This document shows positions 1 to 64,000 of a stretch of 64,000 nucleotides of DNA, piece by piece. The notes under the pieces are model-generated. The model worked only from the letters and a program-made list of their open reading frames with translations. It made no database searches and was not told the DNA's origin. Location: NCBI GenBank assembly GCA_029263125.1, contig JAJCYD010000005.1, forward strand, positions 39,720 to 103,719, written 5' to 3'. Positions within the stretch are counted from its first letter, which is position 1. Every line of letters begins with the position of its first letter. Position numbers and translations under genes: made by a program. This DNA is from Solirubrobacteraceae bacterium. Its GTDB lineage: Bacteria > Actinomycetota > Thermoleophilia > Solirubrobacterales > Solirubrobacteraceae.

Positions 1-1
1 G

Positions 2-589
2 GGCTCTCCTGCGGACGTCGACGGGTCGATCGTGATCGTCGTCGGCGCCGTCGGCGCGCTCGTGAACGTCGCGGCGTTCTGGGCGCTGTCGCGCTCGGAG
101 CGCCAGAGCCTGAACGTCGCGGGAGCCCGTGCGCACGTGCTCGCCGACCTCTACGGCTCCTTCGCGGCGATCGGCGCAGGTCTCGTGATCGCCTCGGGCG
201 GGCCGGCGCGCGTCGACACGATCGCCGCGCTCACGGTCGCGGCGCTGATGGTGCGCTCCGGCTGGTCGCTGCTTCGCGCGTCGACCAGGGTGCTGCTGGA
301 GGCCGCGCCGTCGGGGATCGACCCCGACGAGGTCGGCAACGCCCTCGCCTCCCACAAGGGCGTGGTGGAGATCCACGACCTGCACGTCTGGGAGGTCACC
401 TCCGGATTCCCCGCTCTGGCCGCACATGTCGTCGTCGACGCCGATGCCGACTGCCACGGCTGCCGCCGCGAGCTGCAGTCGCTGCTGCGCGAGCGCTTCG
501 GGATACGTCACACGACGCTGCAGGTCGATCACGAGTCCTGGCAGCAGCTCGTCGAGATCCAACCGCTGGCCCCCAGCACGCGCGATTGA
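2..589 (+). CDS. Cation diffusion facilitator (CzcD/ZnT-type) efflux transporter, 5'-truncated by window edge
   Basis: The reading frame is open from the first bases, so this is the C-terminal part of a longer gene; the ATG at 32 is probably internal. Two hydrophobic membrane segments are visible (around VGALVNVAAFWAL and IAALTVAALMV). Between them, the His...Asp pair in HVLADLYGS matches the intramembrane metal site of the last CDF helices. The soluble tail carries the family signature HDLHVWEVTSG and continues as a small cytosolic metal-binding domain rich in His and Cys (DCHGC). Members export Zn/Cd/Co in exchange for protons. The exact metal cannot be told from this part. Confidence 0.9.
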   Translation, partial: GSPADVDGSIVIVVGAVGALVNVAAFWALSRSERQSLNVAGARAHVLADLYGSFAAIGAGLVIASGGPARVDTIAALTVAALMVRSGWSLLRASTRVLLEAAPSGIDPDEVGNALASHKGVVEIHDLHVWEVTSGFPALAAHVVVDADADCHGCRRELQSLLRERFGIRHTTLQVDHESWQQLVEIQPLAPSTRD

Positions 590-626
590 GCCGAACGTGT
601 CGCCGCGCCCGTAACCACGCACGACC

Positions 627-1151
627 ATGCCCGGCTGGCCTCCACGCTGCGAGCTCGTCGTCTATCCCGCCGCGAGCCTTCCGCGCTCGATTCCGCATCC
701 CGACGCGTCGGTCACGCGGGCGCTCACGCGCGACGGCGTGCCGAAGGCCTGGTTCTATGCCGGCTACGCGGCGTCGCGCGAGCTGCGCGCCGTCGACGTC
801 CCGCCGCTCGGCCGGCTGATCCGCTTCGCGAGCTCGGGGCTCGGCGCGAGCATCCTCGTCGAACCGGCGCTCGGCGAGGTGCTGTTCCTCGTCACCGTCC
901 GCGGCGCCGTGCCGGCGTTCGTGAACTCCTCGCTGGCGCAGTTCACCGAGACCGTCCGCACGGTCGTCGACCGGTACCCGTACTACTCGATGGCCTCCAG
1001 CCCGCATGAGGTCGGCGCGGCCGCGACCGAGGTCGCCGCGATCGTCGAGGCGATCGACCCGCCCGCGCTGGCGCCGCAGCTCTACTGGACGACGTTCGTG
1101 GAGGACATGCGCGCCGGGGCGTTCCCGTCGGAGGTGCTGGCCCCCGACTGA
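627..1151 (+). CDS. SUKH-4-like protein (putative immunity-type domain)
   Basis: This is a 174-residue cytosolic protein with no signal peptide. The central stretch, LFLVTVRGAVPAFVNSS followed by LAQFTETVRTVV, resembles the SUKH-4 family, in which a strand ending in FVNSS precedes a helix. SUKH proteins are known as immunity partners of polymorphic toxins, but many actinobacterial SUKH-4 genes stand alone, and no toxin-like neighbour is visible here. The gene converges on the antiporter gene, with only 3 nt between the stop codons. The assignment rests on a short motif. An unrelated conserved hypothetical is possible. Confidence 0.6.
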   Translation: MPGWPPRCELVVYPAASLPRSIPHPDASVTRALTRDGVPKAWFYAGYAASRELRAVDVPPLGRLIRFASSGLGASILVEPALGEVLFLVTVRGAVPAFVNSSLAQFTETVRTVVDRYPYYSMASSPHEVGAAATEVAAIVEAIDPPALAPQLYWTTFVEDMRAGAFPSEVLAPD

Positions 1152-1154
1152 CCG

Positions 1155-2942
1155 CTACAGCGCCGAGGACCCGATGACCTCCTGCCACCACGCGCGCTCG
1201 GCATCTGCCGATGCCAGCCGCAGGCGCCTGCGCGCGTGCCACTGAATCTGCTCGCGGCTGCCGACCATCACATGCGGCCCGGTGACGGCGTAGCGGCCGT
1301 CCGACAGCACGACGAGCGCGCCCGGCACGTCCCAGCGCGTACCCAGCCGCTCGATGACCTCCAGATCGAGCACCTCGTCGGGAGCGTCGGGATCGCCGTC
1401 GCTCTCCATCCAGGGGCGCGACGTGAAGATCGGCGCGCCCGTAGCCCGCAACGAGCGCTCCGGGCGCGGCGCCGGACCGACAGGCCCGATGCGCCAGCGC
1501 TCGCGGGCGTCCTCGAGCGCCTCCATCGCCGTCTGGCGAACGAGGACGTACAGGCGATCGCCGGCCTCCAGGCGCGTCGAGCCGCGTGGAGGCAGCGCCT
1601 CGTCGTTGCGCACGAGCACGTTGACGAGCGCCTCGCGCGGCAGGCCCAGGTCGCGCACGCGCACGCCGATCGCCGCGTCGCCCTCGACGAGCGGCACCTC
1701 GACGACGTCGGCCCCGAGCTGGCGGATCGAGCCGACCTCCACGAGCTGGCTGCGCAGCGCGGGCTCGGTCGTCAGCGCGCCGAAGCGCTCGGCGACCAGG
1801 GTGAACGTCGAGCCCTGAAGCAGCGTCGACACGAGCACGACGAAGAACGCGATGTTGAAGAGCGTGATCGCTCCGTCGATCCCCTCGATGATCGGAAACA
1901 GCGCGAGCACGACGGGCACCGCGCCGCGCAATCCCGCCCACCCGAGCACGATCCGCTCGGAGGTGCGGATCGGCGCGAATGCCGTCGCGACCATCACCGC
2001 CAGCGGCCGCGCGACGAACACGAGCACCAGCGCGATCGCCGTGCCCTTCAGCGCGACAGGACCCAGGTCCGATGGGAAGACGAGCAGGCCCAGCGTGAAG
2101 AACATCGTCAACTGCGCGAGCCATGCGAGGCCGTCATGGAAGGCCGCCACGGTCTGGCGGGCGGGCAGCGCCGCCGACCCCAGCGACAGGCCCGCCAGAT
2201 AGGAGGCCATGAAGCCCGACCCCTGCAGCGTGTCCGCCGAGCCGAAGGCGATCGCCACGACGGCCAGCGACGCGACGGGATACAGCCCGCCGGTCGCGAG
2301 GTTCGCCCGGCGAAAGGCCTGCACCGCCAGCCAGCCGACGACCCCGCCGACGATGGCGCCGATGCCGATCTGCTGCACGAACAGGCCGGCCATGTCCAGC
2401 AGGCCGAAGTCCGGCAGCCTGATCCACTCGATGAAGCCGAGCACGAGCAGGATCGCCACCGGATCGTTCATGCCGGCCTCGCCCTCCAGCGAGCGCGCAA
2501 GGCGGCGCTTGAGCGTCGATCCGCGCAGCAGCGCGAAGATCGCGGCGCCGTCGGTCGCGGACACGATCGACCCCATCAGCATGCCCTGCAGCAGCGTCAG
2601 GTCCAGCAGCCAGTGTGCCGCCAGCCCGGTGATGACCGCCGTTATCATCGTCCCGACGACCGCGAGGCTGAGGGCCGATCCGAGCACCGGGCGGATCTCT
2701 GGCACGCCCGCGGCGAGGCCGCCCTCGAAGAGGATCAGCGCCAGCGCGATGACCCCGATCGTCCGCGCCAGCTCGTAGTTGTCGAAGGCGATCAGGCTCA
2801 GCGCGTCGGAGCCGAGCGCCATCCCGACGCCGAGGAACAGGACCAGACCGGGGATGCGCAGGCGCCCGGCTGCGAGCGAGGCCACGAGGCCAAGCGCGAG
2901 CAGTCCGCCCGCGACCAGGATGAAGAGTCCCTCGCGCGCCAT
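1155..2942 (-). CDS. K+/H+ (NhaP/CvrA-type, CPA1) antiporter with C-terminal RCK_C domain
   Basis: A 595-residue protein. About 12 hydrophobic helices fill residues 1-385, including FLGVGMALGSD and EAGMNDPVAILLVL; the ND pair in the latter lies where CPA1 antiporters carry their ion-binding acids. Residues ~395-490 (after LRSQLVEVG) form an RCK/TrkA_C regulatory domain (GVRVRDLGLPREALV ... LEAGDRLYVLVR), and an acidic tail follows. This arrangement is that of NhaP2/CvrA K+/H+ antiporters, which regulate cytoplasmic pH and K+. It is the last gene of a minus-strand series, 12 nt behind corA. Confidence 0.92.
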   Translation of the reverse strand: MAREGLFILVAGGLLALGLVASLAAGRLRIPGLVLFLGVGMALGSDALSLIAFDNYELARTIGVIALALILFEGGLAAGVPEIRPVLGSALSLAVVGTMITAVITGLAAHWLLDLTLLQGMLMGSIVSATDGAAIFALLRGSTLKRRLARSLEGEAGMNDPVAILLVLGFIEWIRLPDFGLLDMAGLFVQQIGIGAIVGGVVGWLAVQAFRRANLATGGLYPVASLAVVAIAFGSADTLQGSGFMASYLAGLSLGSAALPARQTVAAFHDGLAWLAQLTMFFTLGLLVFPSDLGPVALKGTAIALVLVFVARPLAVMVATAFAPIRTSERIVLGWAGLRGAVPVVLALFPIIEGIDGAITLFNIAFFVVLVSTLLQGSTFTLVAERFGALTTEPALRSQLVEVGSIRQLGADVVEVPLVEGDAAIGVRVRDLGLPREALVNVLVRNDEALPPRGSTRLEAGDRLYVLVRQTAMEALEDARERWRIGPVGPAPRPERSLRATGAPIFTSRPWMESDGDPDAPDEVLDLEVIERLGTRWDVPGALVVLSDGRYAVTGPHVMVGSREQIQWHARRRLRLASADAERAWWQEVIGSSAL

Positions 2943-2954
2943 CGCACGATCTTG

Positions 2955-3923
2955 CTACAGCCAGCGCGCGCGCCGCAGCGCGGTGAAGAGCCCGAGGCCC
3001 ACGAGCGCCATCGCCAGCAGTGCGGTCGGGTAGCCGATCCGTGAGCCCAGCTCGGGCATATGCTCGAAGTTCATCCCCCAGATGCTGGCCATGAACGTCG
3101 GCACGGCGATGATCGCCGCCCAGCCGGAGATCTTGCGCACGACCTCGTTCTGCTGCAGGCCGATCACCGCCAGGTTGGCCTGGAAGATGCTCGCCAGCGC
3201 ATCGCGCTGGACAGCGATCTCCTCGTCCACGCGGCGGACGTGGTCCTGCACGTCGCGCAGGTGGTTGCGCAGCAGCTTGGGCGTGTTCGCTCGGGTGCGC
3301 GACTCCAGGACGTCCAGCGCTCCCAGCAGCGGGCGCACGGCGCGATGGAAGTCCGCCAGCTCGTGGCGCAGGAAGTAGACGCGGCGGGTCTGGTCGCCGC
3401 CCTCGGAGAAGACGACCTCCTCGACCTCGTCGACGTCGTTCTCGATCCCCTGGACGACGGGCAGGTAGTCGTCGACGACCTTGTCCATCACCGCCCACAC
3501 GGCAGCCGGCGGACCGAGCGCCAGCAGCTCGGGATGCTGCTCGAGGCGCTCGCGCGCGCCATGCAGCTCGCTGGCGGCGCCGTGGCGGATGACGATCACG
3601 TGGCGCGGCCCCGTGAACACGTGAACCTCGCCGAACTCGACCTCCTCGGTCGCGTCGATGTAGCGCGCGGTGTGCAGCACGAGGAAGAAGCCGTCCTCGT
3701 AGTCCTCGATCTTGGGTCGCTGGTGCGCCTTCATCGCGTCCTCGACCGCCAGCGGCGGCAGGGTGAAGCAGTCGGCGATCTCGCGCAGCTCGTCGTGCGT
3801 CGGATCGTGCAGGCCCAGCCAGACGAACCCGTCCTGCTCCCGCCGCCGCGCGGCCTCCTCGGGCGCCAGCGGCGCGGTGTCGCGGCGACTGCCTTCCTGG
3901 TAATGCGCGCAGTCGACGAGCAT
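2955..3923 (-). CDS. corA: CorA-family magnesium/divalent cation channel
   Basis: A 322-residue protein with a large acidic N-terminal cytosolic domain and coiled-coil helices. Two C-terminal transmembrane helices flank the signature GMN motif (SIWGMNFEHMPEL), the selectivity filter of the pentameric CorA/MIT channels. The short tail after TM2 ends in basic residues (RRARWL), which is usual for the family. The ATG at 3923 lies 13 nt behind the upstream glycosidase-like gene, so the two are probably co-transcribed with the antiporter that follows. Confidence 0.95.
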   Translation of the reverse strand: MLVDCAHYQEGSRRDTAPLAPEEAARRREQDGFVWLGLHDPTHDELREIADCFTLPPLAVEDAMKAHQRPKIEDYEDGFFLVLHTARYIDATEEVEFGEVHVFTGPRHVIVIRHGAASELHGARERLEQHPELLALGPPAAVWAVMDKVVDDYLPVVQGIENDVDEVEEVVFSEGGDQTRRVYFLRHELADFHRAVRPLLGALDVLESRTRANTPKLLRNHLRDVQDHVRRVDEEIAVQRDALASIFQANLAVIGLQQNEVVRKISGWAAIIAVPTFMASIWGMNFEHMPELGSRIGYPTALLAMALVGLGLFTALRRARWL

Positions 3924-3936
3924 TGCGGCGGGCGCC

Positions 3937-4959
3937 TCAGCGCTTGCGCGACGCGGAGCGGTAGCTCATCGTCGGCCGCGAGCCCGACGTCAGGACCCGC
4001 TGCAGCACGCGAAACGCCGAGCGGGTCTGACCGTGCACGTTGATCAGCCCCGAGTCCCACGTGGTGTCGCGCGAGCCCGCGTTCCAGTGGTAGACGTAGA
4101 CCGCCTTGATTCTCGGGTTTCGCGGCAGCACGCGATCGAAGATGAAGCGCGTCACCTCGCCCGCGTGGATCGAGCCCTCGGGAATCGTCGTCCTGCTGCC
4201 GTTGTCACGGCGGACGAGACCGCCGGTCTCGGTCAGCCAGATGTCGGCGCCGGGCAGCGCGCGCAGGACCTTGCGCAGGCGCGCCGTCTTGAAGCGGTTG
4301 GCTTCGATGTAGTTGTGCAGTCCCCAGCGCTTGGGCGTGAAGCCGAGCTGGCGGCGAAACGCCCTGATCCATTTCACGGCGTTAGGCGAGTCCAGCAGCT
4401 CGGGCGCGAGGATCGTGCAGCTGCGGCACTCCTTGCGCAGCTGGCGGTAGTAGGCGGCGACGAGCTGGGGGCGGTGACAGGTCGGCTCGCCGCAGTGGTT
4501 GGCCTCGTTCCAGGTCGCGAACGTCTTCACCCACGGGTAGCGCGCGCGCATGCGCCGGAACTCCCTGCGCAGCTCCGCGGGCTTGGGCAGCGAGCGGCGC
4601 TTGGTGCGCGAATGCCCGATCGACAGCAGCGGCGTGACACCGGCGGCGCGGGCGCCCGCAAGCCAGGCGTCGAGCTCGGCGACCTGCCAGGAGACCCGCA
4701 TCGCGTCCCAGCTGATCGCCAGCCGAGCATGGCGGACGCCCAGCTCGCCGAAGCGCTCGTCGGAGAACATGTCGGCCTTCTGGTCGCTGATCCCGATCCT
4801 GACGGTGCGCCGGAGCTTGGCCGCGGCCTGCGTCGACCTGGACGCGGCGGTCGCCGAAGAGGACCTCGGGATCGAGGCGCCGGCGCTCGCGGACGTCAGC
4901 GCGAGCGTGGCGAGCAGGACCAGCATGGCCGCGACGGCCAGACGTGCCACCGCGCCCAT
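3937..4959 (-). CDS. Secreted glycoside-hydrolase-like protein (clan GH-A type)
   Basis: I choose the ATG at 4959 because it overlaps the cupin stop in a TGATG junction; the ORF-track start at 5013 lies inside the cupin gene. The 340-residue product begins with a Sec-type signal (RLAVAAMLVLLATLAL). The mature part looks like a TIM-barrel glycosidase: FATWNEANH carries the Asn-Glu acid/base pair of clan GH-A, and WLTETGGL supplies a candidate nucleophile Glu after a late strand. The substrate cannot be read. It may act on surface polysaccharide, or be a degenerate relative. A second protein of this kind is at 45.9 kb. Confidence 0.75.
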   Translation of the reverse strand: MGAVARLAVAAMLVLLATLALTSASAGASIPRSSSATAASRSTQAAAKLRRTVRIGISDQKADMFSDERFGELGVRHARLAISWDAMRVSWQVAELDAWLAGARAAGVTPLLSIGHSRTKRRSLPKPAELRREFRRMRARYPWVKTFATWNEANHCGEPTCHRPQLVAAYYRQLRKECRSCTILAPELLDSPNAVKWIRAFRRQLGFTPKRWGLHNYIEANRFKTARLRKVLRALPGADIWLTETGGLVRRDNGSRTTIPEGSIHAGEVTRFIFDRVLPRNPRIKAVYVYHWNAGSRDTTWDSGLINVHGQTRSAFRVLQRVLTSGSRPTMSYRSASRKR

Positions 4960-5324
4960 CAGCCGCCCGTCAGCACCGTGTCGGCGGCGGTCCACGGTGG
5001 TGCGCAGCAGCACAGCAGCCGTAGCGGCTCGTCACCGGCGTTGACGAGCTTGTGGATCGCGCCCGGCGCGATCAGCGCGCAGTCCCCGGCGACCACGTCG
5101 CGTTCCTCGCCGTCGATCCGCAGCCGGCCCGTCCCCGACACAAAGAAATACAGCTCCTCGGCGATCGGGTGGTAGTGCTCGCCGGTCTCTCCGCCGACCG
5201 GCACCGACGCCTCCGCCAGCGACTGCTGGCGCGATGGCAGTGAGACGATTCCCGCGAGCTCGCGGATCGTCGAGCCATCGACGGACTCAAAGCGCTCGGC
5301 CGCGTCGATGTGCGCGAGATGCAT
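4959..5324 (-). CDS. Single-domain cupin protein
   Basis: A 121-residue protein starting at the ATG at 5324 (MHLAHIDAAERF). The longer ORF-track start would run into the upstream transferase gene. Cupin motif 1 is visible as GEHYHPIAEELYFFVSG and motif 2 as GDCALIAPGAIHKLVN, so the His/Glu metal ligands are present. Such small cupins include isomerases, dioxygenases and sugar-binding proteins, and the sequence does not decide among them. The TGATG overlap with the downstream glycosidase-like gene suggests translational coupling. Confidence 0.88.
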   Translation of the reverse strand: MHLAHIDAAERFESVDGSTIRELAGIVSLPSRQQSLAEASVPVGGETGEHYHPIAEELYFFVSGTGRLRIDGEERDVVAGDCALIAPGAIHKLVNAGDEPLRLLCCCAPPWTAADTVLTGG

Positions 5325-5355
5325 CGCGTGCACGGTAGCGCGGCGAGCGGCCCGC

Positions 5356-6552
5356 TCAGGAGTCATGACGCTCGAGCTCCTCTTCCTCGCGGCGCACGGC
5401 CTCGAACTCTCCGGTCTCAAAGCGCGTCACGACGTCGGCGTCGATCTCCTCGTCGCTGAGGGTCGGCCGCGTGCGGCGCAGGCGAGCGGCGTCCAGGCGC
5501 TTGAACTTCAGGATCTCCAGGACGTACACGAGGTAGACGGACGCGATCAGCACCACCAGGCCAAGACCGGCCATCACCGCGGCCCAGCCGGCGTGCAGCG
5601 TCCCGCCGTTGTCGGAATAGGGCACGAAGCGCAGCGCCACCGCCAGGCCCGCCAGCGAGAGCGTCCACGCATAGAGGTAGAGCACCGTGCGCCGCGTCGA
5701 GAAGCCGATGCGGTCCAGGCGATGGTGGAAGTGCTCGCGGTCGGCGGCGTAGACCGGCTTGCGGTACTTCATCCGCTTGAGCACGACGAACGTCGTGTCC
5801 AAAAACGGCACGGCGAGCACGATCAGCGGGAAGATCAGCGCCAGCACGGCATTCGTCTTCGCCGAGCCGAGCACGGCGACGCAGCCCAGCAGCAACCCGA
5901 GCAGGTTGGACCCGCAGTCGCCCATGTAGACCGAGGCGGGGTGGAAGTTGTGGATCAGGAACCCGAGTGCCGCCCCCGCGGTGATCGCCGCCAGCACGCC
6001 GCCCTCGGTGCGCCCGAGGTCGAATGCGATGACCGCCAGCGCGGCTGCGCTGATCGCGCAGACGCCCGCGGCGAGCCCGTCGATGCCGTCGGAGAGGTTG
6101 ACGACGTTCATCACCGCCACGAGCCCGACGACCGTCAGCGGCCCGCCGACGTCGCCGAATTGCAGGCGTCCGGCGAACGGGATCGTGACGAAGTCCACCC
6201 GCACGCCGGCGCGCACGGCGAGCACGGCAGCGACGACCTGCCCGGCGAGCTTGATCCCCGGATCGAGCTCCACGCGGTCGTCCAGCGCGCCCACGAAGAC
6301 GATCACGGCCGCGGCGGCGAGCACGCCATGCAGCTCCTGGCTGCCGGGCAGCACGATGATCCCGGCGACGGTGCCGCCCGCGAAGATCGCCAGGCCGCCG
6401 AGCAGCGGCGTGCCGCCCGCGGCCAGCCCGCGGCCGCGCGCCTGGTCGATCGCTCCGATCGAGCGGGCGAAGCGCGTCGTCAGGGGCGTCAGCGCGGCGG
6501 TCGTCGCCAGCGCTATCGCGAAGGCCGTCAGCGCATCGAAGCCGTCCAGCAC
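5356..6552 (-). CDS. Undecaprenyl-phosphate sugar-1-phosphate transferase (WecA/TagO/MraY superfamily)
   Basis: A GTG start at 6552 gives 398 residues; the ORF-track start at 6714 would overlap rpiB. The protein has about eleven membrane helices. Family motifs are visible: TPLLGGLAIFAGG near the N-terminus, VNLSDGIDGLAAG (the DGxDGLA motif), VYMGDCGSNLLG (the MGDxGS motif) and AADREHFHHRLDRIG (the HHH-type motif). The HFHH motif and the lack of a cell-wall cluster point to the WecA/TagO/Rfe branch, which loads UDP-GlcNAc (or similar) onto the lipid carrier for surface glycans. The tail is long and charged. Confidence 0.93.
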   Translation of the reverse strand: MLDGFDALTAFAIALATTAALTPLTTRFARSIGAIDQARGRGLAAGGTPLLGGLAIFAGGTVAGIIVLPGSQELHGVLAAAAVIVFVGALDDRVELDPGIKLAGQVVAAVLAVRAGVRVDFVTIPFAGRLQFGDVGGPLTVVGLVAVMNVVNLSDGIDGLAAGVCAISAAALAVIAFDLGRTEGGVLAAITAGAALGFLIHNFHPASVYMGDCGSNLLGLLLGCVAVLGSAKTNAVLALIFPLIVLAVPFLDTTFVVLKRMKYRKPVYAADREHFHHRLDRIGFSTRRTVLYLYAWTLSLAGLAVALRFVPYSDNGGTLHAGWAAVMAGLGLVVLIASVYLVYVLEILKFKRLDAARLRRTRPTLSDEEIDADVVTRFETGEFEAVRREEEELERHDS

Positions 6553-6625
6553 GCCCGCGACTGTACCCGCCCGGCCCGGCGGCTCGGGGCACTCCGCGCC
6601 GCGGCCCGCCCCGCCTGCCCGGCGC

Positions 6626-7063
6626 CTACTGCGGCGGTTGCTCGATCGCGGCGACGCGGCGCGAGTGACGGCCGCCCTCGAACGCCTCCGCGAGGAACGC
6701 GTCGACGATCGCATCGGCCTGCGCGCCGTCCAGCCGGCGGCCGGAGAGCGTCACGACGTTCGCGTCGTTGTGCGCCCGGGCGAGCTGGGCCTCCTCGACG
6801 TCGTGGGCGTTGACCGCCCGCACGCCGGGCACTTTGTTGGCGACGATCGCGACGCCGACTCCCGAGCCGCAGACCAGCACGCCCTTCTCCGCGTCGCCCT
6901 CGGCGACGAGGCGGGCGGCCGGGGCCGCGTAGCGCGGATAGTCGACGGACTCGTCGGTGTCCGGGCCGACGTCGACGACGTCGTGTCCCGCGGCGGCAAG
7001 CTGAGACTTGACGTGCTCCTTGAGCTCGAAGCCGGCGTGATCTGAGGCGATAGCGATGCGCAT
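6626..7063 (-). CDS. rpiB: Ribose-5-phosphate isomerase B
   Basis: A 145-residue RpiB/LacAB-family enzyme interconverting ribose-5-P and ribulose-5-P. The start (MRIAIASDHAGFELK) is at 7063, inside the longer ORF-track frame. Family hallmarks are DHAG at the N-terminus, the anion-hole/catalytic segment VCGSGVGVAIVANKVPGVRA with the reactive Cys, and HNDANVVTLSGRR. The length matches the family. It follows tsaB by 10 nt. Confidence 0.96.
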   Translation of the reverse strand: MRIAIASDHAGFELKEHVKSQLAAAGHDVVDVGPDTDESVDYPRYAAPAARLVAEGDAEKGVLVCGSGVGVAIVANKVPGVRAVNAHDVEEAQLARAHNDANVVTLSGRRLDGAQADAIVDAFLAEAFEGGRHSRRVAAIEQPPQ

Positions 7064-7073
7064 GGCCCTGATC

Positions 7074-7721
7074 CTACGCCGGGCGTCCGATCGCCGGTGG
7101 CGGCAGGATCGTCGCGGCCCGTGCCGCACGCCGCTCGGCGACAAGCTGGGGCTCGCCATCGAACATGCGGGCGACCCCGAGTGCTGAAAGCGCGATGACG
7201 GCGCGCTCGTCATCTTCGGGCACCCGCGGGTGCGAGCCGGGCGCAGGGTCGATGGCGAGCACCGTCGGGAAGCCATCGACATCACGTGGCCCACCCTCGT
7301 CGAAGAGCTCGGGGAGATGCTCGCGAAGCAGCCGTCCGTCGGGGTCGCGGTGATAGCGAGCGACGAACGCACGCCCCCGTCCCGCGGGGGCGGCGACGGT
7401 GAAGGCCGGCAGATCCTCGACGAGCACGGCTGCGGCATCCGGGCTCACCACGCCGGTGATCGGGATGCCAAGAGCAAAGCCGAGCGCGTTCGCCGAGGCC
7501 ACCGCCGCCCGAGCACCCATGTAGGAGCCCGGACCCACGCCGACCGCGATGTCATCCACCTCCTCGATCGTGACGCCCGCCTCGCCAAGCGCCTCGCGCA
7601 TGAGCCCCGACAGCTCCTCGACGGCGCGATCGCCGGTCCTGAGGGGATGCTCGTCTGGCCCCGTGCGAACCATGCAGCTCGGCGTCCGCAACGAGCAGTC
7701 GATCGCGAGCAGCACGTGCAT
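7074..7721 (-). CDS. tsaB: tRNA threonylcarbamoyladenosine biosynthesis protein TsaB
   Basis: A 215-residue ASKHA-fold pseudo-enzyme. It scaffolds TsaD and TsaE in making the t6A37 modification of ANN-decoding tRNAs. The N-terminal strand LLAIDCSLRT and the segment VGVGPGSYMGARAAVASANALG are typical of TsaB. As expected, it lacks the metal His residues found in TsaD. I choose the ATG at 7721, where TGATG overlaps the tsaE stop; the ORF track starts 12 codons earlier, within tsaE. All other t6A genes lie directly upstream. Confidence 0.92.
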   Translation of the reverse strand: MHVLLAIDCSLRTPSCMVRTGPDEHPLRTGDRAVEELSGLMREALGEAGVTIEEVDDIAVGVGPGSYMGARAAVASANALGFALGIPITGVVSPDAAAVLVEDLPAFTVAAPAGRGRAFVARYHRDPDGRLLREHLPELFDEGGPRDVDGFPTVLAIDPAPGSHPRVPEDDERAVIALSALGVARMFDGEPQLVAERRAARAATILPPPAIGRPA

Positions 7722-8179
7722 CAGGAGGCCTCCCCGAGCCAGTCCAAGCGCTCGCACCAGGTGCCGGTCGCGGCGATCGTCGCGATGCGCTCGTCGTCGC
7801 CGGCTCCGAGGTCCAACGAGATCGTCACGTGGGGCGGCGCAAAGCCGCCGCTGCGCTCAGCCCACTCGATCAGCGTGACGCCGTCGTCGACGTACTCCTC
7901 GATGCCCAGCTGCGCGATCGACGAGGGGTCCTCCAACCGATAGAGGTCGAAGTGGCTCATCGGCAAGCGCCCCGACTCGTACATGGTGTGGACGACGAAG
8001 GACGGGCTCGTGACGTGCTCGCGCACGCCGAGCGCCGCTGCGAACCCCTGGACGAACGCGGTCTTCCCCGAGCCGATCCCGCCGTTGAGCAGCATCAGAT
8101 CTCCACGCCGCGCGACACGCGCGAGGTCTGCTGCCAGAGCATGGGTGTCCTCCAGCGACTCCAGATGCAAGGTCCACAC
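7721..8179 (-). CDS. tsaE: tRNA threonylcarbamoyladenosine biosynthesis ATPase TsaE
   Basis: A 152-residue P-loop ATPase of the TsaBDE complex. The Walker A motif is GGIGSGKTAFVQG, followed by SPSFVVHTMY and HFDLYRLED, both diagnostic for TsaE (YjeE). The GTG at 8179 is preceded by a strong AGGAGG Shine-Dalgarno a few bases upstream, and this decides the start; the ORF-track ATG at 8254 would run deep into tsaD. Part of the C-D-E-B cluster. Confidence 0.94.
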   Translation of the reverse strand: MWTLHLESLEDTHALAADLARVARRGDLMLLNGGIGSGKTAFVQGFAAALGVREHVTSPSFVVHTMYESGRLPMSHFDLYRLEDPSSIAQLGIEEYVDDGVTLIEWAERSGGFAPPHVTISLDLGAGDDERIATIAATGTWCERLDWLGEAS

Positions 8180-8192
8180 GACCGTCCTCCTC

Positions 8193-9185
8193 TCATCCCA
8201 GCGGAAGATGCGCCCGGACGCCGAACCCTTCGGGCGACGGGCCCGACTGCTCAAAGCGCCACCACCCGGCGGCGCCGATCATCGCGGCGTTGTCCGTCGC
8301 ATAGCGCAGGTCGGGCAGCCGGATCTGCGTCCTGTGGCCGAGTTCGGTCCGCAGGCGCTCGCGCAGGATCGGGCTGGCGGCAACACCACCGACGACGACG
8401 GCGCTGTGCGGCGACAAGTCCTCCACGGCGCGCTTGAGCTTGCCGAGGAGGACATCCATGCACGCCGCGGCGAACGACGCGGCCAGATCCGGGACATCGA
8501 CATCACCGCGTTCGATCGTGCGGCGCACGGCGGTCTTCAAGCCGGAGAAGGAGAAGTCGTAGCCGGCGCCGAGCATCGGCCGAGGAAGGGCATACGTGTC
8601 GGTCCCGGTCCCCGCGAGGCGGTCGAGTATCGGCCCCCCGGGGTAGCCCAGACCGAGCTCGCGAGCCACCTTGTCATACGCTTCGCCGACCGAATCGTCC
8701 CTCGTGGCTCCGAGGACCTCATAGGTGCCCCGCTGCGGAGCGTGCACGAGCATGCAGTGACCGCCGGACACGAGCAGGAACACGGCCGGATAGGTGACGT
8801 CGGCGCCGTCGAGCTCGGCCGAGAACAGGTGCCCCTCGAGGTGGTTGACGGCGACCAGCGGACGGTGCCATGCGAGCGCCAGGGCCTTGGCGGTCGCGAC
8901 GCCCACGGCGAGACATCCCGGGAGCCCGGGACCGGCCGTGACGGCGATGGCCTTCACGCTGCCGGGCAGGACGGCTGCTTCGGACAAGGCGGCGGCCACG
9001 GTCGCGGTGATCGCGGTGACGTGCTCCCGGCTGGCGACCTCGGGGACGACCCCGCCCCATTGTGCGTGCAGCGACGCCTGGCTGGCCACGACCGAGGAGA
9101 GCACCCGATAGTCGTCGCTGACCACCGCGGCCGCGGTCTCGTCGCACGACGTCTCGATGGCAAGGATGAGGTGACTAGCGCCCAC
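8193..9185 (-). CDS. tsaD: tRNA N6-adenosine threonylcarbamoyltransferase TsaD
   Basis: A 330-residue Kae1/TsaD protein that transfers the threonylcarbamoyl group to A37 of tRNA. Visible hallmarks are IETSCDETAAAVV at the N-terminus, the metal motif NHLEGH (residues ~113-118), the glycine-rich SGGHCMLVHA, and SFSGLKTAV. The GTG at 9185 overlaps the end of tsaC by 11 nt, which implies translational coupling. Length and motif order are normal for a catalytically competent enzyme. Confidence 0.96.
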   Translation of the reverse strand: MGASHLILAIETSCDETAAAVVSDDYRVLSSVVASQASLHAQWGGVVPEVASREHVTAITATVAAALSEAAVLPGSVKAIAVTAGPGLPGCLAVGVATAKALALAWHRPLVAVNHLEGHLFSAELDGADVTYPAVFLLVSGGHCMLVHAPQRGTYEVLGATRDDSVGEAYDKVARELGLGYPGGPILDRLAGTGTDTYALPRPMLGAGYDFSFSGLKTAVRRTIERGDVDVPDLAASFAAACMDVLLGKLKRAVEDLSPHSAVVVGGVAASPILRERLRTELGHRTQIRLPDLRYATDNAAMIGAAGWWRFEQSGPSPEGFGVRAHLPLG

Positions 9186-9819
9186 GGCCGAGTATCGCCT
9201 CGATCTCGCACACCGGGATCGCTCCTTCGCGCTCGATCTGCGGCACCGACAGGTTCGTGTTGACCAGCGTCGACGACGCGCCGGTCAGCCGGCCACCGTC
9301 GACGGCGAGTGCCGGGGCGGTGGCGAGGCCGGCCAGGACATCGCCTACGCCGTTGGGGGTCGGCGCTCCATGGCGATTGGCGCTCGTCATCAACAGCGGA
9401 CCCGCTTGGCGCGCCAGCCCTTGGACCAGCGCGTGCGCCGGAGCGCGAACGGCGACCTCGTCGCGTCCGGCCAGCCAGCCGGGAAGCGGCGCCCGCGTCG
9501 CGCACGCGATCGTGAGCGCGCCCGGCCAGAACGTGGTCGCCAGCGCATCGGCCGCCGCGGTCCAGTCCAGCGACAGGTCACACCTGGCCTGCTCGGCGTC
9601 GGCCACGATGATCGGCAGGCGACGATCCGGCGGGCGCTGCTTCATCGCGAAGATCGCGCGCTGCGCATCGTCATGCGCCGGCAGGCACATGAGTCCATAC
9701 ACGGTATCCGTCGGGACGACGACGACTCCACCGTCGTGCAGAGCACCGAGCACCGCAGCGATCGCCTCCTCCAGCTCCTCGGCGTTCGAGATGTCGAGGC
9801 AGACCGTCGGCGACGTCAC
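9175..9819 (-). CDS. tsaC: L-threonylcarbamoyladenylate synthase TsaC (Sua5/YrdC family)
   Basis: A 214-residue YrdC-domain enzyme that makes threonylcarbamoyl-AMP from Thr, bicarbonate and ATP, the first step of t6A. The substrate cleft motifs VVPTDTVYGLMCLP, MKQRPPDRRLP, VAVRAPAH and LLMTSANRHG are all present. The length fits TsaC, without the Sua5 C-terminal domain. It heads the tsa run, 140 nt downstream of prmC. Confidence 0.95.
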   Translation of the reverse strand: MTSPTVCLDISNAEELEEAIAAVLGALHDGGVVVVPTDTVYGLMCLPAHDDAQRAIFAMKQRPPDRRLPIIVADAEQARCDLSLDWTAAADALATTFWPGALTIACATRAPLPGWLAGRDEVAVRAPAHALVQGLARQAGPLLMTSANRHGAPTPNGVGDVLAGLATAPALAVDGGRLTGASSTLVNTNLSVPQIEREGAIPVCEIEAILGRGR

Positions 9820-9958
9820 GATGTGCGGGGTCTGGGAAACGGGACGCTGATGCGAGCATCGTATCCGGCCCGCGGATGAGCCTCGTCTCGTGATTGCTGG
9901 TCAGCACCTCGGCGAGACCGCCGCTCGTGAAACCGCCGCGGCGGCGGCCGCCCGAGCG

Positions 9959-10828
9959 TCACGGTCGCTCGGCCACGCCCGGGCCGGCGGGTTGCCTCCC
10001 GGCAGCCATGCGCTGGATCCCAGCGAGGTCGCGGTGGGACCGCACGCCCTCGAAGCCGACGTGCTCGAGCAGCGCCCGCACCGCGCCGGCCTGCCCCGCG
10101 CCGTGCTCGATCGCGAGCAGGCCACCGGCCGTCAGCGCCGCGGCGGCCGCGGGCACGAGCCGGCGGATGACGTCGAGCCCGTCCTCGCCGGCGAACAGCG
10201 CGCCCGCCGGCTCGTGCTGCGTGATCTCGGGCGCAAGCGACGCCCGCTCGTCCTCGGCGACATACGGCGGATTGGACAGCACGGCGTCGCACGCCCGCAC
10301 GCCGGCGAGCAGATCGCCCTCCTGCAGGCGCACGTCGAGCTTCAGCACGGCCGCGTTGGCGCGCGCGACGTCCAGCGCATCCGCGCTGACGTCGGTGCCG
10401 AGCACATCGAGGTCGGGGCGCTCGTGCTTGAGCGCCAGCGCGACCGCCCCGCTGCCGGTGCCGACGTCCACCACGCGCGCGCCTGCGGGCAGCGTCAGCC
10501 CGGCCTCGACGAGCAGCTCGGTCTCCGGCCGCGGGACGAGCACCCGCGGGTCGACGAGCAGGTCGATGTGGCGAAAGCCCTTGCTGCCCAGGATGTAGGC
10601 GACCGGCTCGCGCATGACCGAGCGCCTCCGCACGGCGTCCTGAAACCCCCTCACCGCGGGGCCCGTGACCTCGCGCGACGGGTCGGTGAACAGCGCGGTC
10701 CGATCCACGCCCAGCGCATGCGCGAGCAGCAGCTCGGCGTCCAGGCGCGGCGAGTCCGATCCGGCGGCGCCGATCGCGATCACGGCGGAGTCCAGCGCCT
10801 CGCGAACGGTCACTCCGCCGAAGCTCAC
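9959..10828 (-). CDS. prmC: Peptide chain release factor N5-glutamine methyltransferase PrmC
   Basis: A 289-residue SAM-dependent methyltransferase that methylates the GGQ glutamine of release factors. An N-terminal helical domain (residues 1-90) precedes the Rossmann domain with the SAM site [16 protein letters not shown] and the catalytic NPPY motif ([12 protein letters not shown]). The GTG start overlaps the prfA stop as GTGA, so substrate and modifying enzyme are translationally coupled, as in many bacteria. The C-terminal ~20 residues are Pro/Gly-rich. Confidence 0.95.
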
Positions 10829-11880
10829 GACGAGGGCGTAGCGGCCTGCAGTTCCAGCGCGCGGCGCTTCTCGTCGGACTGCAGCGCCGCCGTGAACTCG
10901 TCGAGCTGGCCCTCGAGGACGTCGTCGAGGTTGTGGACGGTGAAGTTGATGCGATGGTCGGTGACGCGCCGCTGGCTGTAGTTGTAGGTGCGGATCTTCT
11001 CCGCGCGCTCGCCCGTGCCGACCTGCGAGCGGCGGTCGGCCGCGACCTCCGCCTGCTGCTCGGCGAGCGCCGCGTCATACAGGCGCGCGCGCAGCACGCG
11101 CATCGCCCGCTCGCGGTTCTGAAGCTGGGACTTCTCGTCCTGCATCGAGACGACGATGCCGCTCGGGCGGTGGGTGATGCGCACCGCCGAGTCGGTCGTG
11201 TTGACCGACTGCCCGCCGGGCCCCGAGGAGCGGTAGACGTCGATCTGCAGGTCGCTCTGATCGATCTGCACGTCGACCTCCTCGGCCTCGGGCAGCACCG
11301 CGACGGTCGCTGTCGAGGTGTGCGTGCGGCCCTGGGACTCGGTCTCGGGCACACGCTGGACGCGGTGCGTGCCGCCCTCGAACTTGAAGATCGAGTACGC
11401 CCCGTCGCCCTTGATCGCGAACGTGTAGGCGCCGTCTGTCGCCTCCAGCAACTCCACCGTCAGCCGCAGGCGCTCGGCGTACTTGGACAGCATGCGCACG
11501 ACGTCGCCGGCCCACAGGCCGGCCTCGTCGCCCCCGGCGCCGCCGCGCACCTCGACGATGACGCTCTTCTCGTCGAGGGGATCGCGCTGGACCATCGCCA
11601 GGCGGATCTCCTCCTCCAGGCGCTCGATCTGCGCGCGTGCGTCTCCGAGCATCTCGCGCACCTCGGCGTCCTCGCCCTCGTCGAGCATCGCGCGCGCCTC
11701 GGCCTCGTCGGAGACGGCCTCGCGCCATTGCTCGGCGAGCTTGGCCGCCACCTCGAGCTGGCGGAACGTCCGGCCGGCCTCGGCCGCACGGTGACGATCC
11801 CCGAACACGTCGGGATCTGACAGCTCGCGTTGCACGTCGGCGAAGCGCGCCTCGATCTGCTCGACGAGTTGCTCGATCAC
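10825..11880 (-). CDS. prfA: Peptide chain release factor 1
   Basis: A GTG at 11880 gives 351 residues, the normal RF1 length; the ORF-track start lies 99 nt further upstream. The anticodon-reading region is [17 protein letters not shown] (P-x-T type, so RF1, reading UAA/UAG, rather than RF2). The peptidyl-tRNA hydrolysis loop is [20 protein letters not shown], with the GGQ motif. The C-terminal coiled region is intact. A -10-like TACCCT lies 7 nt before the GTG, suggesting a leaderless transcript. Confidence 0.96.
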
Positions 11881-11887
11881 GGAACCG

Positions 11888-11893
11888 AGGGTA
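11888..11893 (-). promoter_or_regulatory. Putative -10 box for prfA (leaderless promoter)
   Basis: On the minus strand TACCCT (TANNNT type) lies 7 nt before the prfA GTG, placing transcription initiation at or next to the start codon. I see no convincing -35 box. The same geometry recurs at many operon heads in this window. Confidence 0.4.
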
Positions 11894-12028
11894 ATGCAGC
11901 TCGTCTGCCGCGTTCGCTCGAGGATTGAGCGAAGGCTCAGGACATATAAGGCTTTCAACGATCCAGCTCGATTGCTCAAGCTGGCGCTCGAAGCATCCGA
12001 TGCAGTCGCCGTGGCCGACCGGTCGACG

Positions 12029-13999
12029 ATGCGCCCAACCGCACGCGGGATCCCGCTCGCACCGCTCGACGTTCACGCGACCGCGGCGCTGGATCGCCTC
12101 ACGCGCTGGGCTGCTCGCGCCCTGCGCGCCCAGGATGCGTTCGTGCTGCTCGTCGATTGCCGGGGCGGGCTGGAGACGAGCGCAGGCGAGGCGCTGCGCT
12201 CGCCGGACACACTCGCGCACTGCGAAGCCATCGTCGAGAGCGCCAGCGCCCATGCGACCGACGACGGAGCGGTTCTCGGCGCCCCGCTGATTGACAGCAC
12301 CGGCTGCGTGCTGGGGTGCCTGTGCGTCACGGACACGCGACCGCGGGCGTGGTCAGCGCACGATCACGAGCTGGTCTGCGAGCTGGCGCGCTCGGCGACG
12401 ACGGAGCTCGAGCTGCGCACCACGCGTGCGATGGCTGACCGCGAGAAGCGCTGGAGTGACGGACAGGCCGCCGTGCTGGAGTCGATCGCGGCGCGGGCCC
12501 CGCTGCGCGCCACGCTGACCACGCTGCTGCAGGTCGCCGAGGCCCATGCTCCCGGCATGCTGACCTCGGTCCTGCTGGTCGAGCACGCGCGCGGCGGCGA
12601 CGTGCTGCGCCATGCCGCCGGGCCGAGCCTGCCGCGCAGCTTCACGAGCCGGGTGGACCGCATCGCGGTCAGAGACGGACACGGCATGTGCGCGGCGGCG
12701 GCACACCGCCGCGAGCCGGTGATCGTGCTCGACATCGCCACCGATCCGCTCACCGCGCCGTTCGTGCAGATCGCCGCCGCCCACGGCCTGCACGCGGGCT
12801 GGTCGACGCCGATCATGTCCGGCGGCGGCGGCGTGCTGGGAACCTTCGCCCTGTACTACGGGTCCACGCGCCCACCGAAGCCCAGCGACGAGATCGTGAT
12901 CGAGCGCTCGATCCATCTCGCCAGGCTGGCGATCGAACAGGTTCACGGCGCCGATGCGCTGCGCCGCAGCGCCACGCAAGCCCGCACGCTGGCGCGCGAC
13001 CAGACCGCACTGCAGCGCGTCGCCACGGCGGTCGCGGCGGAGAGCGATCCCGCCAGCGTCTTCGAGCTCATCGCCGGGCAGGTGGGCCAGCTGCTACGCG
13101 CCGATGCCGGCTACGTGCTGCGCTTCGCCGCCGACGGCGACGAGTTCACGACGATGGGGTCCTGGGGGCGTGCGGACACCAACGTGCTCGAACCCGGCGA
13201 GGTCCGCATCCCCGCGCCCGACGGGCTGTGCGCCCAGCTTCGCCGCGGCCGCGGCGCACGGCGGCGCAGCGTCCCCGCGGGCGAACATCTGTTCCCACAG
13301 CTGCACCGCATCGCCGCGCCGATCGTCGTCGAGCGCACGCCGTGGGGCATGATCGTCGCGCTGCGCGACCGCCGCGGCGCGTTCGCGCGCGATGACGACA
13401 AGCGCATCGTGCGCCTGGCACAGCTCGCGAGCGTCGCGGTCGCCAACGCCCGCGTCCGCGAGCGCCTCGCCACGCAGGCCTTGACCGACCCGCTGACCGG
13501 GCTGGCCAACCGGCGCGCCTTCGATCGACGCCTGATCGAAGAGACCGAGCGCGCGCATCGCCACGGCCGCGAGCTGTCGCTGATGCTCGTCGACATCGAC
13601 CACTTCAAGGCGATCAACGACCGCCTCGGCCACGCGGCCGGCGATCGCGTGCTCGCAGACGTCACCCGCGACCTACGAGCGGCCACGCGCCTCGGCGATC
13701 TGCTGGCACGTGTCGGCGGGGACGAGCTGGCGATGATCCTCGCCGACTGTGGCTCGCGCCAAGCTGCCGATGTCGCCGGCCGCATGCTGCTGGCGATCGG
13801 AGCGGACGTCGAGCTCGGCGGGCGCCAACCCGTCACGCTGTCAATCGGCGTCGCCGGCGTACGACCCAGGCAATCCGCCGACGAGCTGCTGCGCCGCGCC
13901 GACCAGGCGCTCTACCGGGCCAAGAACGGCGGGCGCAACCAGGTCGTCGCCGACGACGAGGGGCCGGCGAGCGCCGTCGGGCCCGGCGCTCGGCGCTGA
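12029..13999 (+). CDS. Multi-GAF diguanylate cyclase (GGDEF protein)
   Basis: A soluble protein of about 656 residues from the ATG at 12029; the ORF track starts at 11894, before an AT-rich promoter-like stretch around 11925-11950, so the later start is preferred. Three GAF-like sensor regions cover roughly residues 15-135, 150-300 and 325-480. The C-terminal GGDEF domain contains [33 protein letters not shown] and the active site VGGDEL. An RLGD sequence five residues before GGDEL fits the inhibitory I-site. It therefore probably makes c-di-GMP with feedback inhibition. There is no membrane segment or EAL domain. The gene is antiparallel between DUF1385 and prfA. Confidence 0.92.
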
Positions 14000-14026
14000 C
14001 CACCCGCAGCGCTCGGCTCGGCTCGA

Positions 14027-15043
14027 TCAGGCGACGACCTCGATGGCGATGCGGTCGTCGTCGGTGACCTCGACCGGCGCGTCGAGCACCAACACGGCCT
14101 GCAGCGCCGCGATCGCGACCGCGAGCTGGCCGAGGTCGGGCTCGCGGGTGGTCAGCAGCTGCAGCTTCATCCCGGGCACCATCAGGGCCCGCGCCCAGCG
14201 CTTGGAGCGGTTGCGCCCCATCCACTTGATGACCTCGAACGCCAACCCCGCGACGAGCGGGATGCCGACGACCCGCGAGGCGAACAGCCAGTACCACGCG
14301 GGCGTCCCGAGCGGCGCGAAGACGACGATCGCGACGACCATGACGATCAGCATGAAGCTCGTCCCGCAGCGCGGATGCAGGCGGCTGAAGCGCTGCGCGT
14401 TCTCGGGCGTCAGCTCGAGGCCGGCCTCGTAGCAGGAGATCGTCTTGTGCTCGGCGCCGTGGTACTCGAACACGCGCCGCAGGTCCTTCATCCGCGAGAC
14501 TAGGTAGATGTAGGTCAGGAAGATCGAGATCCGCAGCACCTTCTCGACGAGCACGAAGACCAGCGAATTGGGCAGCGAGTCCCTGATGAGGCTCGTCAAC
14601 GCGACGGGCAGCAGGAAGAACAGCCCCACTGCCAGCGCCAGGGCGAACGCGACCGTCCCGAACCACGTGCCGCCGGAGACCGGTGCGTCCTCGTCGGGCG
14701 TGTGCGTGTCAACCGAGATGTTCAGCGCGAGGAAGCCGATCCGCAGCGACTCGACGAGCGCGACGACACCGCGCACGATCGGCACGCGCATCCAGCGATG
14801 GCGCTTGAGCACGGAGTCCAGCGGGAAGCGCTGGATCTCGACGGCCCCGCGCGTGGCCTCGCCGAGCTGCATGCGGCGGCCGTCGGCGATCTGCTCGGGG
14901 GCGGGAGCGCGAACCGCCACGGCCCATGCCGAGACGCCGCGCATCATCACGCCTTCGATCACGGCCTGCCCGCCGACGGGCAGGTCACGACCGGCTACTG
15001 GTGCGCCGTCAGGCAGCCGATGTCCGTCCGGGGCGGCTGCCAA
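14027..15043 (-). CDS. DUF1385 (YqhQ-family) membrane protein
   Basis: A 338-residue protein opening with the family signature GGQAVIEGVMMRG. Membrane helices follow (FALALAVGLFFLLPVAL; FMLIVMVVAIVVFA), with the polar motif GAEHKTISCYEAG and RLHPRCGTSFML between them. YqhQ/DUF1385 proteins are conserved beside prfA and rpmE in Gram-positive genomes, and their function is unsettled; a metal-dependent role has been suggested from the His/Cys motif. The ORF starts 10 nt after rpmE, so the two are probably one transcript. Confidence 0.93.
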   Translation of the reverse strand: MAAAPDGHRLPDGAPVAGRDLPVGGQAVIEGVMMRGVSAWAVAVRAPAPEQIADGRRMQLGEATRGAVEIQRFPLDSVLKRHRWMRVPIVRGVVALVESLRIGFLALNISVDTHTPDEDAPVSGGTWFGTVAFALALAVGLFFLLPVALTSLIRDSLPNSLVFVLVEKVLRISIFLTYIYLVSRMKDLRRVFEYHGAEHKTISCYEAGLELTPENAQRFSRLHPRCGTSFMLIVMVVAIVVFAPLGTPAWYWLFASRVVGIPLVAGLAFEVIKWMGRNRSKRWARALMVPGMKLQLLTTREPDLGQLAVAIAALQAVLVLDAPVEVTDDDRIAIEVVA

Positions 15044-15052
15044 GAGCGGGCT

Positions 15053-15265
15053 CTACCCGGCGGCTTGGCGCTTGGCGGCGCGCCGCTTGAAGCGGTCCAC
15101 GCGGCCACCGGTGTCCACGAGCTTTTGGCGGCCCGTGTAGAAGGGATGGCAGTTCGAGCAGATCTCGACCTTGATGTCCGGCGTGGTCGAGCGCGTCTCG
15201 AACTCGTTGCCGCACGTGCAGCGGACGTGGGCGGTGACGTATTCGGGATGGATGTCGGTCTTCAT
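15053..15265 (-). CDS. rpmE: 50S ribosomal protein L31 (zinc-binding type)
   Basis: A 70-residue protein starting MKTDIHPEY at 15265, shorter than the ORF-track frame. The zinc ligands CTCGNEF and [10 protein letters not shown] identify the Zn-containing L31 type that is replaced by a Cys-free paralogue under zinc limitation. A TAGACT -10-like box lies just upstream. It is followed 10 nt later by the DUF1385 gene. The usual upstream neighbour rho is not present; an ETF operon lies there instead. Confidence 0.96.
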
Positions 15266-15347
15266 GGTGCCGAGCAGTCTATCGGCAGGGTCGCGGGCTC
15301 CCGGCACGCCCAAGCGCCCATGAGCGGACACATGATCGGTGCTCAGA

Positions 15348-17081
15348 TCAGGTGTCGCGGTACAGCGGGCCGTCGCCGCCCTCGGGCACCGTCAAGCGCC
15401 CGCCCTTGGCCGTGATCGCCCCGCACTGCACGCAGTTGGTGTAGTTGACGATCAGGTCGACCTTGCCGGTCTCGGGGGCGTCCTCGGGGATCTCATAGAC
15501 GCCGGCCGGGCACATCCAGACCCACGTCTCGGCCAGCTCGCGCGGGACGCGCTGCTGCACGCGGATGTGGTTGGGCGCGTCGTCGCGCGTGGCGTTCCCG
15601 GTGATGTAGACCGAGGAGAGCTTGTCGAAGGTGTACGTGCCGTCGGGCTTGGGATAGCCGTCCTTCGTGTCGCCGACGAACATCTCGCGCTGGTCGTTGC
15701 GATGCCACGGCCGCCGGCCGCCCGGAAAGCGGCCCTTGGTGGCGATCAGGAGGTTGACGAGCGGCCCGCCGCGCAGGAAGCCCTTCTGAAACGGCTGGCG
15801 CGTGTTGCGCACCTCATAGAGCTCCGAGCCGATCGAGGACTGCTCGACGGCATCCTCGTAGGAGCTGAGGTCGTCGTCGCCGCGCCCGAGCGCCGCGTAG
15901 ATCGCCTCGGCCGCCAGCATCCCGGAGCGGATCGAGTGGTGCACGCCCTTCAGCGCCACGGTGTCGACCATGCCGCCCGAGTCACCGGCCAGCAGCGCTC
16001 CGGGCATCGTGAGCTTGGGCATCGACCAGTAGCCGCCGGCGGGCAGCGCCTTGGCGCCCCAGCTCACGCGCTCTCCCCCCTCGAGGATGTCGCGCACGAG
16101 CGGGTGCAGCTTGAACTGCTGCAGCAGGTCATGGGCGGAGGTCGTCGCGTCGGCGTACTCAAGGTCCACGACGAAGCCGATGCTGACATACGCCTCACCG
16201 GTCGTCTCGTCGTTCATCGGATAGATCCACGTGCCGCCGATCTGCCCGTAGCGCGGCGAGAGCTTCAGCGGCCACGGCCCGATCGTGTGGATGATGCGAT
16301 CAAGGGGCTTCGGGACCTTCCAGACCTCCTTGACGCCGAGCTCCCAGACCTGCGTCTCACAGCCGTCGGCGAGGTCGAACTCGCGGATGGCGGCACCCGT
16401 CAGGTGGCCCCAGCACCCCTCCGCCAGGACGGTCGCGCGGGCCTTGACATCGGTCCCGGGCTCGAAGTTCTTCAGCGGTTGGCCATCCTTGCCCCGGCCC
16501 TTGTCGCCCGAACGCACGCCGACGACGGCGCCGTCCTGGACGATCAGCTGGGACGCCGCCGTCTCCGTGAGGATGGTCGCGCCGGCCTCCTCGGCGATGC
16601 GCTGCTGGTAGCGCGCCAGGGCCGAGACCGAGATGACCTCGTTGCCGTGGTTCTGAAAGGGCGGCGGAGCCGGGATCCGAAGCGCCCGCTTGCCGTTGGG
16701 CAGCATGTAGACGGCTTCCTGGGTGACCTCGCCGAAGCCGAAGCCCTCAAGGCGCCAGTGCTTGCGCTCCAGGTCCGGGAAGAGCTCCTGCAGGGGGGCG
16801 GGACGCATGACCGCGCCGGAGAGGTTGTGGCCGCCGCACGTCTTGGCCTTCTCGATCACCGCGACCGGGACCTCGCCGAGGGACTCCAGCAGCTCCTCGT
16901 CGTCGTCGAGTAACTGCAGCAGCCGGTTGGCGCACGCAAGCCCCGCCGTGCCGCCTCCGACGATCGCGACGCCGACCTCGATCAGGTCGTCCTCGTCATC
17001 CAGGCCGTGCTTGACGAACTCCGCCTGCGGGTCTACCGGGGGCGGGTACTCGTCGGGTGCCGTGGTCTGCACGATCGGCAT
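15348..17081 (-). CDS. Electron transfer flavoprotein-ubiquinone oxidoreductase (ETF-QO/FixC family)
   Basis: A 577-residue flavoprotein that passes electrons from ETF to membrane quinone. The FAD-binding motif [18 protein letters not shown] is at residues ~38-55, and [11 protein letters not shown] is typical of ETF-QO. The C-terminal iron-sulfur region has CPAGVYEI and [13 protein letters not shown], then [10 protein letters not shown]. The classical enzyme has CxxCxxC in that loop; here the third Cys of the motif is replaced (CVQCGAI), so only three of the four usual cluster ligands are obvious. It lies 9 nt behind etfA and completes an acyl-CoA oxidation electron chain. Confidence 0.93.
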
Positions 17082-17090
17082 GCTCGCGGC

Positions 17091-18056
17091 CTACGCCTTC
17101 TTCGCCTTCACGGCCTCGGTGAGCTTGGGCAGGATCTTGTTGAGGTCGCCGACGATGCCCAGATCGGAGTACTCGAAGATCGGGGCGTTCTGGTCCTTGT
17201 TGATCGCCACGATGTGCTCTGACGCCTGCATCCCGACTTTGTGCTGAATCGCGCCCGAGATGCCCGCGGCGAGGTAGAGCTTCGGCGCGACGGTCTTGCC
17301 GGTCTGGCCGATCTGTGTCGAATACGGGTACCACCCCGCGTCGACCACAGCCCGTGTCGCCGCGACGGCGCCACCCAGCGCCTCGGCGAGCGCCTCGCAG
17401 AGCTCGAAGCCCTCGGCCTTGCCCAGCCCACGGCCGCCGGCGACGAGGACGTCGGCGCCCTCGATGTCGACTTCCGCCCCACGGGCCTCTCCGCGCGTGA
17501 CCATCGTCGCCTGCGTCGACCACGGCGACAGCTGCACGCTCACGTCCTCGACGGTGGCGGTGTCCTCGCCCGCCACGGGAACGTCGAACGCGTTGAGGCG
17601 GGCGATGATGATCCCGCGGTCCTTGTACTGCGACGTCGAGATCGACGAGTCGCCGTGGATCGGGCGCTCGGCGGTGAGCTTGCCATCGGCGGCCGAGACG
17701 CTCGTGACCTCCATCGTGACGCCCGCGTTCAGCCGCGCGGCGAGGCCGGCGCCGATCTCGAAGCCGAGCAGACCGCCGCCAAACAGCGCGTAGCCGTGGC
17801 CGCCCTCGTCCATCACCGAGGCCATGACGTCGATGACCGGCTGGGCGAGGCCTTCGGGCGCGTCCTTGGCGCGAAAGACCTTGCTCGCGCCGTAGCCGCC
17901 GAGCGAGGCGGCAAGGTCGTCGGGACAATCGCCGATGACGACCGCGTGCGCCTCGGAGCCCAGCTCGCCGGCGAGGCGCGCGGCCTCGGCGACGGCGCCG
18001 AGCGAGTTCTTGTTGAAGGCGCCCTCGTAGTGCAGGGCGTAGACGAGGATGTTCAC
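17091..18056 (-). CDS. etfA: Electron transfer flavoprotein alpha subunit
   Basis: A 321-residue ETF-alpha. The C-terminal FAD domain is clear: TVAPKLYLAAGISGAIQH, AINKDQNAPIFEYSDLGIVGD. The N-terminal half is the ETF alpha/beta fold. The GTG start overlaps the etfB stop as GTGA. With etfB it carries electrons from acyl-CoA dehydrogenases (one is at 25.5 kb) to ETF-QO. Confidence 0.96.
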   Translation of the reverse strand: MNILVYALHYEGAFNKNSLGAVAEAARLAGELGSEAHAVVIGDCPDDLAASLGGYGASKVFRAKDAPEGLAQPVIDVMASVMDEGGHGYALFGGGLLGFEIGAGLAARLNAGVTMEVTSVSAADGKLTAERPIHGDSSISTSQYKDRGIIIARLNAFDVPVAGEDTATVEDVSVQLSPWSTQATMVTRGEARGAEVDIEGADVLVAGGRGLGKAEGFELCEALAEALGGAVAATRAVVDAGWYPYSTQIGQTGKTVAPKLYLAAGISGAIQHKVGMQASEHIVAINKDQNAPIFEYSDLGIVGDLNKILPKLTEAVKAKKA

Positions 18057-18847
18057 GACAACAGCTTCCTTTCGTCCAGCCAGGCGACGATCTTCTCGAC
18101 GGTGTCGTTGGTGTCCTCGTCCTCGATGATCGTGCCGCCGGACTTCTCGGGCGGCGCCTTGAACGCGCCGCAGACGACCTTCGATCCCGCCTCGCCGACA
18201 CGGTCGGCCTCGATGTCGGCGTCGGCGATCGCCAGCGCGTCCAGCGGCTTCTTCTTGGCACCCATGATCGCTTTCAGCGACGGGTAGCGCGGCTCGTTGA
18301 TGGCGTCTCCTACGGAGATCACGGCCGGCAGCTTGATGTCGACGGTGTCATAGCCGTACTCGGCCTGGCGCTCGCAGCGCAGCGAGCCCTCCGCGACGTC
18401 CATCTTGATGACCTGCGTCAGCGACGGCATCATCAGGTGGTCGGCGACGACCGCGCCGATCGTGTAGCACTCGCCGTCGTCTGACTGCTGACCCAGCAGG
18501 ACGAGGTCGGGGCTCTCGCGGGACAGCACCTTCGCCAGGGCGTAGCCCGTGGCCGCGACGTCAGAGCCCGCCAGCGCGTCGTCGGAGAGATGCACCGAGC
18601 GGTCGGCACCGAGCGAGACGGCCTTGTGCAGGGCGCGCACCGCGGTGCTCGGGCCCATCGTGACGGCGACGATCTCGTCGACCTCGACCACACCGCCCTC
18701 CCTGACCTGCATCGCTGCCTCGATCGCGTGCGTGTCGTAGGGATTCAGCGCGCGCTCGCCGGCACGGTCCATGCGGCCGGTCTGCGGGTTGATCCGCTTC
18801 TCGACGGCGGCGTCGGGCACCTCCTTGACGAGGACGCAGATCTTCAT
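18053..18847 (-). CDS. etfB: Electron transfer flavoprotein beta subunit
   Basis: A 264-residue ETF-beta starting MKICVLVKEVPDA, with an AAGGAGG Shine-Dalgarno about 10 nt upstream. Motifs include NPYDTHAIEAA and VLLGQQSDDGECYTIG (nucleotide-binding region), then KKKPLDAL. It is first in the etfB-etfA-ETF-QO operon and directly follows a TetR-type palindrome. Confidence 0.96.
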   Translation of the reverse strand: MKICVLVKEVPDAAVEKRINPQTGRMDRAGERALNPYDTHAIEAAMQVREGGVVEVDEIVAVTMGPSTAVRALHKAVSLGADRSVHLSDDALAGSDVAATGYALAKVLSRESPDLVLLGQQSDDGECYTIGAVVADHLMMPSLTQVIKMDVAEGSLRCERQAEYGYDTVDIKLPAVISVGDAINEPRYPSLKAIMGAKKKPLDALAIADADIEADRVGEAGSKVVCGAFKAPPEKSGGTIIEDEDTNDTVEKIVAWLDERKLLS

Positions 18848-18882
18848 CGGTCCAGAGCCTCCTTGAGGGGTCGCATGCGGTC

Positions 18883-18910
18883 AGGATAACCCATTGACTG
18901 ACCAGTCAAT
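18883..18910 (-). promoter_or_regulatory. TetR-type operator and promoter of the etfBA/ETF-QO operon
   Basis: ATTGACTG-AC-CAGTCAAT (18893-18910) is an inverted repeat with perfect 8-bp arms and a 2-bp centre, the size and TTGACTGxxCAGTCAA style of TetR-family acyl-CoA-metabolism repressors. On the minus strand it contains a TTGACT -35-like hexamer; a TATCCT -10-like box lies at 18883-18888, so a bound repressor would block RNA polymerase. The ~15-nt spacer is short. No TetR gene is in the window, so the regulator would act from elsewhere. Confidence 0.75.
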
Positions 18911-18933
18911 CGCGTGCCGTCGGCGCGCGCGGA

Positions 18934-19353
18934 TCAGACCGCGGCGACCGCGCCGCGGATGAAGTCGACGATCGCCTCCGTGCTCGATCCCGGCCCGAAC
19001 ACCGCGGCGACGCCGAGTCGCTTGAGCTCGGGAATGTCGTCGGAGGGGATCGTGCCCCCGACCGTGACGACGACGTCGTCGATCTCCTGCTCGGCCAGCA
19101 GCGACACGATGCGCGGGACGAGCGTCATGTGCGCGCCCGAGAGGATCGACAGCCCGACGGCGTCGGCGTCCTCCTGGATCACGGTCTCGACGATCTGCTC
19201 GGGCGTCTGGTGCAGGCCCGTGTAGATGACCTCCATGCCGGCGTCGCGCAGCGCGCGGGCGATGATCTTCGCCCCGCGGTCGTGGCCGTCGAGGCCGGGC
19301 TTGGCGACGACGACGCGGATCTTCGCGCTGGTGGAGGTGGAAGGCTGCGACAT
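18934..19353 (-). CDS. Cobalamin-binding small subunit of an acyl-CoA mutase (IcmB / MCM C-terminal domain type)
   Basis: A 139-residue stand-alone B12-binding domain. The base-off/His-on motif is [22 protein letters not shown] (DxHxxG), followed by GLSILSGAH and VVTVGGTIP, which close around the nucleotide tail. It would pair with the large catalytic subunit encoded 2 kb away (21421-23076). A separate ~136-residue B12 subunit is typical of isobutyryl-CoA mutase and some split methylmalonyl-CoA mutases. A GGGGAC Shine-Dalgarno precedes the ATG. Confidence 0.92.
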
Positions 19354-19435
19354 AGGTCCCCGAGGGGCCGGCGAGATGATAGTCGCGCGGGCTGGGGCTC
19401 GGCCCGCCAGCCCGGCCGCGTGTCTGGTGAGCCCT

Positions 19436-19912
19436 CTAGTCGCAGAAGATCTGATCGGGGTTGCTCACGCAGCTCTCCAGATCGTCGAACAACGAGCCGA
19501 CGCCGTCGAGGAACGACAGCAGGACGATCAGGCCGATGATCCCGAAGACGATCGCGACGATGCCGAGGATCAGCCCGGCGGTCGCCATCGACTGCTTCCC
19601 GACGACAGGTTCTCGGTCGGCTCTCCGGCGTCCGATCGCCCCGAAGACGATCGCCAGGACACCGAGCACCCAGGCGACCCAGAACGTCCAGGGAAGGATG
19701 CCGAAGACGACGCCGACGATCCCGCAGACGAGCGCCGCGATCGCGAACCCGTTGGTGGCCTGAGGCTCGACCGGCGCCGCGAACACGACCGGGACGACCT
19801 GTACCGGCCGGCGCTGCTCGGACCACTGCGCGCCATCCCAGTAGCGCTCACCGCCTTGGAGCTCGGGATCCGCATACCAGCCTGCCGCGGGTCCGGGCGT
19901 GGGCGGAAGCAC
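19436..19912 (-). CDS. DUF2510-DUF4190 small membrane protein
   Basis: A 158-residue protein. Its N-terminus carries a DUF2510-like segment ([22 protein letters not shown]), then [16 protein letters not shown] and two hydrophobic hairpins of the DUF4190 type. A cysteine pair near the C-terminus ([10 protein letters not shown]) may lie outside the membrane. Function unknown. It is divergent from two further DUF4190 genes on the other strand and starts with GTG 6 nt behind a TAGGTT -10-like box. Confidence 0.85.
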
Positions 19913-19934
19913 CCGCGCAACCTACCAACGCACG

Positions 19935-19963
19935 TTGCGATTCCCACAATCGGACAATAGTGT
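19935..19963 (+). promoter_or_regulatory. Promoter of the DUF4190 gene at 19971 (leaderless)
   Basis: TTGCGA (-35) and TAGTGT (-10) are separated by exactly 17 nt, and the ATG follows the -10 box by 7 nt, so transcription probably starts at the start codon. On the opposite strand TAGGTT (19919-19924) sits 6 nt before the GTG of the divergent gene. Confidence 0.65.
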
Positions 19964-19970
19964 CAATCCC

Positions 19971-20315
19971 ATGACCGAGCCATGGCAAACGCCACCACTG
20001 TCCCCGCCCCCATCGTCCCCGCCCCCGCCGGCCGGCACGCCGGTGGGAGCCCAGCCGGTGTATGTCACGACGAAGACCAACGGATTCGCGGTCGCGTCGA
20101 TGGTGCTGGGAATCCTGTGGATCTACTGGATCGGCTCGATCCTCGCGCTGGTGTTCGGATACATCGCCAAGGGCCAGATCCAGCAGGCCGGCGGACGTGA
20201 GTCCGGCGGTGGCATGGCCGTCGCCGGCATCGTGCTGGGCTGGGTCGGCGTCGGCCTCCTGCTCGTGTTCATCGTGCTGATCGCGGTCGGCACGTCGTCA
20301 CTCGCCTGGTACTGA
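19971..20315 (+). CDS. DUF4190 small membrane protein (first of tandem pair)
   Basis: 114 residues from the ATG at 19971; the earlier ORF-track start would precede the promoter. A Pro/Ser-rich N-terminus (PPLSPPPSSPPPPAG) leads to TKTNGFAVASMVLGILWIYWIG, then FGYIAKGQI and MAVAGIVLGWVGVGLLLVF. The two membrane helices around the GYIAKGQI loop are the DUF4190 hallmark. No enzymatic motif. Its neighbour at 20320 is a close paralogue. Confidence 0.88.
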   Translation: MTEPWQTPPLSPPPSSPPPPAGTPVGAQPVYVTTKTNGFAVASMVLGILWIYWIGSILALVFGYIAKGQIQQAGGRESGGGMAVAGIVLGWVGVGLLLVFIVLIAVGTSSLAWY

Positions 20316-20319
20316 ACTC

Positions 20320-20673
20320 ATGTCCGCATTTCCACCTCCGCCCGACGAACAGCCGTCACCGTTCGGTGCGCCGCCACCAGAGCCCGTCGTCGTCCACTCG
20401 CAGAGCACGAATGGCTTCGCAGTCGCCTCGCTCGTGCTGGGCATCATCTGGATCTTCTGGCTGGGCTCGATCCTGGCGTTGATCTTCGGTTACATCGCCA
20501 AGGGCCAGATCAACGCGTCCGCAGGCGCTCAGGGTGGTCGCGGGTTGGCGATCGCGGGCATCGTGCTCGGCTGGGTCGGCATCGGCATGCTGCTGCTCGT
20601 CCTGCTCTTCGGTGACATCACGTTCACCAGCAGCGGCGATCCATCGCCGTCGAACACTCCGCTGTTTGAGTAG
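20320..20673 (+). CDS. DUF4190 small membrane protein (second of tandem pair)
   Basis: A 117-residue paralogue of the preceding gene, starting 4 nt after its stop. It shares STNGFAVASLVLGIIWIFWLGSILALIFGYIAKGQI and GLAIAGIVLGWVGIGMLLL almost residue for residue, so it arose by tandem duplication. A proline-rich cytosolic head and a short acidic tail differ between the copies. Function unknown. Confidence 0.88.
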   Translation: MSAFPPPPDEQPSPFGAPPPEPVVVHSQSTNGFAVASLVLGIIWIFWLGSILALIFGYIAKGQINASAGAQGGRGLAIAGIVLGWVGIGMLLLVLLFGDITFTSSGDPSPSNTPLFE

Positions 20674-21357
20674 TCAGCGGCTCTGGCGCCGGGCGCGACG
20701 GACGGCCTTGCCGCTCGGCGACAGGCACTGGCCCTTGGCGTTCTCACCGTGAGCGCAGAAGTGGCGGACCTTCTCGCAGTTGCGCAGCTTGAAGGCGCCG
20801 TTGGTGCGCACGCGAGCGGTGTCCTTGCCCGGTCCGCAGTCGATCGTGCCCTTGCCGTAGTAGGCCCAGACGTAGTCCTTGCCCGGTCCGCCCCTGACGA
20901 CGGTGCGGCCGTGGCTGGGATAGATCCAGTCGTTGCCCTTCCCGCCGATCAGCGTGTCGCGCTGCTTGGTGGTGTTGCCCTTCGGATCCCAGTCACCCCA
21001 GATGATGTCGTCGCCACCGCCGCCGGACAGGCGCTCGCTGCCGTGGTGACCAAGCAGCTCGTCGGCCTTCGGCCCGCCGATCTTGGTGCGATCCTTGCTG
21101 TCGAGCACGTGCCAGAGAAACCCGCTGATCGGGGGCCACTTGCGACCGGCGCCGTCGTTGTGGGGCACCTTGCCCGTGCCCGTGCCACCCGCGGTGACGC
21201 GGTCGTTGCCAGGACCGCACTTCACCCCCGCCTCGCGCGGCCCACAGGTCCCGGGCGAGCTGTCGGCGGGAAGCGCCTGACTGGCAAGGGGCGCGGTCAT
21301 GCCGGCGACGAGCAGCAGCGCCACCACGTGCGTGAGGGGGCGGCGGACGGGGCTCAT
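20674..21357 (-). CDS. Secreted protein with hemolysin-type (RTX-like) repeats
   Basis: 227 residues from the ATG at 21357, which follows a TACGTT -10-like box by 7 nt. A signal peptide (VVALLLVAGMTAPLASQA) precedes glycine/aspartate-rich nonapeptide-like units: CGPGNDRVTAGG, LSGGGGDDIIWGD, IGGKGNDWIYPS, VRGGPGKDYVWAYY, IDCGPGKDTARV. Such GGxGxD repeats form Ca2+-binding beta-rolls. There is no attached enzymatic domain; the C-terminus has paired Cys and a basic tail. Its stop abuts that of the convergent DUF4190 gene. Confidence 0.8.
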   Translation of the reverse strand: MSPVRRPLTHVVALLLVAGMTAPLASQALPADSSPGTCGPREAGVKCGPGNDRVTAGGTGTGKVPHNDGAGRKWPPISGFLWHVLDSKDRTKIGGPKADELLGHHGSERLSGGGGDDIIWGDWDPKGNTTKQRDTLIGGKGNDWIYPSHGRTVVRGGPGKDYVWAYYGKGTIDCGPGKDTARVRTNGAFKLRNCEKVRHFCAHGENAKGQCLSPSGKAVRRARRQSR

Positions 21358-21420
21358 GCAAGCCAACGTACCGGCAAGGCGCTGGGCACTGGACAACTTC
21401 TTCGGCGGCCACGCGCCGCT

Positions 21421-23076
<1,656 letters not shown>

Positions 23077-23152
23077 GTTGTCGGTAGTCAGATAGTCGGT
23101 CGTCCGCGTTTCTGACTTGAGGGTAGCGCTTCGGCGGACGCAACGTCCGCGC

Positions 23153-23425
23153 CTGGCTACGGCTTGGGCGGCATTCGCACGCAGGCCATGCAGAAACCGC
23201 CCAGCAGCGGCTCGGGCGAGACCACCACACCGGGCCTGGGCGGGTTTCGCAGACAGGGCATGCAGAAGGCGCCCTGCAGCGGCCGGGACGCAGCCGCCAC
23301 ACCAGCCCTGGGCGCGTTTCGCACACAGACCAGGCAGAAGGCGCCCGGCAGCGGCTGAGGCGAAGCCTCCCACGAGGCTTGGCGGGTTTCGCAGGCAGGC
23401 GATGCAGAAGCCGCCCAGGCTGCGG
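23153..23425 (+). repeat. 72-bp imperfect tandem repeat array, four units, each with a potential hairpin
   Basis: The 370-bp gap between the mutase gene and the next ORF holds four direct repeats whose TTCGC cores start at 23174, 23246, 23318 and 23388 (periods 72, 72, 70). Each unit contains a G-rich arm (TGGGCGG-like), a ~26-nt conserved middle ending in GCAGAA, and a complementary C-rich arm. Unit 1 pairs TGGGCGG/CCGCCCA, unit 3 GGGCGC/GCGCCC: both arms changed together. The remaining ~30 nt are also conserved. Translation gives CxxC-bearing peptides on the minus strand and GGFRRQ-MQK peptides on the plus strand, but I see no complete gene. A related element lies at 52.7 kb. Confidence 0.8.
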
Positions 23426-23445
23426 CGGGCGAACCGTTCGGCGGG

Positions 23446-23721
23446 CTACGGCAGGTCGACGTGGACCATCTCGACGACCGGCGCGATGTCACTGCCGGCC
23501 TCGATCTGCTGCGCGGCGACCTCGATCGCACCGAACTCGACGCCGCGCGTGAACGTCGCGGAGATGAGGTCGATGATGAACTGGAAATCCTCGTCTCCGG
23601 ACAACGCGAGGCGGTCGCCGATGCGCTGCATGCGGTCGTCCGGAAACAGCCGCGCGAGCTCCTTGGTGATGTCGTCGCGGATGTCGCCGCGCTCGGGTTC
23701 GTCGCTGGGGTCGTCGGTCAT
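23446..23721 (-). CDS. Small acidic hypothetical protein
   Basis: 91 residues starting MTDDPSDEPERGD at 23721; the longer ORF-track frame runs into the divergent genes. Soluble, strongly acidic at the N-terminus and largely helical (DITKELARLFPDD ... FQFIIDLISATFTRG). No family recognised. GC3 is high through the whole frame, which supports coding. It is divergent from the short Pro/Glu-rich gene 47 nt away. Confidence 0.7.
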   Translation of the reverse strand: MTDDPSDEPERGDIRDDITKELARLFPDDRMQRIGDRLALSGDEDFQFIIDLISATFTRGVEFGAIEVAAQQIEAGSDIAPVVEMVHVDLP

Positions 23722-23768
23722 GCACCCAGCATGCCCTGTCCCCGGCTCGCGTACCATCTGGCACGGCC

Positions 23769-23891
23769 ATGGGAGACATCGGCAAGCCCATTCGCGAGAC
23801 CGAACGGCCAGCTCCGGTGCGGGTTCCGGTACCCGAGCCCCAGCCCGATCGCGAGCCGGCGAAGCCCGAACCCGAACCCGCGAAGACGTGA
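23769..23891 (+). CDS. Short Pro/Glu-rich protein (40 residues), coupled to the next gene
   Basis: An ORF too short for the ORF track. It starts MGDIGKPIRETERPAPVR and continues as alternating Pro/Glu/Lys (VPEPQPDREPAKPEPEP), ending AKT. Its TGA overlaps the GTG of the following gene (GTGA), so both are probably translated together. The composition suggests an extended, disordered peptide. I recognise no named family. The tight coupling and clean codon use argue that it is real. Confidence 0.65.
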   Translation: MGDIGKPIRETERPAPVRVPVPEPQPDREPAKPEPEPAKT

Positions 23892-24394
23892 CTGCCGAAC
23901 CCGTCGCGCAGCCGCTCGTCGGCTTTCGCCGGTGGGGCGCCACGCGTGGCGGCCTGTACTCCGGCATCTTCGTCGCCGGCAGGTTCATTCCCAACCCCGC
24001 CCTCGGGATGGTCGCCCCGCGCGCCGCCCAGAAGCCGTGGCCCGTGGACGCCGACCGCGAGGCGAAATGTTTCGCGCTCAACGGCCACCGAGCACCGTTC
24101 GCCAACTGCAACTGCGGCTGGGCTGCCTACTACGCGCTCGACGCCGAGCCGGAGCTGCCGGCACCCGAGTGCGCCTGGGGAGCGGTCGTGGCGTGGGGCA
24201 CGATCATCGAGTGCGAGACGGGCTTTCGCGCGCAGTTCGCGCGCCCGCTCGCGCTGCTGGACCACCGCTACCCCGACGACATCCGCGAGCGCGGACAGCG
24301 CCTGGAGGGCGCGGCGGAGGCCTACGAGATCCCGCTGCTGTCACGCGACGAGCTGATCGCCTACGCGGGCTGGCATGGCGAGGTTCGCGGCTAA
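23888..24394 (+). CDS. Conserved hypothetical protein with CxCG motif
   Basis: I choose the GTG at 23888 (overlapping the short upstream gene) instead of the ORF-track start at 23117, which would cross the repeat array. 168 residues, soluble. A Cys/His cluster (KCFALNGHRAPFANCNCGWAAYY) may bind metal, followed by ECAWGAVVAWGTIIECETGFRAQ, which looks like a beta-rich core, and a helical C-terminus. Function unknown; I can only say that it travels with the short Pro/Glu-rich gene. Confidence 0.75.
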   Translation: MTAEPVAQPLVGFRRWGATRGGLYSGIFVAGRFIPNPALGMVAPRAAQKPWPVDADREAKCFALNGHRAPFANCNCGWAAYYALDAEPELPAPECAWGAVVAWGTIIECETGFRAQFARPLALLDHRYPDDIRERGQRLEGAAEAYEIPLLSRDELIAYAGWHGEVRG

Positions 24395-24463
24395 TTGGGC
24401 TGTCCGCTTCGCAAACGGTCTCGGGCGGTTCACGATCGGACGGTCGACAGCCGTCCATATTGA

Positions 24464-24913
24464 CTAGGCGAACCCGTCCGAGCCCGTCGTCGCGCAGGAG
24501 TGGTAGTTCAGCGAGGTGTCGTACGTGGTGCTCGTGCGGCCGCCTCGCCGCCGCGGACTTGCGGGCGCCGCGAAACGCTTCGCCGGCCGCCCAGACCCGT
24601 GAGGCGAGCGCGATTCGGGGCCGGCCGGGGCGTTGAAGAGCCTGCACGCAGACGGCCACGCCAGGCCTTCGCTCCCATGCCCGCTGGCCGCAGGCGCCCG
24701 CTCGTCGCCGCCCAGCCCGGCCGCGTCCGTGACATCCCCGCCTCCGGCCGCGCCCGCCGATCCTCCGGTGCGCACGCCGACGAAGACCGCTCCCCCGGTG
24801 CGCGAGCCGACGACGACCGATCCCCCCGTACGCGAGCCGACGAGGATCGATCCGCCCCCACGCGATCCGACGCTGCCGCCGCGCAAGCCCGACGGATCCC
24901 CGGACCGGGACAC
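24464..24913 (-). CDS. Possible glycine-rich protein (strand uncertain)
   Basis: The 24395-24954 gap has no clear gene. This minus frame opens at a GTG 41 nt after the MarR stop and runs 149 residues: a Gly/Val-rich repeat (GGSVVVGSRTGGAVFVG), a basic linker, then TTYDTSLNYHSCATTGSDGFA. That last stretch has only G/C-ending codons with AT-rich first and second positions, which is the best coding signal in the gap. It shares its third-codon phase with the plus-strand ORF 24633-24953, so GC3 cannot choose between them; only one is likely real. No family recognised. Confidence 0.3.
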   Translation of the reverse strand: MSRSGDPSGLRGGSVGSRGGGSILVGSRTGGSVVVGSRTGGAVFVGVRTGGSAGAAGGGDVTDAAGLGGDERAPAASGHGSEGLAWPSACRLFNAPAGPESRSPHGSGRPAKRFAAPASPRRRGGRTSTTYDTSLNYHSCATTGSDGFA

Positions 24914-24953
24914 CAAGCCGCCGCCGAACCCGCCCCGGAAGCCGGCGCCCTGA
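24633..24953 (+). CDS. Possible proline-rich protein (alternative to the antisense ORF)
   Basis: 106 residues from a TTG, with an in-frame stop at 24600 limiting extension. The C-terminal half is a Pro-rich repeat (PPVREPTTTD, PPVREPTRID, PPPRDPT) ending NPPRKPAP, similar to low-complexity tails of exported proteins, but the N-terminus is not a convincing signal peptide. It converges on MarR with 1 nt between stops. It conflicts with the minus-strand ORF 24464-24913; the two read the same third positions. Confidence 0.25.
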   Translation: MKSLHADGHARPSLPCPLAAGARSSPPSPAASVTSPPPAAPADPPVRTPTKTAPPVREPTTTDPPVREPTRIDPPPRDPTLPPRKPDGSPDRDTKPPPNPPRKPAP

Positions 24954-24954
24954 G

Positions 24955-25485
24955 CTACGGCGCTCCGTCGACCTGCATGGGGTCCTCGGCAAAGTCGCCC
25001 GCCTCCAGGCGCAGCGTGCGCAGCAGGTCGGTCAGCTGCTCCTGCTCGGCGTCGTCCAGCGCGGCGAGCCCGAACGCGTCGTCGTTGAGCAGCACGGTCG
25101 CGCGCTTCGCGACGTCGCGGCCGGTATCGGTGATCTCCGCGAGCGTCGTGCGCCGGTCGGCCTCGTGCGGGACGCGGCGCACGAACTCGTCCTTCTCGAG
25201 CTTGTCGATGATGTTGGTGACGCTCGTGCGATGCACCTGCAGGCGCTCACTGACCTTGCCCAGCGGCAGCGCGCCGGTGCGCGTGAAGGACAGCAGCATC
25301 AGCGCCTCGTAGCGCGGGAAGGTCAGGTCCAGCGGACCGAGCAGCTCGTTCAGGCGCGCGAGCAGGACCTGCTGGGCGCGCATGATCGACGTGATCGCGG
25401 CCATCGGGCGGGCCGGCTCATCACCCCAGCGCTCCTCCCAATGGCGGCGAGCCTCGGCGATCGGATCGATCCGCAAGGGGGGCAT
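24955..25485 (-). CDS. MarR-family transcriptional regulator
   Basis: A 176-residue winged-helix regulator. After a helical N-terminus, LLGPLDLTFPRYEALMLL leads to the recognition region KVSERLQVHRTSVTNIIDKLE and the wing DEFVRRVPHEADRRTTLAEIT (the DxRxx motif of MarR proteins), then dimerisation helices. The start ATG follows a TAGCCT -10-like box by 9 nt, and the box lies in a run of inverted CCCAA/TTGGG repeats, suggesting autoregulation. Upstream is acyl-CoA dehydrogenase on the same strand. Confidence 0.93.
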   Translation of the reverse strand: MPPLRIDPIAEARRHWEERWGDEPARPMAAITSIMRAQQVLLARLNELLGPLDLTFPRYEALMLLSFTRTGALPLGKVSERLQVHRTSVTNIIDKLEKDEFVRRVPHEADRRTTLAEITDTGRDVAKRATVLLNDDAFGLAALDDAEQEQLTDLLRTLRLEAGDFAEDPMQVDGAP

Positions 25486-25490
25486 CGTGG

Positions 25491-25513
25491 CCCAAGGCTA
25501 TTGGGCTCCCCAA
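25491..25513 (-). promoter_or_regulatory. Inverted repeats over the MarR promoter (candidate operator)
   Basis: CCCAA-ggcta-TTGGG-ctc-CCCAA gives two overlapping perfect inverted repeats with 5-bp arms. They overlap TAGCCT (minus strand, 25495-25500), the likely -10 box of the MarR gene, immediately before its start codon. A repressor bound here would block its own transcription, a common MarR arrangement. Confidence 0.5.
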
Positions 25514-25528
25514 GGATCCGCTCGGCCC

Positions 25529-26650
25529 CTACTCGCGCGCGACCTTGCCGAGCAGCGCGCGCGCGATCACCAGGCGCTGGATCTCCGACGTGCCCTCATA
25601 GATCTCGGTGACCTTCGCGTCGCGGTAGTAGCGCTCCGCGGCGGTCTGCTTGGTGTAGCCGACGCCGCCGAGCACCTGGATCGCCTCGCCGGTCACGCGC
25701 CGCGCGACGCCGGATGCGAAGAGCTTGGCCTGCGCGCCCTCGACGGTGTGCGAGCGCCCGGCGGCCTTCAGCCGGCCGGCCCTCCAGGTCAGCGCCCGGG
25801 CCGCCTCGATCACGGTCTGCATGTCGGCGAGCTTCTGCTGGATGGCCTGGTGGGCGCCGATCGGCTTGCCGAACGTGCGGCGTTCCTTGGCGTAGGCGAC
25901 CGCGAGGTCCAGCGCCGCCTGGGCGATGCCGACGGCCTGCGCGGCGATCCCGATGCGCCCGCCGTCGAGCGTCGCCAGCGCGATCCGCAGGCCGTGCCCG
26001 CGCCAGCCGAGCCGCTCGCCGGGCGTCTCGTCGAAGGTCATGTCCGACGTGCTGGAGGAGTTCAGGCCGAGCTTTTCCTCCTCGCGGGTGGGCTTGAATC
26101 CGGGAGCGCCGCGGCGCACGATGAACGCGCTGGGCTTGTCGGGGTCCTTGGCGAACACGAGGAAGACGTGCGCGTAGCGGCCGTTGGTGACCCACTGCTT
26201 GGCGCCCGTGATCTTGCCGTCCTGCGCTCGGGTACGCATCGCGCCGGCGTCGGAGCCCGCATCGGACTCGGTGAGCGCGAATGCTGCGATCTCGTGGCCT
26301 TGGGCCAGCGGTGGCACGAGCAGCTCGACCTGCTTGCGCGAGCCGTGGTCGATGATCGGCATCGTGCCGGCTCCGGTGTGCACGGCGAGCGTCACGCCGA
26401 GCCCCGCGTCGCCGCGCGAGAGCTGCTCCAGGACGAGGATGTAGGCGAGGAAGTCCGCGCCGGCGCCGCCGAGGTGCGTCGGGATGCAGACCCCCATCAG
26501 GCCGAGCTCGCCGAGCTGCTGGATGACCTCCTTGGGGAAGCGGTGCTCGCGATCCCACTCCATCGCCTTCGGTGCGACGACCTCGTCGGCGAAGCGCGCC
26601 GCCAGCGCCCGGATGTCGCGCTGCTCGTCGGTGAGCTCGTGGAGGCTCAT
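25529..26650 (-). CDS. Acyl-CoA dehydrogenase
   Basis: A 373-residue FAD enzyme of the short/medium/branched-chain family. An N-terminal helical domain (LTDEQRDIRALAARFADE) is followed by the flavin/substrate segment AFALTESDAGSDAGAM and WVTNGRYA, then the C-terminal helices with RRTFGKPI, QVLGGVGYTK and the catalytic base in TEIYEGTSEIQ. Electrons would go to the ETF encoded at 17-19 kb. It lies 48 nt behind a HAD phosphatase and thiolase on the same strand. Confidence 0.95.
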   Translation of the reverse strand: MSLHELTDEQRDIRALAARFADEVVAPKAMEWDREHRFPKEVIQQLGELGLMGVCIPTHLGGAGADFLAYILVLEQLSRGDAGLGVTLAVHTGAGTMPIIDHGSRKQVELLVPPLAQGHEIAAFALTESDAGSDAGAMRTRAQDGKITGAKQWVTNGRYAHVFLVFAKDPDKPSAFIVRRGAPGFKPTREEEKLGLNSSSTSDMTFDETPGERLGWRGHGLRIALATLDGGRIGIAAQAVGIAQAALDLAVAYAKERRTFGKPIGAHQAIQQKLADMQTVIEAARALTWRAGRLKAAGRSHTVEGAQAKLFASGVARRVTGEAIQVLGGVGYTKQTAAERYYRDAKVTEIYEGTSEIQRLVIARALLGKVARE

Positions 26651-26698
26651 CCGGTGGGTTGCGCGACGGGCGTGGCGTCGAGGGCGAGCATGGTCGCG

Positions 26699-27550
26699 CT
26701 AGCTGCGGCGTATCGATCGCGCGCGACGGCGCGTGGCGCTGTCGGCGGCCGTGCCGCGCCGCAAGACGCTGTGCCCCGCCCCACCGGCTGCCGCGGCGAC
26801 GAGCGCAGCGGCGACCTTCAGGCGGCGATGCAGGCGATCGACGTGCAGCACTTCCCACCCGGCGTCGCGGGCGACGCGGGTGAGCGCGGTGTCGGGATTG
26901 ACGGCAACGGGATTGCCCACGGCTCGAAGCATCGGAAGGTCGGACTCGGAGTCCGAGTAGGCATACGACGCCGCGAGGTCGATCCCTTCCGCGGCGGCGA
27001 GCTCGCGCACCGCCTGGGCCTTGCCCTCGCGATAGGCGAACAGGCCGCCCTCGCGCCCGGTGTAGACGCCGTCGCGCACCTCCGAGCGCGAGCCGATCGC
27101 GCCGTCGAAGCCGAGGATGTAGGACAGCGCGCTGGCCATGTCCTGCGAGGCCGCGGTGCAGATGAAGATCGGCCTGCCGGCATCCTGATGCTCGTAGGCG
27201 AGCTCGAGCATCTGCGGGTACAAGCGCGGCAGCACGCCGGCGAGCACGGTCGGCGCCAGGCGGCGCATCTCGCGCACCTCCCGGCCCTCGACGTAGGCGC
27301 CCATCCGCGCGCGCACCTTCGCGGTGGCGGCGTCGGTCGAGCCGAACAGGCGAAAGCGCAGCGCGGCCCACGTGTCGCGTGCCAGCCGGCCGCGGGTGAC
27401 GATCCCGTGGCGGTAGGCCGCCCGCACGAAGTGCAGGCCGGAGGATCCGGCCATCAGCGTGCGATCGAGATCGAAGAACGCGCCGCCGCGCAGCGCCGCG
27501 GCGGGGTCACCGGCGAGCGCTCTGTCGGAATGCTCGTCGATCGTGCTCAG
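26699..27550 (-). CDS. HAD-superfamily (SerB-like, subfamily IB) phosphatase with apparent CTG start
   Basis: The ORF track begins at an ATG (27454) that would exclude the catalytic DxD motif. Reading upstream in frame gives [15 protein letters not shown], the HAD motif I, and there is no ATG, GTG or TTG before the in-frame stop. A CTG at 27550 is preceded by GGAGG with 6-nt spacing, so I take it as the start (283 residues). Motif II is [11 protein letters not shown] and the late motif is [15 protein letters not shown]-terminal basic/hydrophobic tail may touch membrane. Subfamily IB members include phosphoserine and lysophosphatidic-acid phosphatases; the substrate is unknown. Confidence 0.85.
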
Positions 27551-27566
27551 GGTGCGCCTCCGACGA

Positions 27567-28748
<1,182 letters not shown>

Positions 28749-28818
28749 GGCGCAGCCTCTCCGGATCGGTTCGCTCTCAGGGGGCAAGGCAGTGTATTGA
28801 CGCTAGGTTTCTCGGCAC

Positions 28819-30255
28819 ATGGTCATTGAATCCACCACCGCGCTTCCAGCGGACTCAGACGCCGACACCGCGGTGCTCGGAATCCTCGATGGCGAGGGCA
28901 TCGCCCACGATGTCGACGGCATCCTGCAGGGGCTCGTCGACGCCGGCGAGGCGAAGGCCAAGCACCGCCACCTGGCGGTCGCGCATGCCGGCGCAAAGCG
29001 CTGGATCCTCGTCGGCCTCGGCTCCCGAGAGCAGCTCGACGGCGAGCTCATGCGCGTTGCCGCGGCGACGGCGCTCGAGCGCGCGCGCGAGCTCGGCGCC
29101 CGCCGGCTGTGCTGGGAGGTGCCGCACAAGGTCGATCCCGAGATCGCCGCGGCGATCGTCGAGGGGACGATGCTGCGCGCCTACCGCTTCGACCGCTTCA
29201 AGGCCGCGCCCGAGGACGAGCCCACCGACGTCGACGCGTTGATCGTGTCCGCCCACGGCGACCTGTCCGGCGTCGTCGAGCAGGCGAGCATCGTCGCGAC
29301 CGCGGTCAACTGGGCGCGCGACCTGCAGAACACGCCCGCCAACGAGATGGCGCCGCGCCACCTCGCCGACGCCGCCCACGAGCTCGCCGAGCTCGATGGC
29401 GTGAGCGTCGAGGTCGACGGCCGGGACGCGATCGTGGAGCGCGGGATGGGCGCGTTCGCGGCCGTCGCGCAGGGCTCCGACGAGGAGCCGGCGCTGATCA
29501 CCGTGCGCTACGAGGGCGTGGACGCCGCCGGCCCGGTGCTCGGGCTCGTCGGCAAGGCCGTCACGTTTGACACCGGCGGGATCTCGATCAAGGGCGCCAA
29601 CAAGATGTCGGACATGAAGTTCGACATGTCCGGCGGCGCGGCTGTGCTCGCCGCGGTCGAGGCGATCGCCCGGCTGGCGCTGCCGATCCGGGTGCTCGCC
29701 GTCGTCGGCGCCACCGAGAACATGCCCTCCGGCCGCGCGATGCGCCCCGGCGACGTCGTCAGCGCGGCCAACGGGATCACGATCGAGATCATCAACACCG
29801 ACGCCGAGGGCCGGCTCGTGCTGGCCGACTGCCTCGCGCACGCGGTGTCCGAGGGGGCGGAGCGGCTCGTGGACATCGCGACGCTCACCGGCGCGATCAT
29901 CACCGCGCTGGGCAACACGCATGCGGGCGTCGTCGGCGACGACGACGACTGGGTGGCGCAGGTCAGCGCAGCGGGCAGCTCCAGCGGCGAGCTCGTCTGG
30001 CGGCTACCCCTGCACGCCGACTACGCCAAGGCCCTGGAGTCCGAGACCGCCGACCTCATGAACGTCAACGAGACGCGCAAGGCGGGCTCGATCGTCGCCG
30101 CGCAGTTCCTTCAGCGCTTCACCGGCGGCGTGCCGTGGGCGCACCTGGACATCGCCGGCACGGCCTGGGGCGCCGGCAAGCCCTACACGCCGAAGGGCGG
30201 CAGCGGCTTCGGGGTGCGGCTCATGGTAGCGCTGGCGCGCTCGATCAACGCCTGA
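28819..30255 (+). CDS. pepA: Leucyl aminopeptidase (M17, PepA)
   Basis: A 478-residue M17 peptidase with two domains. The C-terminal catalytic domain has GKAVTFDTGGISIKG, the metal-ligand stretch MKFDMSGGAAVL, ENMPSGRAMRPGDV and the signature NTDAEGRLVLADCL, with the bicarbonate/zinc-site Arg and Asp residues present. It removes N-terminal residues from peptides, as a probable hexamer in the cytosol. TAGGTT lies 9 nt before the ATG, so the mRNA may be leaderless. Divergent from the thiolase gene. Confidence 0.95.
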   Translation: MVIESTTALPADSDADTAVLGILDGEGIAHDVDGILQGLVDAGEAKAKHRHLAVAHAGAKRWILVGLGSREQLDGELMRVAAATALERARELGARRLCWEVPHKVDPEIAAAIVEGTMLRAYRFDRFKAAPEDEPTDVDALIVSAHGDLSGVVEQASIVATAVNWARDLQNTPANEMAPRHLADAAHELAELDGVSVEVDGRDAIVERGMGAFAAVAQGSDEEPALITVRYEGVDAAGPVLGLVGKAVTFDTGGISIKGANKMSDMKFDMSGGAAVLAAVEAIARLALPIRVLAVVGATENMPSGRAMRPGDVVSAANGITIEIINTDAEGRLVLADCLAHAVSEGAERLVDIATLTGAIITALGNTHAGVVGDDDDWVAQVSAAGSSSGELVWRLPLHADYAKALESETADLMNVNETRKAGSIVAAQFLQRFTGGVPWAHLDIAGTAWGAGKPYTPKGGSGFGVRLMVALARSINA

Positions 30256-31126
30256 CCGTGTCCTTGAACGCACGATCGCGATAGGTGTAGCCGCGCAGCA
30301 CCCAGCCGTAGAGCGTCTGCCCGGTCGTCCGCACCTGGGCGTAGTCGAAGCGCACGCTGCCGTTGCGACGACCGCGCGCGTCGAAGGACGCCAGCGTGAC
30401 CCCGGGGACGGCGCAGAGCCTGACGCGCCGCCCCTGAGCGAGGACCGCCTCGACGATCCCTCCGCCGGGCAGCACGCCCGTGCGGGTGCGCGGCAGGTTC
30501 CACAGCATGTAGGTGCTGCTGCGCTGCCCGAAGCGCTTTCCGGGATTGCCGTAGTTCGACCAGCGCGCCCCGGAGATCGACCTGCCGGGCAGGTCGCGAG
30601 GCTGCTTGTAGAACATCCGATCGAGCTCGCGGCCGACCGCCGCCGGATACACCCGCACCGCGCGCTCGCACGGGCTCACCGGGGTTCCGTTGCCGTTGGC
30701 GAGCTGCGGTGCGAGCGCCACCGGCGCGAGGTCTGATGCCAGCACGTGCGCGGTCGGCTGGCGCGCGCAGCGGCTTGCGCGGCGCGGTCGGTCACAGCCG
30801 CCGCGACGCACGAAGGTGTCCTTGCCCTCGACGGTGAACGACCGGATGCGCAGGATCCGCAGCTTGTCGTGAAGGCAGCGCGGCTCACGACCGGGCGTGA
30901 CCCGGAAGCCGAGCGCGCGCCCCCGGATGTCGACCGCGCGGAGGGTCGGGCGCAGCGCCCGCGCGCACGTGCTCACGCGCCCGGACATCGTGTGGTTCGG
31001 CGCGATCTGCCGGGCCTGTCGCGGCGCCGCCTGTGCGCTGAGGCAGCCGCCGAGCAGCAGCGGCGCGAGCAGCAGCGCGAGCACGGGCCGCGGCGGGCCG
31101 GGAGAAGGCTGCGAGCGCTGGGCCAC
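30245..31126 (-). CDS. Putative lipoprotein of unknown function
   Basis: 293 residues from a GTG. The signal sequence VLALLLAPLLLGGCLSAQA ends in a lipobox (LGGC). The mature part is rich in Arg and paired Cys, with motifs RGRALGFRVTPGREPRC, WSNYGNPGKRFGQRSSTYMLWNLPR and TTGQTLYGWVLRGYTYRD. The last resembles an SH3-like strand but I cannot assign a family. It overlaps the pepA stop by 11 nt, convergently. Confidence 0.7.
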   Translation of the reverse strand: MAQRSQPSPGPPRPVLALLLAPLLLGGCLSAQAAPRQARQIAPNHTMSGRVSTCARALRPTLRAVDIRGRALGFRVTPGREPRCLHDKLRILRIRSFTVEGKDTFVRRGGCDRPRRASRCARQPTAHVLASDLAPVALAPQLANGNGTPVSPCERAVRVYPAAVGRELDRMFYKQPRDLPGRSISGARWSNYGNPGKRFGQRSSTYMLWNLPRTRTGVLPGGGIVEAVLAQGRRVRLCAVPGVTLASFDARGRRNGSVRFDYAQVRTTGQTLYGWVLRGYTYRDRAFKDTVRR

Positions 31127-31214
31127 GGCGGCAAGGATGCCACGAGCGCAAACTCTCAGGAAACGCTTACACGCCCCTCACGCGGCGCTCACCGACGTGC
31201 CCGACTCTGCCGCC

Positions 31215-31544
31215 ATGACCCAGGCCACCGATCCAAGGGAGCGCGCCGCCGCGGCGCGCCTGGCCCGCTCCGAGCAGATCTACGCGCTGCGCATGCGCGT
31301 CGTCGCGATCGCCGTCGGGCTGTTCCTGGCGCTGTGGGCGGGCATCTTCGTGCAGCTCATCAGCGGTCGCGACCCCGCGCTCGCCAACGCGGCCGCGACC
31401 GTCTCGTCGCAGTCCACCGGTCAGCAGATCGCGACCGACAAGCAGGGCGGCATCGACGACGCCTGGCCGGCCGGCGACGAGGCGTCCGACGAGGGATCGC
31501 TCTCCTCCTCCGCGCCGCCGGCCGTGAGCACGAGGCAGTCGTGA
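31215..31544 (+). CDS. Small single-pass membrane protein, first gene of ApbE operon
   Basis: 109 residues from the ATG at 31215. A basic N-terminus (RERAAAARLARSEQIYALRMR) precedes one membrane helix (VVAIAVGLFLALWAGIFVQLI) and a Ser/Asp-rich extracellular tail. Its TGA overlaps the apbE GTG (GTGA). It has no FMN-attachment motif and no Cys. A scaffold or partner role in the following flavin/heme system is inference from position only. Confidence 0.7.
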   Translation: MTQATDPRERAAAARLARSEQIYALRMRVVAIAVGLFLALWAGIFVQLISGRDPALANAAATVSSQSTGQQIATDKQGGIDDAWPAGDEASDEGSLSSSAPPAVSTRQS

Positions 31545-32491
31545 GCCCAGGCGGCGAGTGCGTGCGGCGCTTCGACTGCTTCGGCGCCCGCGTGGAGGTG
31601 CGCGTCGCCGGACGTTCGGCAGCTGCGGTCACGCCGCAGCTTGCCGGCGCTCTCGCGCAGGCGAAGCTGCTGACGCTGCACGCGCGGCTGTCGCGCTTCA
31701 CACCCGACAGCGAGCTGTCGCGATGCAACGCCGATCCCCGCGTCACCATCGACGCGGGAAGGCTGATGCGCCGGCTCGCGCGAGCGGTCGTGGACGCCGC
31801 CGAGCGCAGCGGCGGGCTCGTCGACGCCACGCTCCTCGACGAGCTCGAGCGTGCCGGATACGGCGCCTCGCGCGCCGACGTCGCGGGCCTGCCCGCCGGC
31901 GAGTTGCAGCGCCACCGACGATCGGCACGCCCGGCCGGGCCGCATCCCGATCGGCGGTGGCGGCGCATCGTCGTCGACGACGCGGCCGGCACGATCACGC
32001 GCCCGCCGGGCCTGCGCATCGACAGCGGCGGCCTGGGCAAGGGCCTCGCCGCCGACATCGTCGCCGCGGCGCTCGCCGATCACCCGCGCTTCGCGGTCGA
32101 CTGCGCCGGCGACGTGCGCATCGGCGGCAGCGACGGGGCGCCCCGCGCGGTGCTCGTCGAGGATCCCTTCGGCGCGGCGCCGGTCTGCGAGCTGCGCGTG
32201 GCCCGCGGCGCCGTCGCGACGAGCGGCATCGCGCGGCGCAGCTGGCGCGATCGGACCGGCGCCGCAATGCACCACCTGCTCGATCCCGCGACCGGGCGGC
32301 CCGCCTGGACCGGCGTCGTCCAGGCGACCGCCCTGGCGCCGACCGCGCTGGAGGCCGAAACGCTGGCCAAGGCCGCGCTGCTCGCCGGGCCGCGCCGCGG
32401 ACGCGAGCTGCTGGCGCACGGCGGGGTGCTCGTGCTCGACGACGGCGCCGTCAAGGTCGTGGACGGCGCGACGGCGCTGCTGGCGGCGTGA
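31541..32491 (+). CDS. apbE: FAD:protein FMN transferase (ApbE family)
   Basis: A GTG start at 31541 gives 316 residues; the ORF-track start 795 nt upstream is antisense to another gene. FDCFGARVEVRVAG, FTPDSELSRCN, RIDSGGLGKGLAADIVA and GAMHHLLDPATGRPAW are the substrate and Mg-FAD motifs of ApbE. The enzyme covalently attaches FMN to Thr/Ser of exported or membrane flavoproteins. The neighbour downstream is a ferric-reductase-like membrane protein. No FMN-binding target with the usual attachment motif is seen in this window. There is no clear signal peptide, so it may act inside. Confidence 0.88.
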   Translation: MSPGGECVRRFDCFGARVEVRVAGRSAAAVTPQLAGALAQAKLLTLHARLSRFTPDSELSRCNADPRVTIDAGRLMRRLARAVVDAAERSGGLVDATLLDELERAGYGASRADVAGLPAGELQRHRRSARPAGPHPDRRWRRIVVDDAAGTITRPPGLRIDSGGLGKGLAADIVAAALADHPRFAVDCAGDVRIGGSDGAPRAVLVEDPFGAAPVCELRVARGAVATSGIARRSWRDRTGAAMHHLLDPATGRPAWTGVVQATALAPTALEAETLAKAALLAGPRRGRELLAHGGVLVLDDGAVKVVDGATALLAA

Positions 32492-33084
32492 CCGACCCCG
32501 GCACGCACCTGTTCTGGATCACCAGCCGCGCGGCCGGCATCAGCGCGCTCGTGCTCGCGAGCGCCGCCGTCGCCGCGGGCTTGGCGATCGGCACGAAGCG
32601 CGTTCGCGGCACACGCGTACGCACGCTGCACGAAACGCTCTCGCTGGCCACGCTCGCGGCGCTGGCGCTGCACGGCCTGGCGCTGCTCGGCGACGGCTGG
32701 CTGCACCCCGGCCTTGCCGGGATCGTGGTGCCGTTCGCCGGCTCCTACCGCCCGTTGTGGACGGGCCTGGGCGTCATCGGCGGCTACGGCCTGGCGGCGC
32801 TGTCGCTGTCCTATTACGCCCGCGGGCGCATCGGCGTCGCGCGCTGGCGGGTGCTGCACCGCTTCGTCGCGCTGTTCTGGCTGCTCGGCGCCGGCCACGC
32901 GCTCGGATCTGGCACGGATGCCGCCGAGCCGTGGTTTCTCGTGCTGACCGGCGCGGTGGTCCTTCCGCCGCTGGCCATGCTCGCGGTCCGCTGGAGCGTG
33001 CGCCTGAGGTCCGGCGACCCGGATCGTCCCGCACCCCGGGCCCCGGCGTCCGAGCCGGCGCGCACCCACGTTGGACTGTGGTGA
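32488..33084 (+). CDS. Ferric reductase-like transmembrane protein (heme-binding, MsrQ/YedZ-like)
   Basis: 198 residues from a GTG overlapping the apbE stop (GTGA). Six hydrophobic segments include WITSRAAGISALVLASAAVAAG, ALALHGLALLGDGWLHPG and RWRVLHRFVALFWLLGAGHALG. His residues in helices (TLHETLSLATLAALALHG, VLHRF, GAGHALG) match the heme-b ligand pattern of the ferric reductase-like domain. It probably moves electrons across the membrane, here paired with an FMN transferase. Confidence 0.85.
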   Translation: MTDPGTHLFWITSRAAGISALVLASAAVAAGLAIGTKRVRGTRVRTLHETLSLATLAALALHGLALLGDGWLHPGLAGIVVPFAGSYRPLWTGLGVIGGYGLAALSLSYYARGRIGVARWRVLHRFVALFWLLGAGHALGSGTDAAEPWFLVLTGAVVLPPLAMLAVRWSVRLRSGDPDRPAPRAPASEPARTHVGLW

Positions 33085-33100
33085 GGGTGGCCACTAGATT
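33071..33100 (+). promoter_or_regulatory. Promoter of the metallophosphoesterase gene (leaderless)
   Basis: TTGGAC (33071-33076) and TAGATT (33095-33100) are spaced by 18 nt, and the GTG start follows 8 nt later, so transcription should begin at or just before the start codon. It lies partly inside the end of the upstream membrane-protein gene. Confidence 0.6.
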
Positions 33101-33108
33101 GCGCTGTC

Positions 33109-34953
33109 GTGGCCTCCGAGCGCTTGAACGACAGCCTGCGCAGGCGCTCGGCCGCCGAGCTTCGCGAGGAGCGTGACGCGCTCGGCGGGTGGATCCGCCA
33201 GCCGGAGGTGCGCTGGCTGGATCCGGGCATCCTCGCCAGGGCCGGCGTCGAGGTCGCGGTGTCGGGCACGTTCGGCAAGTTCGCCGACAAGCGCGAGATC
33301 CAGACCGCCGAGCAGGGCCCGTTCGACTACTCCGCCCACGACGGCGAGCTGTGGATCGACTACCTGTCGGACACCGGCGACGGCTGGGCGGCGACCCAGA
33401 CGATGGCGTGGTTGCTGGCGCAACCGAGCCTGACGATCGAGGACCGCGTGCTGCCGCGCGGCAGGATGCTGCTGCTCGGCGGCGATCAGGTCTACCCCAC
33501 CGCCACGCCCGAGGCTTACGAGGACCGCTTCAAGGGACCCTTCGCCGCGGCACTGCCCCAGTCGGCCGCCGGCGAGGAGCCCGACCTCTTCGCGCTGCCG
33601 GGCAACCACGACTGGTACGACGGGCTGGTCAGCTTCCTGCGCCTGTTCTGCTCGAAGAACTGGATCGGCGGCTGGCGCACGAGCCAGCGGCGCAGCTACT
33701 TCGCGCTGAAGCTGCCTGGCGACTGGTGGGTCTTCGCGATCGACATCCAGCTGGACACCTACATCGACGAGGTCCAGCTGGAGTACTTCGCCAGCCAGAG
33801 CATCGGCCCCGGCGACAAGGTCGTGCTGCTGACGGCCAAGCCGAGCTGGGTCGCGGCCGTCGACGGGCGCGTCGAGCCCTCGACGTGGCGCTTCTTGAAC
33901 TTCTTCGAGGAGCGCATGGTGCGCGACACGGGCGCCCGGCTCGTGGCGACGATCACCGGAGACCGCCACCACTATGCGCGCTACGAGCCCGACGGCGAGG
34001 GTCCCGATGTCGGACCGACGCGGATCACCGCGGGCGGCGGCGGCGCCTACCTCTCAGCGACCCACACGCTGGAGCCCGAGCTGCTGCTCAAGCCCCTGCC
34101 CCGCAAGACCGCCGCCGACCGCTACGAGGAACGTGAGCCCGTCGTCAACCGCCTCGCGCAGATCTATCCGGCCGCCAAGGACTCGCGGCGGTGCAGCAAC
34201 GGCATTCTCAAGCTCGCCCTGCTGAACCCGGGATTCGGCACGCTCATGGGCGTCGTCTACGCGCTCGTCGGCGCCGGTCTGCTCAGCGGGGCGGAGTCCG
34301 GGGTCGCCGGCCCCGTCGCGCTGGAGGGATCGACGGCGTACGCCCCGATCAGCGTGTACGAGGCCGTCGGCCAGCAGGGCTACCTCGACTTCGTCTCCAC
34401 GTCCTTCAGCGCGCTGACGGTCGTGCTCGCGCTCGTGATCTTCGGCGGCCTGTTCGGCGGCCTGGACCTCAAGCAGAGCACCCCCGCGCGCGCCATCGTC
34501 GCGTTCCTGCACACGCTCGTGCACCTGCTCGGCGCAAGCCTCGTGATCTGGCTCGCCGTCCGGCTCGTGCCCGACGTCTGGGATGCGAAGCTCGCGCTGT
34601 GGGTTGCCGGCCTGGCGGTCGCGTTCGTCGTCGGGCGGTTCTTCGGCACGACGGTGTTCGCGCTGGTGCTCTGGCTCGTGCATCGGATCCGCGATCGCAA
34701 GGCCCAGAACGCCGCCAACGAGGTCTTCACCGGCCAGTCGATCGTCGACTACAAGAACCTCCTGCGCATCTGCCTCGATCGCGGCGGCGCGCTGACGATC
34801 CACCCGCTCGGCGTCGACAGGATCTGCCGAGACTGGGACCTCACCGAGCGCGCTCCATCGCCGCGCTTCGAGCCGCGCGACGCCAAGCGGCCGCAGGTCC
34901 ACGCGATCGAGCGCCCGCTGCGCTTCGACGCCGACGGCAACCGCGTCACGTAG
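33109..34953 (+). CDS. Membrane-associated calcineurin-like metallophosphoesterase
   Basis: 614 residues from a GTG. The N-terminal catalytic half carries metallophosphoesterase motifs: LLLGGDQVYPT (GDxxY type), ALPGNHDWYDG (GNHD), and TGDRHHYARYE (GDxHH). The opening motif appears altered (VSGTFGKFADKREI). The C-terminal half has about four membrane helices (TLMGVVYALVGAGLL; LTVVLALVIFGGLFGG; VIWLAVRLVPDVWDAK; LAVAFVVGRFFGTTVFALVLWLV) and a cytosolic tail. Such fusions are conserved in Actinobacteria. The substrate, possibly a nucleotide or phospholipid, is unknown. Confidence 0.85.
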   Translation: MASERLNDSLRRRSAAELREERDALGGWIRQPEVRWLDPGILARAGVEVAVSGTFGKFADKREIQTAEQGPFDYSAHDGELWIDYLSDTGDGWAATQTMAWLLAQPSLTIEDRVLPRGRMLLLGGDQVYPTATPEAYEDRFKGPFAAALPQSAAGEEPDLFALPGNHDWYDGLVSFLRLFCSKNWIGGWRTSQRRSYFALKLPGDWWVFAIDIQLDTYIDEVQLEYFASQSIGPGDKVVLLTAKPSWVAAVDGRVEPSTWRFLNFFEERMVRDTGARLVATITGDRHHYARYEPDGEGPDVGPTRITAGGGGAYLSATHTLEPELLLKPLPRKTAADRYEEREPVVNRLAQIYPAAKDSRRCSNGILKLALLNPGFGTLMGVVYALVGAGLLSGAESGVAGPVALEGSTAYAPISVYEAVGQQGYLDFVSTSFSALTVVLALVIFGGLFGGLDLKQSTPARAIVAFLHTLVHLLGASLVIWLAVRLVPDVWDAKLALWVAGLAVAFVVGRFFGTTVFALVLWLVHRIRDRKAQNAANEVFTGQSIVDYKNLLRICLDRGGALTIHPLGVDRICRDWDLTERAPSPRFEPRDAKRPQVHAIERPLRFDADGNRVT

Positions 34954-35524
34954 GGGGCGCGCCGGGCACGCAGCGCGCGGCGGCGGCGACCTCCGCGCGT
35001 CGCCTGCTCGCATCGTCGATGTAGGCCGCGAAGGCGACCTTCTCGGGGTCGGCCACGACCGCTTCGACGCCGGGGTCAAGCTGACCCTCCGACAGGACGT
35101 AGAAGATCCGCCAGCCGTCGCCGGTCACCGTGACCGCACCCGCGCGCGCGACGCCGGGGCCGCCCGCGTAGGAGGCCGCGAAGCGCAGGTCCGCGCCATC
35201 GTCCGCGAGCGTGGCGCCCGCCAGCAGCAGGCACGAGACGTACTCCGTGGCGGGCTTGGGCGCCCCCTTCAGCGCGACGCCGCAGAACAGGCTGCTGCGG
35301 AACTGGTAGGTCTTGCGGCTGTCGGAGGGGCACTCGTCGGCGGAATCGACCTCGCGGACGAGCTTGAAGACGGCGGCCGCGCCGCCGCATTCGACGAGCT
35401 CGCTGCGCGCGTCGACGCACCTGCCCGTCTTGGGGTCAGGCCCGGCGAAGAGGATCCGGAAGACGAGCACGGCGGTGACCGCGACGATCACGACGACGAG
35501 CCCGCCACGCAACGCGGGGTTCAC
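34946..35524 (-). CDS. Single-pass membrane-anchored hypothetical protein
   Basis: 192 residues from a GTG. An uncleaved N-terminal helix (GLVVVIVAVTAVLVFRILFAG) is followed by an exported domain with spaced cysteines (GRCVDARSELVECGG, ADECPSDS, LFCGVAL, VSCLLLAG) likely in disulfides. No family recognised. The end overlaps the metallophosphoesterase stop by 8 nt on the opposite strand. Confidence 0.75.
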   Translation of the reverse strand: MNPALRGGLVVVIVAVTAVLVFRILFAGPDPKTGRCVDARSELVECGGAAAVFKLVREVDSADECPSDSRKTYQFRSSLFCGVALKGAPKPATEYVSCLLLAGATLADDGADLRFAASYAGGPGVARAGAVTVTGDGWRIFYVLSEGQLDPGVEAVVADPEKVAFAAYIDDASRRRAEVAAAARCVPGAPPT

Positions 35525-35571
35525 CCGCCGTAGCCTGCCACAGGGGGGTCTTCGCCGGCCGAGGCGCGATC

Positions 35572-36951
35572 ATGCGGGTCATGCGTCGCGCCGCGGCCAT
35601 CTGGATCGTGCTGTTCGCGGCGTATGCCGCGACGATCGGCCTGGATGCGTTCGGGTCCTCGCGGTTCGGCGGCGACGAGCCCCACTACCTCCTGACCGCC
35701 GAGTCGATCGTCTCAGACCACGATCTGGACCTGCGCGACGAGTACGCGGTGCGCGCGTACGCCGACTGGTATCCGTACGTGCTCGAGCGCCACGGGCGTC
35801 TGACCAACGGGCAGGCCAACGAGCCGCACGGCGTCGGCTTCCCGCTGCTGATCGCGCCCGCCTATGCGCTCGGGGGGCCGCTCGCCGTCCAGCTGCTGAT
35901 GGCGGCGATCGCGGCGCTGGCCTTCGCGCTCGGGCATGCGCTCGCTCGCCGCGTCGTGCCCGAGCCGTGGGCGACCGCGGCGGCGCTCGCGTGCGGGCTC
36001 TCGCCGCCGGCCCTTGCGTACTCGACGGCGATCGGGCCGGAGCTTGCGGCCGGTGCGCTGCTCGCATTCGCCGCGGTGCTCGCGCTGCGCATCCGTGACC
36101 TGCCGCGAATCCGCTGGGTCGTCGGCGCGGCGATCGCGCTCGCGGCACTGCCGTGGCTGGGGCTGTCCTTCGCGCTCGCGGGCGCGGTCGTCGCGCTGAC
36201 GATGGTGCGCTGGCTGCGCCGCCGCGCGCGCGGCTTCGCGGTCCTCGTGACGCTCGAGGTGCTGCTGTTCTCCGCGGTCATGTTCGTGACGATCAACGAC
36301 CAGCTCTTCGGCGGCTTCACGCCGACGGCGGCCGACGTCGCGGGGCGGGGCCTGGACGACCTGTCGGTCGCCGACATCGCCGATCGCGCGCCGCGGCTGG
36401 TCGGGCTGTGGCTGGATCGCTCCTACGGGCTGCTGCGCTGGGCGCCGGTGCTGGCGCTGGCGGTCTTCGCGCTGTGGCTGCTGTGGCGCTCACGCCGCGA
36501 CCACCTGTCGCGACTGCTGCTCGAGCGGCGCGACGTCGAGGTCGCCGCCGGGTTGTGTGCGCTGATCGGTGGCGCGCAGGTCTTCGTCGCGGCCTTCGTC
36601 GCGCCGACGATGTTCGGGTTCTGGTTCCCCGGGCGCTACCTCATCCCGGCGCTGCCGCTCGCCGTTGCCCTCGTTGCGTGGGGGCTGCGCCACGCCCCGC
36701 GCACCGGCGCCGTGCTCGTGGCCGTCACCGCCGTGACGAGCGTGTGGTGGTATGCGGAACTGCGGATCGGCGGCGGGGCGATCATCGGCCCGTCATCGCG
36801 CGCGCCGCTGGGGCCACTGGACGGGGCGCTGCCGCTGTTCGGCGCCGGGTCGGCCGGCGCGGTCGTGACGTTGGCGCTCGCGGGCGCCGCGCTGGCCTGC
36901 CTGCTCGCCTTCGAATGGCGTGCGTGGCGGGCCCGTCTGCCGGGCGTGTGA
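35572..36951 (+). CDS. Glycosyltransferase-like polytopic membrane protein (GT-C fold type)
   Basis: 459 residues with about ten hydrophobic helices. The first extracytoplasmic loop has FGGDEPHYLLTAESIVSDHDLDL, with the Asp-Glu/His pattern of GT-C mannosyl/arabinosyltransferases that use polyprenyl-phosphate sugars. A later loop carries WFPGRYLIPALPL, also frequent in this group. It probably glycosylates a surface component; donor and acceptor cannot be read. A TAGCCT box lies 36 nt upstream. Confidence 0.8.
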   Translation: MRVMRRAAAIWIVLFAAYAATIGLDAFGSSRFGGDEPHYLLTAESIVSDHDLDLRDEYAVRAYADWYPYVLERHGRLTNGQANEPHGVGFPLLIAPAYALGGPLAVQLLMAAIAALAFALGHALARRVVPEPWATAAALACGLSPPALAYSTAIGPELAAGALLAFAAVLALRIRDLPRIRWVVGAAIALAALPWLGLSFALAGAVVALTMVRWLRRRARGFAVLVTLEVLLFSAVMFVTINDQLFGGFTPTAADVAGRGLDDLSVADIADRAPRLVGLWLDRSYGLLRWAPVLALAVFALWLLWRSRRDHLSRLLLERRDVEVAAGLCALIGGAQVFVAAFVAPTMFGFWFPGRYLIPALPLAVALVAWGLRHAPRTGAVLVAVTAVTSVWWYAELRIGGGAIIGPSSRAPLGPLDGALPLFGAGSAGAVVTLALAGAALACLLAFEWRAWRARLPGV

Positions 36952-36996
36952 CGAGCACCACAGTCGGCGAGCAACACGCTGCGCGATGATCCGGCG

Positions 36997-37512
36997 ATGC
37001 TGCGATCGTGCTGTGCCATCGCCGCCCTCGCGGCGCTCGCGGTCGCCTCCTCGCCGGCGCAGGCCAAGCACTATCGCGTCGCGTCGTCGCTGGGCGGCGC
37101 CCTCGACACGACGCGCGCCAAGACGAAGCTCGCGATCCTGCTGCCCAACCGCATCGCCCTGGACTACGACGGCCGCGTGTACGCCTCGGGCCGGGGCACG
37201 CGCAGCTCCTACGTCCTGTACCTGGCAGGCGCACCGGGCTGCGGATCGTCGACGGTCTGCTTGTTGGCCAGCTTCAGCGCCCGGCGCGGCGGGTCGCCGA
37301 GCTACAGGACGAAGGTCCGCCTGCGCGGCGGGCGATCAGGCTACTTCCGGCCGCTGCGCTGCGGCGCCTCGTGCTCGCCGCCCGCGATCCAGTGGCGCTC
37401 GCGGGGCAACCTGTACCGCATCTCGGCCCGCGTCCCCGACAGCACGAACGCCCGCGCGCGCCGGCGGCTGGTCACCGCCGCAAACGCCGCGATCGGGGCC
37501 GGCAGGCGCTGA
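36997..37512 (+). CDS. Secreted hypothetical protein
   Basis: 171 residues. The signal peptide CCAIAALAALAVASSPAQA has a normal AxA cleavage site. The mature domain is basic with two Cys pairs (GCGSSTVC, RCGASC) and looks beta-rich (YRTKVRLRGGRSGYF). No recognised family. It ends 3 nt before the convergent HhH-GPD gene stop. Confidence 0.7.
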   Translation: MLRSCCAIAALAALAVASSPAQAKHYRVASSLGGALDTTRAKTKLAILLPNRIALDYDGRVYASGRGTRSSYVLYLAGAPGCGSSTVCLLASFSARRGGSPSYRTKVRLRGGRSGYFRPLRCGASCSPPAIQWRSRGNLYRISARVPDSTNARARRRLVTAANAAIGAGRR

Positions 37513-37515
37513 GCC

Positions 37516-38067
37516 TCAGGCGCCCGGCTGCGCCGCGTTCCATTCCTTCTTGTGCGCGCGCTTGGCGGCTTGGTAGTCGGCGAGGCCCTGCGCGGATTCG
37601 ACGTCTCCGAGCGTCGGATGCCACGGCACGAGGTCGCGGGCCGCCGGCACGCCGAAGTGCTTGGCGAGCACCGCGCCCATCGAGGTGACCTTCATCGGGC
37701 CGAACCCGGGCAGCGCGGCAAGGTTGGCGCGCAGCGCCTCGGCGTCGGCGGCGCCGGTCCAGACCCGGGCGCCGTCACCGTCGTAGGTGTCGCGGATGTG
37801 CACGGCGAGGTCGTGCACGCGCTTGGCCATCGAGCCGGGGTAGCGGTGGATCGCGGGCTTGGCGCGAAACACGGGTTCGAGGTCGGCCTCGGCGAGGGTG
37901 GCCGCATCGATCGCACCGAGGCGCTCGCGCAGGACGAGCGGACCGGCGAACGCCTTCTGCACCGTCACCTGCTGGTCCAGCGCGAAGCCGACGAGCAGCG
38001 CCATCGGATCCGAGGCGATCAGCGCGTTGGCCTCGTCGGAGTCGGTGAAGTGCAGGCGGTCGGGCAC
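37516..38067 (-). CDS. HhH-GPD-type base-excision DNA repair family protein
   Basis: 183 residues from a GTG. The sequence has the helix-hairpin-helix core of the endonuclease III superfamily (LAALPGFGPMKVTSMGAVLAK) and opens with LALLxxFALDQQVTVQKAF-like helices. It corresponds to the small actinobacterial HhH-GPD family that lacks the FeS Cys cluster. The catalytic Lys/Asp are not certain; the Asp in AARDLVPW might serve. TAGCAT lies 6 nt upstream of the start, with TTGGCG 18 nt further. Confidence 0.85.
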   Translation of the reverse strand: MPDRLHFTDSDEANALIASDPMALLVGFALDQQVTVQKAFAGPLVLRERLGAIDAATLAEADLEPVFRAKPAIHRYPGSMAKRVHDLAVHIRDTYDGDGARVWTGAADAEALRANLAALPGFGPMKVTSMGAVLAKHFGVPAARDLVPWHPTLGDVESAQGLADYQAAKRAHKKEWNAAQPGA

Positions 38068-38102
38068 GTCGCGATGCTATCTCGCTGTCAGGATCACCGC
38101 CA

Positions 38103-38723
38103 ATGACCGCGGTCGAGATCCCCACCCCGCGCGGCCGTGCAGCCGCCCATCTGCATCGCTGCGCCGACCCGGTCGGCGCGCTGATCCTCGGCCACGGCGC
38201 CGGCGGGGGAGTCGCGGCGCCGGACCTCCTCGCCGTCACGCAGGTGGCCATCTCGCTGGGCGTCGGCGTCGCCCTCGTCGAGCAGCCCTACCGCGTCGCC
38301 GGCCGCCGCTCGCCCGCTCCGGCCCACCACCTCGACGACGCATGGACGGCGGTCGTCGAGCACCTGCTCGACGACGTGCTGTCCGGCCTGCCGTTCGTCG
38401 TGGGCGGTCGCTCCTCCGGCGCCCGCGTGGCGTGCCGCACCGCCGCCGCCAGTGGCGCGTGCGGCGTGCTGTGCCTGGCGTTTCCGCTGCAGCCGCCGGC
38501 GCGCGGGGGCAAGGATCGCGCGGCCGACCGCCTGCCCGAGCTGCAGGCCGTGAGCGTGCCCGTCCTGATCGTGCAGGGTGAGAGCGACCCCTTCGGCATG
38601 CCGCCGGCGGGGCCGGGCCGCGAGGTCGTGGCGGTGCGCGGCAACCACAGCCTGCGCAGCGACCGCCCGGCGCTCGTCGACGCGGTGACCGGATGGCTGC
38701 CTCGCGTCCTCGACGGGGCGTAG
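38103..38723 (+). CDS. Alpha/beta-hydrolase (KANL3/Tex30-like)
   Basis: 206 residues. The fold is shown by ALILGHGAGGGV (oxyanion strand), the nucleophile elbow GGRSSGARVACR with Ser in GRSSG, the acid region VLIVQGESDPFG, and a His near the end in VRGNHSLRS. All three triad members are visible. Small proteins of this type are generally annotated as dienelactone-hydrolase-like; the substrate is unknown. Divergent from the HhH-GPD gene. Confidence 0.85.
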   Translation: MTAVEIPTPRGRAAAHLHRCADPVGALILGHGAGGGVAAPDLLAVTQVAISLGVGVALVEQPYRVAGRRSPAPAHHLDDAWTAVVEHLLDDVLSGLPFVVGGRSSGARVACRTAAASGACGVLCLAFPLQPPARGGKDRAADRLPELQAVSVPVLIVQGESDPFGMPPAGPGREVVAVRGNHSLRSDRPALVDAVTGWLPRVLDGA

Positions 38724-38728
38724 CACCG

Positions 38729-39676
38729 TCAGGACCGCGTGTCGTCAAGCAGCGCGTGCGCCGCGCTGGCGGGATCCAGGCGCCGTGCGACGACGTCGTC
38801 GATCAGCCCCTCGAATGCCGGGTCGCTACAGACGCGCGCCTCCAGGCTGCGGCGCAGCTTCGTGGTGGCGAGCGCGATGACCTCGTTGCGCAGGTTGTTG
38901 CGACGGCGCTCGGCCAGCGTGCCCTGCTCCTCGATATGCGCGCGGTGGGTCAGGAGCTGCTCGACGAGCTGCTCGACGCCCGTGCCCTCGGTCGCCTCGG
39001 TCTGAACGATCGGCACCTTCCAGTCGCCCTGCGGCGCGAGCGACAGCACGCCGCGGATCTCGCGCACCATCGTCTGGGTCATCGGATGGTCGGCCTTGTT
39101 GACGACGATGATGTCGGGGATCTCCATGATCCCGGCCTTCAGGGCCTGCACGGAGTCGCCGCCGCCGGGCATCAGCACGAGCACGACGGTGTCGGCGTGG
39201 TCGATGATGTCGATCTCCGCCTGGCCGACGCCGACGGTCTCCAGCAGCACGTCGTCGCGGCCGGCGGCGTCCATCAGCAGCGCTGCCTGCAGCGACGCCT
39301 CGCTGAGGCCCCCGAGCGCGCCACGGTTGGCCATCGAGCGGATGAAGACGCCGGGATCGAGGAAGTGATCGGTCAGGCGGATGCGGTCGCCGAGCAGCGC
39401 GCCGTGAGTGAACGGCGAGGAGGGATCGATCGACAGCACCGCGACGCTGCGCCCGGCGGCGCGGCGGTTGGCGACGACCTTGCCGATCAGCGTCGACTTG
39501 CCCGCCCCGGGCGCCCCGGTCACGCCGACGACGGCCGCCCTGCCGGTGTGCGGATACACCTCGCGGACGAGCTCCCAGCCGGCGGGATCGTCGTCCTCGA
39601 CGAGCGAGATCGCGCGCGCCAGGGCGCGCCGGTCGCCGTCGAGCAGGCGCTGGGCGAGGGGCTTGTCGGACGGCAC
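38729..39676 (-). CDS. meaB: MeaB-family GTPase (acyl-CoA mutase chaperone)
   Basis: 315 residues from a GTG. G1 is VTGAPGAGKSTLIGK, then LSIDPSSPFTHGALLGDRIR (switch I), LLETVGVGQAE (switch II/III region) and IIVVNKADH (NKxD). This G3E GTPase protects and reloads B12-dependent acyl-CoA mutases, so its clients here are probably the mutase subunits at 19-23 kb even though the genes are 15 kb apart. The C-terminus holds the dimerisation arm (ERRRNNLRNEVIALA). Confidence 0.95.
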   Translation of the reverse strand: MPSDKPLAQRLLDGDRRALARAISLVEDDDPAGWELVREVYPHTGRAAVVGVTGAPGAGKSTLIGKVVANRRAAGRSVAVLSIDPSSPFTHGALLGDRIRLTDHFLDPGVFIRSMANRGALGGLSEASLQAALLMDAAGRDDVLLETVGVGQAEIDIIDHADTVVLVLMPGGGDSVQALKAGIMEIPDIIVVNKADHPMTQTMVREIRGVLSLAPQGDWKVPIVQTEATEGTGVEQLVEQLLTHRAHIEEQGTLAERRRNNLRNEVIALATTKLRRSLEARVCSDPAFEGLIDDVVARRLDPASAAHALLDDTRS

Positions 39677-39732
39677 GGGCGACGATCATGCCAGTCGGGG
39701 CGGGCGGCTCGTGGGACCCGTAGCATGGGCGC

Positions 39733-40050
39733 ATGTCCGTCCCCGTCCCCCTCGCCGAGCTGCCCGCCGCGATCGAGCGCTTCGGCAACACGCCGTACAT
39801 CGTCACGGTCGGCGCCGACTACGCGCCGCGCGCGACGTCGGTGCGCGTCGAGTGGCAGGGCCGGGTGCTGATGACGGGCGCCGGGACCCGTACCGCCGCC
39901 AACGTCCGCGACAACGACGTCATCGTGCTGCTGTGGCCCGCCCCCGTGGCCGGCGAGCACGCGCTGATCGTCGACGGGTGGGCCGAGGTGCACGGCGGGG
40001 CGATCCTCATCCAGCCGGCGAAGGCCGTGCTGCACGTCACGCGCCACTGA
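39733..40050 (+). CDS. Pyridoxamine 5'-phosphate oxidase-fold protein
   Basis: 105 residues forming a short split-barrel (IVTVGADYAPRATSVRVEW ... NDVIVLLWPAP). It is smaller than true PNPOx and lacks a complete FMN-binding set, so a flavin/F420-binding or stress-protein role is only a guess. TAGCAT is 6 nt before the ATG, indicating a leaderless mRNA. Confidence 0.75.
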   Translation: MSVPVPLAELPAAIERFGNTPYIVTVGADYAPRATSVRVEWQGRVLMTGAGTRTAANVRDNDVIVLLWPAPVAGEHALIVDGWAEVHGGAILIQPAKAVLHVTRH

Positions 40051-40078
40051 CGGGCCTGCCGACGTAGCATCAGGCGCG

Positions 40079-40762
40079 GTGGCTTCCATCAGCTCGATCG
40101 CCGAGCCCGTTGCAGACGCGGCCCCGCAGGTCCGCGGCGCTCCGCCACCGCTGCGCGGCGGCCCGCTCGCGTTGTATCGCTTCCTGCGCGACCACGGGAT
40201 GCTCACGCGCCGCTACGCGACGCTCATCGCCCGCTGGCTGTGGCTGAAGCTGCGATTCCGCGGGCGGCTGACGACCGACGGGCTGTGCTTCGTCTGCCCG
40301 GGCGTCACGATCGAGATCGGCAAGGACGCGACGCTGCATCTCGGGCGCTGGTCGTGGATCGGCCACGGTTGCAAGATCCGCGTGCACGAGGGCGAGGCAC
40401 GCATCGGAGCCAAGTCCGTACTGGGCCAGGAGTGCACGATCTCGGCGTTTCGACACGTGTCGATCGGCCGTGAGTGCATCATCGCCGACCGCGTGATGCT
40501 GATCGACTTCGACCATGGCGTCGTGGAGACCGAGCGTGCGATCCGCGACCAGGGCATCTACAAGCGCGACGTGCACGTCGGCCACAACGTCTGGATCGGC
40601 TACGGCGTGGCGATCCTGCGCGGCGTCACGGTCGGCGACAACAGCGTGCTGGGCACGTCGACGATCGTCAGCAGGGACGTGCCCGCCAACGCGGTCGCCG
40701 CCGGCGTTCCGGTGCGCGTGATCCGCATGCGCGACGCGCCGCAGATCATGCGCTGGGAGTAG
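40079..40762 (+). CDS. Left-handed beta-helix acyltransferase (WbbJ/maltose-acetyltransferase type)
   Basis: 227 residues. Hexapeptide repeats run from GVTIEIGKDATLHLG to VGDNSVLGTSTIVSRDVPANAVAAGVPVRVI, the usual C-terminal end of LbH acyltransferases. The catalytic His candidate is in MLIDFDHGV. Members acetylate sugars or surface glycans using acetyl-CoA. An N-terminal amphipathic helix region (LIARWLWLKLRF) may contact membrane. TAGCAT lies 8 nt before the GTG start. Confidence 0.88.
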   Translation: MASISSIAEPVADAAPQVRGAPPPLRGGPLALYRFLRDHGMLTRRYATLIARWLWLKLRFRGRLTTDGLCFVCPGVTIEIGKDATLHLGRWSWIGHGCKIRVHEGEARIGAKSVLGQECTISAFRHVSIGRECIIADRVMLIDFDHGVVETERAIRDQGIYKRDVHVGHNVWIGYGVAILRGVTVGDNSVLGTSTIVSRDVPANAVAAGVPVRVIRMRDAPQIMRWE

Positions 40763-40766
40763 CGCT

Positions 40767-41078
40767 TCAGCCGATCGCTCGCAAGCCCGCCGTCGCGACG
40801 ACGGCGACGACGACGCCGCTCAGCACCGACCCGCCCCGCACGAGCACGAACCCGCCGAGCACGACGCCGGCGGTCTTGGCGCCGACCGCCAGGCGCTGGC
40901 CTTCGGCGAGCACGGACGTGACGACGAGCGCCGCGAGCAGTGCCGGCGCGAGCAGGCCGATCACCCCCGCCGACCGGGCCGGCAGGGCGCGTCCCCCGAG
41001 CACGGCCGGCCCGAGGCCCTTGATCAGCGCGGTCACCACGGCGCATCCGGCGACGACGATCCACAGCTGCGAGCTCAT
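40767..41078 (-). CDS. azlD: Branched-chain amino-acid exporter subunit AzlD
   Basis: 103 residues with four hydrophobic segments (LWIVVAGCAVVTALIKGLGPAVLGG; VIGLLAPALLAALVV). This is the small subunit that partners AzlC. The ATG overlaps the azlC stop. The length and the LGPAVLGGRALPA motif fit AzlD/DUF931. Confidence 0.9.
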   Translation of the reverse strand: MSSQLWIVVAGCAVVTALIKGLGPAVLGGRALPARSAGVIGLLAPALLAALVVTSVLAEGQRLAVGAKTAGVVLGGFVLVRGGSVLSGVVVAVVATAGLRAIG

Positions 41079-41788
41079 CCGGACACCCGGTGGCGGCGAG
41101 CGAGGCCGGCGAACGCGGCGGCGCTCGCCGCGAGCACCGGAATCCCCGCCGGCGAGAACGGCACCAGCGCGAGCGCGATCATCCCGCCTGCCAGCGCGAC
41201 CAGGCGCGAGCGGCGGTCGCGCAGCTCGGCGAGCAGCAGCGTCAGGAAGAACGCCGGGTAGACCGCGTCGAGGCCGAGCGCCTCGATGTCACCGATGACG
41301 CTGCCGCCGAGCGCCCCCACGGCGGTGCCGCTGACGAACGCGACGTACTGCACCGCCGTCGCCCCGAAGAGGAAGTGGCGATCAAAGCGCCCGCCGGCGC
41401 GCCGGGCCATCGCCCACGACGGATCGACGACCGCCTGCCCCTGCACGGCACGCCGCGCCCATCCGCCCGCCAGCGACGGCGCGACGGAGGCGCACATCGG
41501 CAGGAAGCGGGAGTTCATCAGCGCGGCGGCGGTGGTCGCGGCGACTGCGCCACCGCCGCCGGCGAGGATCGAGATCGCGGCGAACTGGGCCGATCCGGCA
41601 TGCACGATCGCCGACATGACGATCGCGCCGAGCGCCGAGAAGCCGACCTCGCGCGCGAGCACCCCGAAGGACAGCGAGAGGATGAACCCGACCGCCGCGA
41701 AGGGCAGGCCGGCGCGCATCCCGGCGCGAAAGGACTCGCGCGGCACGGGCTGCGCGACCGGCGGAGGATCGGGGGCCGTCTCCTGCAC
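41075..41788 (-). CDS. azlC: Branched-chain amino-acid exporter subunit AzlC
   Basis: 237 residues, about seven helices, with the family start FRAGMRAGLPFAAVGFILSLSFGVLAREVGFS and HAGSAQFAAISILAGGG, followed by MNSRFLPMCASVAPSL. AzlC with AzlD forms a proton-driven exporter of branched-chain amino acids or analogues. The overlap with azlD (4 nt) makes the pair a coupled unit. Confidence 0.93.
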   Translation of the reverse strand: MQETAPDPPPVAQPVPRESFRAGMRAGLPFAAVGFILSLSFGVLAREVGFSALGAIVMSAIVHAGSAQFAAISILAGGGGAVAATTAAALMNSRFLPMCASVAPSLAGGWARRAVQGQAVVDPSWAMARRAGGRFDRHFLFGATAVQYVAFVSGTAVGALGGSVIGDIEALGLDAVYPAFFLTLLLAELRDRRSRLVALAGGMIALALVPFSPAGIPVLAASAAAFAGLARRHRVSG

Positions 41789-41827
41789 GCCTGCAGCGTG
41801 GCAAACGGCGCCCGGCCGCAGACGTCC

Positions 41828-42658
41828 CTACGTCGTGTTGGGCCGCAGGTCCGGCACGGGCTTGTGGCCGACGACCAGCAGGTAGGACCCTGGCACGCGG
41901 GTCTCGCCGTCGCCGGTGTCGAGCTCTTCGATCATCGCCCGCAGCTCGGCGCGCAGCTCGTCATAGCGGCCCTCGTCGAGGGCGGCCTTCGCCGCCAGTA
42001 GCGGCCCGAGCTTCTCCTCGTAGAAGTCCATCGTCGCATCGACGGACGCGAAGACGAAGTCGACGTTCAGCGGCTCGATCGCGAGCACGAGCTGGCCGCC
42101 CAGGCGCCTGCGCACGTGCCCGTGCGTGCCCCACTCCCACGGCGCGACGGCGCCCTCGGGCAGCGGTTCGCCATAGCTGCGAACGAGCGCGTTGATCCGC
42201 GCGGGGAAGCTCTCGGGACACCAGTTGGCCATCACGATCTCGCCGCCGTCGCGGCACACGCGGACGAGCTCGAGCGCCGCCGCGTCATGGTCGGCGGCGA
42301 ACGTCGTCCCGAACGCCGTAAGCACGCGATCGAAGCTCTCGTCCGCAAACGGCAGCGCCGTGGCGTCGCCCTGCACCCACTCGACCTGCACCCCGGCCTC
42401 CTCGGCGCGCCTGCGAGCGCCATCGAGCTGCGTTGGCGCGATGTCCAGGCCGACCACCTCTCCGCCGGCCTGCGCCGCCCGGACCGCGACGTTGCCGGTC
42501 CCGGTCGCGACGTCGAGCACCTTCATTCCGGCCTCGATGTGGGCCGCGCCCGCAACGACCGCCCCGACCTCCCAGATGAGCTCGGCGATCGCGTCGTAGT
42601 CGCCGACCGCGAACCCTCCCGGGTTCTCGGCGTCCCGATCTGTCTGCTTGCTGCTCAT
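41828..42658 (-). CDS. Class I SAM-dependent methyltransferase (UbiE/COQ5-like)
   Basis: 276 residues from the ATG at 42658. The SAM motifs are KVLDVATGTGNVAVRAA, VVGLDIAPTQLDGA, VEWVQGDATALPFADESFDRVLTAFG (motif II/III region) and GGEIVMANWCPES. The acceptor is not evident; family members act on quinones, lipids or small molecules. It follows the Rpf-like gene by 57 nt on the same strand. Confidence 0.9.
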   Translation of the reverse strand: MSSKQTDRDAENPGGFAVGDYDAIAELIWEVGAVVAGAAHIEAGMKVLDVATGTGNVAVRAAQAGGEVVGLDIAPTQLDGARRRAEEAGVQVEWVQGDATALPFADESFDRVLTAFGTTFAADHDAAALELVRVCRDGGEIVMANWCPESFPARINALVRSYGEPLPEGAVAPWEWGTHGHVRRRLGGQLVLAIEPLNVDFVFASVDATMDFYEEKLGPLLAAKAALDEGRYDELRAELRAMIEELDTGDGETRVPGSYLLVVGHKPVPDLRPNTT

Positions 42659-42715
42659 CTCGTCGCCCCCGTGGATTGTCCGGGGGCGCACCCTACCGAC
42701 GCGAGGCGGCGGCCA

Positions 42716-43375
42716 CTACGCGCAATTCGGCCACGGCTTCGTGCCGTCGCGCGCCAGCAGCGCGGCGGCGCGGCGATCCTGCTCCTCCTCCGACGCGCGC
42801 GACGGCGTGCCCTTACCGCCGATCGAGCGCCACGTGCTGCGCGAGAACTGGTACTTGCCGTGGTAGCGCCCATCTCGCGAGACGGCCTTCGGGTCGCCGT
42901 TGGACTCGCATCGCGCGATCGCCTCCAGGCGGGGATCCAGCGAGGCGCTGACGAAGCGCAGGCTCTCTGGATCGATGCCCATGGCCCGCAGCGTCTTCGA
43001 ACCCAGCAGGCCGTCGACCTTCAGATCGTTGCGTCGCTGGAAGCGGCGCAGCGCTCTGCGGGTCTTGCGACCGATGATGCCATCGGCCTTGAGGCCGAGC
43101 GTCGCCTGGACGGCGGAGATCGTCTCCTTGCTGAAGCCCTTGCCTGCCACGGCGCCGCCCGTTCCTCCTGCGAGCGCCGTCGCGCTGAGGATGAGCAGTC
43201 CGACGGCCACGGTCAGCGCCGAGCCGCGGCTGCGAAGTGCACGGCGGCGACGGCGGACGGCCAGCGCGCGGCGAGCGCGCGCTCCGCGCAGCGAGCGCCG
43301 GAAGGCGAGCTCACGGGCAGCATCGCTCTCGGGGACGGCGGCGTTCACCACCAGTTCGTCGTTGCTTGCGGACAT
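42716..43375 (-). CDS. Resuscitation-promoting-factor-like protein (peptidoglycan-binding + transglycosylase-like domains)
   Basis: 219 residues. A very basic cytosolic N-terminus (residues 1-52) precedes a membrane anchor (ALTVAVGLLILSATALAG). A PG_binding_1 domain follows (VQATLGLKADGIIGRKTRRALRRFQ), and then a C-terminal transglycosylase-like/Rpf domain (LEAIARCESNGDP, GKYQFSRSTW, DGTKPWPNCA) with the catalytic-type Glu in CESNG. Such enzymes cleave septal peptidoglycan. The 5' region carries a c-di-AMP riboswitch, tying it to cell-wall signalling. Confidence 0.92.
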   Translation of the reverse strand: MSASNDELVVNAAVPESDAARELAFRRSLRGARARRALAVRRRRRALRSRGSALTVAVGLLILSATALAGGTGGAVAGKGFSKETISAVQATLGLKADGIIGRKTRRALRRFQRRNDLKVDGLLGSKTLRAMGIDPESLRFVSASLDPRLEAIARCESNGDPKAVSRDGRYHGKYQFSRSTWRSIGGKGTPSRASEEEQDRRAAALLARDGTKPWPNCA

Positions 43376-43404
43376 GCAGGCGCTTCCTTCCGTTCGTTTC
43401 GGGC

Positions 43405-43575
43405 GCCTACGGGGTTAGCTGTCGGGCTCGCGCTGAAACGTGCGCTACACCGACCGCCCCGACGACATCGGGTGCGGTTGGCGATTCGCCCCAGGACCGA
43501 TCACGCTTCCGGCCTCCATGGGTCCCCCGTTCCCGGTCGCTCGGAGCGATCCGGGATTCGGCCTTATGTGAAGCA
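43405..43575 (-). ncRNA. c-di-AMP riboswitch (ydaO-yuaA type)
   Basis: On the minus strand the leader reads GCTTCACATAAGGCCGAATC, a GC hairpin, GGGAACGGGGGACCCA, TGGGGCGAATCGCC, an internal stem, and finally CCCGACAGCTAACCCCGTAG, the characteristic 3' core of ydaO RNAs. Order and spacing fit the class, which turns off genes of osmolyte transport and cell-wall hydrolysis when c-di-AMP binds. A TACTAT -10 box at 43582-43587 would start the RNA near 43575, right at the riboswitch. The Rpf-like start codon is 30 nt past its 3' end. Confidence 0.92.
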
Positions 43576-43581
43576 GCGGGG

Positions 43582-43587
43582 ATAGTA
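43582..43587 (-). promoter_or_regulatory. -10 box of the Rpf-like gene and its riboswitch
   Basis: TACTAT on the minus strand lies 7 nt before the first riboswitch bases. I see no good -35 hexamer at 16-18 nt upstream. This is a leadered transcript, unlike most in the window. Confidence 0.5.
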
Positions 43588-43655
43588 GCCGCTGCGCGGA
43601 TGACACGCGCTGCCGATCGTTCGCAACGTGCGGGAAAAACGTGCTCGACCAGCGC

Positions 43656-45023
43656 CTACATTGGCCCCGGCAACAGATGCGGCGCCAGGTTTCGCAGGGC
43701 CGGATCCAACGTTCCGGGCGCCCCGAGGGCCGTGTGCAGGCCCGCGCGATGACCGGCCGCGCGCTCGCGGCCGTAGGGCTCGGCGAGGTTCTGGCTGACG
43801 AGAAACGCCCAGTCGCTGGACTGCAGCGCGAGCAGCTCGCGCACGGCCCGCGAATCGGCACGAGCACCGGCGGCGAGCGTGCGAAGCTCGGCGTCGCGGG
43901 CGCTCCAGGCCATGCCGGTGACCGGCGGCGCGCTCCACGTCGTCAGGTCGCGCGGCGTCCCCCACGAGCTGACGGGCAGGTGCGCAGGCGCCGGAGCGGG
44001 TTCGTGACGCGTCACGGCGTCGTCCAGCGGCGCAAGCGCCAGCCCCTGGCGACCCGCCTCCTCGATGACGGCCGCGAGCCACAGCGGCCCCTCGTGCCAC
44101 CAGTCGCCCAGCAACTCGGTGTCCACCGCGCACACCGCGAGCCCGCCGCCCGCCACGCGCGCGCGGGTCCGCGTCACGAAATCCGCGGCATCGCGCCGCG
44201 CGGCCGCGGCGGCGCGAGCCGGGTCATACGGCGCGCCGTCGTTGGCCCAGGCTCTGTGGCGATGGGCGGTGAAGGCGTGATAGTCGCGGTAGGCGGCGCC
44301 GGCGGGATAGCCGCCGCGACTCCAGACGAGGTCGATGGTCGCGCGGTCGATCGGCACGAGCAGCGGCCCCGCCCCGCAGCGCAGGGGGCGCAGGTGCTCG
44401 TCGGGATTCAGGACGTCGGACACATCGACGCAGACCGCACGCACGCCGGCGTCGGCAAGGTGGCCGTCCAGCCACGGCGCGTACGCGCACTCCGGCAGCC
44501 ACAGCCCGCCGTCCCACGCGCCGAAGCGCCGGCGGTGCGCGTCGATGCCGGCTCGCAGCTGCAGGCGCACGCCCGCGTCGGTGGCCAGCAGCGGCAGCAC
44601 CGCGTGCGTCGCGGCGGACGTCCACGTGACATGCCTGCCGAGCGCCCCGAGCATGCCGCCGTCGATCGCCGCCAGCCGGTCGCGCGCGTGCTCGTAGACC
44701 GCGGCGGAGTGGCGCAGGGCCGCGACGACACCCGGATCGTCGGCCGACGCGATATCTCTGCGGTGGGTCTCCGTCCGCAGCTCGGAGAGGAACGCCGCAC
44801 AGCGATCCATCGCTCCGTGCGCCTCGAGCTGATCGCAGAGCACCGGCGTCAGCGAGAGCGTGACCGGCGCGCCGCGGTCGAGGATCTCCAGCAGCGGCAG
44901 GTACGACGTCGCGATCGCCTCCCACAGCCACTCCTCGCCGAACGGCCATGTCCCGAAGCCCTCGACGTAGGGCATGTGGCTGTGCAGGAGGATCGCCAGC
45001 TCGCCCTGCGCCCGACGGCTCAC
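43656..45023 (-). CDS. GH57 alpha-glucan branching enzyme-like protein (DUF1957)
   Basis: I choose the GTG at 45023, overlapping the methyltransferase stop as GTGA, which gives 455 residues; the ORF track starts 438 nt earlier in another gene. GH57 signatures: LAILLHSHMPYVEGFG (conserved HxHxP-type start), WLPECAYAPW with the probable nucleophile Glu, and VCAVDTELLGDWWHEG with the acid Asp and the DTEL motif. The C-terminal helical domain (LLALQSSDWAFLVS) is typical of branching enzymes. With the upstream methyltransferase it recalls the mycobacterial Rv3031/Rv3030 pair for methylglucose polysaccharide. Confidence 0.92.
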   Translation of the reverse strand: MSRRAQGELAILLHSHMPYVEGFGTWPFGEEWLWEAIATSYLPLLEILDRGAPVTLSLTPVLCDQLEAHGAMDRCAAFLSELRTETHRRDIASADDPGVVAALRHSAAVYEHARDRLAAIDGGMLGALGRHVTWTSAATHAVLPLLATDAGVRLQLRAGIDAHRRRFGAWDGGLWLPECAYAPWLDGHLADAGVRAVCVDVSDVLNPDEHLRPLRCGAGPLLVPIDRATIDLVWSRGGYPAGAAYRDYHAFTAHRHRAWANDGAPYDPARAAAAARRDAADFVTRTRARVAGGGLAVCAVDTELLGDWWHEGPLWLAAVIEEAGRQGLALAPLDDAVTRHEPAPAPAHLPVSSWGTPRDLTTWSAPPVTGMAWSARDAELRTLAAGARADSRAVRELLALQSSDWAFLVSQNLAEPYGRERAAGHRAGLHTALGAPGTLDPALRNLAPHLLPGPM

Positions 45024-45805
45024 GCGCGCAGGACGGCGACGAGGTCCAGGCAGCCGCCGAGTTCGCCGGCCGCGGCGCGGCGCAGCGCGAAGTCGCGCAC
45101 GTCGATCGCGGGCGTGAAGCGGTCGTAGAAGGGCTTGGTGAGGCCGAGGCGCCGGTGGACGGCGTCCCAGCCAAGGCGCAGCGCGCCGGCATGCAACGCG
45201 AGCTTGCGCGCGTGGAACAGGCCGTGCAAGTCGACGGATGGGAAGTGCGCGCGACAGAGCGCCGCGAACTCCTCGGGGCGGTACTCGTGAACATGCCACG
45301 GGTTGCCCGAGCGCTCGGCGCCCGGCGGGGCGAGCGTCAGGACGTTGGGCGTCGAGACGAACGCGACGCCGCCCGGCCCGACGAGCGCCTTGAATCGGTC
45401 GAGGATCTCGCCCGCGTTGCGAACGTGCTCGATCGTCTGCAGGAAGACGATCGCGTCGCACGGCTCGTCGAAGGTCTCCACGAGCGTGCGCTCGAAGCGC
45501 AGGCCGTCGTGCGAGTAGCGCAGCCGCGCGTGCTCGTGGGCCTCGGGATTGGCGTCGACCCCGACGACCGTGGCGGCGCCGCCACGGGCCAGCACGTCAG
45601 AGCCATAGCCCTCGCCGCACGCAAGGTCGGCGACGCGCAGCCCCGCGACGTGGCGAGCGATCCACTCGTAGACGACGAGGTGGCGCTGAAACCAGTAGTT
45701 CTCCTCGGGCACGTCGGGCAGCGTCCGCTCGCCCGTGAGCGCCAGCGGCGGCACCCCCGGCGGCTGGTCGCGCTGCTCGAAGAGCATGGGTGGCGCATCG
45801 GTCAC
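45020..45805 (-). CDS. Class I SAM-dependent methyltransferase coupled to GH57
   Basis: 261 residues from a GTG with a TAGGCT -10-like box 9 nt upstream. The SAM fold is shown by VADLACGEGYGSDVLAR, VVGVDANPEAHEHARLRY, VFLQTIEHVRNAGEIL and GGVAFVSTPNVLTLAPPGAE. Its tight coupling with a GH57 enzyme mirrors mycobacterial Rv3030, a methyltransferase of methylglucose lipopolysaccharide assembly. A sugar 6-O-methyl or similar acceptor is inference. Confidence 0.88.
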   Translation of the reverse strand: MTDAPPMLFEQRDQPPGVPPLALTGERTLPDVPEENYWFQRHLVVYEWIARHVAGLRVADLACGEGYGSDVLARGGAATVVGVDANPEAHEHARLRYSHDGLRFERTLVETFDEPCDAIVFLQTIEHVRNAGEILDRFKALVGPGGVAFVSTPNVLTLAPPGAERSGNPWHVHEYRPEEFAALCRAHFPSVDLHGLFHARKLALHAGALRLGWDAVHRRLGLTKPFYDRFTPAIDVRDFALRRAAAGELGGCLDLVAVLRA

Positions 45806-45885
45806 GGGCGCGCCAGCCTACGCGGCCATGGGGCGCGCGGCGGCGGCCGCCGCATCGGCCGCCCGCGCGTGTCAGCCTGGACGGC

Positions 45886-47361
45886 GTGAGCCTCCGCGTG
45901 CGCGCAACGATGTTGGCGGCGGCGCTCGCGCTCGCGCTCGCGGCGGCGGTGGCGGCGTGCGGCGAGAACGACGACGAGCGGCCGGCCGCTGCGGCGGTCG
46001 TGACGATCCTGCAGGACGACGCCGAGCTGCTACACCGCTCGCCGCGACGGATCGCCGCGACGCTCGACGACGTGCGCGACCTCGGCGTCGACTGGGTGCG
46101 GGTGACCGCCGGCTGGTCGACGATCGCCCCCGACCCGCGATCGGCGAAGCGGCCGGACTTCGACGCCGCCGACTCCACGACGTATCCAGCGGGCGCCTGG
46201 AGCAGCATCGATCGCCTCCAGGCGATGGCGCGCGGGCGCGGCCTGCGCCTGGCGATCGACATCGCCTTCTGGGCGCCGCGCTGGGCCGTCGGCACGCCCG
46301 CCCGGCTGCCCGATCGCGAGCGCGACACGATCGACGCGTCCGACTACGCCGACTTCGCCGAGGCGGTCGCGCGGCGGTATCCGCGATCGGCCGCCTTCAC
46401 GGTCTGGAACGAGCCCAACCACAACGCCTTTTTGCTCCCGCAGTGGGAGCGCGCGGGCGACGGCTGGCGCCCCGCGTCGCCGCACCGCTACCGCGAGATG
46501 CTCGAGGCGGCGGTGCCGCGGATCAGGGCGGCGGCTCCCGACGCGCTCGTCCTGATCGGCGCGACGTCCTCCGTCGGCAGCGAGCAGGGCAGCGGCCCGA
46601 ACGAGCGCATGGCGCCGCTGACGTTCCTGCGTGCGCTGGCCTGCGTCGACGAGGCGGGCGATCCGCTGGATGTGCCGGCGTGCGAGCGCTTCAAGCCCCT
46701 GCCCGGCGACGGCTGGTCCCATCATCCCTACGCGCTGGAGTTGGCGCCGTGGCAGAGCGACCCGCGTCCCGACAACGTCCGCATGGGCGATCTCGACCGT
46801 CTCACGTCGCTGCTTGCCCGACTGCACGCCGCCGGACGCACGCGCAGCGATCTGCCGCTGTACCTAACCGAGTCCGGGTACCAGACCTCCCCGCCGGACC
46901 CCACATGGGACGTCAGCCTCGCCGACCAGGCGCGCTGGCTGCCCGAGGGCGAGCGCATCGCGCGGCGCCAGCCGACGCTTCGCAGCGTGTCGCAGTTCCT
47001 GCACCGCGACCTGCCCGAGCGGCGCGGCCGAGATCTGAAGACCCGCTGGCGCGACTACCAGTCGGGCCTGCTCTTCATCGACGGCCGACCCAAGCCCGCC
47101 CATGCGTCCTTTGCCCTGTCGCTCGTCGCGCGGCGCGCACCCGGCGGGAAGGTCGCCTTCTGGGGGCTCGTGCGTCGCGGCTCGGGGTCCAGGGCGGCAA
47201 CGGTCAGCGTGCGTGAACCCGGCGGAGGCTGGCGCGAGATCGTCAGCGCCCGGACGCGCGCGGACGGTACGTTCGACGCAAGCGCGTCCGTGGACCCCTC
47301 GCACACGTTTCGCCTGCGCAGTGGCGGACGCGTCGGCGCGCCGCTGCGGGGCGCCCGCTGA
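45886..47361 (+). CDS. Lipoprotein glycoside-hydrolase-like protein (clan GH-A/GH39-like)
   Basis: A GTG at 45886 gives 491 residues; earlier starts overlap the divergent methyltransferase gene. The signal ALALALAAAVAACGEND ends in a lipobox (AAC). The TIM barrel includes DLGVDWVRVTAGWSTIAP, the acid/base Glu in FTVWNEPNHNAF and the likely nucleophile in PLYLTESGYQT. A C-terminal beta-sandwich (residues ~400-491) may be a carbohydrate-binding module. It is similar in plan to the secreted protein at 3.9 kb. The substrate is unknown. Confidence 0.82.
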   Translation: MSLRVRATMLAAALALALAAAVAACGENDDERPAAAAVVTILQDDAELLHRSPRRIAATLDDVRDLGVDWVRVTAGWSTIAPDPRSAKRPDFDAADSTTYPAGAWSSIDRLQAMARGRGLRLAIDIAFWAPRWAVGTPARLPDRERDTIDASDYADFAEAVARRYPRSAAFTVWNEPNHNAFLLPQWERAGDGWRPASPHRYREMLEAAVPRIRAAAPDALVLIGATSSVGSEQGSGPNERMAPLTFLRALACVDEAGDPLDVPACERFKPLPGDGWSHHPYALELAPWQSDPRPDNVRMGDLDRLTSLLARLHAAGRTRSDLPLYLTESGYQTSPPDPTWDVSLADQARWLPEGERIARRQPTLRSVSQFLHRDLPERRGRDLKTRWRDYQSGLLFIDGRPKPAHASFALSLVARRAPGGKVAFWGLVRRGSGSRAATVSVREPGGGWREIVSARTRADGTFDASASVDPSHTFRLRSGGRVGAPLRGAR

Positions 47362-47368
47362 TCGACCC

Positions 47369-48421
47369 TCAGGCAGCTTGGCGAGCGCGCAGATCCAGGT
47401 AGCGCGCGCGGTCGTCGAAGGTCGCGCGCAGCGAGGTCTCGACGTCTTCGAGGAACTCCTCGCGGTAGCTGGCCTCCGTCAGCACCGCGATCGCGTAGTA
47501 CAGGCCGCTGAACGCCGCCAGCGCGCCGGACACCTTGACGAGCTCGACGCTGAGCCAGCCCTGCCCGGCGATCGCGCGCGGCGGATGGCCGATCCACACC
47601 TCGATGACGTGCGGCGTGATCGCCAGCGCCCCGAACGCCACGAAGAACAGCCCGACCAGCACCGACACGACGAGCACCTGCAGCCCCTGGCTGACGAACA
47701 TCACGAGGCCGACGTTGAAGCGCTGGCGCCGGCGCAGTGGCGGCTGCGCGCCGACCTCGCGCTCCAGCTCGCGCGCCTCCTTCGGCAGCCGCGATGCGAT
47801 GAAGACCGATCCGAGCACGCAGAACAGGCCGATCACACCGGCCAGGGCCGGGTCTGAGACGTCGGAGAAGACCTGCCACATCTCGGCGTTGATGAACAGG
47901 ACGATCATGAAGATCAGCAGCACCGGCACGGCGCGCGTCAGCAGCACGAGCGACGCGGCGAGCTGTTCGACGACGCGCTGGCCCGCCCAGCGCACGATCG
48001 ACAGCAGGCCGATGCCGATCACGCCATAGATCAGGGCGAGCAGCAGCGCGTTGCCCGCCGCGGTGACCAGCGCGCTGACCACCTGCCCGCCGAAGATCAC
48101 CGGCAGCAGGGAGGGGATCAGCACGAAGCCCGCCAGCTCGACGGGCCCGACGCGGTCTGGCACCGACAGCGCCTTGCGCCCGTGGCTGCGGTTGACGACC
48201 GCCAGCCCTCCGAGCGCCACCGCCAAGCCCCCGGCGAGCGCGAGCGCGTTGGCCCACCACGGCCAGTCCAGCTGCACCGCGCCAAGCACCTGGAAGCCGA
48301 AGACCAGCGCGAGCAGCGGCACCGCGCGCGTGAAGATGTCGTCGTAGGCGGAGTAGTCCTCGATCAGCAACGGCAGACCGGCGCGACGCAGGCGCCGCTC
48401 GTACGCCGCGAGGTCGCTCAT
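47369..48421 (-). CDS. Polytopic membrane protein of unknown function
   Basis: 350 residues with about seven hydrophobic segments. The N-terminal cytosolic SDLAAYERRLRRAGLP is followed by paired helices (AVPLLALVFGFQVLGAV, ALALAGGLAVALGGL) and later a charged loop KEARELEREVGAQPP. No catalytic motif. TATCCT is 6 nt before the ATG, so it is probably a monocistronic leaderless gene. It converges on the GH lipoprotein gene with 7 nt between stops. Confidence 0.8.
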   Translation of the reverse strand: MSDLAAYERRLRRAGLPLLIEDYSAYDDIFTRAVPLLALVFGFQVLGAVQLDWPWWANALALAGGLAVALGGLAVVNRSHGRKALSVPDRVGPVELAGFVLIPSLLPVIFGGQVVSALVTAAGNALLLALIYGVIGIGLLSIVRWAGQRVVEQLAASLVLLTRAVPVLLIFMIVLFINAEMWQVFSDVSDPALAGVIGLFCVLGSVFIASRLPKEARELEREVGAQPPLRRRQRFNVGLVMFVSQGLQVLVVSVLVGLFFVAFGALAITPHVIEVWIGHPPRAIAGQGWLSVELVKVSGALAAFSGLYYAIAVLTEASYREEFLEDVETSLRATFDDRARYLDLRARQAA

Positions 48422-48453
48422 CGGCGCAGGATATGCGCCGCCCGCCCGCGGGG

Positions 48454-49785
48454 TCAGCGCACGACGAGCGTCGTGCGTCCGGCGATCGTGCCCGGGTACT
48501 GCAGGTTGCCGCCCGGGCTGGGATGCGGCGACTGGGTGCGCAGGCTCACGGTGATCGTGTAGCGACCCGGGCGTAGCCTGCGGGGCGCCATGACGTTCTT
48601 GACGATCCTGTGCCCGGCGGGGATGTTGCGATCGGTGCTGCTCCCGCTGGCCCCGTCACAGCAGGGCCGGCCGCTACGGGGCGGCTTGACCATGACGTTG
48701 TAGGCACTCAGACGATCGCGAACCGCGACGCGCGCGACGAACGACACGCGAATCTCCCTGGGTCCGATCGCCGTGGCGGTCACCTTCGTGCGCACGTCAT
48801 CTGGCTGTGCCTGAGGGATCGCCACGAAGCCCGGCGGATCGGGGCAGCCGCCCGTTCTCCTGCCGTTGTCGATGATCGTCGCGACCTTGACGTCGCAGCG
48901 GGCTGTGTCGCCATAGCGCACGCTCGTGATGACGCGCGATGCCGGCGTCATGGCGGACAGGGACCCGCCGTCCTGGGTGTAGCTGCGGGAGAAGCGGGCG
49001 ATGTTCGCGTATCGGGGGTTCTTCATCACGTGCTCGGGAAACGCCGCCGGCTTCAGCGGAGGCCCGACCACGAGGTAGCCGCCGCCTTCGCCCAACGTCG
49101 GTGCCGTCCTAAAGCGCGCCCCGTCGCGGTAGGTGATGCTCGTCGCCTCGGGACCGAGCAGCCCGAAGTCGACCGACCGCAGGTGCGTGGGATCGATCGG
49201 GTCGGGCGCGGGTTCGGACGGCCTTCCAACCGTCCGCGCGTCCCGGCATCCACTCCCACGGCATGGTTCGCCACTGGCGAGGTAGGCGTTGTCGTGGTGG
49301 GTCAGATAGGCGTTGCCGGCGCCGTCGGGCGGAAAGCACTGGGCGTGGATGCTCGGTCGCAGCTCGTGGAAGCGGCCGTCGTTGCCAAAGGACCCGTCGC
49401 GTCCGAGCACGCCGAGCTTGCCCTCGTAGACGCGCCCGATCTGCAGGCATGCCATGCCACGTGTCGTGCGGAAGCTGCGCAGGCCCCATGGCAGGTCGCC
49501 GTCGGGATCCTCGATCGACGCCGTCAGCATCCGCACGCTTGCGGGCACGGGCGTCCCGACGCCGGTGCCGCTGACGGGAGCGCCGCGCTGGTAGGCGACC
49601 GGAGAACCCTGCGAGATCAGCGCGCTCGCGGCCCATGCGGTTGCGGCGAGGCTTGGCAGCGCGACGATCGCGGCGAGCAGGCCGAACGAGCGACGCCGGC
49701 GCCTGGACTTGACGGCGCCGGCCAGCTGGCGCCGGGCGGCGGCGTCGAGCTCATCTCCAAGGCGATCGAAGGGATTCTCATCCAT
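48454..49785 (-). CDS. Single-pass membrane protein, probable partner of the ECF sigma factor
   Basis: 443 residues. A ~33-residue basic cytosolic head (MDENPFDRLGDELDAAARRQL) precedes one membrane helix (FGLLAAIVALPSLAATAWAASALI) and a long extracytoplasmic domain with many Cys (GMACLQIGR, QCFPPDG, CRGSGCRD, CPDPPG, PCCDG) and an Ig-like C-terminus. It starts inside the sigma-factor gene's last codons (8-nt overlap), the place where anti-sigma factors usually lie. It has no zinc anti-sigma HxxxCxxC motif, so an anti-sigma role is inference. Confidence 0.72.
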   Translation of the reverse strand: MDENPFDRLGDELDAAARRQLAGAVKSRRRRRSFGLLAAIVALPSLAATAWAASALISQGSPVAYQRGAPVSGTGVGTPVPASVRMLTASIEDPDGDLPWGLRSFRTTRGMACLQIGRVYEGKLGVLGRDGSFGNDGRFHELRPSIHAQCFPPDGAGNAYLTHHDNAYLASGEPCRGSGCRDARTVGRPSEPAPDPIDPTHLRSVDFGLLGPEATSITYRDGARFRTAPTLGEGGGYLVVGPPLKPAAFPEHVMKNPRYANIARFSRSYTQDGGSLSAMTPASRVITSVRYGDTARCDVKVATIIDNGRRTGGCPDPPGFVAIPQAQPDDVRTKVTATAIGPREIRVSFVARVAVRDRLSAYNVMVKPPRSGRPCCDGASGSSTDRNIPAGHRIVKNVMAPRRLRPGRYTITVSLRTQSPHPSPGGNLQYPGTIAGRTTLVVR

Positions 49786-50326
49786 CGGTGCTCTCCTTCA
49801 TGCGAGTGTGCAGTGCGCGCAGCCCGCGGCTGACGCGCTGGCGGACGACGCTCTGCGAGCAGCGCAGCCGCTCGGCGATCTCCTCGTAGGTCGATCCATC
49901 AAGGTGGCGGGCCTCGATCGCCTGGCGCTGCTCGGCAGGCAGCTCGGCGAGCGCCGCGACGGCCGGTCCGGGCTCCTCTGCCTCCAAGAACGTGATGTCG
50001 TGGCTGGACAGCTCGATCGGCTGCATCTCCAGCGATCGGCGCACGCGATCGTCGACTCGGCGGCGTCGCAGCGAGGCCGACAGCGTGTCGCGGGCAATCG
50101 CGAACAGCCAGGCCTCCGCCGGCTGCGGACGCGGCTCGTAGCGCGGGACGGCGGCGAGCGCGGCGGCGAACGTCTCGGCGGTCAAGTCGAACGCGACCTC
50201 GCCCGAGCGCACACGGCGACGGAAGTAGGCGTGGACCGCCGGGACGTGGCGGCGATAGAAGACGCCGAAGGCGGCGGCGTCGCTTCTCGCCGCGACGAGC
50301 AGTTCGTCGTCTGAGAGAGGGTCCAC
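49778..50326 (-). CDS. ECF-type RNA polymerase sigma factor
   Basis: 182 residues from the GTG at 50326; the ORF-track start 560 nt upstream is not supported. Region 2 is FGVFYRRHVPAVHAYFRRR ... LTAETFAAALAAVPRY ... AWLFAIARDTLSASLRRR, and region 4 is ALAELPAEQRQAIEARHLDGSTYEEIAERLRCSQSVVRQRVSRGLRAL, with the helix-turn-helix for -35 recognition. It overlaps its membrane partner gene. The target regulon cannot be read here. Confidence 0.94.
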   Translation of the reverse strand: MDPLSDDELLVAARSDAAAFGVFYRRHVPAVHAYFRRRVRSGEVAFDLTAETFAAALAAVPRYEPRPQPAEAWLFAIARDTLSASLRRRRVDDRVRRSLEMQPIELSSHDITFLEAEEPGPAVAALAELPAEQRQAIEARHLDGSTYEEIAERLRCSQSVVRQRVSRGLRALHTRMKESTDG

Positions 50327-50337
50327 GAGAGGTTGTA

Positions 50338-50362
50338 TGTCACGCGGACGCCGGTTGTGACA
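50338..50362 (-). promoter_or_regulatory. Inverted repeat upstream of the ECF sigma gene
   Basis: TGTCAC-(13 nt)-GTGACA is a perfect 6-bp-arm inverted repeat starting 12 nt upstream of the sigma-factor GTG. It could be an operator for a dimeric regulator, or chance. The rest of the 290-bp divergent gap (50327-50615) shows no gene to me, apart from the TAGACT box at 50602 for the LON-domain gene. Confidence 0.35.
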
Positions 50363-50615
50363 GGTCAGCCGGCGGCCCGCGGCTGGAACTCCTGCCGCGC
50401 AGTGTCGGGATGCGACAGCAGCACCTGCGTAGACACGCGCGCCAGCACGGCCGGCGGATCCACGCCGCCGCGCCCGCTCCCCGCGCCGAGCGGCGCGCTG
50501 CTGGCATTCGGCGGCCGAGATGCGGCCCCGGCGCAGGTAGGGCGACAGGCCGCTGGTGCCGCGGTCGCCGGCGAGCATGCGATGCGCCCACGTCTCGTTC
50601 GTAGACTCATGACGC

Positions 50616-51242
50616 ATGCCCGATCGCGCCGTCGAGGACTTCCCGATCTTCCCGCTGAGCCTCGTCGCGCTGCCACATGAGTTCGTGCCATTGCACATCT
50701 TCGAGCCGAAGTACCGCACGATGTTCGCCGAGGTCCTCGCCACGGAGTCGGAGTTCGGGATCGTGAGGTCGACCGAGGACGGGCTCGCGCCGGTGGGGTG
50801 TGCGTGCGAGGTCGCGAAGATCATCGAGCGCATGGACGACGGGCGCCTGAACGTGCTCACGCGTGGCACGCGACCGTTTCGCATCATCGTCGAGCAGGAC
50901 GACCTCCCCTATCCGGCCGCCACCGTCGAGTTCCTGCAGGACGTCGCCGAGGTGACCGACGACGACGCGGTGCAAGCCGCGCGGGATGCCTATGCCGAGC
51001 TCGTCGTGCAGGCGACCGAGAGCGATCCCGACCTCGACGACATCGCCGCCAAGAGCGCCTTCGAGATGGCGGCGACCGTCGACTTCGGCCTCGACGCCAA
51101 GCAGGGTCTGCTCGCCCTGCGCTCCGAGAACGCCCGCATGCGCCTCGCCACGCGCCTCTTCCGAGCGGCGACCAAGCGGCTGGACTTCGTCGAGCGCGCG
51201 CAGGCCAAGGCACGGTCCAACGGCAAGGTGCGCTTCGGCTGA
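50616..51242 (+). CDS. LON N-terminal (substrate-binding) domain protein
   Basis: 208 residues equal to the isolated N-terminal domain of Lon: FPIFPLSLVALPHEFVPLHIFEPKYR, FGIVRSTEDGLAPVGCACEVAKI, then a helical bundle (LENARMRLATRLFR-like). It lacks the AAA+ and Ser-Lys protease domains. Free-standing LON domains are common in Actinobacteria and their role is unclear; adaptor or substrate-binding functions are possible. TAGACT 8 nt before the ATG suggests a leaderless mRNA. Confidence 0.92.
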   Translation: MPDRAVEDFPIFPLSLVALPHEFVPLHIFEPKYRTMFAEVLATESEFGIVRSTEDGLAPVGCACEVAKIIERMDDGRLNVLTRGTRPFRIIVEQDDLPYPAATVEFLQDVAEVTDDDAVQAARDAYAELVVQATESDPDLDDIAAKSAFEMAATVDFGLDAKQGLLALRSENARMRLATRLFRAATKRLDFVERAQAKARSNGKVRFG

Positions 51243-51356
51243 GCTGCGCTCAGGCTCGCGCGGATCGGGCGATGCGGAAACCGACCCGAACGTCCGCACC
51301 ACCGTGTCGCGCGCTCGGCGGGCGTCGCCGCGTCGACGCGATTTCGCCAGTGAGGG

Positions 51357-52298
51357 TCAGATCGCGGGCGGCCCTGTCGTACGAGGGCTTGCGTCATCGT
51401 CGTGGCGGCCGGGCGGACGCGCGCCGCGCCGCCATGGCAGGCGGCCCTCGGCGGCGATCCACGATCCGGCGAGGATCAGGCAGAGCCCGAGCACCGCGCC
51501 GGCCGTCAGCGGCTCGTCCAGCAGCCAGACGCCGTAGACGACCGCGAAGCCCGGCACGAGGTAGGTGACCAACGACGCCCGGCTGGGTCCGACCTCGCCG
51601 ATCAGCGTGTAGAAGATGAGAAACGCGACCCCCGTGCCACCGGCGCCGAGCAGCAGCAGCGAGCCGATCGCCGTCGCCGCAGGCATCGTCTCGGGCACCC
51701 TCAGCAGTGCCGCGGGCGCGAGGACGATGCTGCCCACCAGCAGCGTCCCCGCCGCCACCCCCAGCGGCGGGACGCCGCGCAGATGGCGCTTGACGTAGAG
51801 GACGCCGATCGCATAGCCCACCGATGCCAGCAGGACCATCAGACCACCCGCGAGCGCGGCCTCGTCGCCGCTGAGATCCAAGCCGAACAGCAGCACGACG
51901 CCGAGGATCCCGAGCACCAGGCCGATGACCGCGACGCCGCGCGGACGCTCGTCGGCATCCAGCCGCGCCGCGAGCATCGCGGTGAAGATTGGCACGGAGG
52001 CGACGAGGATCCCGGCCAGCGAGGAGGCGATGTGCCGCTCGCCGTAGGTGATGAGGAGAAACGGCACGGCGACCTGCACCAGCGCCACGAACGTGATGGC
52101 GCCCCAGCGTCCTCGCAGCGCCCCGAGCGCACGGGAGCCCAGCGCGATCGGGACGAGCACGACCGCGCCGAGCGCCAGCCGCGCGAAGACCACGAAGATC
52201 GGATGCACGCCGCCGTCCAGCGACACCTTGATCAAGAGGTACGACCCGCCCCACAGCGCCGCGAGCGATGCCATCAGCAGCCACGAGCGCCGAGTCAT
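51357..52298 (-). CDS. EamA/DMT-family drug/metabolite exporter
   Basis: 313 residues with ten helices in two repeated EamA halves (SLAALWGGSYLLIKVSLDGG ... and VIGLVLGILGVVLLFGL ... LGAGGTGVAFLIFYTLIGEVG). The characteristic WGGSYLLIK near the N-terminus and YLVPGFAVVYGVWLLDEPLT near the end are typical. The tail is polar and long (~30 residues). The substrate is unknown; it could be an amino acid or other metabolite. It lies 6 nt after the lipoprotein gene on the same strand. Confidence 0.92.
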   Translation of the reverse strand: MTRRSWLLMASLAALWGGSYLLIKVSLDGGVHPIFVVFARLALGAVVLVPIALGSRALGALRGRWGAITFVALVQVAVPFLLITYGERHIASSLAGILVASVPIFTAMLAARLDADERPRGVAVIGLVLGILGVVLLFGLDLSGDEAALAGGLMVLLASVGYAIGVLYVKRHLRGVPPLGVAAGTLLVGSIVLAPAALLRVPETMPAATAIGSLLLLGAGGTGVAFLIFYTLIGEVGPSRASLVTYLVPGFAVVYGVWLLDEPLTAGAVLGLCLILAGSWIAAEGRLPWRRGARPPGRHDDDASPRTTGPPAI

Positions 52299-52304
52299 GG
52301 GTCC

Positions 52305-52754
52305 TCAGCGCTCGAGCTTGCAGGTGTCGATCGCCAACCGCCGGACGAAGCGCACGGTGCGCGGCAGGATTCGCGGGAGCTGGGCGGTGTCGGGGAACCG
52401 CAGGATGCCGTCCTCGGTGCGGATCGCGAAGCTGAAGATCTGAGCCGGCGGCGCCGTGGGGACCGTGACCGCGCCCGATTGCACGAGCCGCAGATCATCG
52501 GTGATGTCGCGCGCCTCGATCGTCTGCTCGCTGGTCAGCGGCAGCGCCGGCGCCCCGTTGCAGCGCACGCTTGTGTCCGAGACGAGCATGTCGAGCTTCG
52601 CGCCCGGCACGCTGCCGGTGCGCTCGACGACGAAGAGATCCGGCGACGGCGTGCCGCAGCCGCCGATCGCGGCCACCGCGGCCGCGACGCCGAGCAGCGT
52701 GGGCGTCTTGCGCATGCGATGCATGCCAAACCCGCCCAGGCGGCGCGCGTTCAC
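52305..52754 (-). CDS. Small lipoprotein, coupled to gamma-glutamyltranspeptidase
   Basis: I choose the GTG at 52754 because it overlaps the ggt stop (GTGA), giving 149 residues; the ATG at 52715 is an alternative that keeps the signal peptide (KTPTLLGVAAAVAAIGGCG, lipobox IGGC). The mature domain has one clear Cys pair (RCNG and DTCKLER). No family recognised. The first 15 codons fall in an element resembling the 72-bp repeats at 23.2 kb. Confidence 0.75.
   Translation of the reverse strand: MNARRLGGFGMHRMRKTPTLLGVAAAVAAIGGCGTPSPDLFVVERTGSVPGAKLDMLVSDTSVRCNGAPALPLTSEQTIEARDITDDLRLVQSGAVTVPTAPPAQIFSFAIRTEDGILRFPDTAQLPRILPRTVRFVRRLAIDTCKLER
52699..52743 (-). repeat. Dispersed copy of the 23.2-kb repeat element inside a lipoprotein gene
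   Basis: The minus strand shares GCCTGGGCGGGTTT, then GCA, GCATGC and CGCCC with repeat unit 2 at 23.2 kb, in the same order and near-identical spacing. It has the same arm pairing (TGGGCG...CGCCCA). It overlaps the lipoprotein's start, and both in-frame translations read GGF....MxK.P. Confidence 0.6.
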
Positions 52755-54238
52755 GCGCTCACCGCGACGCCGCCGCGGCGCGGGTCGCCGCCCCCGCACA
52801 GCGCGCCGGTTGAGGGGTCGCGGCTGACGGCCTGCACGCCGCCGAAGAACATGTTCTGCGAACGGAAGTGCTGCACCTCGTAAGGATCGAAGCGCAGGCC
52901 ATCCAACGTGCTGCCGGGCTCGGCGAAGACCACGTCGTCCTCGAAGTGCACGCGTGGGGCCTGCACGGCGGCGTCGGCCGCGAGGTTGTCGTCGAGCACG
53001 CCGACGATCGTCTGAAGCAGGGCCGATCGGATGCGGTTTGAGCCCGAGGAGCCGAGCGCGAGAAGGACCTCGCCGCCCGACGTGACGATCGTCGGCGACA
53101 TCATCGACGGCATCCGCCGGCCGGGCGGCGCGTGATGGAAGCCCAGCGGGTTGAGGTCGGTCTCGCCCATGATGTTGTTGACGTGTATGCCCAGGCCGGG
53201 CACGACGAGGCCCGACCCCTCGCCGTTGGTGCAGGTCACCGAGCAGGCGCGTCCCTCGGCGTCGATCACCGAGATGTGCGTCGTCGACCCCATCCGCGAC
53301 CCGAGCATGCGCGCAGCGAAGCCCGGGTCCGCGAGCCCCTCGACGAACTGCGGCGTGCGCGCCGCCTGGGCCTCCTCCATCGCGCGCACGAGCATCGTCA
53401 GCGGCGGTGGCGACGGCGTCTGGTCGAGCAGCAGCAGCGCGAAGGCCAGCAGGATCCCGCCCGCGGATGGCGGTGGATTGGTCATGACGTCGCGGCCGCG
53501 ATAGGGCACCGTCAGCGGCTCGCGGCCGAGCGCCTCGTAGACGCGCAGATCCTCGCTCGTCAGCGCGCCGCCGCCCGCGGCGACCCACGCGACGACGGCG
53601 TCGGCGATGTCGCCGGTATAGAACGGCGCGGATCCCTCCGCTCCGAGCCGCCCGATCGTGTCGCCGAGCTCGTCGCTGCGCACGACGTCGCCCTCGCGCA
53701 GCAGGCGGCCGCCGGGCGCGTAGATCGCCTGCGCCTCCGGTGTCGAGCGCAGGATCCCCTCCAAGAGCACCACCACCTCGGCCTGCTGGGCGTTGAGCGC
53801 CACGCCCTCGCGCGCGAGGGCCGCCGCCGGCGCGGCGAGGTCGCAGAGCGCGACAGTGCCCCACCGGTCGATCGCCGCGTCGATCCCGGCGGGAGTGCCG
53901 TACGCGCCGCACGACGCGGCGCCGACGTGGAAGATCTGACGCGCGTCGCCGCCGAAGTCGACCTCGACGGGAACCAGCGCGCAGTGATTCCGGGGCCGCG
54001 CGCCATGGCCGGGAGCGGCGACGAAGAAGTCCAGCAGCACCGGCTCCTCGCCGGCGCCGGCGACGAGCATGTAGCCCCCGGCGCCGGGGCCCGAGAGCAG
54101 CGGCTCAGCGACCCACGAGGTGAGCATCGCGGCGACCGCCGCGTCGACGGCGTTGCCGCCGGCGCGCAGCACGTCGGCGCCGGCCCGGGCAGTCAACGGG
54201 TGGCCGGCGGCCACGATGCCCTGTGAGGTGTCGTCCAC
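52751..54238 (-). CDS. ggt: Gamma-glutamyltranspeptidase family protein
   Basis: 495 residues from a GTG. Ntn-hydrolase autoproteolysis site: MGSTTHISVIDAEGRACSVT, where the Thr becomes the nucleophile. Further motifs are GVNNIMGE-like (GIHVNNIMGETDLNPLG) and PSMMSPTIVT, with the small-subunit end LGSSGSNRIRS. It probably hydrolyses or transfers gamma-glutamyl groups (e.g. of glutathione-like or ergothioneine/poly-gamma-glutamyl compounds). It lacks an obvious signal peptide, so it may be cytosolic. TAGCCT lies ~10 nt before the start. Confidence 0.93.
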   Translation of the reverse strand: MDDTSQGIVAAGHPLTARAGADVLRAGGNAVDAAVAAMLTSWVAEPLLSGPGAGGYMLVAGAGEEPVLLDFFVAAPGHGARPRNHCALVPVEVDFGGDARQIFHVGAASCGAYGTPAGIDAAIDRWGTVALCDLAAPAAALAREGVALNAQQAEVVVLLEGILRSTPEAQAIYAPGGRLLREGDVVRSDELGDTIGRLGAEGSAPFYTGDIADAVVAWVAAGGGALTSEDLRVYEALGREPLTVPYRGRDVMTNPPPSAGGILLAFALLLLDQTPSPPPLTMLVRAMEEAQAARTPQFVEGLADPGFAARMLGSRMGSTTHISVIDAEGRACSVTCTNGEGSGLVVPGLGIHVNNIMGETDLNPLGFHHAPPGRRMPSMMSPTIVTSGGEVLLALGSSGSNRIRSALLQTIVGVLDDNLAADAAVQAPRVHFEDDVVFAEPGSTLDGLRFDPYEVQHFRSQNMFFGGVQAVSRDPSTGALCGGGDPRRGGVAVSA

Positions 54239-54301
54239 GTCGGCGACGAGGCTAATGGACGGCGGCGCCGGGACTCATCCGCGACGCGTACGCTGCGGGG
54301 C

Positions 54302-54808
54302 GTGACGCGCAGACGCCGCCGGCTGGCAGGGACACTCACCGCAGCGGTCGCGCTTCTGCTCACCGCGTGCGGCTCCGGCGATCCCACCCGCGACAGTGCC
54401 GGCGCGATCGCCGAGCCCGGCCAGACGCGGCTGCTGAAGCTGCGCACCGGCGATTGCATCGTCAACCTGCGTCGAAGCTTCGACGACCTGGACCGCGGCC
54501 GCAACGGCGTGCCGCTCGTGCGGACGGCGTCGTGCTCGGAGACCCACGACGGGGAGATCCTCCAGATCTCCCCGATCGACGCCAGCTCGTGGCCGGGCTA
54601 CGGCGTCGTGCTCGGCGAGGCCGCCCGCAGCCGGCCCGCGCTCCAGCAACGCCTGTCGGCGGCCAAGGTCGCCGGCGGCGTGAAGCTGATCAGCTTCTCG
54701 CCCTCCAAGGAGCGCTGGAACTTCGAGGACCAGAAGGAGATCGTCTACATCGCCCTCTTCGCCACGCCTCGGCGCGGGGCGCTGAAGGCGGTCAACGGTG
54801 GGGCATGA
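54302..54808 (+). CDS. Lipoprotein with septum-formation-like domain
   Basis: 168 residues from a GTG behind TACGCT. The lipoprotein signal is [16 protein letters not shown]. The mature domain carries [10 protein letters not shown] and [15 protein letters not shown], with the Cys...Cys/His-Asp spacing of the septum-formation family in Actinobacteria. The C-terminus overlaps the ftsZ 3' end by 17 nt on the opposite strand. A cell-division role is only suggested by the family. Confidence 0.75.
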
Positions 54809-56360
54809 ACTCCGGGACGTCGAGCTCGGTGACCCGTAGCCCGGACCGCTTCGCGGCCGGCTCGGGCTCGCGCGCCGGCGCCGATGGAGCGCTGCGACGG
54901 CGATGGTCGTCGCGGTCGTCACGGCGGCGGTCGGCGGAGGGCGGCGTGCGGCGCTGCACCCGCGGCTCGCCCTTGGGCTCCTCCAGGCGGGTCGCCTTCT
55001 GCACGCCGTCGTAGCCGGTCGCGACGACCGTCACCCAGACCTGATCCTCCAGTGTCTCGTCGATCATCGCGCCGAAGATGATGTTGGCCTCCGGGTGCGC
55101 GGCCTCTGAAACGGCCTTGGCGGCCTCGTTGATCTCCCACAGCGACAGGTCGCTGCCACCGGTGATCGACAGCAGGATCGAGTGCGCGCCCTCCATGCTC
55201 GTCTCCAGCAGCGGCGACGCCACGGCCTGCTCGGCGGCGACCAGTGCACGGTTCTCGCCCGAGCCCATGCCGATGCCCAGCAGGGCGTTGCCGGCGTCGG
55301 ACATGATCGTGCGCACGTCGGCGAAGTCGAGGTTGATCAGTCCGGGGAGCGTCACGAGGTCGGAGATCCCCTGCACGCCCTGGCGCAGGACGTCGTCGGC
55401 GACGCGGAACGCCTCGACCATCGATGTCTGCTTGTCGAGCACGGCCAGCAGGCGGTTGTTGGGGACGACGATCAGCGTGTCGACCTCGTCCTTGAGCGCC
55501 TGGATCCCGAGCTCGGCCTGCTCACGACGGCGCGTGCCCTCAAAGCCAAATGGCTTGGTGACGATGCCGACGGTCAGCGCGCCGAGCTCGCGCGAGATCC
55601 GCGCGATCACCGGAGCGGCGCCCGTGCCGGTGCCACCGCCGGCGCCGGCGGTGATGAAGACCATGTCCGAGCCCTTGAGCATCGCCTTGATGCGATCGAA
55701 CTCCTCCATCGCGGCGCCACGGCCAAGCTCGGGGTTCGAGCCGGAGCCCAGGCCCCGCGTGAGCGCGGCGCCGATGTGCAGCGTCTGGTGTGCGAGGGAC
55801 TGCTGCAGGGACTGCAGGTCGGTGTTGACGGCGAAGAACTCGACGCCGTTGACCTCGGCCTCGACCATCCGGTTGACGGCGTTTGAGCCGCCGCCCCCGA
55901 CGCCGACGACGCGCAGGACGGGCTGGCCCACGGGCAGCGCCTGACCGAACGGCGTCTGGCGACCGGACGTGTCCGGGCGAGCGAAGGCGTCGTGCTGCTT
56001 GGGCGGTGGCTCCGCGCTGCGAATGCGACCGGCGTCGGTCGCGGGCTCGGGCGCGGGGGCGTCCATGAGGTTGTCGGGCAGCTCGGAGGAGAACGCGTGG
56101 CGCAGGCGATCCTGCGGAGATGGGATGTGCGCTTCCTCGACGACCTCGGGCTCGTCTCGCGCAGTGAACGAGGGATGCGGCACCTCGCGGGGCGGGATCT
56201 CCTCGATCGGCGTCGCCTCCGGCGCGGTGGCCGCGGGCAGCGCGTGCTCGGACGTGTCGGTCTTCGAGGCGGCCTCGGCCGCGGCGGCATCCTCCTCGGT
56301 CTTGCGAAAGAGGGCGGCCAGCGGGCCTTCTCTCATGCTCGCGCGCTTACCGGATGCCAT
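54792..56360 (-). CDS. ftsZ: Cell division protein FtsZ with long N-terminal extension
   Basis: I choose the ATG at 56360, which has an AGGAGG Shine-Dalgarno 9 nt upstream and overlaps the parA end by 14 nt, giving 522 residues. The tubulin-like core starts only at residue ~147: [15 protein letters not shown], the T4 loop [21 protein letters not shown]-like [26 protein letters not shown] and the [12 protein letters not shown] segment. The C-terminus ends [12 protein letters not shown], the actinobacterial-type FtsZ tail. The first ~146 residues are Ala/Pro/Glu-rich and probably disordered; typical FtsZ has about 10 residues there. The ParA gene is upstream in the same operon. Confidence 0.93.
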
Positions 56361-57147
56361 GAGAGAGAACCTCCTCCGCGAGGTCGCGATAGGACTGGGC
56401 GGCCGTGCCGTCGGGATCGTACTTGAGCACGGACATCCCTTGGACCGGCGCTTCCGCAAAACGCACGGTTTTCTTGATCCGCGAGGCGAACAGCCGCTCA
56501 CCGAAGTTCTCCTCGAGGATCTCGATCGCCTCCTTGGCGTGAACCGTGCGCATGTCCATCATCGTCGGCAGGATGCCCTCGATCTGGACGTCGGGGTTGA
56601 GGTTCTCGCGAATCATCTGAAGCGTGTTCTGCAGCTGGATCAGGCCGCGCATTGACAGATACTCGCATTGGACGGGGACGATCACCTTGTGCGCGGCCGT
56701 CAGGGCGTTGATCGTCAGCAGCCCGAGCGAGGGTGGCGTGTCGATGCAGATGAAGTCGTAGTCGTCCTGCACGCCCTTCAGGGCCTTGTCCAGCGAGCGC
56801 TCGCGGCCGATCTGCGTCGACATCGCGATCTCGGCGCCGGCGAGGTCGATCGAGGCGCACGCGACGTCGATCTCGCGGCGATGGACGACCTGCTTGATCG
56901 GGATGTGATGCACGAGCACGTCGTACATCGACAGCTCCAGGGTGTCGGGATCGATGCCCTGGGACATCGTCAGGTTGCCCTGGGGGTCCATGTCGACGCA
57001 CAGCACCCGGTGGCCGCTCTCGGCGAACGCGGCCGCAAGGTTCAACGTCGTGGTCGTCTTCGCGACGCCGCCCTTCTGGTTGGCGAAGGCGATGATCCTG
57101 GCCTTCTGCTGCACGGGAGGCTCCGTTGGGGTCGGGAAACCGGACAC
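56347..57147 (-). CDS. parA: ParA/Soj-family ATPase without ParB neighbour
   Basis: 266 residues from a GTG. The deviant Walker A is [18 protein letters not shown] with the signature Lys, Walker A' is [14 protein letters not shown], and [16 protein letters not shown] carries Walker B. A C-terminal amphipathic region may bind membrane or DNA. No ParB or parS-like repeats are visible nearby. It overlaps the ftsZ start by 14 nt, so the ATPase and FtsZ are translated from one message. Confidence 0.93.
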
Positions 57148-57208
57148 GTCGGCTCTATTCGCACGCGCGAGGGGGATTCCTTCAGGCTTATGTGTAGACG
57201 CTCACCCC

Positions 57209-57739
57209 ATGAGCACCCGTCGCGGTGCCGACTACCATCCGGCCGCGATGCTCTGCCACTGCGACGACGTGCCGTGGGCGACGCATGAGCACGGCGATCT
57301 GCGGTTTCAGCGCCAGCGCCTGGGCGCTGCCGCGGGGGCTCGGGACATCGGGCTCAGCCGTTACCGGATCGCCCCGGGATGCCAGGCGATGCCGTTGCAT
57401 GTGCACGCCGACGAGGAGATCGCGCCGCTTCATCGCAGCTCGCCGCGCCACTGCCACTCCGTCGAGGACGAGCTGTTCGTCGTGCTCGACGGTGACGGGG
57501 TCCTGGTGCTCGGCGACGAGTCCCATCCGGTACGGGTCGGATCGGTCATCGCGCGCCCGCCTGCGACCGGCGTCGCGCACACCTTCCAGGCCGGCGAGGA
57601 CGGGATGGCGCTGCTGGCCTTCGGCACCCGCGAAGCGAGCGACCTGTGCTGGTATCCGGACTCCGGCAAGGTCTTCTTCAGAGGCCTGAAGGTCGTCGCG
57701 GGCGTGCAGGCGCTGGACTACTGGGACGGCGAGTCGTAG
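57209..57739 (+). CDS. Cupin-fold protein
   Basis: 176 residues from the ATG at 57209; the ORF-track start is in the divergent parA. Cupin motifs: PLHVHADEEI and SVEDELFVVLDGDGVLVLG (motif 1 like, two His clusters), then RPPATGVAHTFQAG (motif 2). Metal-binding His and Glu are present. Function unknown. It ends 5 nt before the predicted start of the ArsA-like gene. Confidence 0.85.
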   Translation: MSTRRGADYHPAAMLCHCDDVPWATHEHGDLRFQRQRLGAAAGARDIGLSRYRIAPGCQAMPLHVHADEEIAPLHRSSPRHCHSVEDELFVVLDGDGVLVLGDESHPVRVGSVIARPPATGVAHTFQAGEDGMALLAFGTREASDLCWYPDSGKVFFRGLKVVAGVQALDYWDGES

Positions 57740-57744
57740 TCGCG

Positions 57745-58647
57745 CTGCTCTCCAGGCGCCTGCTCGTCGTGACGGGCAAGGGCGGCGTCGGAAAGACGAC
57801 GATCGCGGCGGCGCTCGGGCTCGTCGCGGCTCGCGCGGGCAAGCGCACGATCGTCGCGGAAGTCGCGCGCCGCGGCGACGTCGCGAGCGCCTTCGACCGC
57901 GCCGGCGCCGAGCCGTTCGAGGAGATCGAGCTCGCCCCCGGCCTGTTTCACATCTCGATCGATCCGCAGGACGCGCTGGAGGAGTACCTGCGTGACCAGC
58001 TTCCGCGCGGTCCGATCGCCGACATCCTCGCGCGCAGCCGCGTCTTCGGCCTGCTCGCGGCCGCGACGCCGGGCATGCGCGAGCTGCTGACCGTCGGCAA
58101 GCTGTGGGAGCTGGCGCAGTTCGAGCGCCGCACGCCGGGCGCCGACGCCTACGACCTCGTCGTCGTCGACGCGCCCGCAACCGGCCATGGCGTCGCGGTC
58201 CTGACCGCCCCGCGAACCTTCGCGGCCGCCGCCGGCAGCGGGCCCGTCGCGCGCCAGGGCAAGAAGATCGACGCGACGCTGTCAGATCCGGAGCAGACGG
58301 CGGTGATCGCCGTCGCCAAGGCCGAGGAGCTCGCCGTCACCGAGACCGGCGAGCTGCGCGCGTCGTTGCGCGAGCGGATGGGCCTGGGGATCGAGCGCGT
58401 CGTCGCCAACGCGCTGGACCCCGACCGCTTCGATGACGAGGAGGCCACGGCGCTGCAGGCGCACGCGGCGCGCCCCGCGGTCGCGCGTGCGCTGGCCGGC
58501 CACCGCCGCGCGCTGCGCCAGCGCGCGCAGCTCGCCCGGCTCGCGGATCTCTGCGAACAGGAGCCGGCGCGGATCGCGCTGCATCCCGGCGGTCCGCTGC
58601 TCGAGCAGCTCGCCGACGAGCTCGCCCCCCAACTCGGCCTGCCATGA
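57745..58647 (+). CDS. ArsA/Get3-family anion-transporting ATPase, first of pair
   Basis: A 300-residue P-loop ATPase with VTGKGGVGKTTIAAALG (the deviant Walker A signature Lys is present) and LVVVDAPATGHGVA (Walker B region). There is no ATG, GTG or TTG between the cupin and the P-loop other than a GTG at 57646 deep inside the cupin; a CTG at 57745 would give LLSRRLLVVTGKGG, but the start is uncertain. Its 3' end overlaps the second ATPase (ATGA). The pair resembles mycobacterial Rv3679-Rv3680. Substrate unknown. Confidence 0.85.
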   Translation: MLSRRLLVVTGKGGVGKTTIAAALGLVAARAGKRTIVAEVARRGDVASAFDRAGAEPFEEIELAPGLFHISIDPQDALEEYLRDQLPRGPIADILARSRVFGLLAAATPGMRELLTVGKLWELAQFERRTPGADAYDLVVVDAPATGHGVAVLTAPRTFAAAAGSGPVARQGKKIDATLSDPEQTAVIAVAKAEELAVTETGELRASLRERMGLGIERVVANALDPDRFDDEEATALQAHAARPAVARALAGHRRALRQRAQLARLADLCEQEPARIALHPGGPLLEQLADELAPQLGLP

Positions 58648-59744
58648 CCGGCGTCGCGCAACGGCTGGAGGGCATGCGCGTCTGCATCGTCGCCGGCTCG
58701 GGCGGCGTCGGCAAGACCACCGCGTCGGCGGCGCTCGCCCTCGGGCTCGCCGCGTCGGGCCAGCGAGTGGCCGTCGTGACGATCGACCCCGCGCGGCGCC
58801 TGGCGCAGTCGCTTGGGCTCCAGGAACTCGGCAACGACCCGCGCCAGGTCGATCCGGCGCTGCTTGCGTCCCACGGCGTGCGGATGCGCGGCGAGCTGTG
58901 GGCGATGATGCTCGATCCGAAGGCGACGTTCGACGACCTCATCGCGCGGCTGTCACCCGACGAGCGCACGCGCGAGGATGTGCTGGGCAACCGCATCTAC
59001 CAGCAGCTGTCGGGCGCCGTGGCGGGGTCGCAGGAGTTCACCGCCGTCGCCAAGCTCTACGACCTGCACCGCGACGGCGGCTTCGACATGCTCGTCCTCG
59101 ACACCCCGCCGTCGCGCAACGCGCTGGACTTCCTCGACGCGCCCGACCGCCTGACCGACTTCTTCGAGGGCCGTGCCATCAAGGTCCTGCTCGTGCCGAC
59201 GGGCATCGCCGCGCGCGTCATGAGCCGCGGCACGGCGGTCGTCTTCTCGATCCTCAAGCGCCTGACGGGCGTGGACCTCATGGACGACATCGCGGTCTTC
59301 TTCGGCTCGCTCGGCGGTCTGATGGACGGATTCAAGGAGCGCGCGGCGGGCGTCAAGGCCCTGCTCGCCGATCCGGCGACGACGTTTCTCATCGTCACCT
59401 CCCCCGAGCGCGAGCCGGTCGCCGAGGCGATCTTCTTTCGCGGCAAGCTGCGCGAGGCTGGGATGGCGTTCGGCGGGCTGATCGTCAACCGCGTCAACGT
59501 CGCGGGCGACGACGAGCCAGAGGCGATCGCCGCCGAGCTCCGCGCGGCGGGTCTGGGCGCGCGGCTCGCCGAGAAGGTCGCCGCCAGCGCCGCCGACCTG
59601 CGGCTGCTCGCCGCCCGCGACGCCGCGTCGATCGAGCGCCTGAAGGCCGAGCTCGACGAACCGGACCCGATCGTCGTCGCGCGTCTGGACGGTGCGGTGC
59701 AGGACATCGACGGCCTGCTGGCGCTGCGCGACGCGCTCATGTAG
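58644..59744 (+). CDS. ArsA/Get3-family ATPase, second of pair
   Basis: 366 residues starting MTGVAQRLEGMRV, coupled to the first ATPase by a 4-nt overlap. The Walker A reads AGSGGVGKTTASAALA: the signature Lys of the first ATPase (KGGVGKT) is Ser here, so the two subunits are likely to form an asymmetric heterodimer with differing ATP sites. Later motifs are TPPSRNALDFLDAP (Walker B) and a hydrophobic GGLMDGF/GLIVNRVN region. Role unknown; related pairs affect envelope stress in mycobacteria. Confidence 0.9.
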   Translation: MTGVAQRLEGMRVCIVAGSGGVGKTTASAALALGLAASGQRVAVVTIDPARRLAQSLGLQELGNDPRQVDPALLASHGVRMRGELWAMMLDPKATFDDLIARLSPDERTREDVLGNRIYQQLSGAVAGSQEFTAVAKLYDLHRDGGFDMLVLDTPPSRNALDFLDAPDRLTDFFEGRAIKVLLVPTGIAARVMSRGTAVVFSILKRLTGVDLMDDIAVFFGSLGGLMDGFKERAAGVKALLADPATTFLIVTSPEREPVAEAIFFRGKLREAGMAFGGLIVNRVNVAGDDEPEAIAAELRAAGLGARLAEKVAASAADLRLLAARDAASIERLKAELDEPDPIVVARLDGAVQDIDGLLALRDALM

Positions 59745-59759
59745 ACGCGTGGCAGATCA

Positions 59760-59799
59760 ACCCCGCCTGCCGGGGTCAATGCGCCACACAGCGTGGCGC
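59760..59799 (+). terminator. Two adjacent hairpins, probable bidirectional terminator
   Basis: ACCCCG-cctgc-CGGGGT (59760-59776) is followed by GCGCCAC-acagc-GTGGCGC (59781-59799): two perfect stems of 6 and 7 bp with 5-nt loops, lying between convergent gene ends (59744 and 59857). There is no T-tract, as is common in high-GC actinobacteria. Confidence 0.65.
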
Positions 59800-59856
59800 G
59801 TCACTCCTGGCACTGCGCGATCAAGGCGGCCGCGCCGCGCTACCCGGCGGCCCGCT

Positions 59857-60237
59857 TCAATCGCGGGCGTGCTTGTGCAGCGCATGCTCCCAGTCAGCGC
59901 GCGCGCGATCGAACGCCTCTGGGTCAAGGCGTTCGGGCGACGGATCGGGACCGGGTTCGGGCGGGTCGTCGCGGCCGTCGCCGCCGTGCCCGCCGCCACC
60001 CTGGCCGCGCCGTCGCAACCACACGGCGAGCGCGCCGATCGCCAGCAGGATCAGCGCGGCCTTCATCACGGGCGGCGCCGCCAGGCCGACGCGCACGGCG
60101 AGCAGCACGCCAATGCCGACGATCACCCGCCGCACACGCAGACCGCTCGCAACCGGATCGGCGTGCTGCATCCGCTTGATGGCAAACCAGGCGAGCGGTG
60201 CCAGGACGATCACGAGCGCAGCGATGAGCATCGACAC
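59857..60237 (-). CDS. Small membrane protein of unknown function
   Basis: 126 residues from a GTG at 60237 (VSMLIAALVIVLAPLAWFAIK); the ORF track begins further upstream. Two or three hydrophobic helices are followed by a Gly/Pro/Asp-rich cytosolic tail (GGGGHGGDGRDD, RLDPEAFDRARADWEHALHK). No family recognised. The codon pattern is clean. It may share a transcript with the larger gene upstream at 60344. Confidence 0.7.
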   Translation of the reverse strand: MSMLIAALVIVLAPLAWFAIKRMQHADPVASGLRVRRVIVGIGVLLAVRVGLAAPPVMKAALILLAIGALAVWLRRRGQGGGGHGGDGRDDPPEPGPDPSPERLDPEAFDRARADWEHALHKHARD

Positions 60238-60343
60238 TGACCATAGCTCCCCACTGATGCCGGCTGGGAGCCGGTGTTCGGGTGCTCGCCGCTCGACGAT
60301 CTCGGCACGACCTGGCCGGCCCTCGAGAAGCCCGACAGCGGGT

Positions 60344-61600
60344 TCAGGCTGCGGCGGCGCCGTCCTCGGCGAGCAGCCCGTCGGCCACCGACCGCAGATC
60401 GGCGTCCAAGTGGCCACACAGCACGTCTCGCAACAGGGCGCGCAGGTGCGCGGTCACCTCGGCCAGCAACACCTGGACGCCACCGTCGGCGGGTGCCAGG
60501 CCCGCGATCACCGAGCGCTCCAGCGACACGGCCTGCGCGACGCGATCGGTGACGTGAGCCCGGCGTTCGGCGGTCGCGCACAGCGCGGCCACACGGCCGG
60601 CCAGTCGCCCGCTCGCAGGACCCTCGGGCTCCAGCAGCGCTCGCAGCGCCAGCAGATGGTCGGTCAGCGCCTCGAACAGGCTGGGGCGCTCGCATCCGAG
60701 CTCATAGCGGCGCAGCGCCCACGCGATCTCGCCGGCACGCGGGGTGCGGCGCGTGACGAGCGAGACGAACGCTCGCAGCTCGTCCTCGGCGGCCTCCCCG
60801 ACGAGCAGCTCGCCGTTTGGACGCCCGCCGGTGCCAAGGTCGCCCAGCGCCCACGGCCCGGCGCCGCTGCGCTCCCACCCGACGGGTCCCAGCGCGACGC
60901 GAGCCGGATCGAACAGGCGCAGCGCGCTCAGCAGGCGCCGGAAGCGCACGCGCGCCTCGGTCAGCGGCGCGGGACCGGCGGGATGGCTCTCAAGCGACAG
61001 GCAGGCGAGCACGGCAGGCCCGTCGCCGATCGCGCCGCGGGGCCACACGGCATCCGGGGGCGGGTCGTCGAGCTCGTCGCCGCGCACCAGCGACAGCCCT
61101 TCCCCCAGCGCGATCTCCGGGGACTCGATGCGAAGGCCCAGCACCGGCACGACGACGACCGCCTCGGCAATGCCCGCGAACAGCGCGCCTTCGAGCTCGG
61201 CGTACGCGCGATCCATGCGCTCGGCCGTGAGGGCGAACTCGGTGGCGTCGTCGAACACGCGGCTGAGAAACGCGCGAAGCACCGCGTCGGCTCGCTCACG
61301 CGGGTCTGATGGAATGCGCGGCTCGCCCTGGTCGCGCAGGTACTCGCCGAGCCCGTCGAGGCCCGCCAGCGCGCGAGCCGCGGCCGGGTAGCTTGGCATC
61401 CGGCAGAGGATCCCGATGTGATCGCGGATGTAGGCGCCCGTCAGCGGCCGGTAGCAGTACAGCGGCGTGTCGCGCCGGCGGCCGCGGGACTCCACGAGCT
61501 CGAAGCCGATCTCCGCACCCTCGTGCGACTCGTCGGCGAGGTGGCACGCCGCATCCTCGGCGAACACGCTGAGCGCGGCGTGCAGGGGGCGATGGCGCAT
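60344..61600 (-). CDS. Hypothetical protein, helical
   Basis: 418 residues from the ATG at 61600; an earlier in-frame ATG is at 61627. Two parts can be seen: an alpha/beta N-terminal half (LDGLGEYLRDQG, VVVVPVLGLRIESPE) and an all-helical C-terminal half (LFEALTDHLLALRALLEPEG, ELxVTDRVAQAVSLERSVIAGL). The helical half loosely recalls HEPN/Apea-like domains (R-x4-6-H region), but no catalytic His is present. I do not assign a family. It lies two genes from the ArsA pair. Confidence 0.6.
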   Translation of the reverse strand: MRHRPLHAALSVFAEDAACHLADESHEGAEIGFELVESRGRRRDTPLYCYRPLTGAYIRDHIGILCRMPSYPAAARALAGLDGLGEYLRDQGEPRIPSDPRERADAVLRAFLSRVFDDATEFALTAERMDRAYAELEGALFAGIAEAVVVVPVLGLRIESPEIALGEGLSLVRGDELDDPPPDAVWPRGAIGDGPAVLACLSLESHPAGPAPLTEARVRFRRLLSALRLFDPARVALGPVGWERSGAGPWALGDLGTGGRPNGELLVGEAAEDELRAFVSLVTRRTPRAGEIAWALRRYELGCERPSLFEALTDHLLALRALLEPEGPASGRLAGRVAALCATAERRAHVTDRVAQAVSLERSVIAGLAPADGGVQVLLAEVTAHLRALLRDVLCGHLDADLRSVADGLLAEDGAAAA

Positions 61601-61660
61601 GCCCGGCGATTCGCTCCCCGTACGCATGCTCCTGCCCGTGCAGGCCGCCGTTCAGGAGAG

Positions 61661-62107
61661 TCAGGGTCCGCCCGAGGCCGGGCGCGCGCGCAGGATGATG
61701 TCGTGGCTGGTGACCAGCAGCCCGAGCCGCTCGCCGAGGCCCTCGATCGCGCGCTCGAGCTCCTCGTCCTCGAAGGGCACGACGTCGCCGGAGTTCTCCA
61801 TGACGATGTGATGGTGATGCTCGCCAGAGGGATTGACCGGCTCGTAGCGCGCGACGCCCTCGCCGGAGTCAAAGCGCCGCACCAGACCCAGATCGTGCAG
61901 CGTCTCCAGCGCGCGGTAGATCGTCGCGGTCGAGCCGGCGCTGCCGGTCTCGCGCAGGCGGTCGGCGATCTCCTGCGCCGTCAGCAGGCAGCTCTGGCAG
62001 GCCAGCAGCTCGACGACGGCGCTGCGCCCGGCGCTGGCGCGCAGACCGGCCCCGCGGAGCACCTCGTTTGAGTGCTCCAGCCAGCTCGTGTCGGTGATGC
62101 GGTGCAC
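61661..62107 (-). CDS. Fur-family transcriptional regulator with altered structural metal motif
   Basis: 148 residues from a GTG at 62107. Winged-helix DNA-binding domain: LTAQEIADRLRETGSAGSTATIYRALETLHDLGLVRRFDSGEG, as in Fur/Zur/PerR, then the dimer domain with EHHHHIVMENSGDVVPFEDEEL. Most members have a CxxC after HHHxxC; here that site reads MENSGD, so the structural zinc Cys pair is missing. Two Cys occur early (LLACQSC). The sensed metal cannot be inferred. Confidence 0.85.
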   Translation of the reverse strand: MHRITDTSWLEHSNEVLRGAGLRASAGRSAVVELLACQSCLLTAQEIADRLRETGSAGSTATIYRALETLHDLGLVRRFDSGEGVARYEPVNPSGEHHHHIVMENSGDVVPFEDEELERAIEGLGERLGLLVTSHDIILRARPASGGP

Positions 62108-62150
62108 CGGCCTATCGTCGCAGAGCGGCGTAGGACCGGGCGCGCGTGGG

Positions 62151-62156
62151 TAGCCT
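62151..62156 (+). promoter_or_regulatory. Putative -10 box (leaderless) of the acyltransferase gene
   Basis: TAGCCT is 10 nt before the ATG at 62167 and supports that start over the GTG at 62146, which would lie upstream of the transcription start. Confidence 0.4.
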
Positions 62157-62166
62157 CCTCGGCGAC

Positions 62167-63390
62167 ATGCAAGCGCCCAACGCCCCCGCGGCGACGGACG
62201 CCAGGCACGCGAAGGACGGCCGGCGAGTGGCGTCGATCGATGGGCTGCGGGGCGTCGCCGCACTCTCCATCTTCGTCTTCCACGGATGGCTGTACACGAT
62301 GCCCGAGCCGGGCGCGATCGGTGATCCGACGATCGTCGAGGAATCCGTTCGCGAGCTGCGACTCGCGCTGGTGCTGTTCTTCGTGCTGTCGGGCTTCCTG
62401 CTGTCGCGCCCGTGGTTCGCCGCCCAGCTGGACGGTCGGAGCCGGCCGGACCTGCGCGGCTACGTGCGGTCACGCGTCGCTCGCATCGCGCCCGCCTACT
62501 ACGTGGCCCTGATCGGCTCGATCGCGTTGCTGTGGAGCCTGGACGCCACTCCCGGCGTCGTCCTGCCGCCCGCCAGCGAGCTGCCGCTGTTCTTCGCCTT
62601 CGCGCAGAACACGTCGACGTCGAGCGTGATGACGCTCAACCCGCCGATGTGGTCGGTCTGCGTCGAGGTGAGCTTCTACGCCGTGCTGCCCCTGATCGCG
62701 TGGCTCGCAGGCCGGCTGCCGCGCCGGCGAGGCGCCATGGCCTGCGTGCCGCTGGCGCTGATGGCGGTCGGCGTGCTGTGGAACTGGTGGATCGCCGACG
62801 GCGAGCGCGGCGACACGTTCGCCACCACGCTGATCGCGATGCTGCCGTTCTTCGCGGCGGGCATGCTGGCCGCGCTCGCGCTGCACGGCCGCACGCCCTC
62901 CACCCGCACGCGGCGCGTGATGATCGGCGCGGGCATCGCCTGCGTCGCCTCGGACATGGCCTTCGAAACCGTCGCGCCGGCAAGCGGCCTCGATCCCACC
63001 CTGTACTACGCGATCGCCCGCACGCTTCCCGGCGCCGGCTGCGCGCTGATCGTCGGCGCCGTCGCCACCGGGCCGGGCGGCCCGCTGCTCGGAGGGCGGG
63101 TCCTGGCAGGGATGGGCACGATCTCCTACGGCTTCTACCTGTGGCACGAGCCGGTGTTGCTGGCCCTGCGGGGCAACGGGCTGCTGCCGCTGAACCCCGT
63201 GCTCGGCATGGCCGTCGCGCTGCCGGTGGCGATCGCGCTCGCAACGCTGAGCTGGCTGGCGATCGAGCGACCGGTGATCAGGTGGGCGGCGCGCGTCAAC
63301 GGGCAAGCGCGCCAGCGGCGGCGCGCGAGAACGCAGGCCGCGTCAGGCGAGCGTGCCGGCAGGCGCGAGGTCGGCGCAGTCGGCACGTAG
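62167..63390 (+). CDS. Membrane acyltransferase family 3 (OafA/YrhL type)
   Basis: 407 residues from the ATG at 62167. The signature IDGLRGVAALSIFVFHGW with the essential His is in the first helix. About ten helices follow (VLFFVLSGFLLSRPW; SRVARIAPAYYVALIG; PPMWSVCVEVSFYAVLPLI). The RxxR/Y motif near YVRSRVARIAP is typical. It transfers acyl groups, usually acetyl, to extracytoplasmic sugars. The C-terminal SGNH esterase domain of the longer OafA members is absent. The cytosolic tail is basic. Confidence 0.92.
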   Translation: MQAPNAPAATDARHAKDGRRVASIDGLRGVAALSIFVFHGWLYTMPEPGAIGDPTIVEESVRELRLALVLFFVLSGFLLSRPWFAAQLDGRSRPDLRGYVRSRVARIAPAYYVALIGSIALLWSLDATPGVVLPPASELPLFFAFAQNTSTSSVMTLNPPMWSVCVEVSFYAVLPLIAWLAGRLPRRRGAMACVPLALMAVGVLWNWWIADGERGDTFATTLIAMLPFFAAGMLAALALHGRTPSTRTRRVMIGAGIACVASDMAFETVAPASGLDPTLYYAIARTLPGAGCALIVGAVATGPGGPLLGGRVLAGMGTISYGFYLWHEPVLLALRGNGLLPLNPVLGMAVALPVAIALATLSWLAIERPVIRWAARVNGQARQRRRARTQAASGERAGRREVGAVGT

Positions 63391-63684
63391 CCAGTGATCG
63401 CCGTACTCGCGCATGCCGTCGATGATCGGCAGCAGCGCGCGGCCCTTGGCCGTCAGCACGTACTCGACGCGCGGCGGCACCTCGGGATAGGTCTCGCGCT
63501 CGACGATTCCCTGCTCCTCCAGCGCCCGCAGGCGAAGCGACAGCGTGCGCGGGCTGATGCCCTGAAGCGAGCGCTCGAGCTCACAGAAGCGCGAGCGGCC
63601 TTCGGAGAGGTCGCGGACGAGCAGCAGCGTCCACTTGCCGCAGACGATCTCGGCAGTCTTGCAGACGGGACATGTGTCGTCCAT
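63343..63684 (-). CDS. HxlR-family transcriptional regulator
   Basis: 113 residues starting MDDTCPVCKTAEIVCGKWTLLLVRDL at 63684; the ORF-track start is upstream. The winged-helix motif RSRFCELERSLQGISPRTLSLRLRALEEQGIVER with the wing YPEVPPRVEYVLT matches HxlR. The Cys residues near the N-terminus may sense redox or aldehydes as in some members. TAAAGT lies 8 nt before the ATG, and a CACTT/AAGTG inverted repeat overlaps it. The 3' end overlaps the convergent acyltransferase gene by 48 nt. Confidence 0.92.
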   Translation of the reverse strand: MDDTCPVCKTAEIVCGKWTLLLVRDLSEGRSRFCELERSLQGISPRTLSLRLRALEEQGIVERETYPEVPPRVEYVLTAKGRALLPIIDGMREYGDHWLRADCADLAPAGTLA

Positions 63685-63733
63685 ACCCCAACACTTTACC
63701 GACTGAAGTGCGCTGCCCGCGCGCGTGGCCGAC

Positions 63734-64000
63734 CTACGCGACGCGCTGCTCCTCGACCTGCTCCAGATCGGCCATCGTCGTGCCCTTGCGGCCGTCGGCC
63801 TGCAGCAGCAACTTGAAGTCATGTGGGCTCGTGGCGGCCTTGAGCGCCTCGGCGACATCGACACGGCCGGCCTTGACGTGCTGGAAGAGCGCCTGGTCGA
63901 AGGTCTGCATGCCGTAGTAGGCGCCTTCGCTGACGACCTCCGTGAGCCGCCCGGTCTGCAGCGGGTCCATGATCATGTCCCGCACGCGGCCGGTCATGCG
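63734..64000 (-). CDS. pilT: Twitching-motility ATPase PilT, C-terminal part (runs off window)
   Basis: The frame is open to the right edge, so only the C-terminal ~89 residues are seen. DMIMDPLQTGRLTEVV, EGAYYGMQTFDQALFQHV and TSPHDFKLLLQ are the conserved end of PilT/type II secretion ATPases, which retract or disassemble the pilus; the GMQTFDQ motif is diagnostic. The Walker motifs lie beyond the window. The tail ends in a short acidic stretch. Confidence 0.92.
   Translation of the reverse strand, partial: RMTGRVRDMIMDPLQTGRLTEVVSEGAYYGMQTFDQALFQHVKAGRVDVAEALKAATSPHDFKLLLQADGRKGTTMADLEQVEEQRVA

What the first reader, a model, noticed from the sequence alone, without database searches (positions are those of the whole stretch)
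43405..43587. c-di-AMP riboswitch controlling an Rpf-like peptidoglycan hydrolase
The leader matches the ydaO class in its 5' and 3' cores, with a -10 box exactly at its start. This is direct evidence for c-di-AMP signalling into cell-wall remodelling in this organism.
Basis: partly seen in the sequence, partly recalled or inferred. Interest (0 to 1): 0.5.

Follow-up and report, generated by a model that had tools for sequence, protein, structure and literature searches.

The report
c-di-AMP riboswitch before Rpf-like hydrolase gene
A known kind of RNA sensor for the bacterial signal c-di-AMP sits directly in front of a gene for a cell-wall-cutting enzyme in a Solirubrobacteraceae bacterium; this is ordinary for the phylum, but comparison of about 90 related leaders suggests that it works by hiding the ribosome landing site in or beside its own knot.

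Summary
Rfam's c-di-AMP (ydaO/yuaA, RF00379) model matches window 43573-43388, minus strand, at 64.7 bits (cut-off 38, E=1e-12), full length, with a -10-like TACTAT just upstream. The next gene (43375-42716, minus) codes for a 219-aa PG_binding_1 + Rpf-type transglycosylase protein. The same arrangement is kept before the Rpf orthologue in all five same-genus genomes that hold one and in most related families, with covarying helices. The genome holds eight such switches, seven before (probable) cell-wall hydrolases, plus DisA and a DHH-type phosphodiesterase. It is a new member of a known kind: such switches before rpf and other hydrolase genes are published for Streptomyces, Corynebacterium and Mycobacterium. 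What I add: the start codon lies 10-36 nt after P1 in nearly all leaders, no intrinsic terminator is seen, and an apical loop pairs with the tail that carries or abuts the Shine-Dalgarno (0 of 5000 permutations). The likely mechanism is translational OFF switching through the aptamer's own pseudoknot. Binding and regulation are inferred, not measured.

The parts
43583..43588 (-). -10-like hexamer TACTAT
   Evidence: Read; identical TACTAT in orthologous leaders L011-L014; TANNNT enriched there in 56 of 78 leaders vs 9.3 shuffled.
43388..43573 (-). c-di-AMP (ydaO/yuaA) riboswitch aptamer, RF00379
   Evidence: 64.7 bits, E=1e-12, full-length model match; helices covary in 23 Rpf-linked leaders, 0/500 shuffles reach it.
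43560..43562 (-). P1, 5' strand (GCC)
   Evidence: Rfam alignment; invariant in 23 Rpf-linked leaders.
43405..43407 (-). P1, 3' strand (GGC)
   Evidence: As above.
43435..43440 (-). Pseudoknot strand 1: apical loop CGUUUC of the last hairpin before the conserved GAGCCCGNCAGCUAACC core
   Evidence: Complementary to 43400-43395; loop-tail complementarity across leaders exceeds all 5000 permutations.
43395..43400 (-). Pseudoknot strand 2: tail GAAACG, 4 nt after P1
   Evidence: same loop-tail pairing readable in the crystallised T. tengcongensis ydaO RNA sequence quoted in PMC5393176.
43385..43391 (-). Shine-Dalgarno-like GGAAGGA, 3 nt after the pseudoknot strand
   Evidence: Best match to the anti-SD (score 15.5, spacer 9 nt).
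42716..43375 (-). Rpf-like peptidoglycan hydrolase gene, 219 aa: N-terminal hydrophobic segment, PG_binding_1 (96-132), Transglycosylas/Rpf domain (147-218)
   Evidence: Pfam, NCBIfam RpfC-like below equivalog cut-off, PDB RpfC/RpfE/RpfB.

Best explanation
A ydaO-class c-di-AMP riboswitch controls an Rpf-like transglycosylase as an OFF switch at translation. Transcription starts at or a few bases before the aptamer. When c-di-AMP is high, the aptamer folds, P1 closes and the apical loop CGUUUC pairs with the tail GAAACG, building a compact knot that ends 3 nt before the Shine-Dalgarno and keeps the 30S subunit off; when it is low, the knot is loose and the hydrolase is made. In most paralogous and related leaders the tail strand is itself part of the Shine-Dalgarno (GAAAGAG). 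Shown here: aptamer homology, covariation, gene identity, linkage, absence of a terminator, pseudoknot complementarity. Inferred: ligand binding, direction of control, translational level, transcription start.
For: RF00379 match. Linkage to the Rpf orthologue kept in G001-G004, G006 and in most other families tested. Covariation: 96.5% of cells paired, 8 pairs changed on both sides, 0/500 shuffles. Start codon 10-36 nt after P1 in 87 of 89 leaders, median 23. Terminator-like site in 1 of 92 leaders of the order (that one in coding sequence), while the same scan finds clear ones in L110 and L126; none in window 42600-43800. Loop-tail pairing: mean score 15.5 vs 12.5 for all 92, z=12.5; 14.0 vs 9.8 for 21 Rpf-linked, z=8.6; 0 of 5000 permutations each; weak in a control stretch (z=1.9, 2.6). 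Pseudoknot strand overlaps the SD in 64 of 87 leaders; in Rpf leaders it mostly abuts it (median gap 0). One DAC protein with DisA linker in a radA-disA-carD locus and a DHH protein with a GGGGHRQAAGF C-terminus next to truB. Precedents: C. glutamicum nlpC is OFF at translation (PMC9960051); S. coelicolor rpfA is OFF (PMC10117811).
Against: In the window itself the pseudoknot strand does not overlap the SD; occlusion by a neighbouring knot is weaker logic than direct pairing, and in same-genus relatives the knot shrinks to 4 bp (CGUC/GACG) with the SD 2-6 nt further on. S. coelicolor rpfA was reported to act by transcription termination (PMC10117811). Folding without pseudoknots changes SD accessibility only modestly (unpaired 0.69 free, 0.40 with aptamer forced). 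Permutations do not correct for relatedness. No experiment.
Confidence: 0.72

Rival explanations
1. Same riboswitch and target, but the OFF decision is made in transcription: the bound aptamer makes RNA polymerase stop (intrinsic, non-canonical or Rho-dependent) before or early in the gene, as reported for S. coelicolor rpfA.
For: Published for S. coelicolor rpfA (PMC10117811) and B. subtilis; relatives with intrinsic terminators exist in the phylum (L110 in the same class, L126).
Against: No terminator-like site at the window or in 91 of 92 leaders of the order; only 29 nt between P1 and the start codon.
Confidence: 0.2
2. A ydaO-like aptamer that has drifted and no longer regulates (relic leader).
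For: Its score is the lowest of the eight in the genome, and same-genus orthologues score 42-52 bits.
Against: Core columns are invariant across Rpf-linked leaders, helices covary, and linkage is kept across families.
Confidence: 0.05
3. The leader is an ON switch (the bound aptamer frees the SD).
For: Nothing found here excludes it formally.
Against: The tail strand can pair in the crystallised ligand-bound RNA judged from its sequence (PMC5393176), and the tested homologues are OFF (PMC10117811, PMC9960051).
Confidence: 0.03

Closest known systems
S. coelicolor / S. venezuelae rpfA ydaO-like riboswitch (St-Onge 2015, 2017, as summarised in PMC10117811)
   Same: Same aptamer class, same target type (Rpf muralytic enzyme), one of several such switches before hydrolase genes in one genome (seven in S. 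coelicolor, six in S. venezuelae), OFF.
   Different: There, termination was reported; here the layout points to translation. Different class (Thermoleophilia); the window protein has PG_binding_1 plus a C-terminal Rpf domain.
C. glutamicum nlpC c-di-AMP riboswitch (PMC9960051)
   Same: No terminator, measured as a translational OFF switch; the authors suggested a CTCC-RBS pseudoknot.
   Different: Target is an NlpC/P60 peptidase; the pseudoknot idea was not tested by comparison there, here it is supported over 92 leaders.
M. tuberculosis rpfA 5' UTR ydaO homologue (cited in PMC6009663)
   Same: Predicted c-di-AMP aptamer before an rpf gene.
   Different: Not characterised in that paper; different class of the phylum.
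B. subtilis ydaO/kimA and T. tengcongensis ydaO (Nelson 2013; Ren and Patel 2014; RNA sequence in PMC5393176)
   Same: Same aptamer core and same loop-tail complementarity (CUCCUUC/GAAGGAG in T. tengcongensis).
   Different: B. subtilis kimA: transporter gene and transcription-terminator platform (per PMC9960051).

Membership tests
c-di-AMP riboswitch (ydaO/yuaA, RF00379) | Match to the covariance model above gathering score | tested here: met
   64.7 bits vs 38, E=1e-12, 1-134/134.
c-di-AMP riboswitch (ydaO/yuaA, RF00379) | Conserved helices supported by covariation in orthologous leaders | tested here: met
   96.5% paired, 8 pairs with changes on both sides, 0/500 shuffles; slid controls 38-50% paired.
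c-di-AMP riboswitch (ydaO/yuaA, RF00379) | Loop-tail pseudoknot | tested here: met
   CGUUUC/GAAACG; 0/5000 permutations in both sets.
c-di-AMP riboswitch (ydaO/yuaA, RF00379) | Selective binding of c-di-AMP | not testable with these tools
   Needs in-line probing or calorimetry.
c-di-AMP riboswitch (ydaO/yuaA, RF00379) | Host encodes c-di-AMP synthesis and breakdown | tested here: met
   DAC + DisA-linker protein; DHH protein of NrnA/PdeA type beside truB; enzyme activity inferred.
Rpf (resuscitation-promoting factor / PF06737) | Rpf/transglycosylase-like domain above cut-off | tested here: met
   PF06737 67.2 bits vs 27.
Rpf (resuscitation-promoting factor / PF06737) | Catalytic Glu in the CES motif | tested here: met
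   'ARCESNGDP' aligns to 'AQCESGGNW' of RpfC 2n5z/4ow1.
Rpf equivalogs RpfC / Rpf (NF046107, NF046106) | NCBIfam equivalog score | tested here: not met
   55.9 vs 200 and 42 vs 180 bits: Rpf-like domain, not an RpfC orthologue.
Transcription-terminating ydaO platform | Intrinsic terminator between aptamer and gene | tested here: not met
   None at the window; 1 of 92 leaders in the order, in coding sequence.
Translational c-di-AMP switch (C. glutamicum nlpC type) | SD immediately downstream of, or inside, the aptamer's 3' end | tested here: met
   SD 43391-43385, 3 nt after the pseudoknot strand; overlap in 64/87 leaders overall.
Translational c-di-AMP switch (C. glutamicum nlpC type) | c-di-AMP changes protein output but not mRNA level | not testable with these tools
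   Needs reporter and RNA measurements.

The most novel reading that the evidence does not exclude
Across the Solirubrobacterales, and many other Actinomycetota, the c-di-AMP aptamer needs no separate expression platform: the 3' strand of its own structural pseudoknot is, or abuts, the Shine-Dalgarno of a cell-wall hydrolase gene, so ligand binding and ribosome blocking are one and the same fold. Translation, not termination, would then be the default for this riboswitch class in the phylum, with several switches per genome forming one hydrolase regulon.
Probability: 0.5. Interest if true: 0.4.

Novelty: new member of a known kind. Interest (0 to 1): 0.25.

Why it matters
It extends the link between c-di-AMP and cell-wall hydrolases to Thermoleophilia, a class for which I found no paper on c-di-AMP signalling in the held library (two papers name both words, neither by title or abstract about it), and it offers a testable, comparison-backed answer to an open point: how Actinobacterial c-di-AMP riboswitches without terminators turn genes off. 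The reports for Streptomyces rpfA (termination) and Corynebacterium nlpC (translation) disagree; the pseudoknot-at-the-Shine-Dalgarno layout found here favours translation and gives simple mutants to test it.

Tried and rejected
Generic sigma-70 promoter and terminator scans found nothing at the site. A third switch near the tandem M23 genes on contig C43 was looked for and not found. An outer helix between the transcript's 5' end (GCUUC) and the end of the SD (GAAGC), predicted when the aptamer is forced, was dropped: relatives do not keep it with compensating changes. MAFFT columns could not hold the pseudoknot in register because loop and tail lengths vary, so I used a permutation test with free register instead of per-column covariation. 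A genome-contig scan with the Rpf protein gave only one relative, which named the family (Solirubrobacteraceae). Key papers (Nelson 2013, Ren and Patel 2014, Jones 2014, St-Onge 2017, Block 2010) are not held; I relied on papers that summarise them.

Full report
WHAT IS THERE. Rfam's c-di-AMP (ydaO/yuaA) model matches the minus strand at 43573-43388 with 64.7 bits (gathering 38), E=1e-12, over its full length; it is the only Rfam match of the window above threshold. The next gene on the same strand starts with ATG at 43375, 29 nt after P1, and codes for 219 aa: a basic N-terminus, one hydrophobic segment, PG_binding_1 and a C-terminal Rpf-type transglycosylase domain. The closest solved structures are mycobacterial RpfC and RpfE, and the CES motif with the catalytic Glu is kept. 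It is Rpf-like, not an RpfC orthologue by NCBIfam's cut-off.

MORE THAN CHANCE. Genomes of the same genus and family hold Rpf orthologues of about 50-59% identity, and cmscan finds the riboswitch immediately upstream of the orthologue in G001-G004, G006 and in most of the other genomes whose Rpf locus was fetched. On an alignment of 23 such leaders the model's helices are 96.5% paired, 8 pairs change on both sides, and none of 500 shuffles reaches these values; slid structures are 38-50% paired. A TANNNT box lies 12-34 nt before P1 in 56 of 78 leaders, against 9.3 (max 18) in shuffles, and the exact TACTAT recurs in same-genus orthologues. The one named relative is a Solirubrobacteraceae MAG (taxonomy), which places the window in Thermoleophilia, Actinomycetota.

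THE GENOME AROUND IT. The window's genome holds eight full-length c-di-AMP aptamers. The genes after them are: the window's Rpf-like enzyme; four M23 peptidases (L003, L004, L005, L007); two PG_binding_1 proteins with an NlpC/P60-like C-terminal half (L002, L006; this call rests on the YGGGH...DCSG pattern, a weak RipC match and weak Pfam matches of relatives, so it is tentative); and one small membrane protein without a Pfam domain (L001). Over 84 downstream proteins of the order, PG_binding_1 occurs in 49, Rpf-type transglycosylase in 22, M23 in 13, NlpC/P60 in 13 (weak), DPBB in 6. The genome also encodes one DAC protein with the DisA linker, in a radA-disA-carD locus, and a 334-aa DHH protein with a GGGGHRQAAGF C-terminus beside truB, resembling the NrnA/PdeA type. 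So the means to make and to break down c-di-AMP are present by homology. All 41 genomes of this genus, family and order have at least one such aptamer (1-12 each), against 22 of 120 in an even sample of the phylum.

HOW IT PROBABLY WORKS. Three facts point to translation. First, in 87 of 89 leaders the start codon lies 10-36 nt after P1, median 23, which leaves little room for a terminator. Second, a hairpin-plus-U-run scan finds a terminator-like site in only 1 of 92 leaders of the order (in coding sequence), while the same scan picks out clear ones after the aptamers of L110 (same class) and L126 (same phylum). Third, the apical loop of the last hairpin before the conserved core is complementary to the tail that follows P1 by a few nt, with many compensated variants: CGUUUC/GAAACG (window), CUCUUUC/GAAAGAG, GGUCC/GGACC, UCUUUG/CAAAGA, AUCUCUC/GAGAGAU, GCCUUUCUC/GAGAAAGGC. 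Re-pairing loops with other leaders' tails never reaches the observed mean in 5000 permutations (z=12.5 for 92 leaders; z=8.6 for the 21 Rpf-linked), whereas a control stretch gives z=1.9 and 2.6. The same pairing can be read in the sequence of the crystallised T. tengcongensis RNA (CUCCUUC/GAAGGAG; PMC5393176), whose structure is described there as containing a pseudoknot; that these are the same pairs is my reading of the sequence. In 64 of 87 leaders the tail strand overlaps the best Shine-Dalgarno match; in the Rpf group it mostly abuts it (7 of 21 overlap, median gap 0 nt; window gap 3 nt) (anti-SD assumed as ACCUCCUUUCU, not read from this genome). Folding of this RNA around c-di-AMP would therefore close the ribosome's landing site directly or from next door. 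OFF is the direction measured for relatives (PMC10117811, PMC9960051). Direction, ligand and level of control at this locus are inferences.

WHAT WEAKENS IT. The overlap of knot and Shine-Dalgarno is weakest in exactly the gene family of this finding, and in same-genus relatives the knot has only 4 pairs. Nested folding gives only a modest change of SD accessibility (0.69 to 0.40). The permutation test does not remove shared ancestry. S. coelicolor rpfA was reported to terminate transcription (PMC10117811).

COMPARISON WITH WHAT IS KNOWN. Riboswitches of this class before rpf and other hydrolase genes are well published in the phylum: seven in S. coelicolor, six in S. venezuelae, with c-di-AMP binding and repression shown for rpfA (PMC10117811); six in S. 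lividans, with a suggested block of the ribosome binding site citing Haiser 2009 and Block 2010 (PMC8079986); rpf1 and nlpC in C. glutamicum, the latter translational with a proposed CTCC-RBS pseudoknot (PMC9960051); a predicted one before M. tuberculosis rpfA (PMC6009663). The window is thus a new member of a known kind, in a class where I found no c-di-AMP study in the held library. The new part is comparative support for the pseudoknot-at-the-Shine-Dalgarno layout, also visible in other Actinomycetota sampled (L109, L112, L120, L123, L128, L130).

VERDICT. Observation confirmed; interpretation supported with one overstatement ('direct evidence'). Ordinary in kind; modest interest for the mechanism.

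Noticed in passing
L001:981-1490 (-), and L046, L050, L051, L059, L071, L076, L082, L092: The best-scoring c-di-AMP switch of the genome (85 bits) precedes a small single-TM protein with no Pfam/NCBIfam match (MAHxEARAWWADVxHLR ... TVEIRGR ... PDRxAxWAxxxGxxLILxAxxTADA). In L041, L047, L083 and L088 what looks like the same gene carries PG_binding_1 + DPBB (lytic transglycosylase-like; Pfam shown for L041 and L083), and an AhpD-like gene lies beyond in L083, L088 and L001: the hydrolase part seems lost while the riboswitch is kept.
   Followed up: partly
L101:5778-5927 and 4595-4744 (-) (G000 contig C43): Two c-di-AMP aptamers 1.2 kb apart, each before its own M23 peptidase gene (a tandem duplicate), lack both the loop-tail pseudoknot and a recognisable Shine-Dalgarno.
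   Followed up: no
window 43583-43603 (-): Upstream of Rpf-linked switches a motif CRTCCG-N9-TACTAT-like occurs in 9 of 23 leaders and 0 of 66 other switch leaders; possibly a regulator or alternative sigma factor site shared by the Rpf genes. Pattern chosen after inspection.
   Followed up: partly
L110 (same class), L126 (same phylum): These c-di-AMP aptamers are followed by clear intrinsic terminators, unlike those of Solirubrobacterales: the phylum holds both transcriptional and translational layouts.
   Followed up: partly
L028:1276-2635 (-) (G016 contig C8): Two adjacent Rpf-like genes, each with its own c-di-AMP aptamer, in a relative.
   Followed up: no
window 43656-45020 (-) and 45020-45805 (-): Upstream of the riboswitch lie a GH57-type branching-enzyme gene and a methyltransferase gene on the same strand; nothing unusual.
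   Followed up: no
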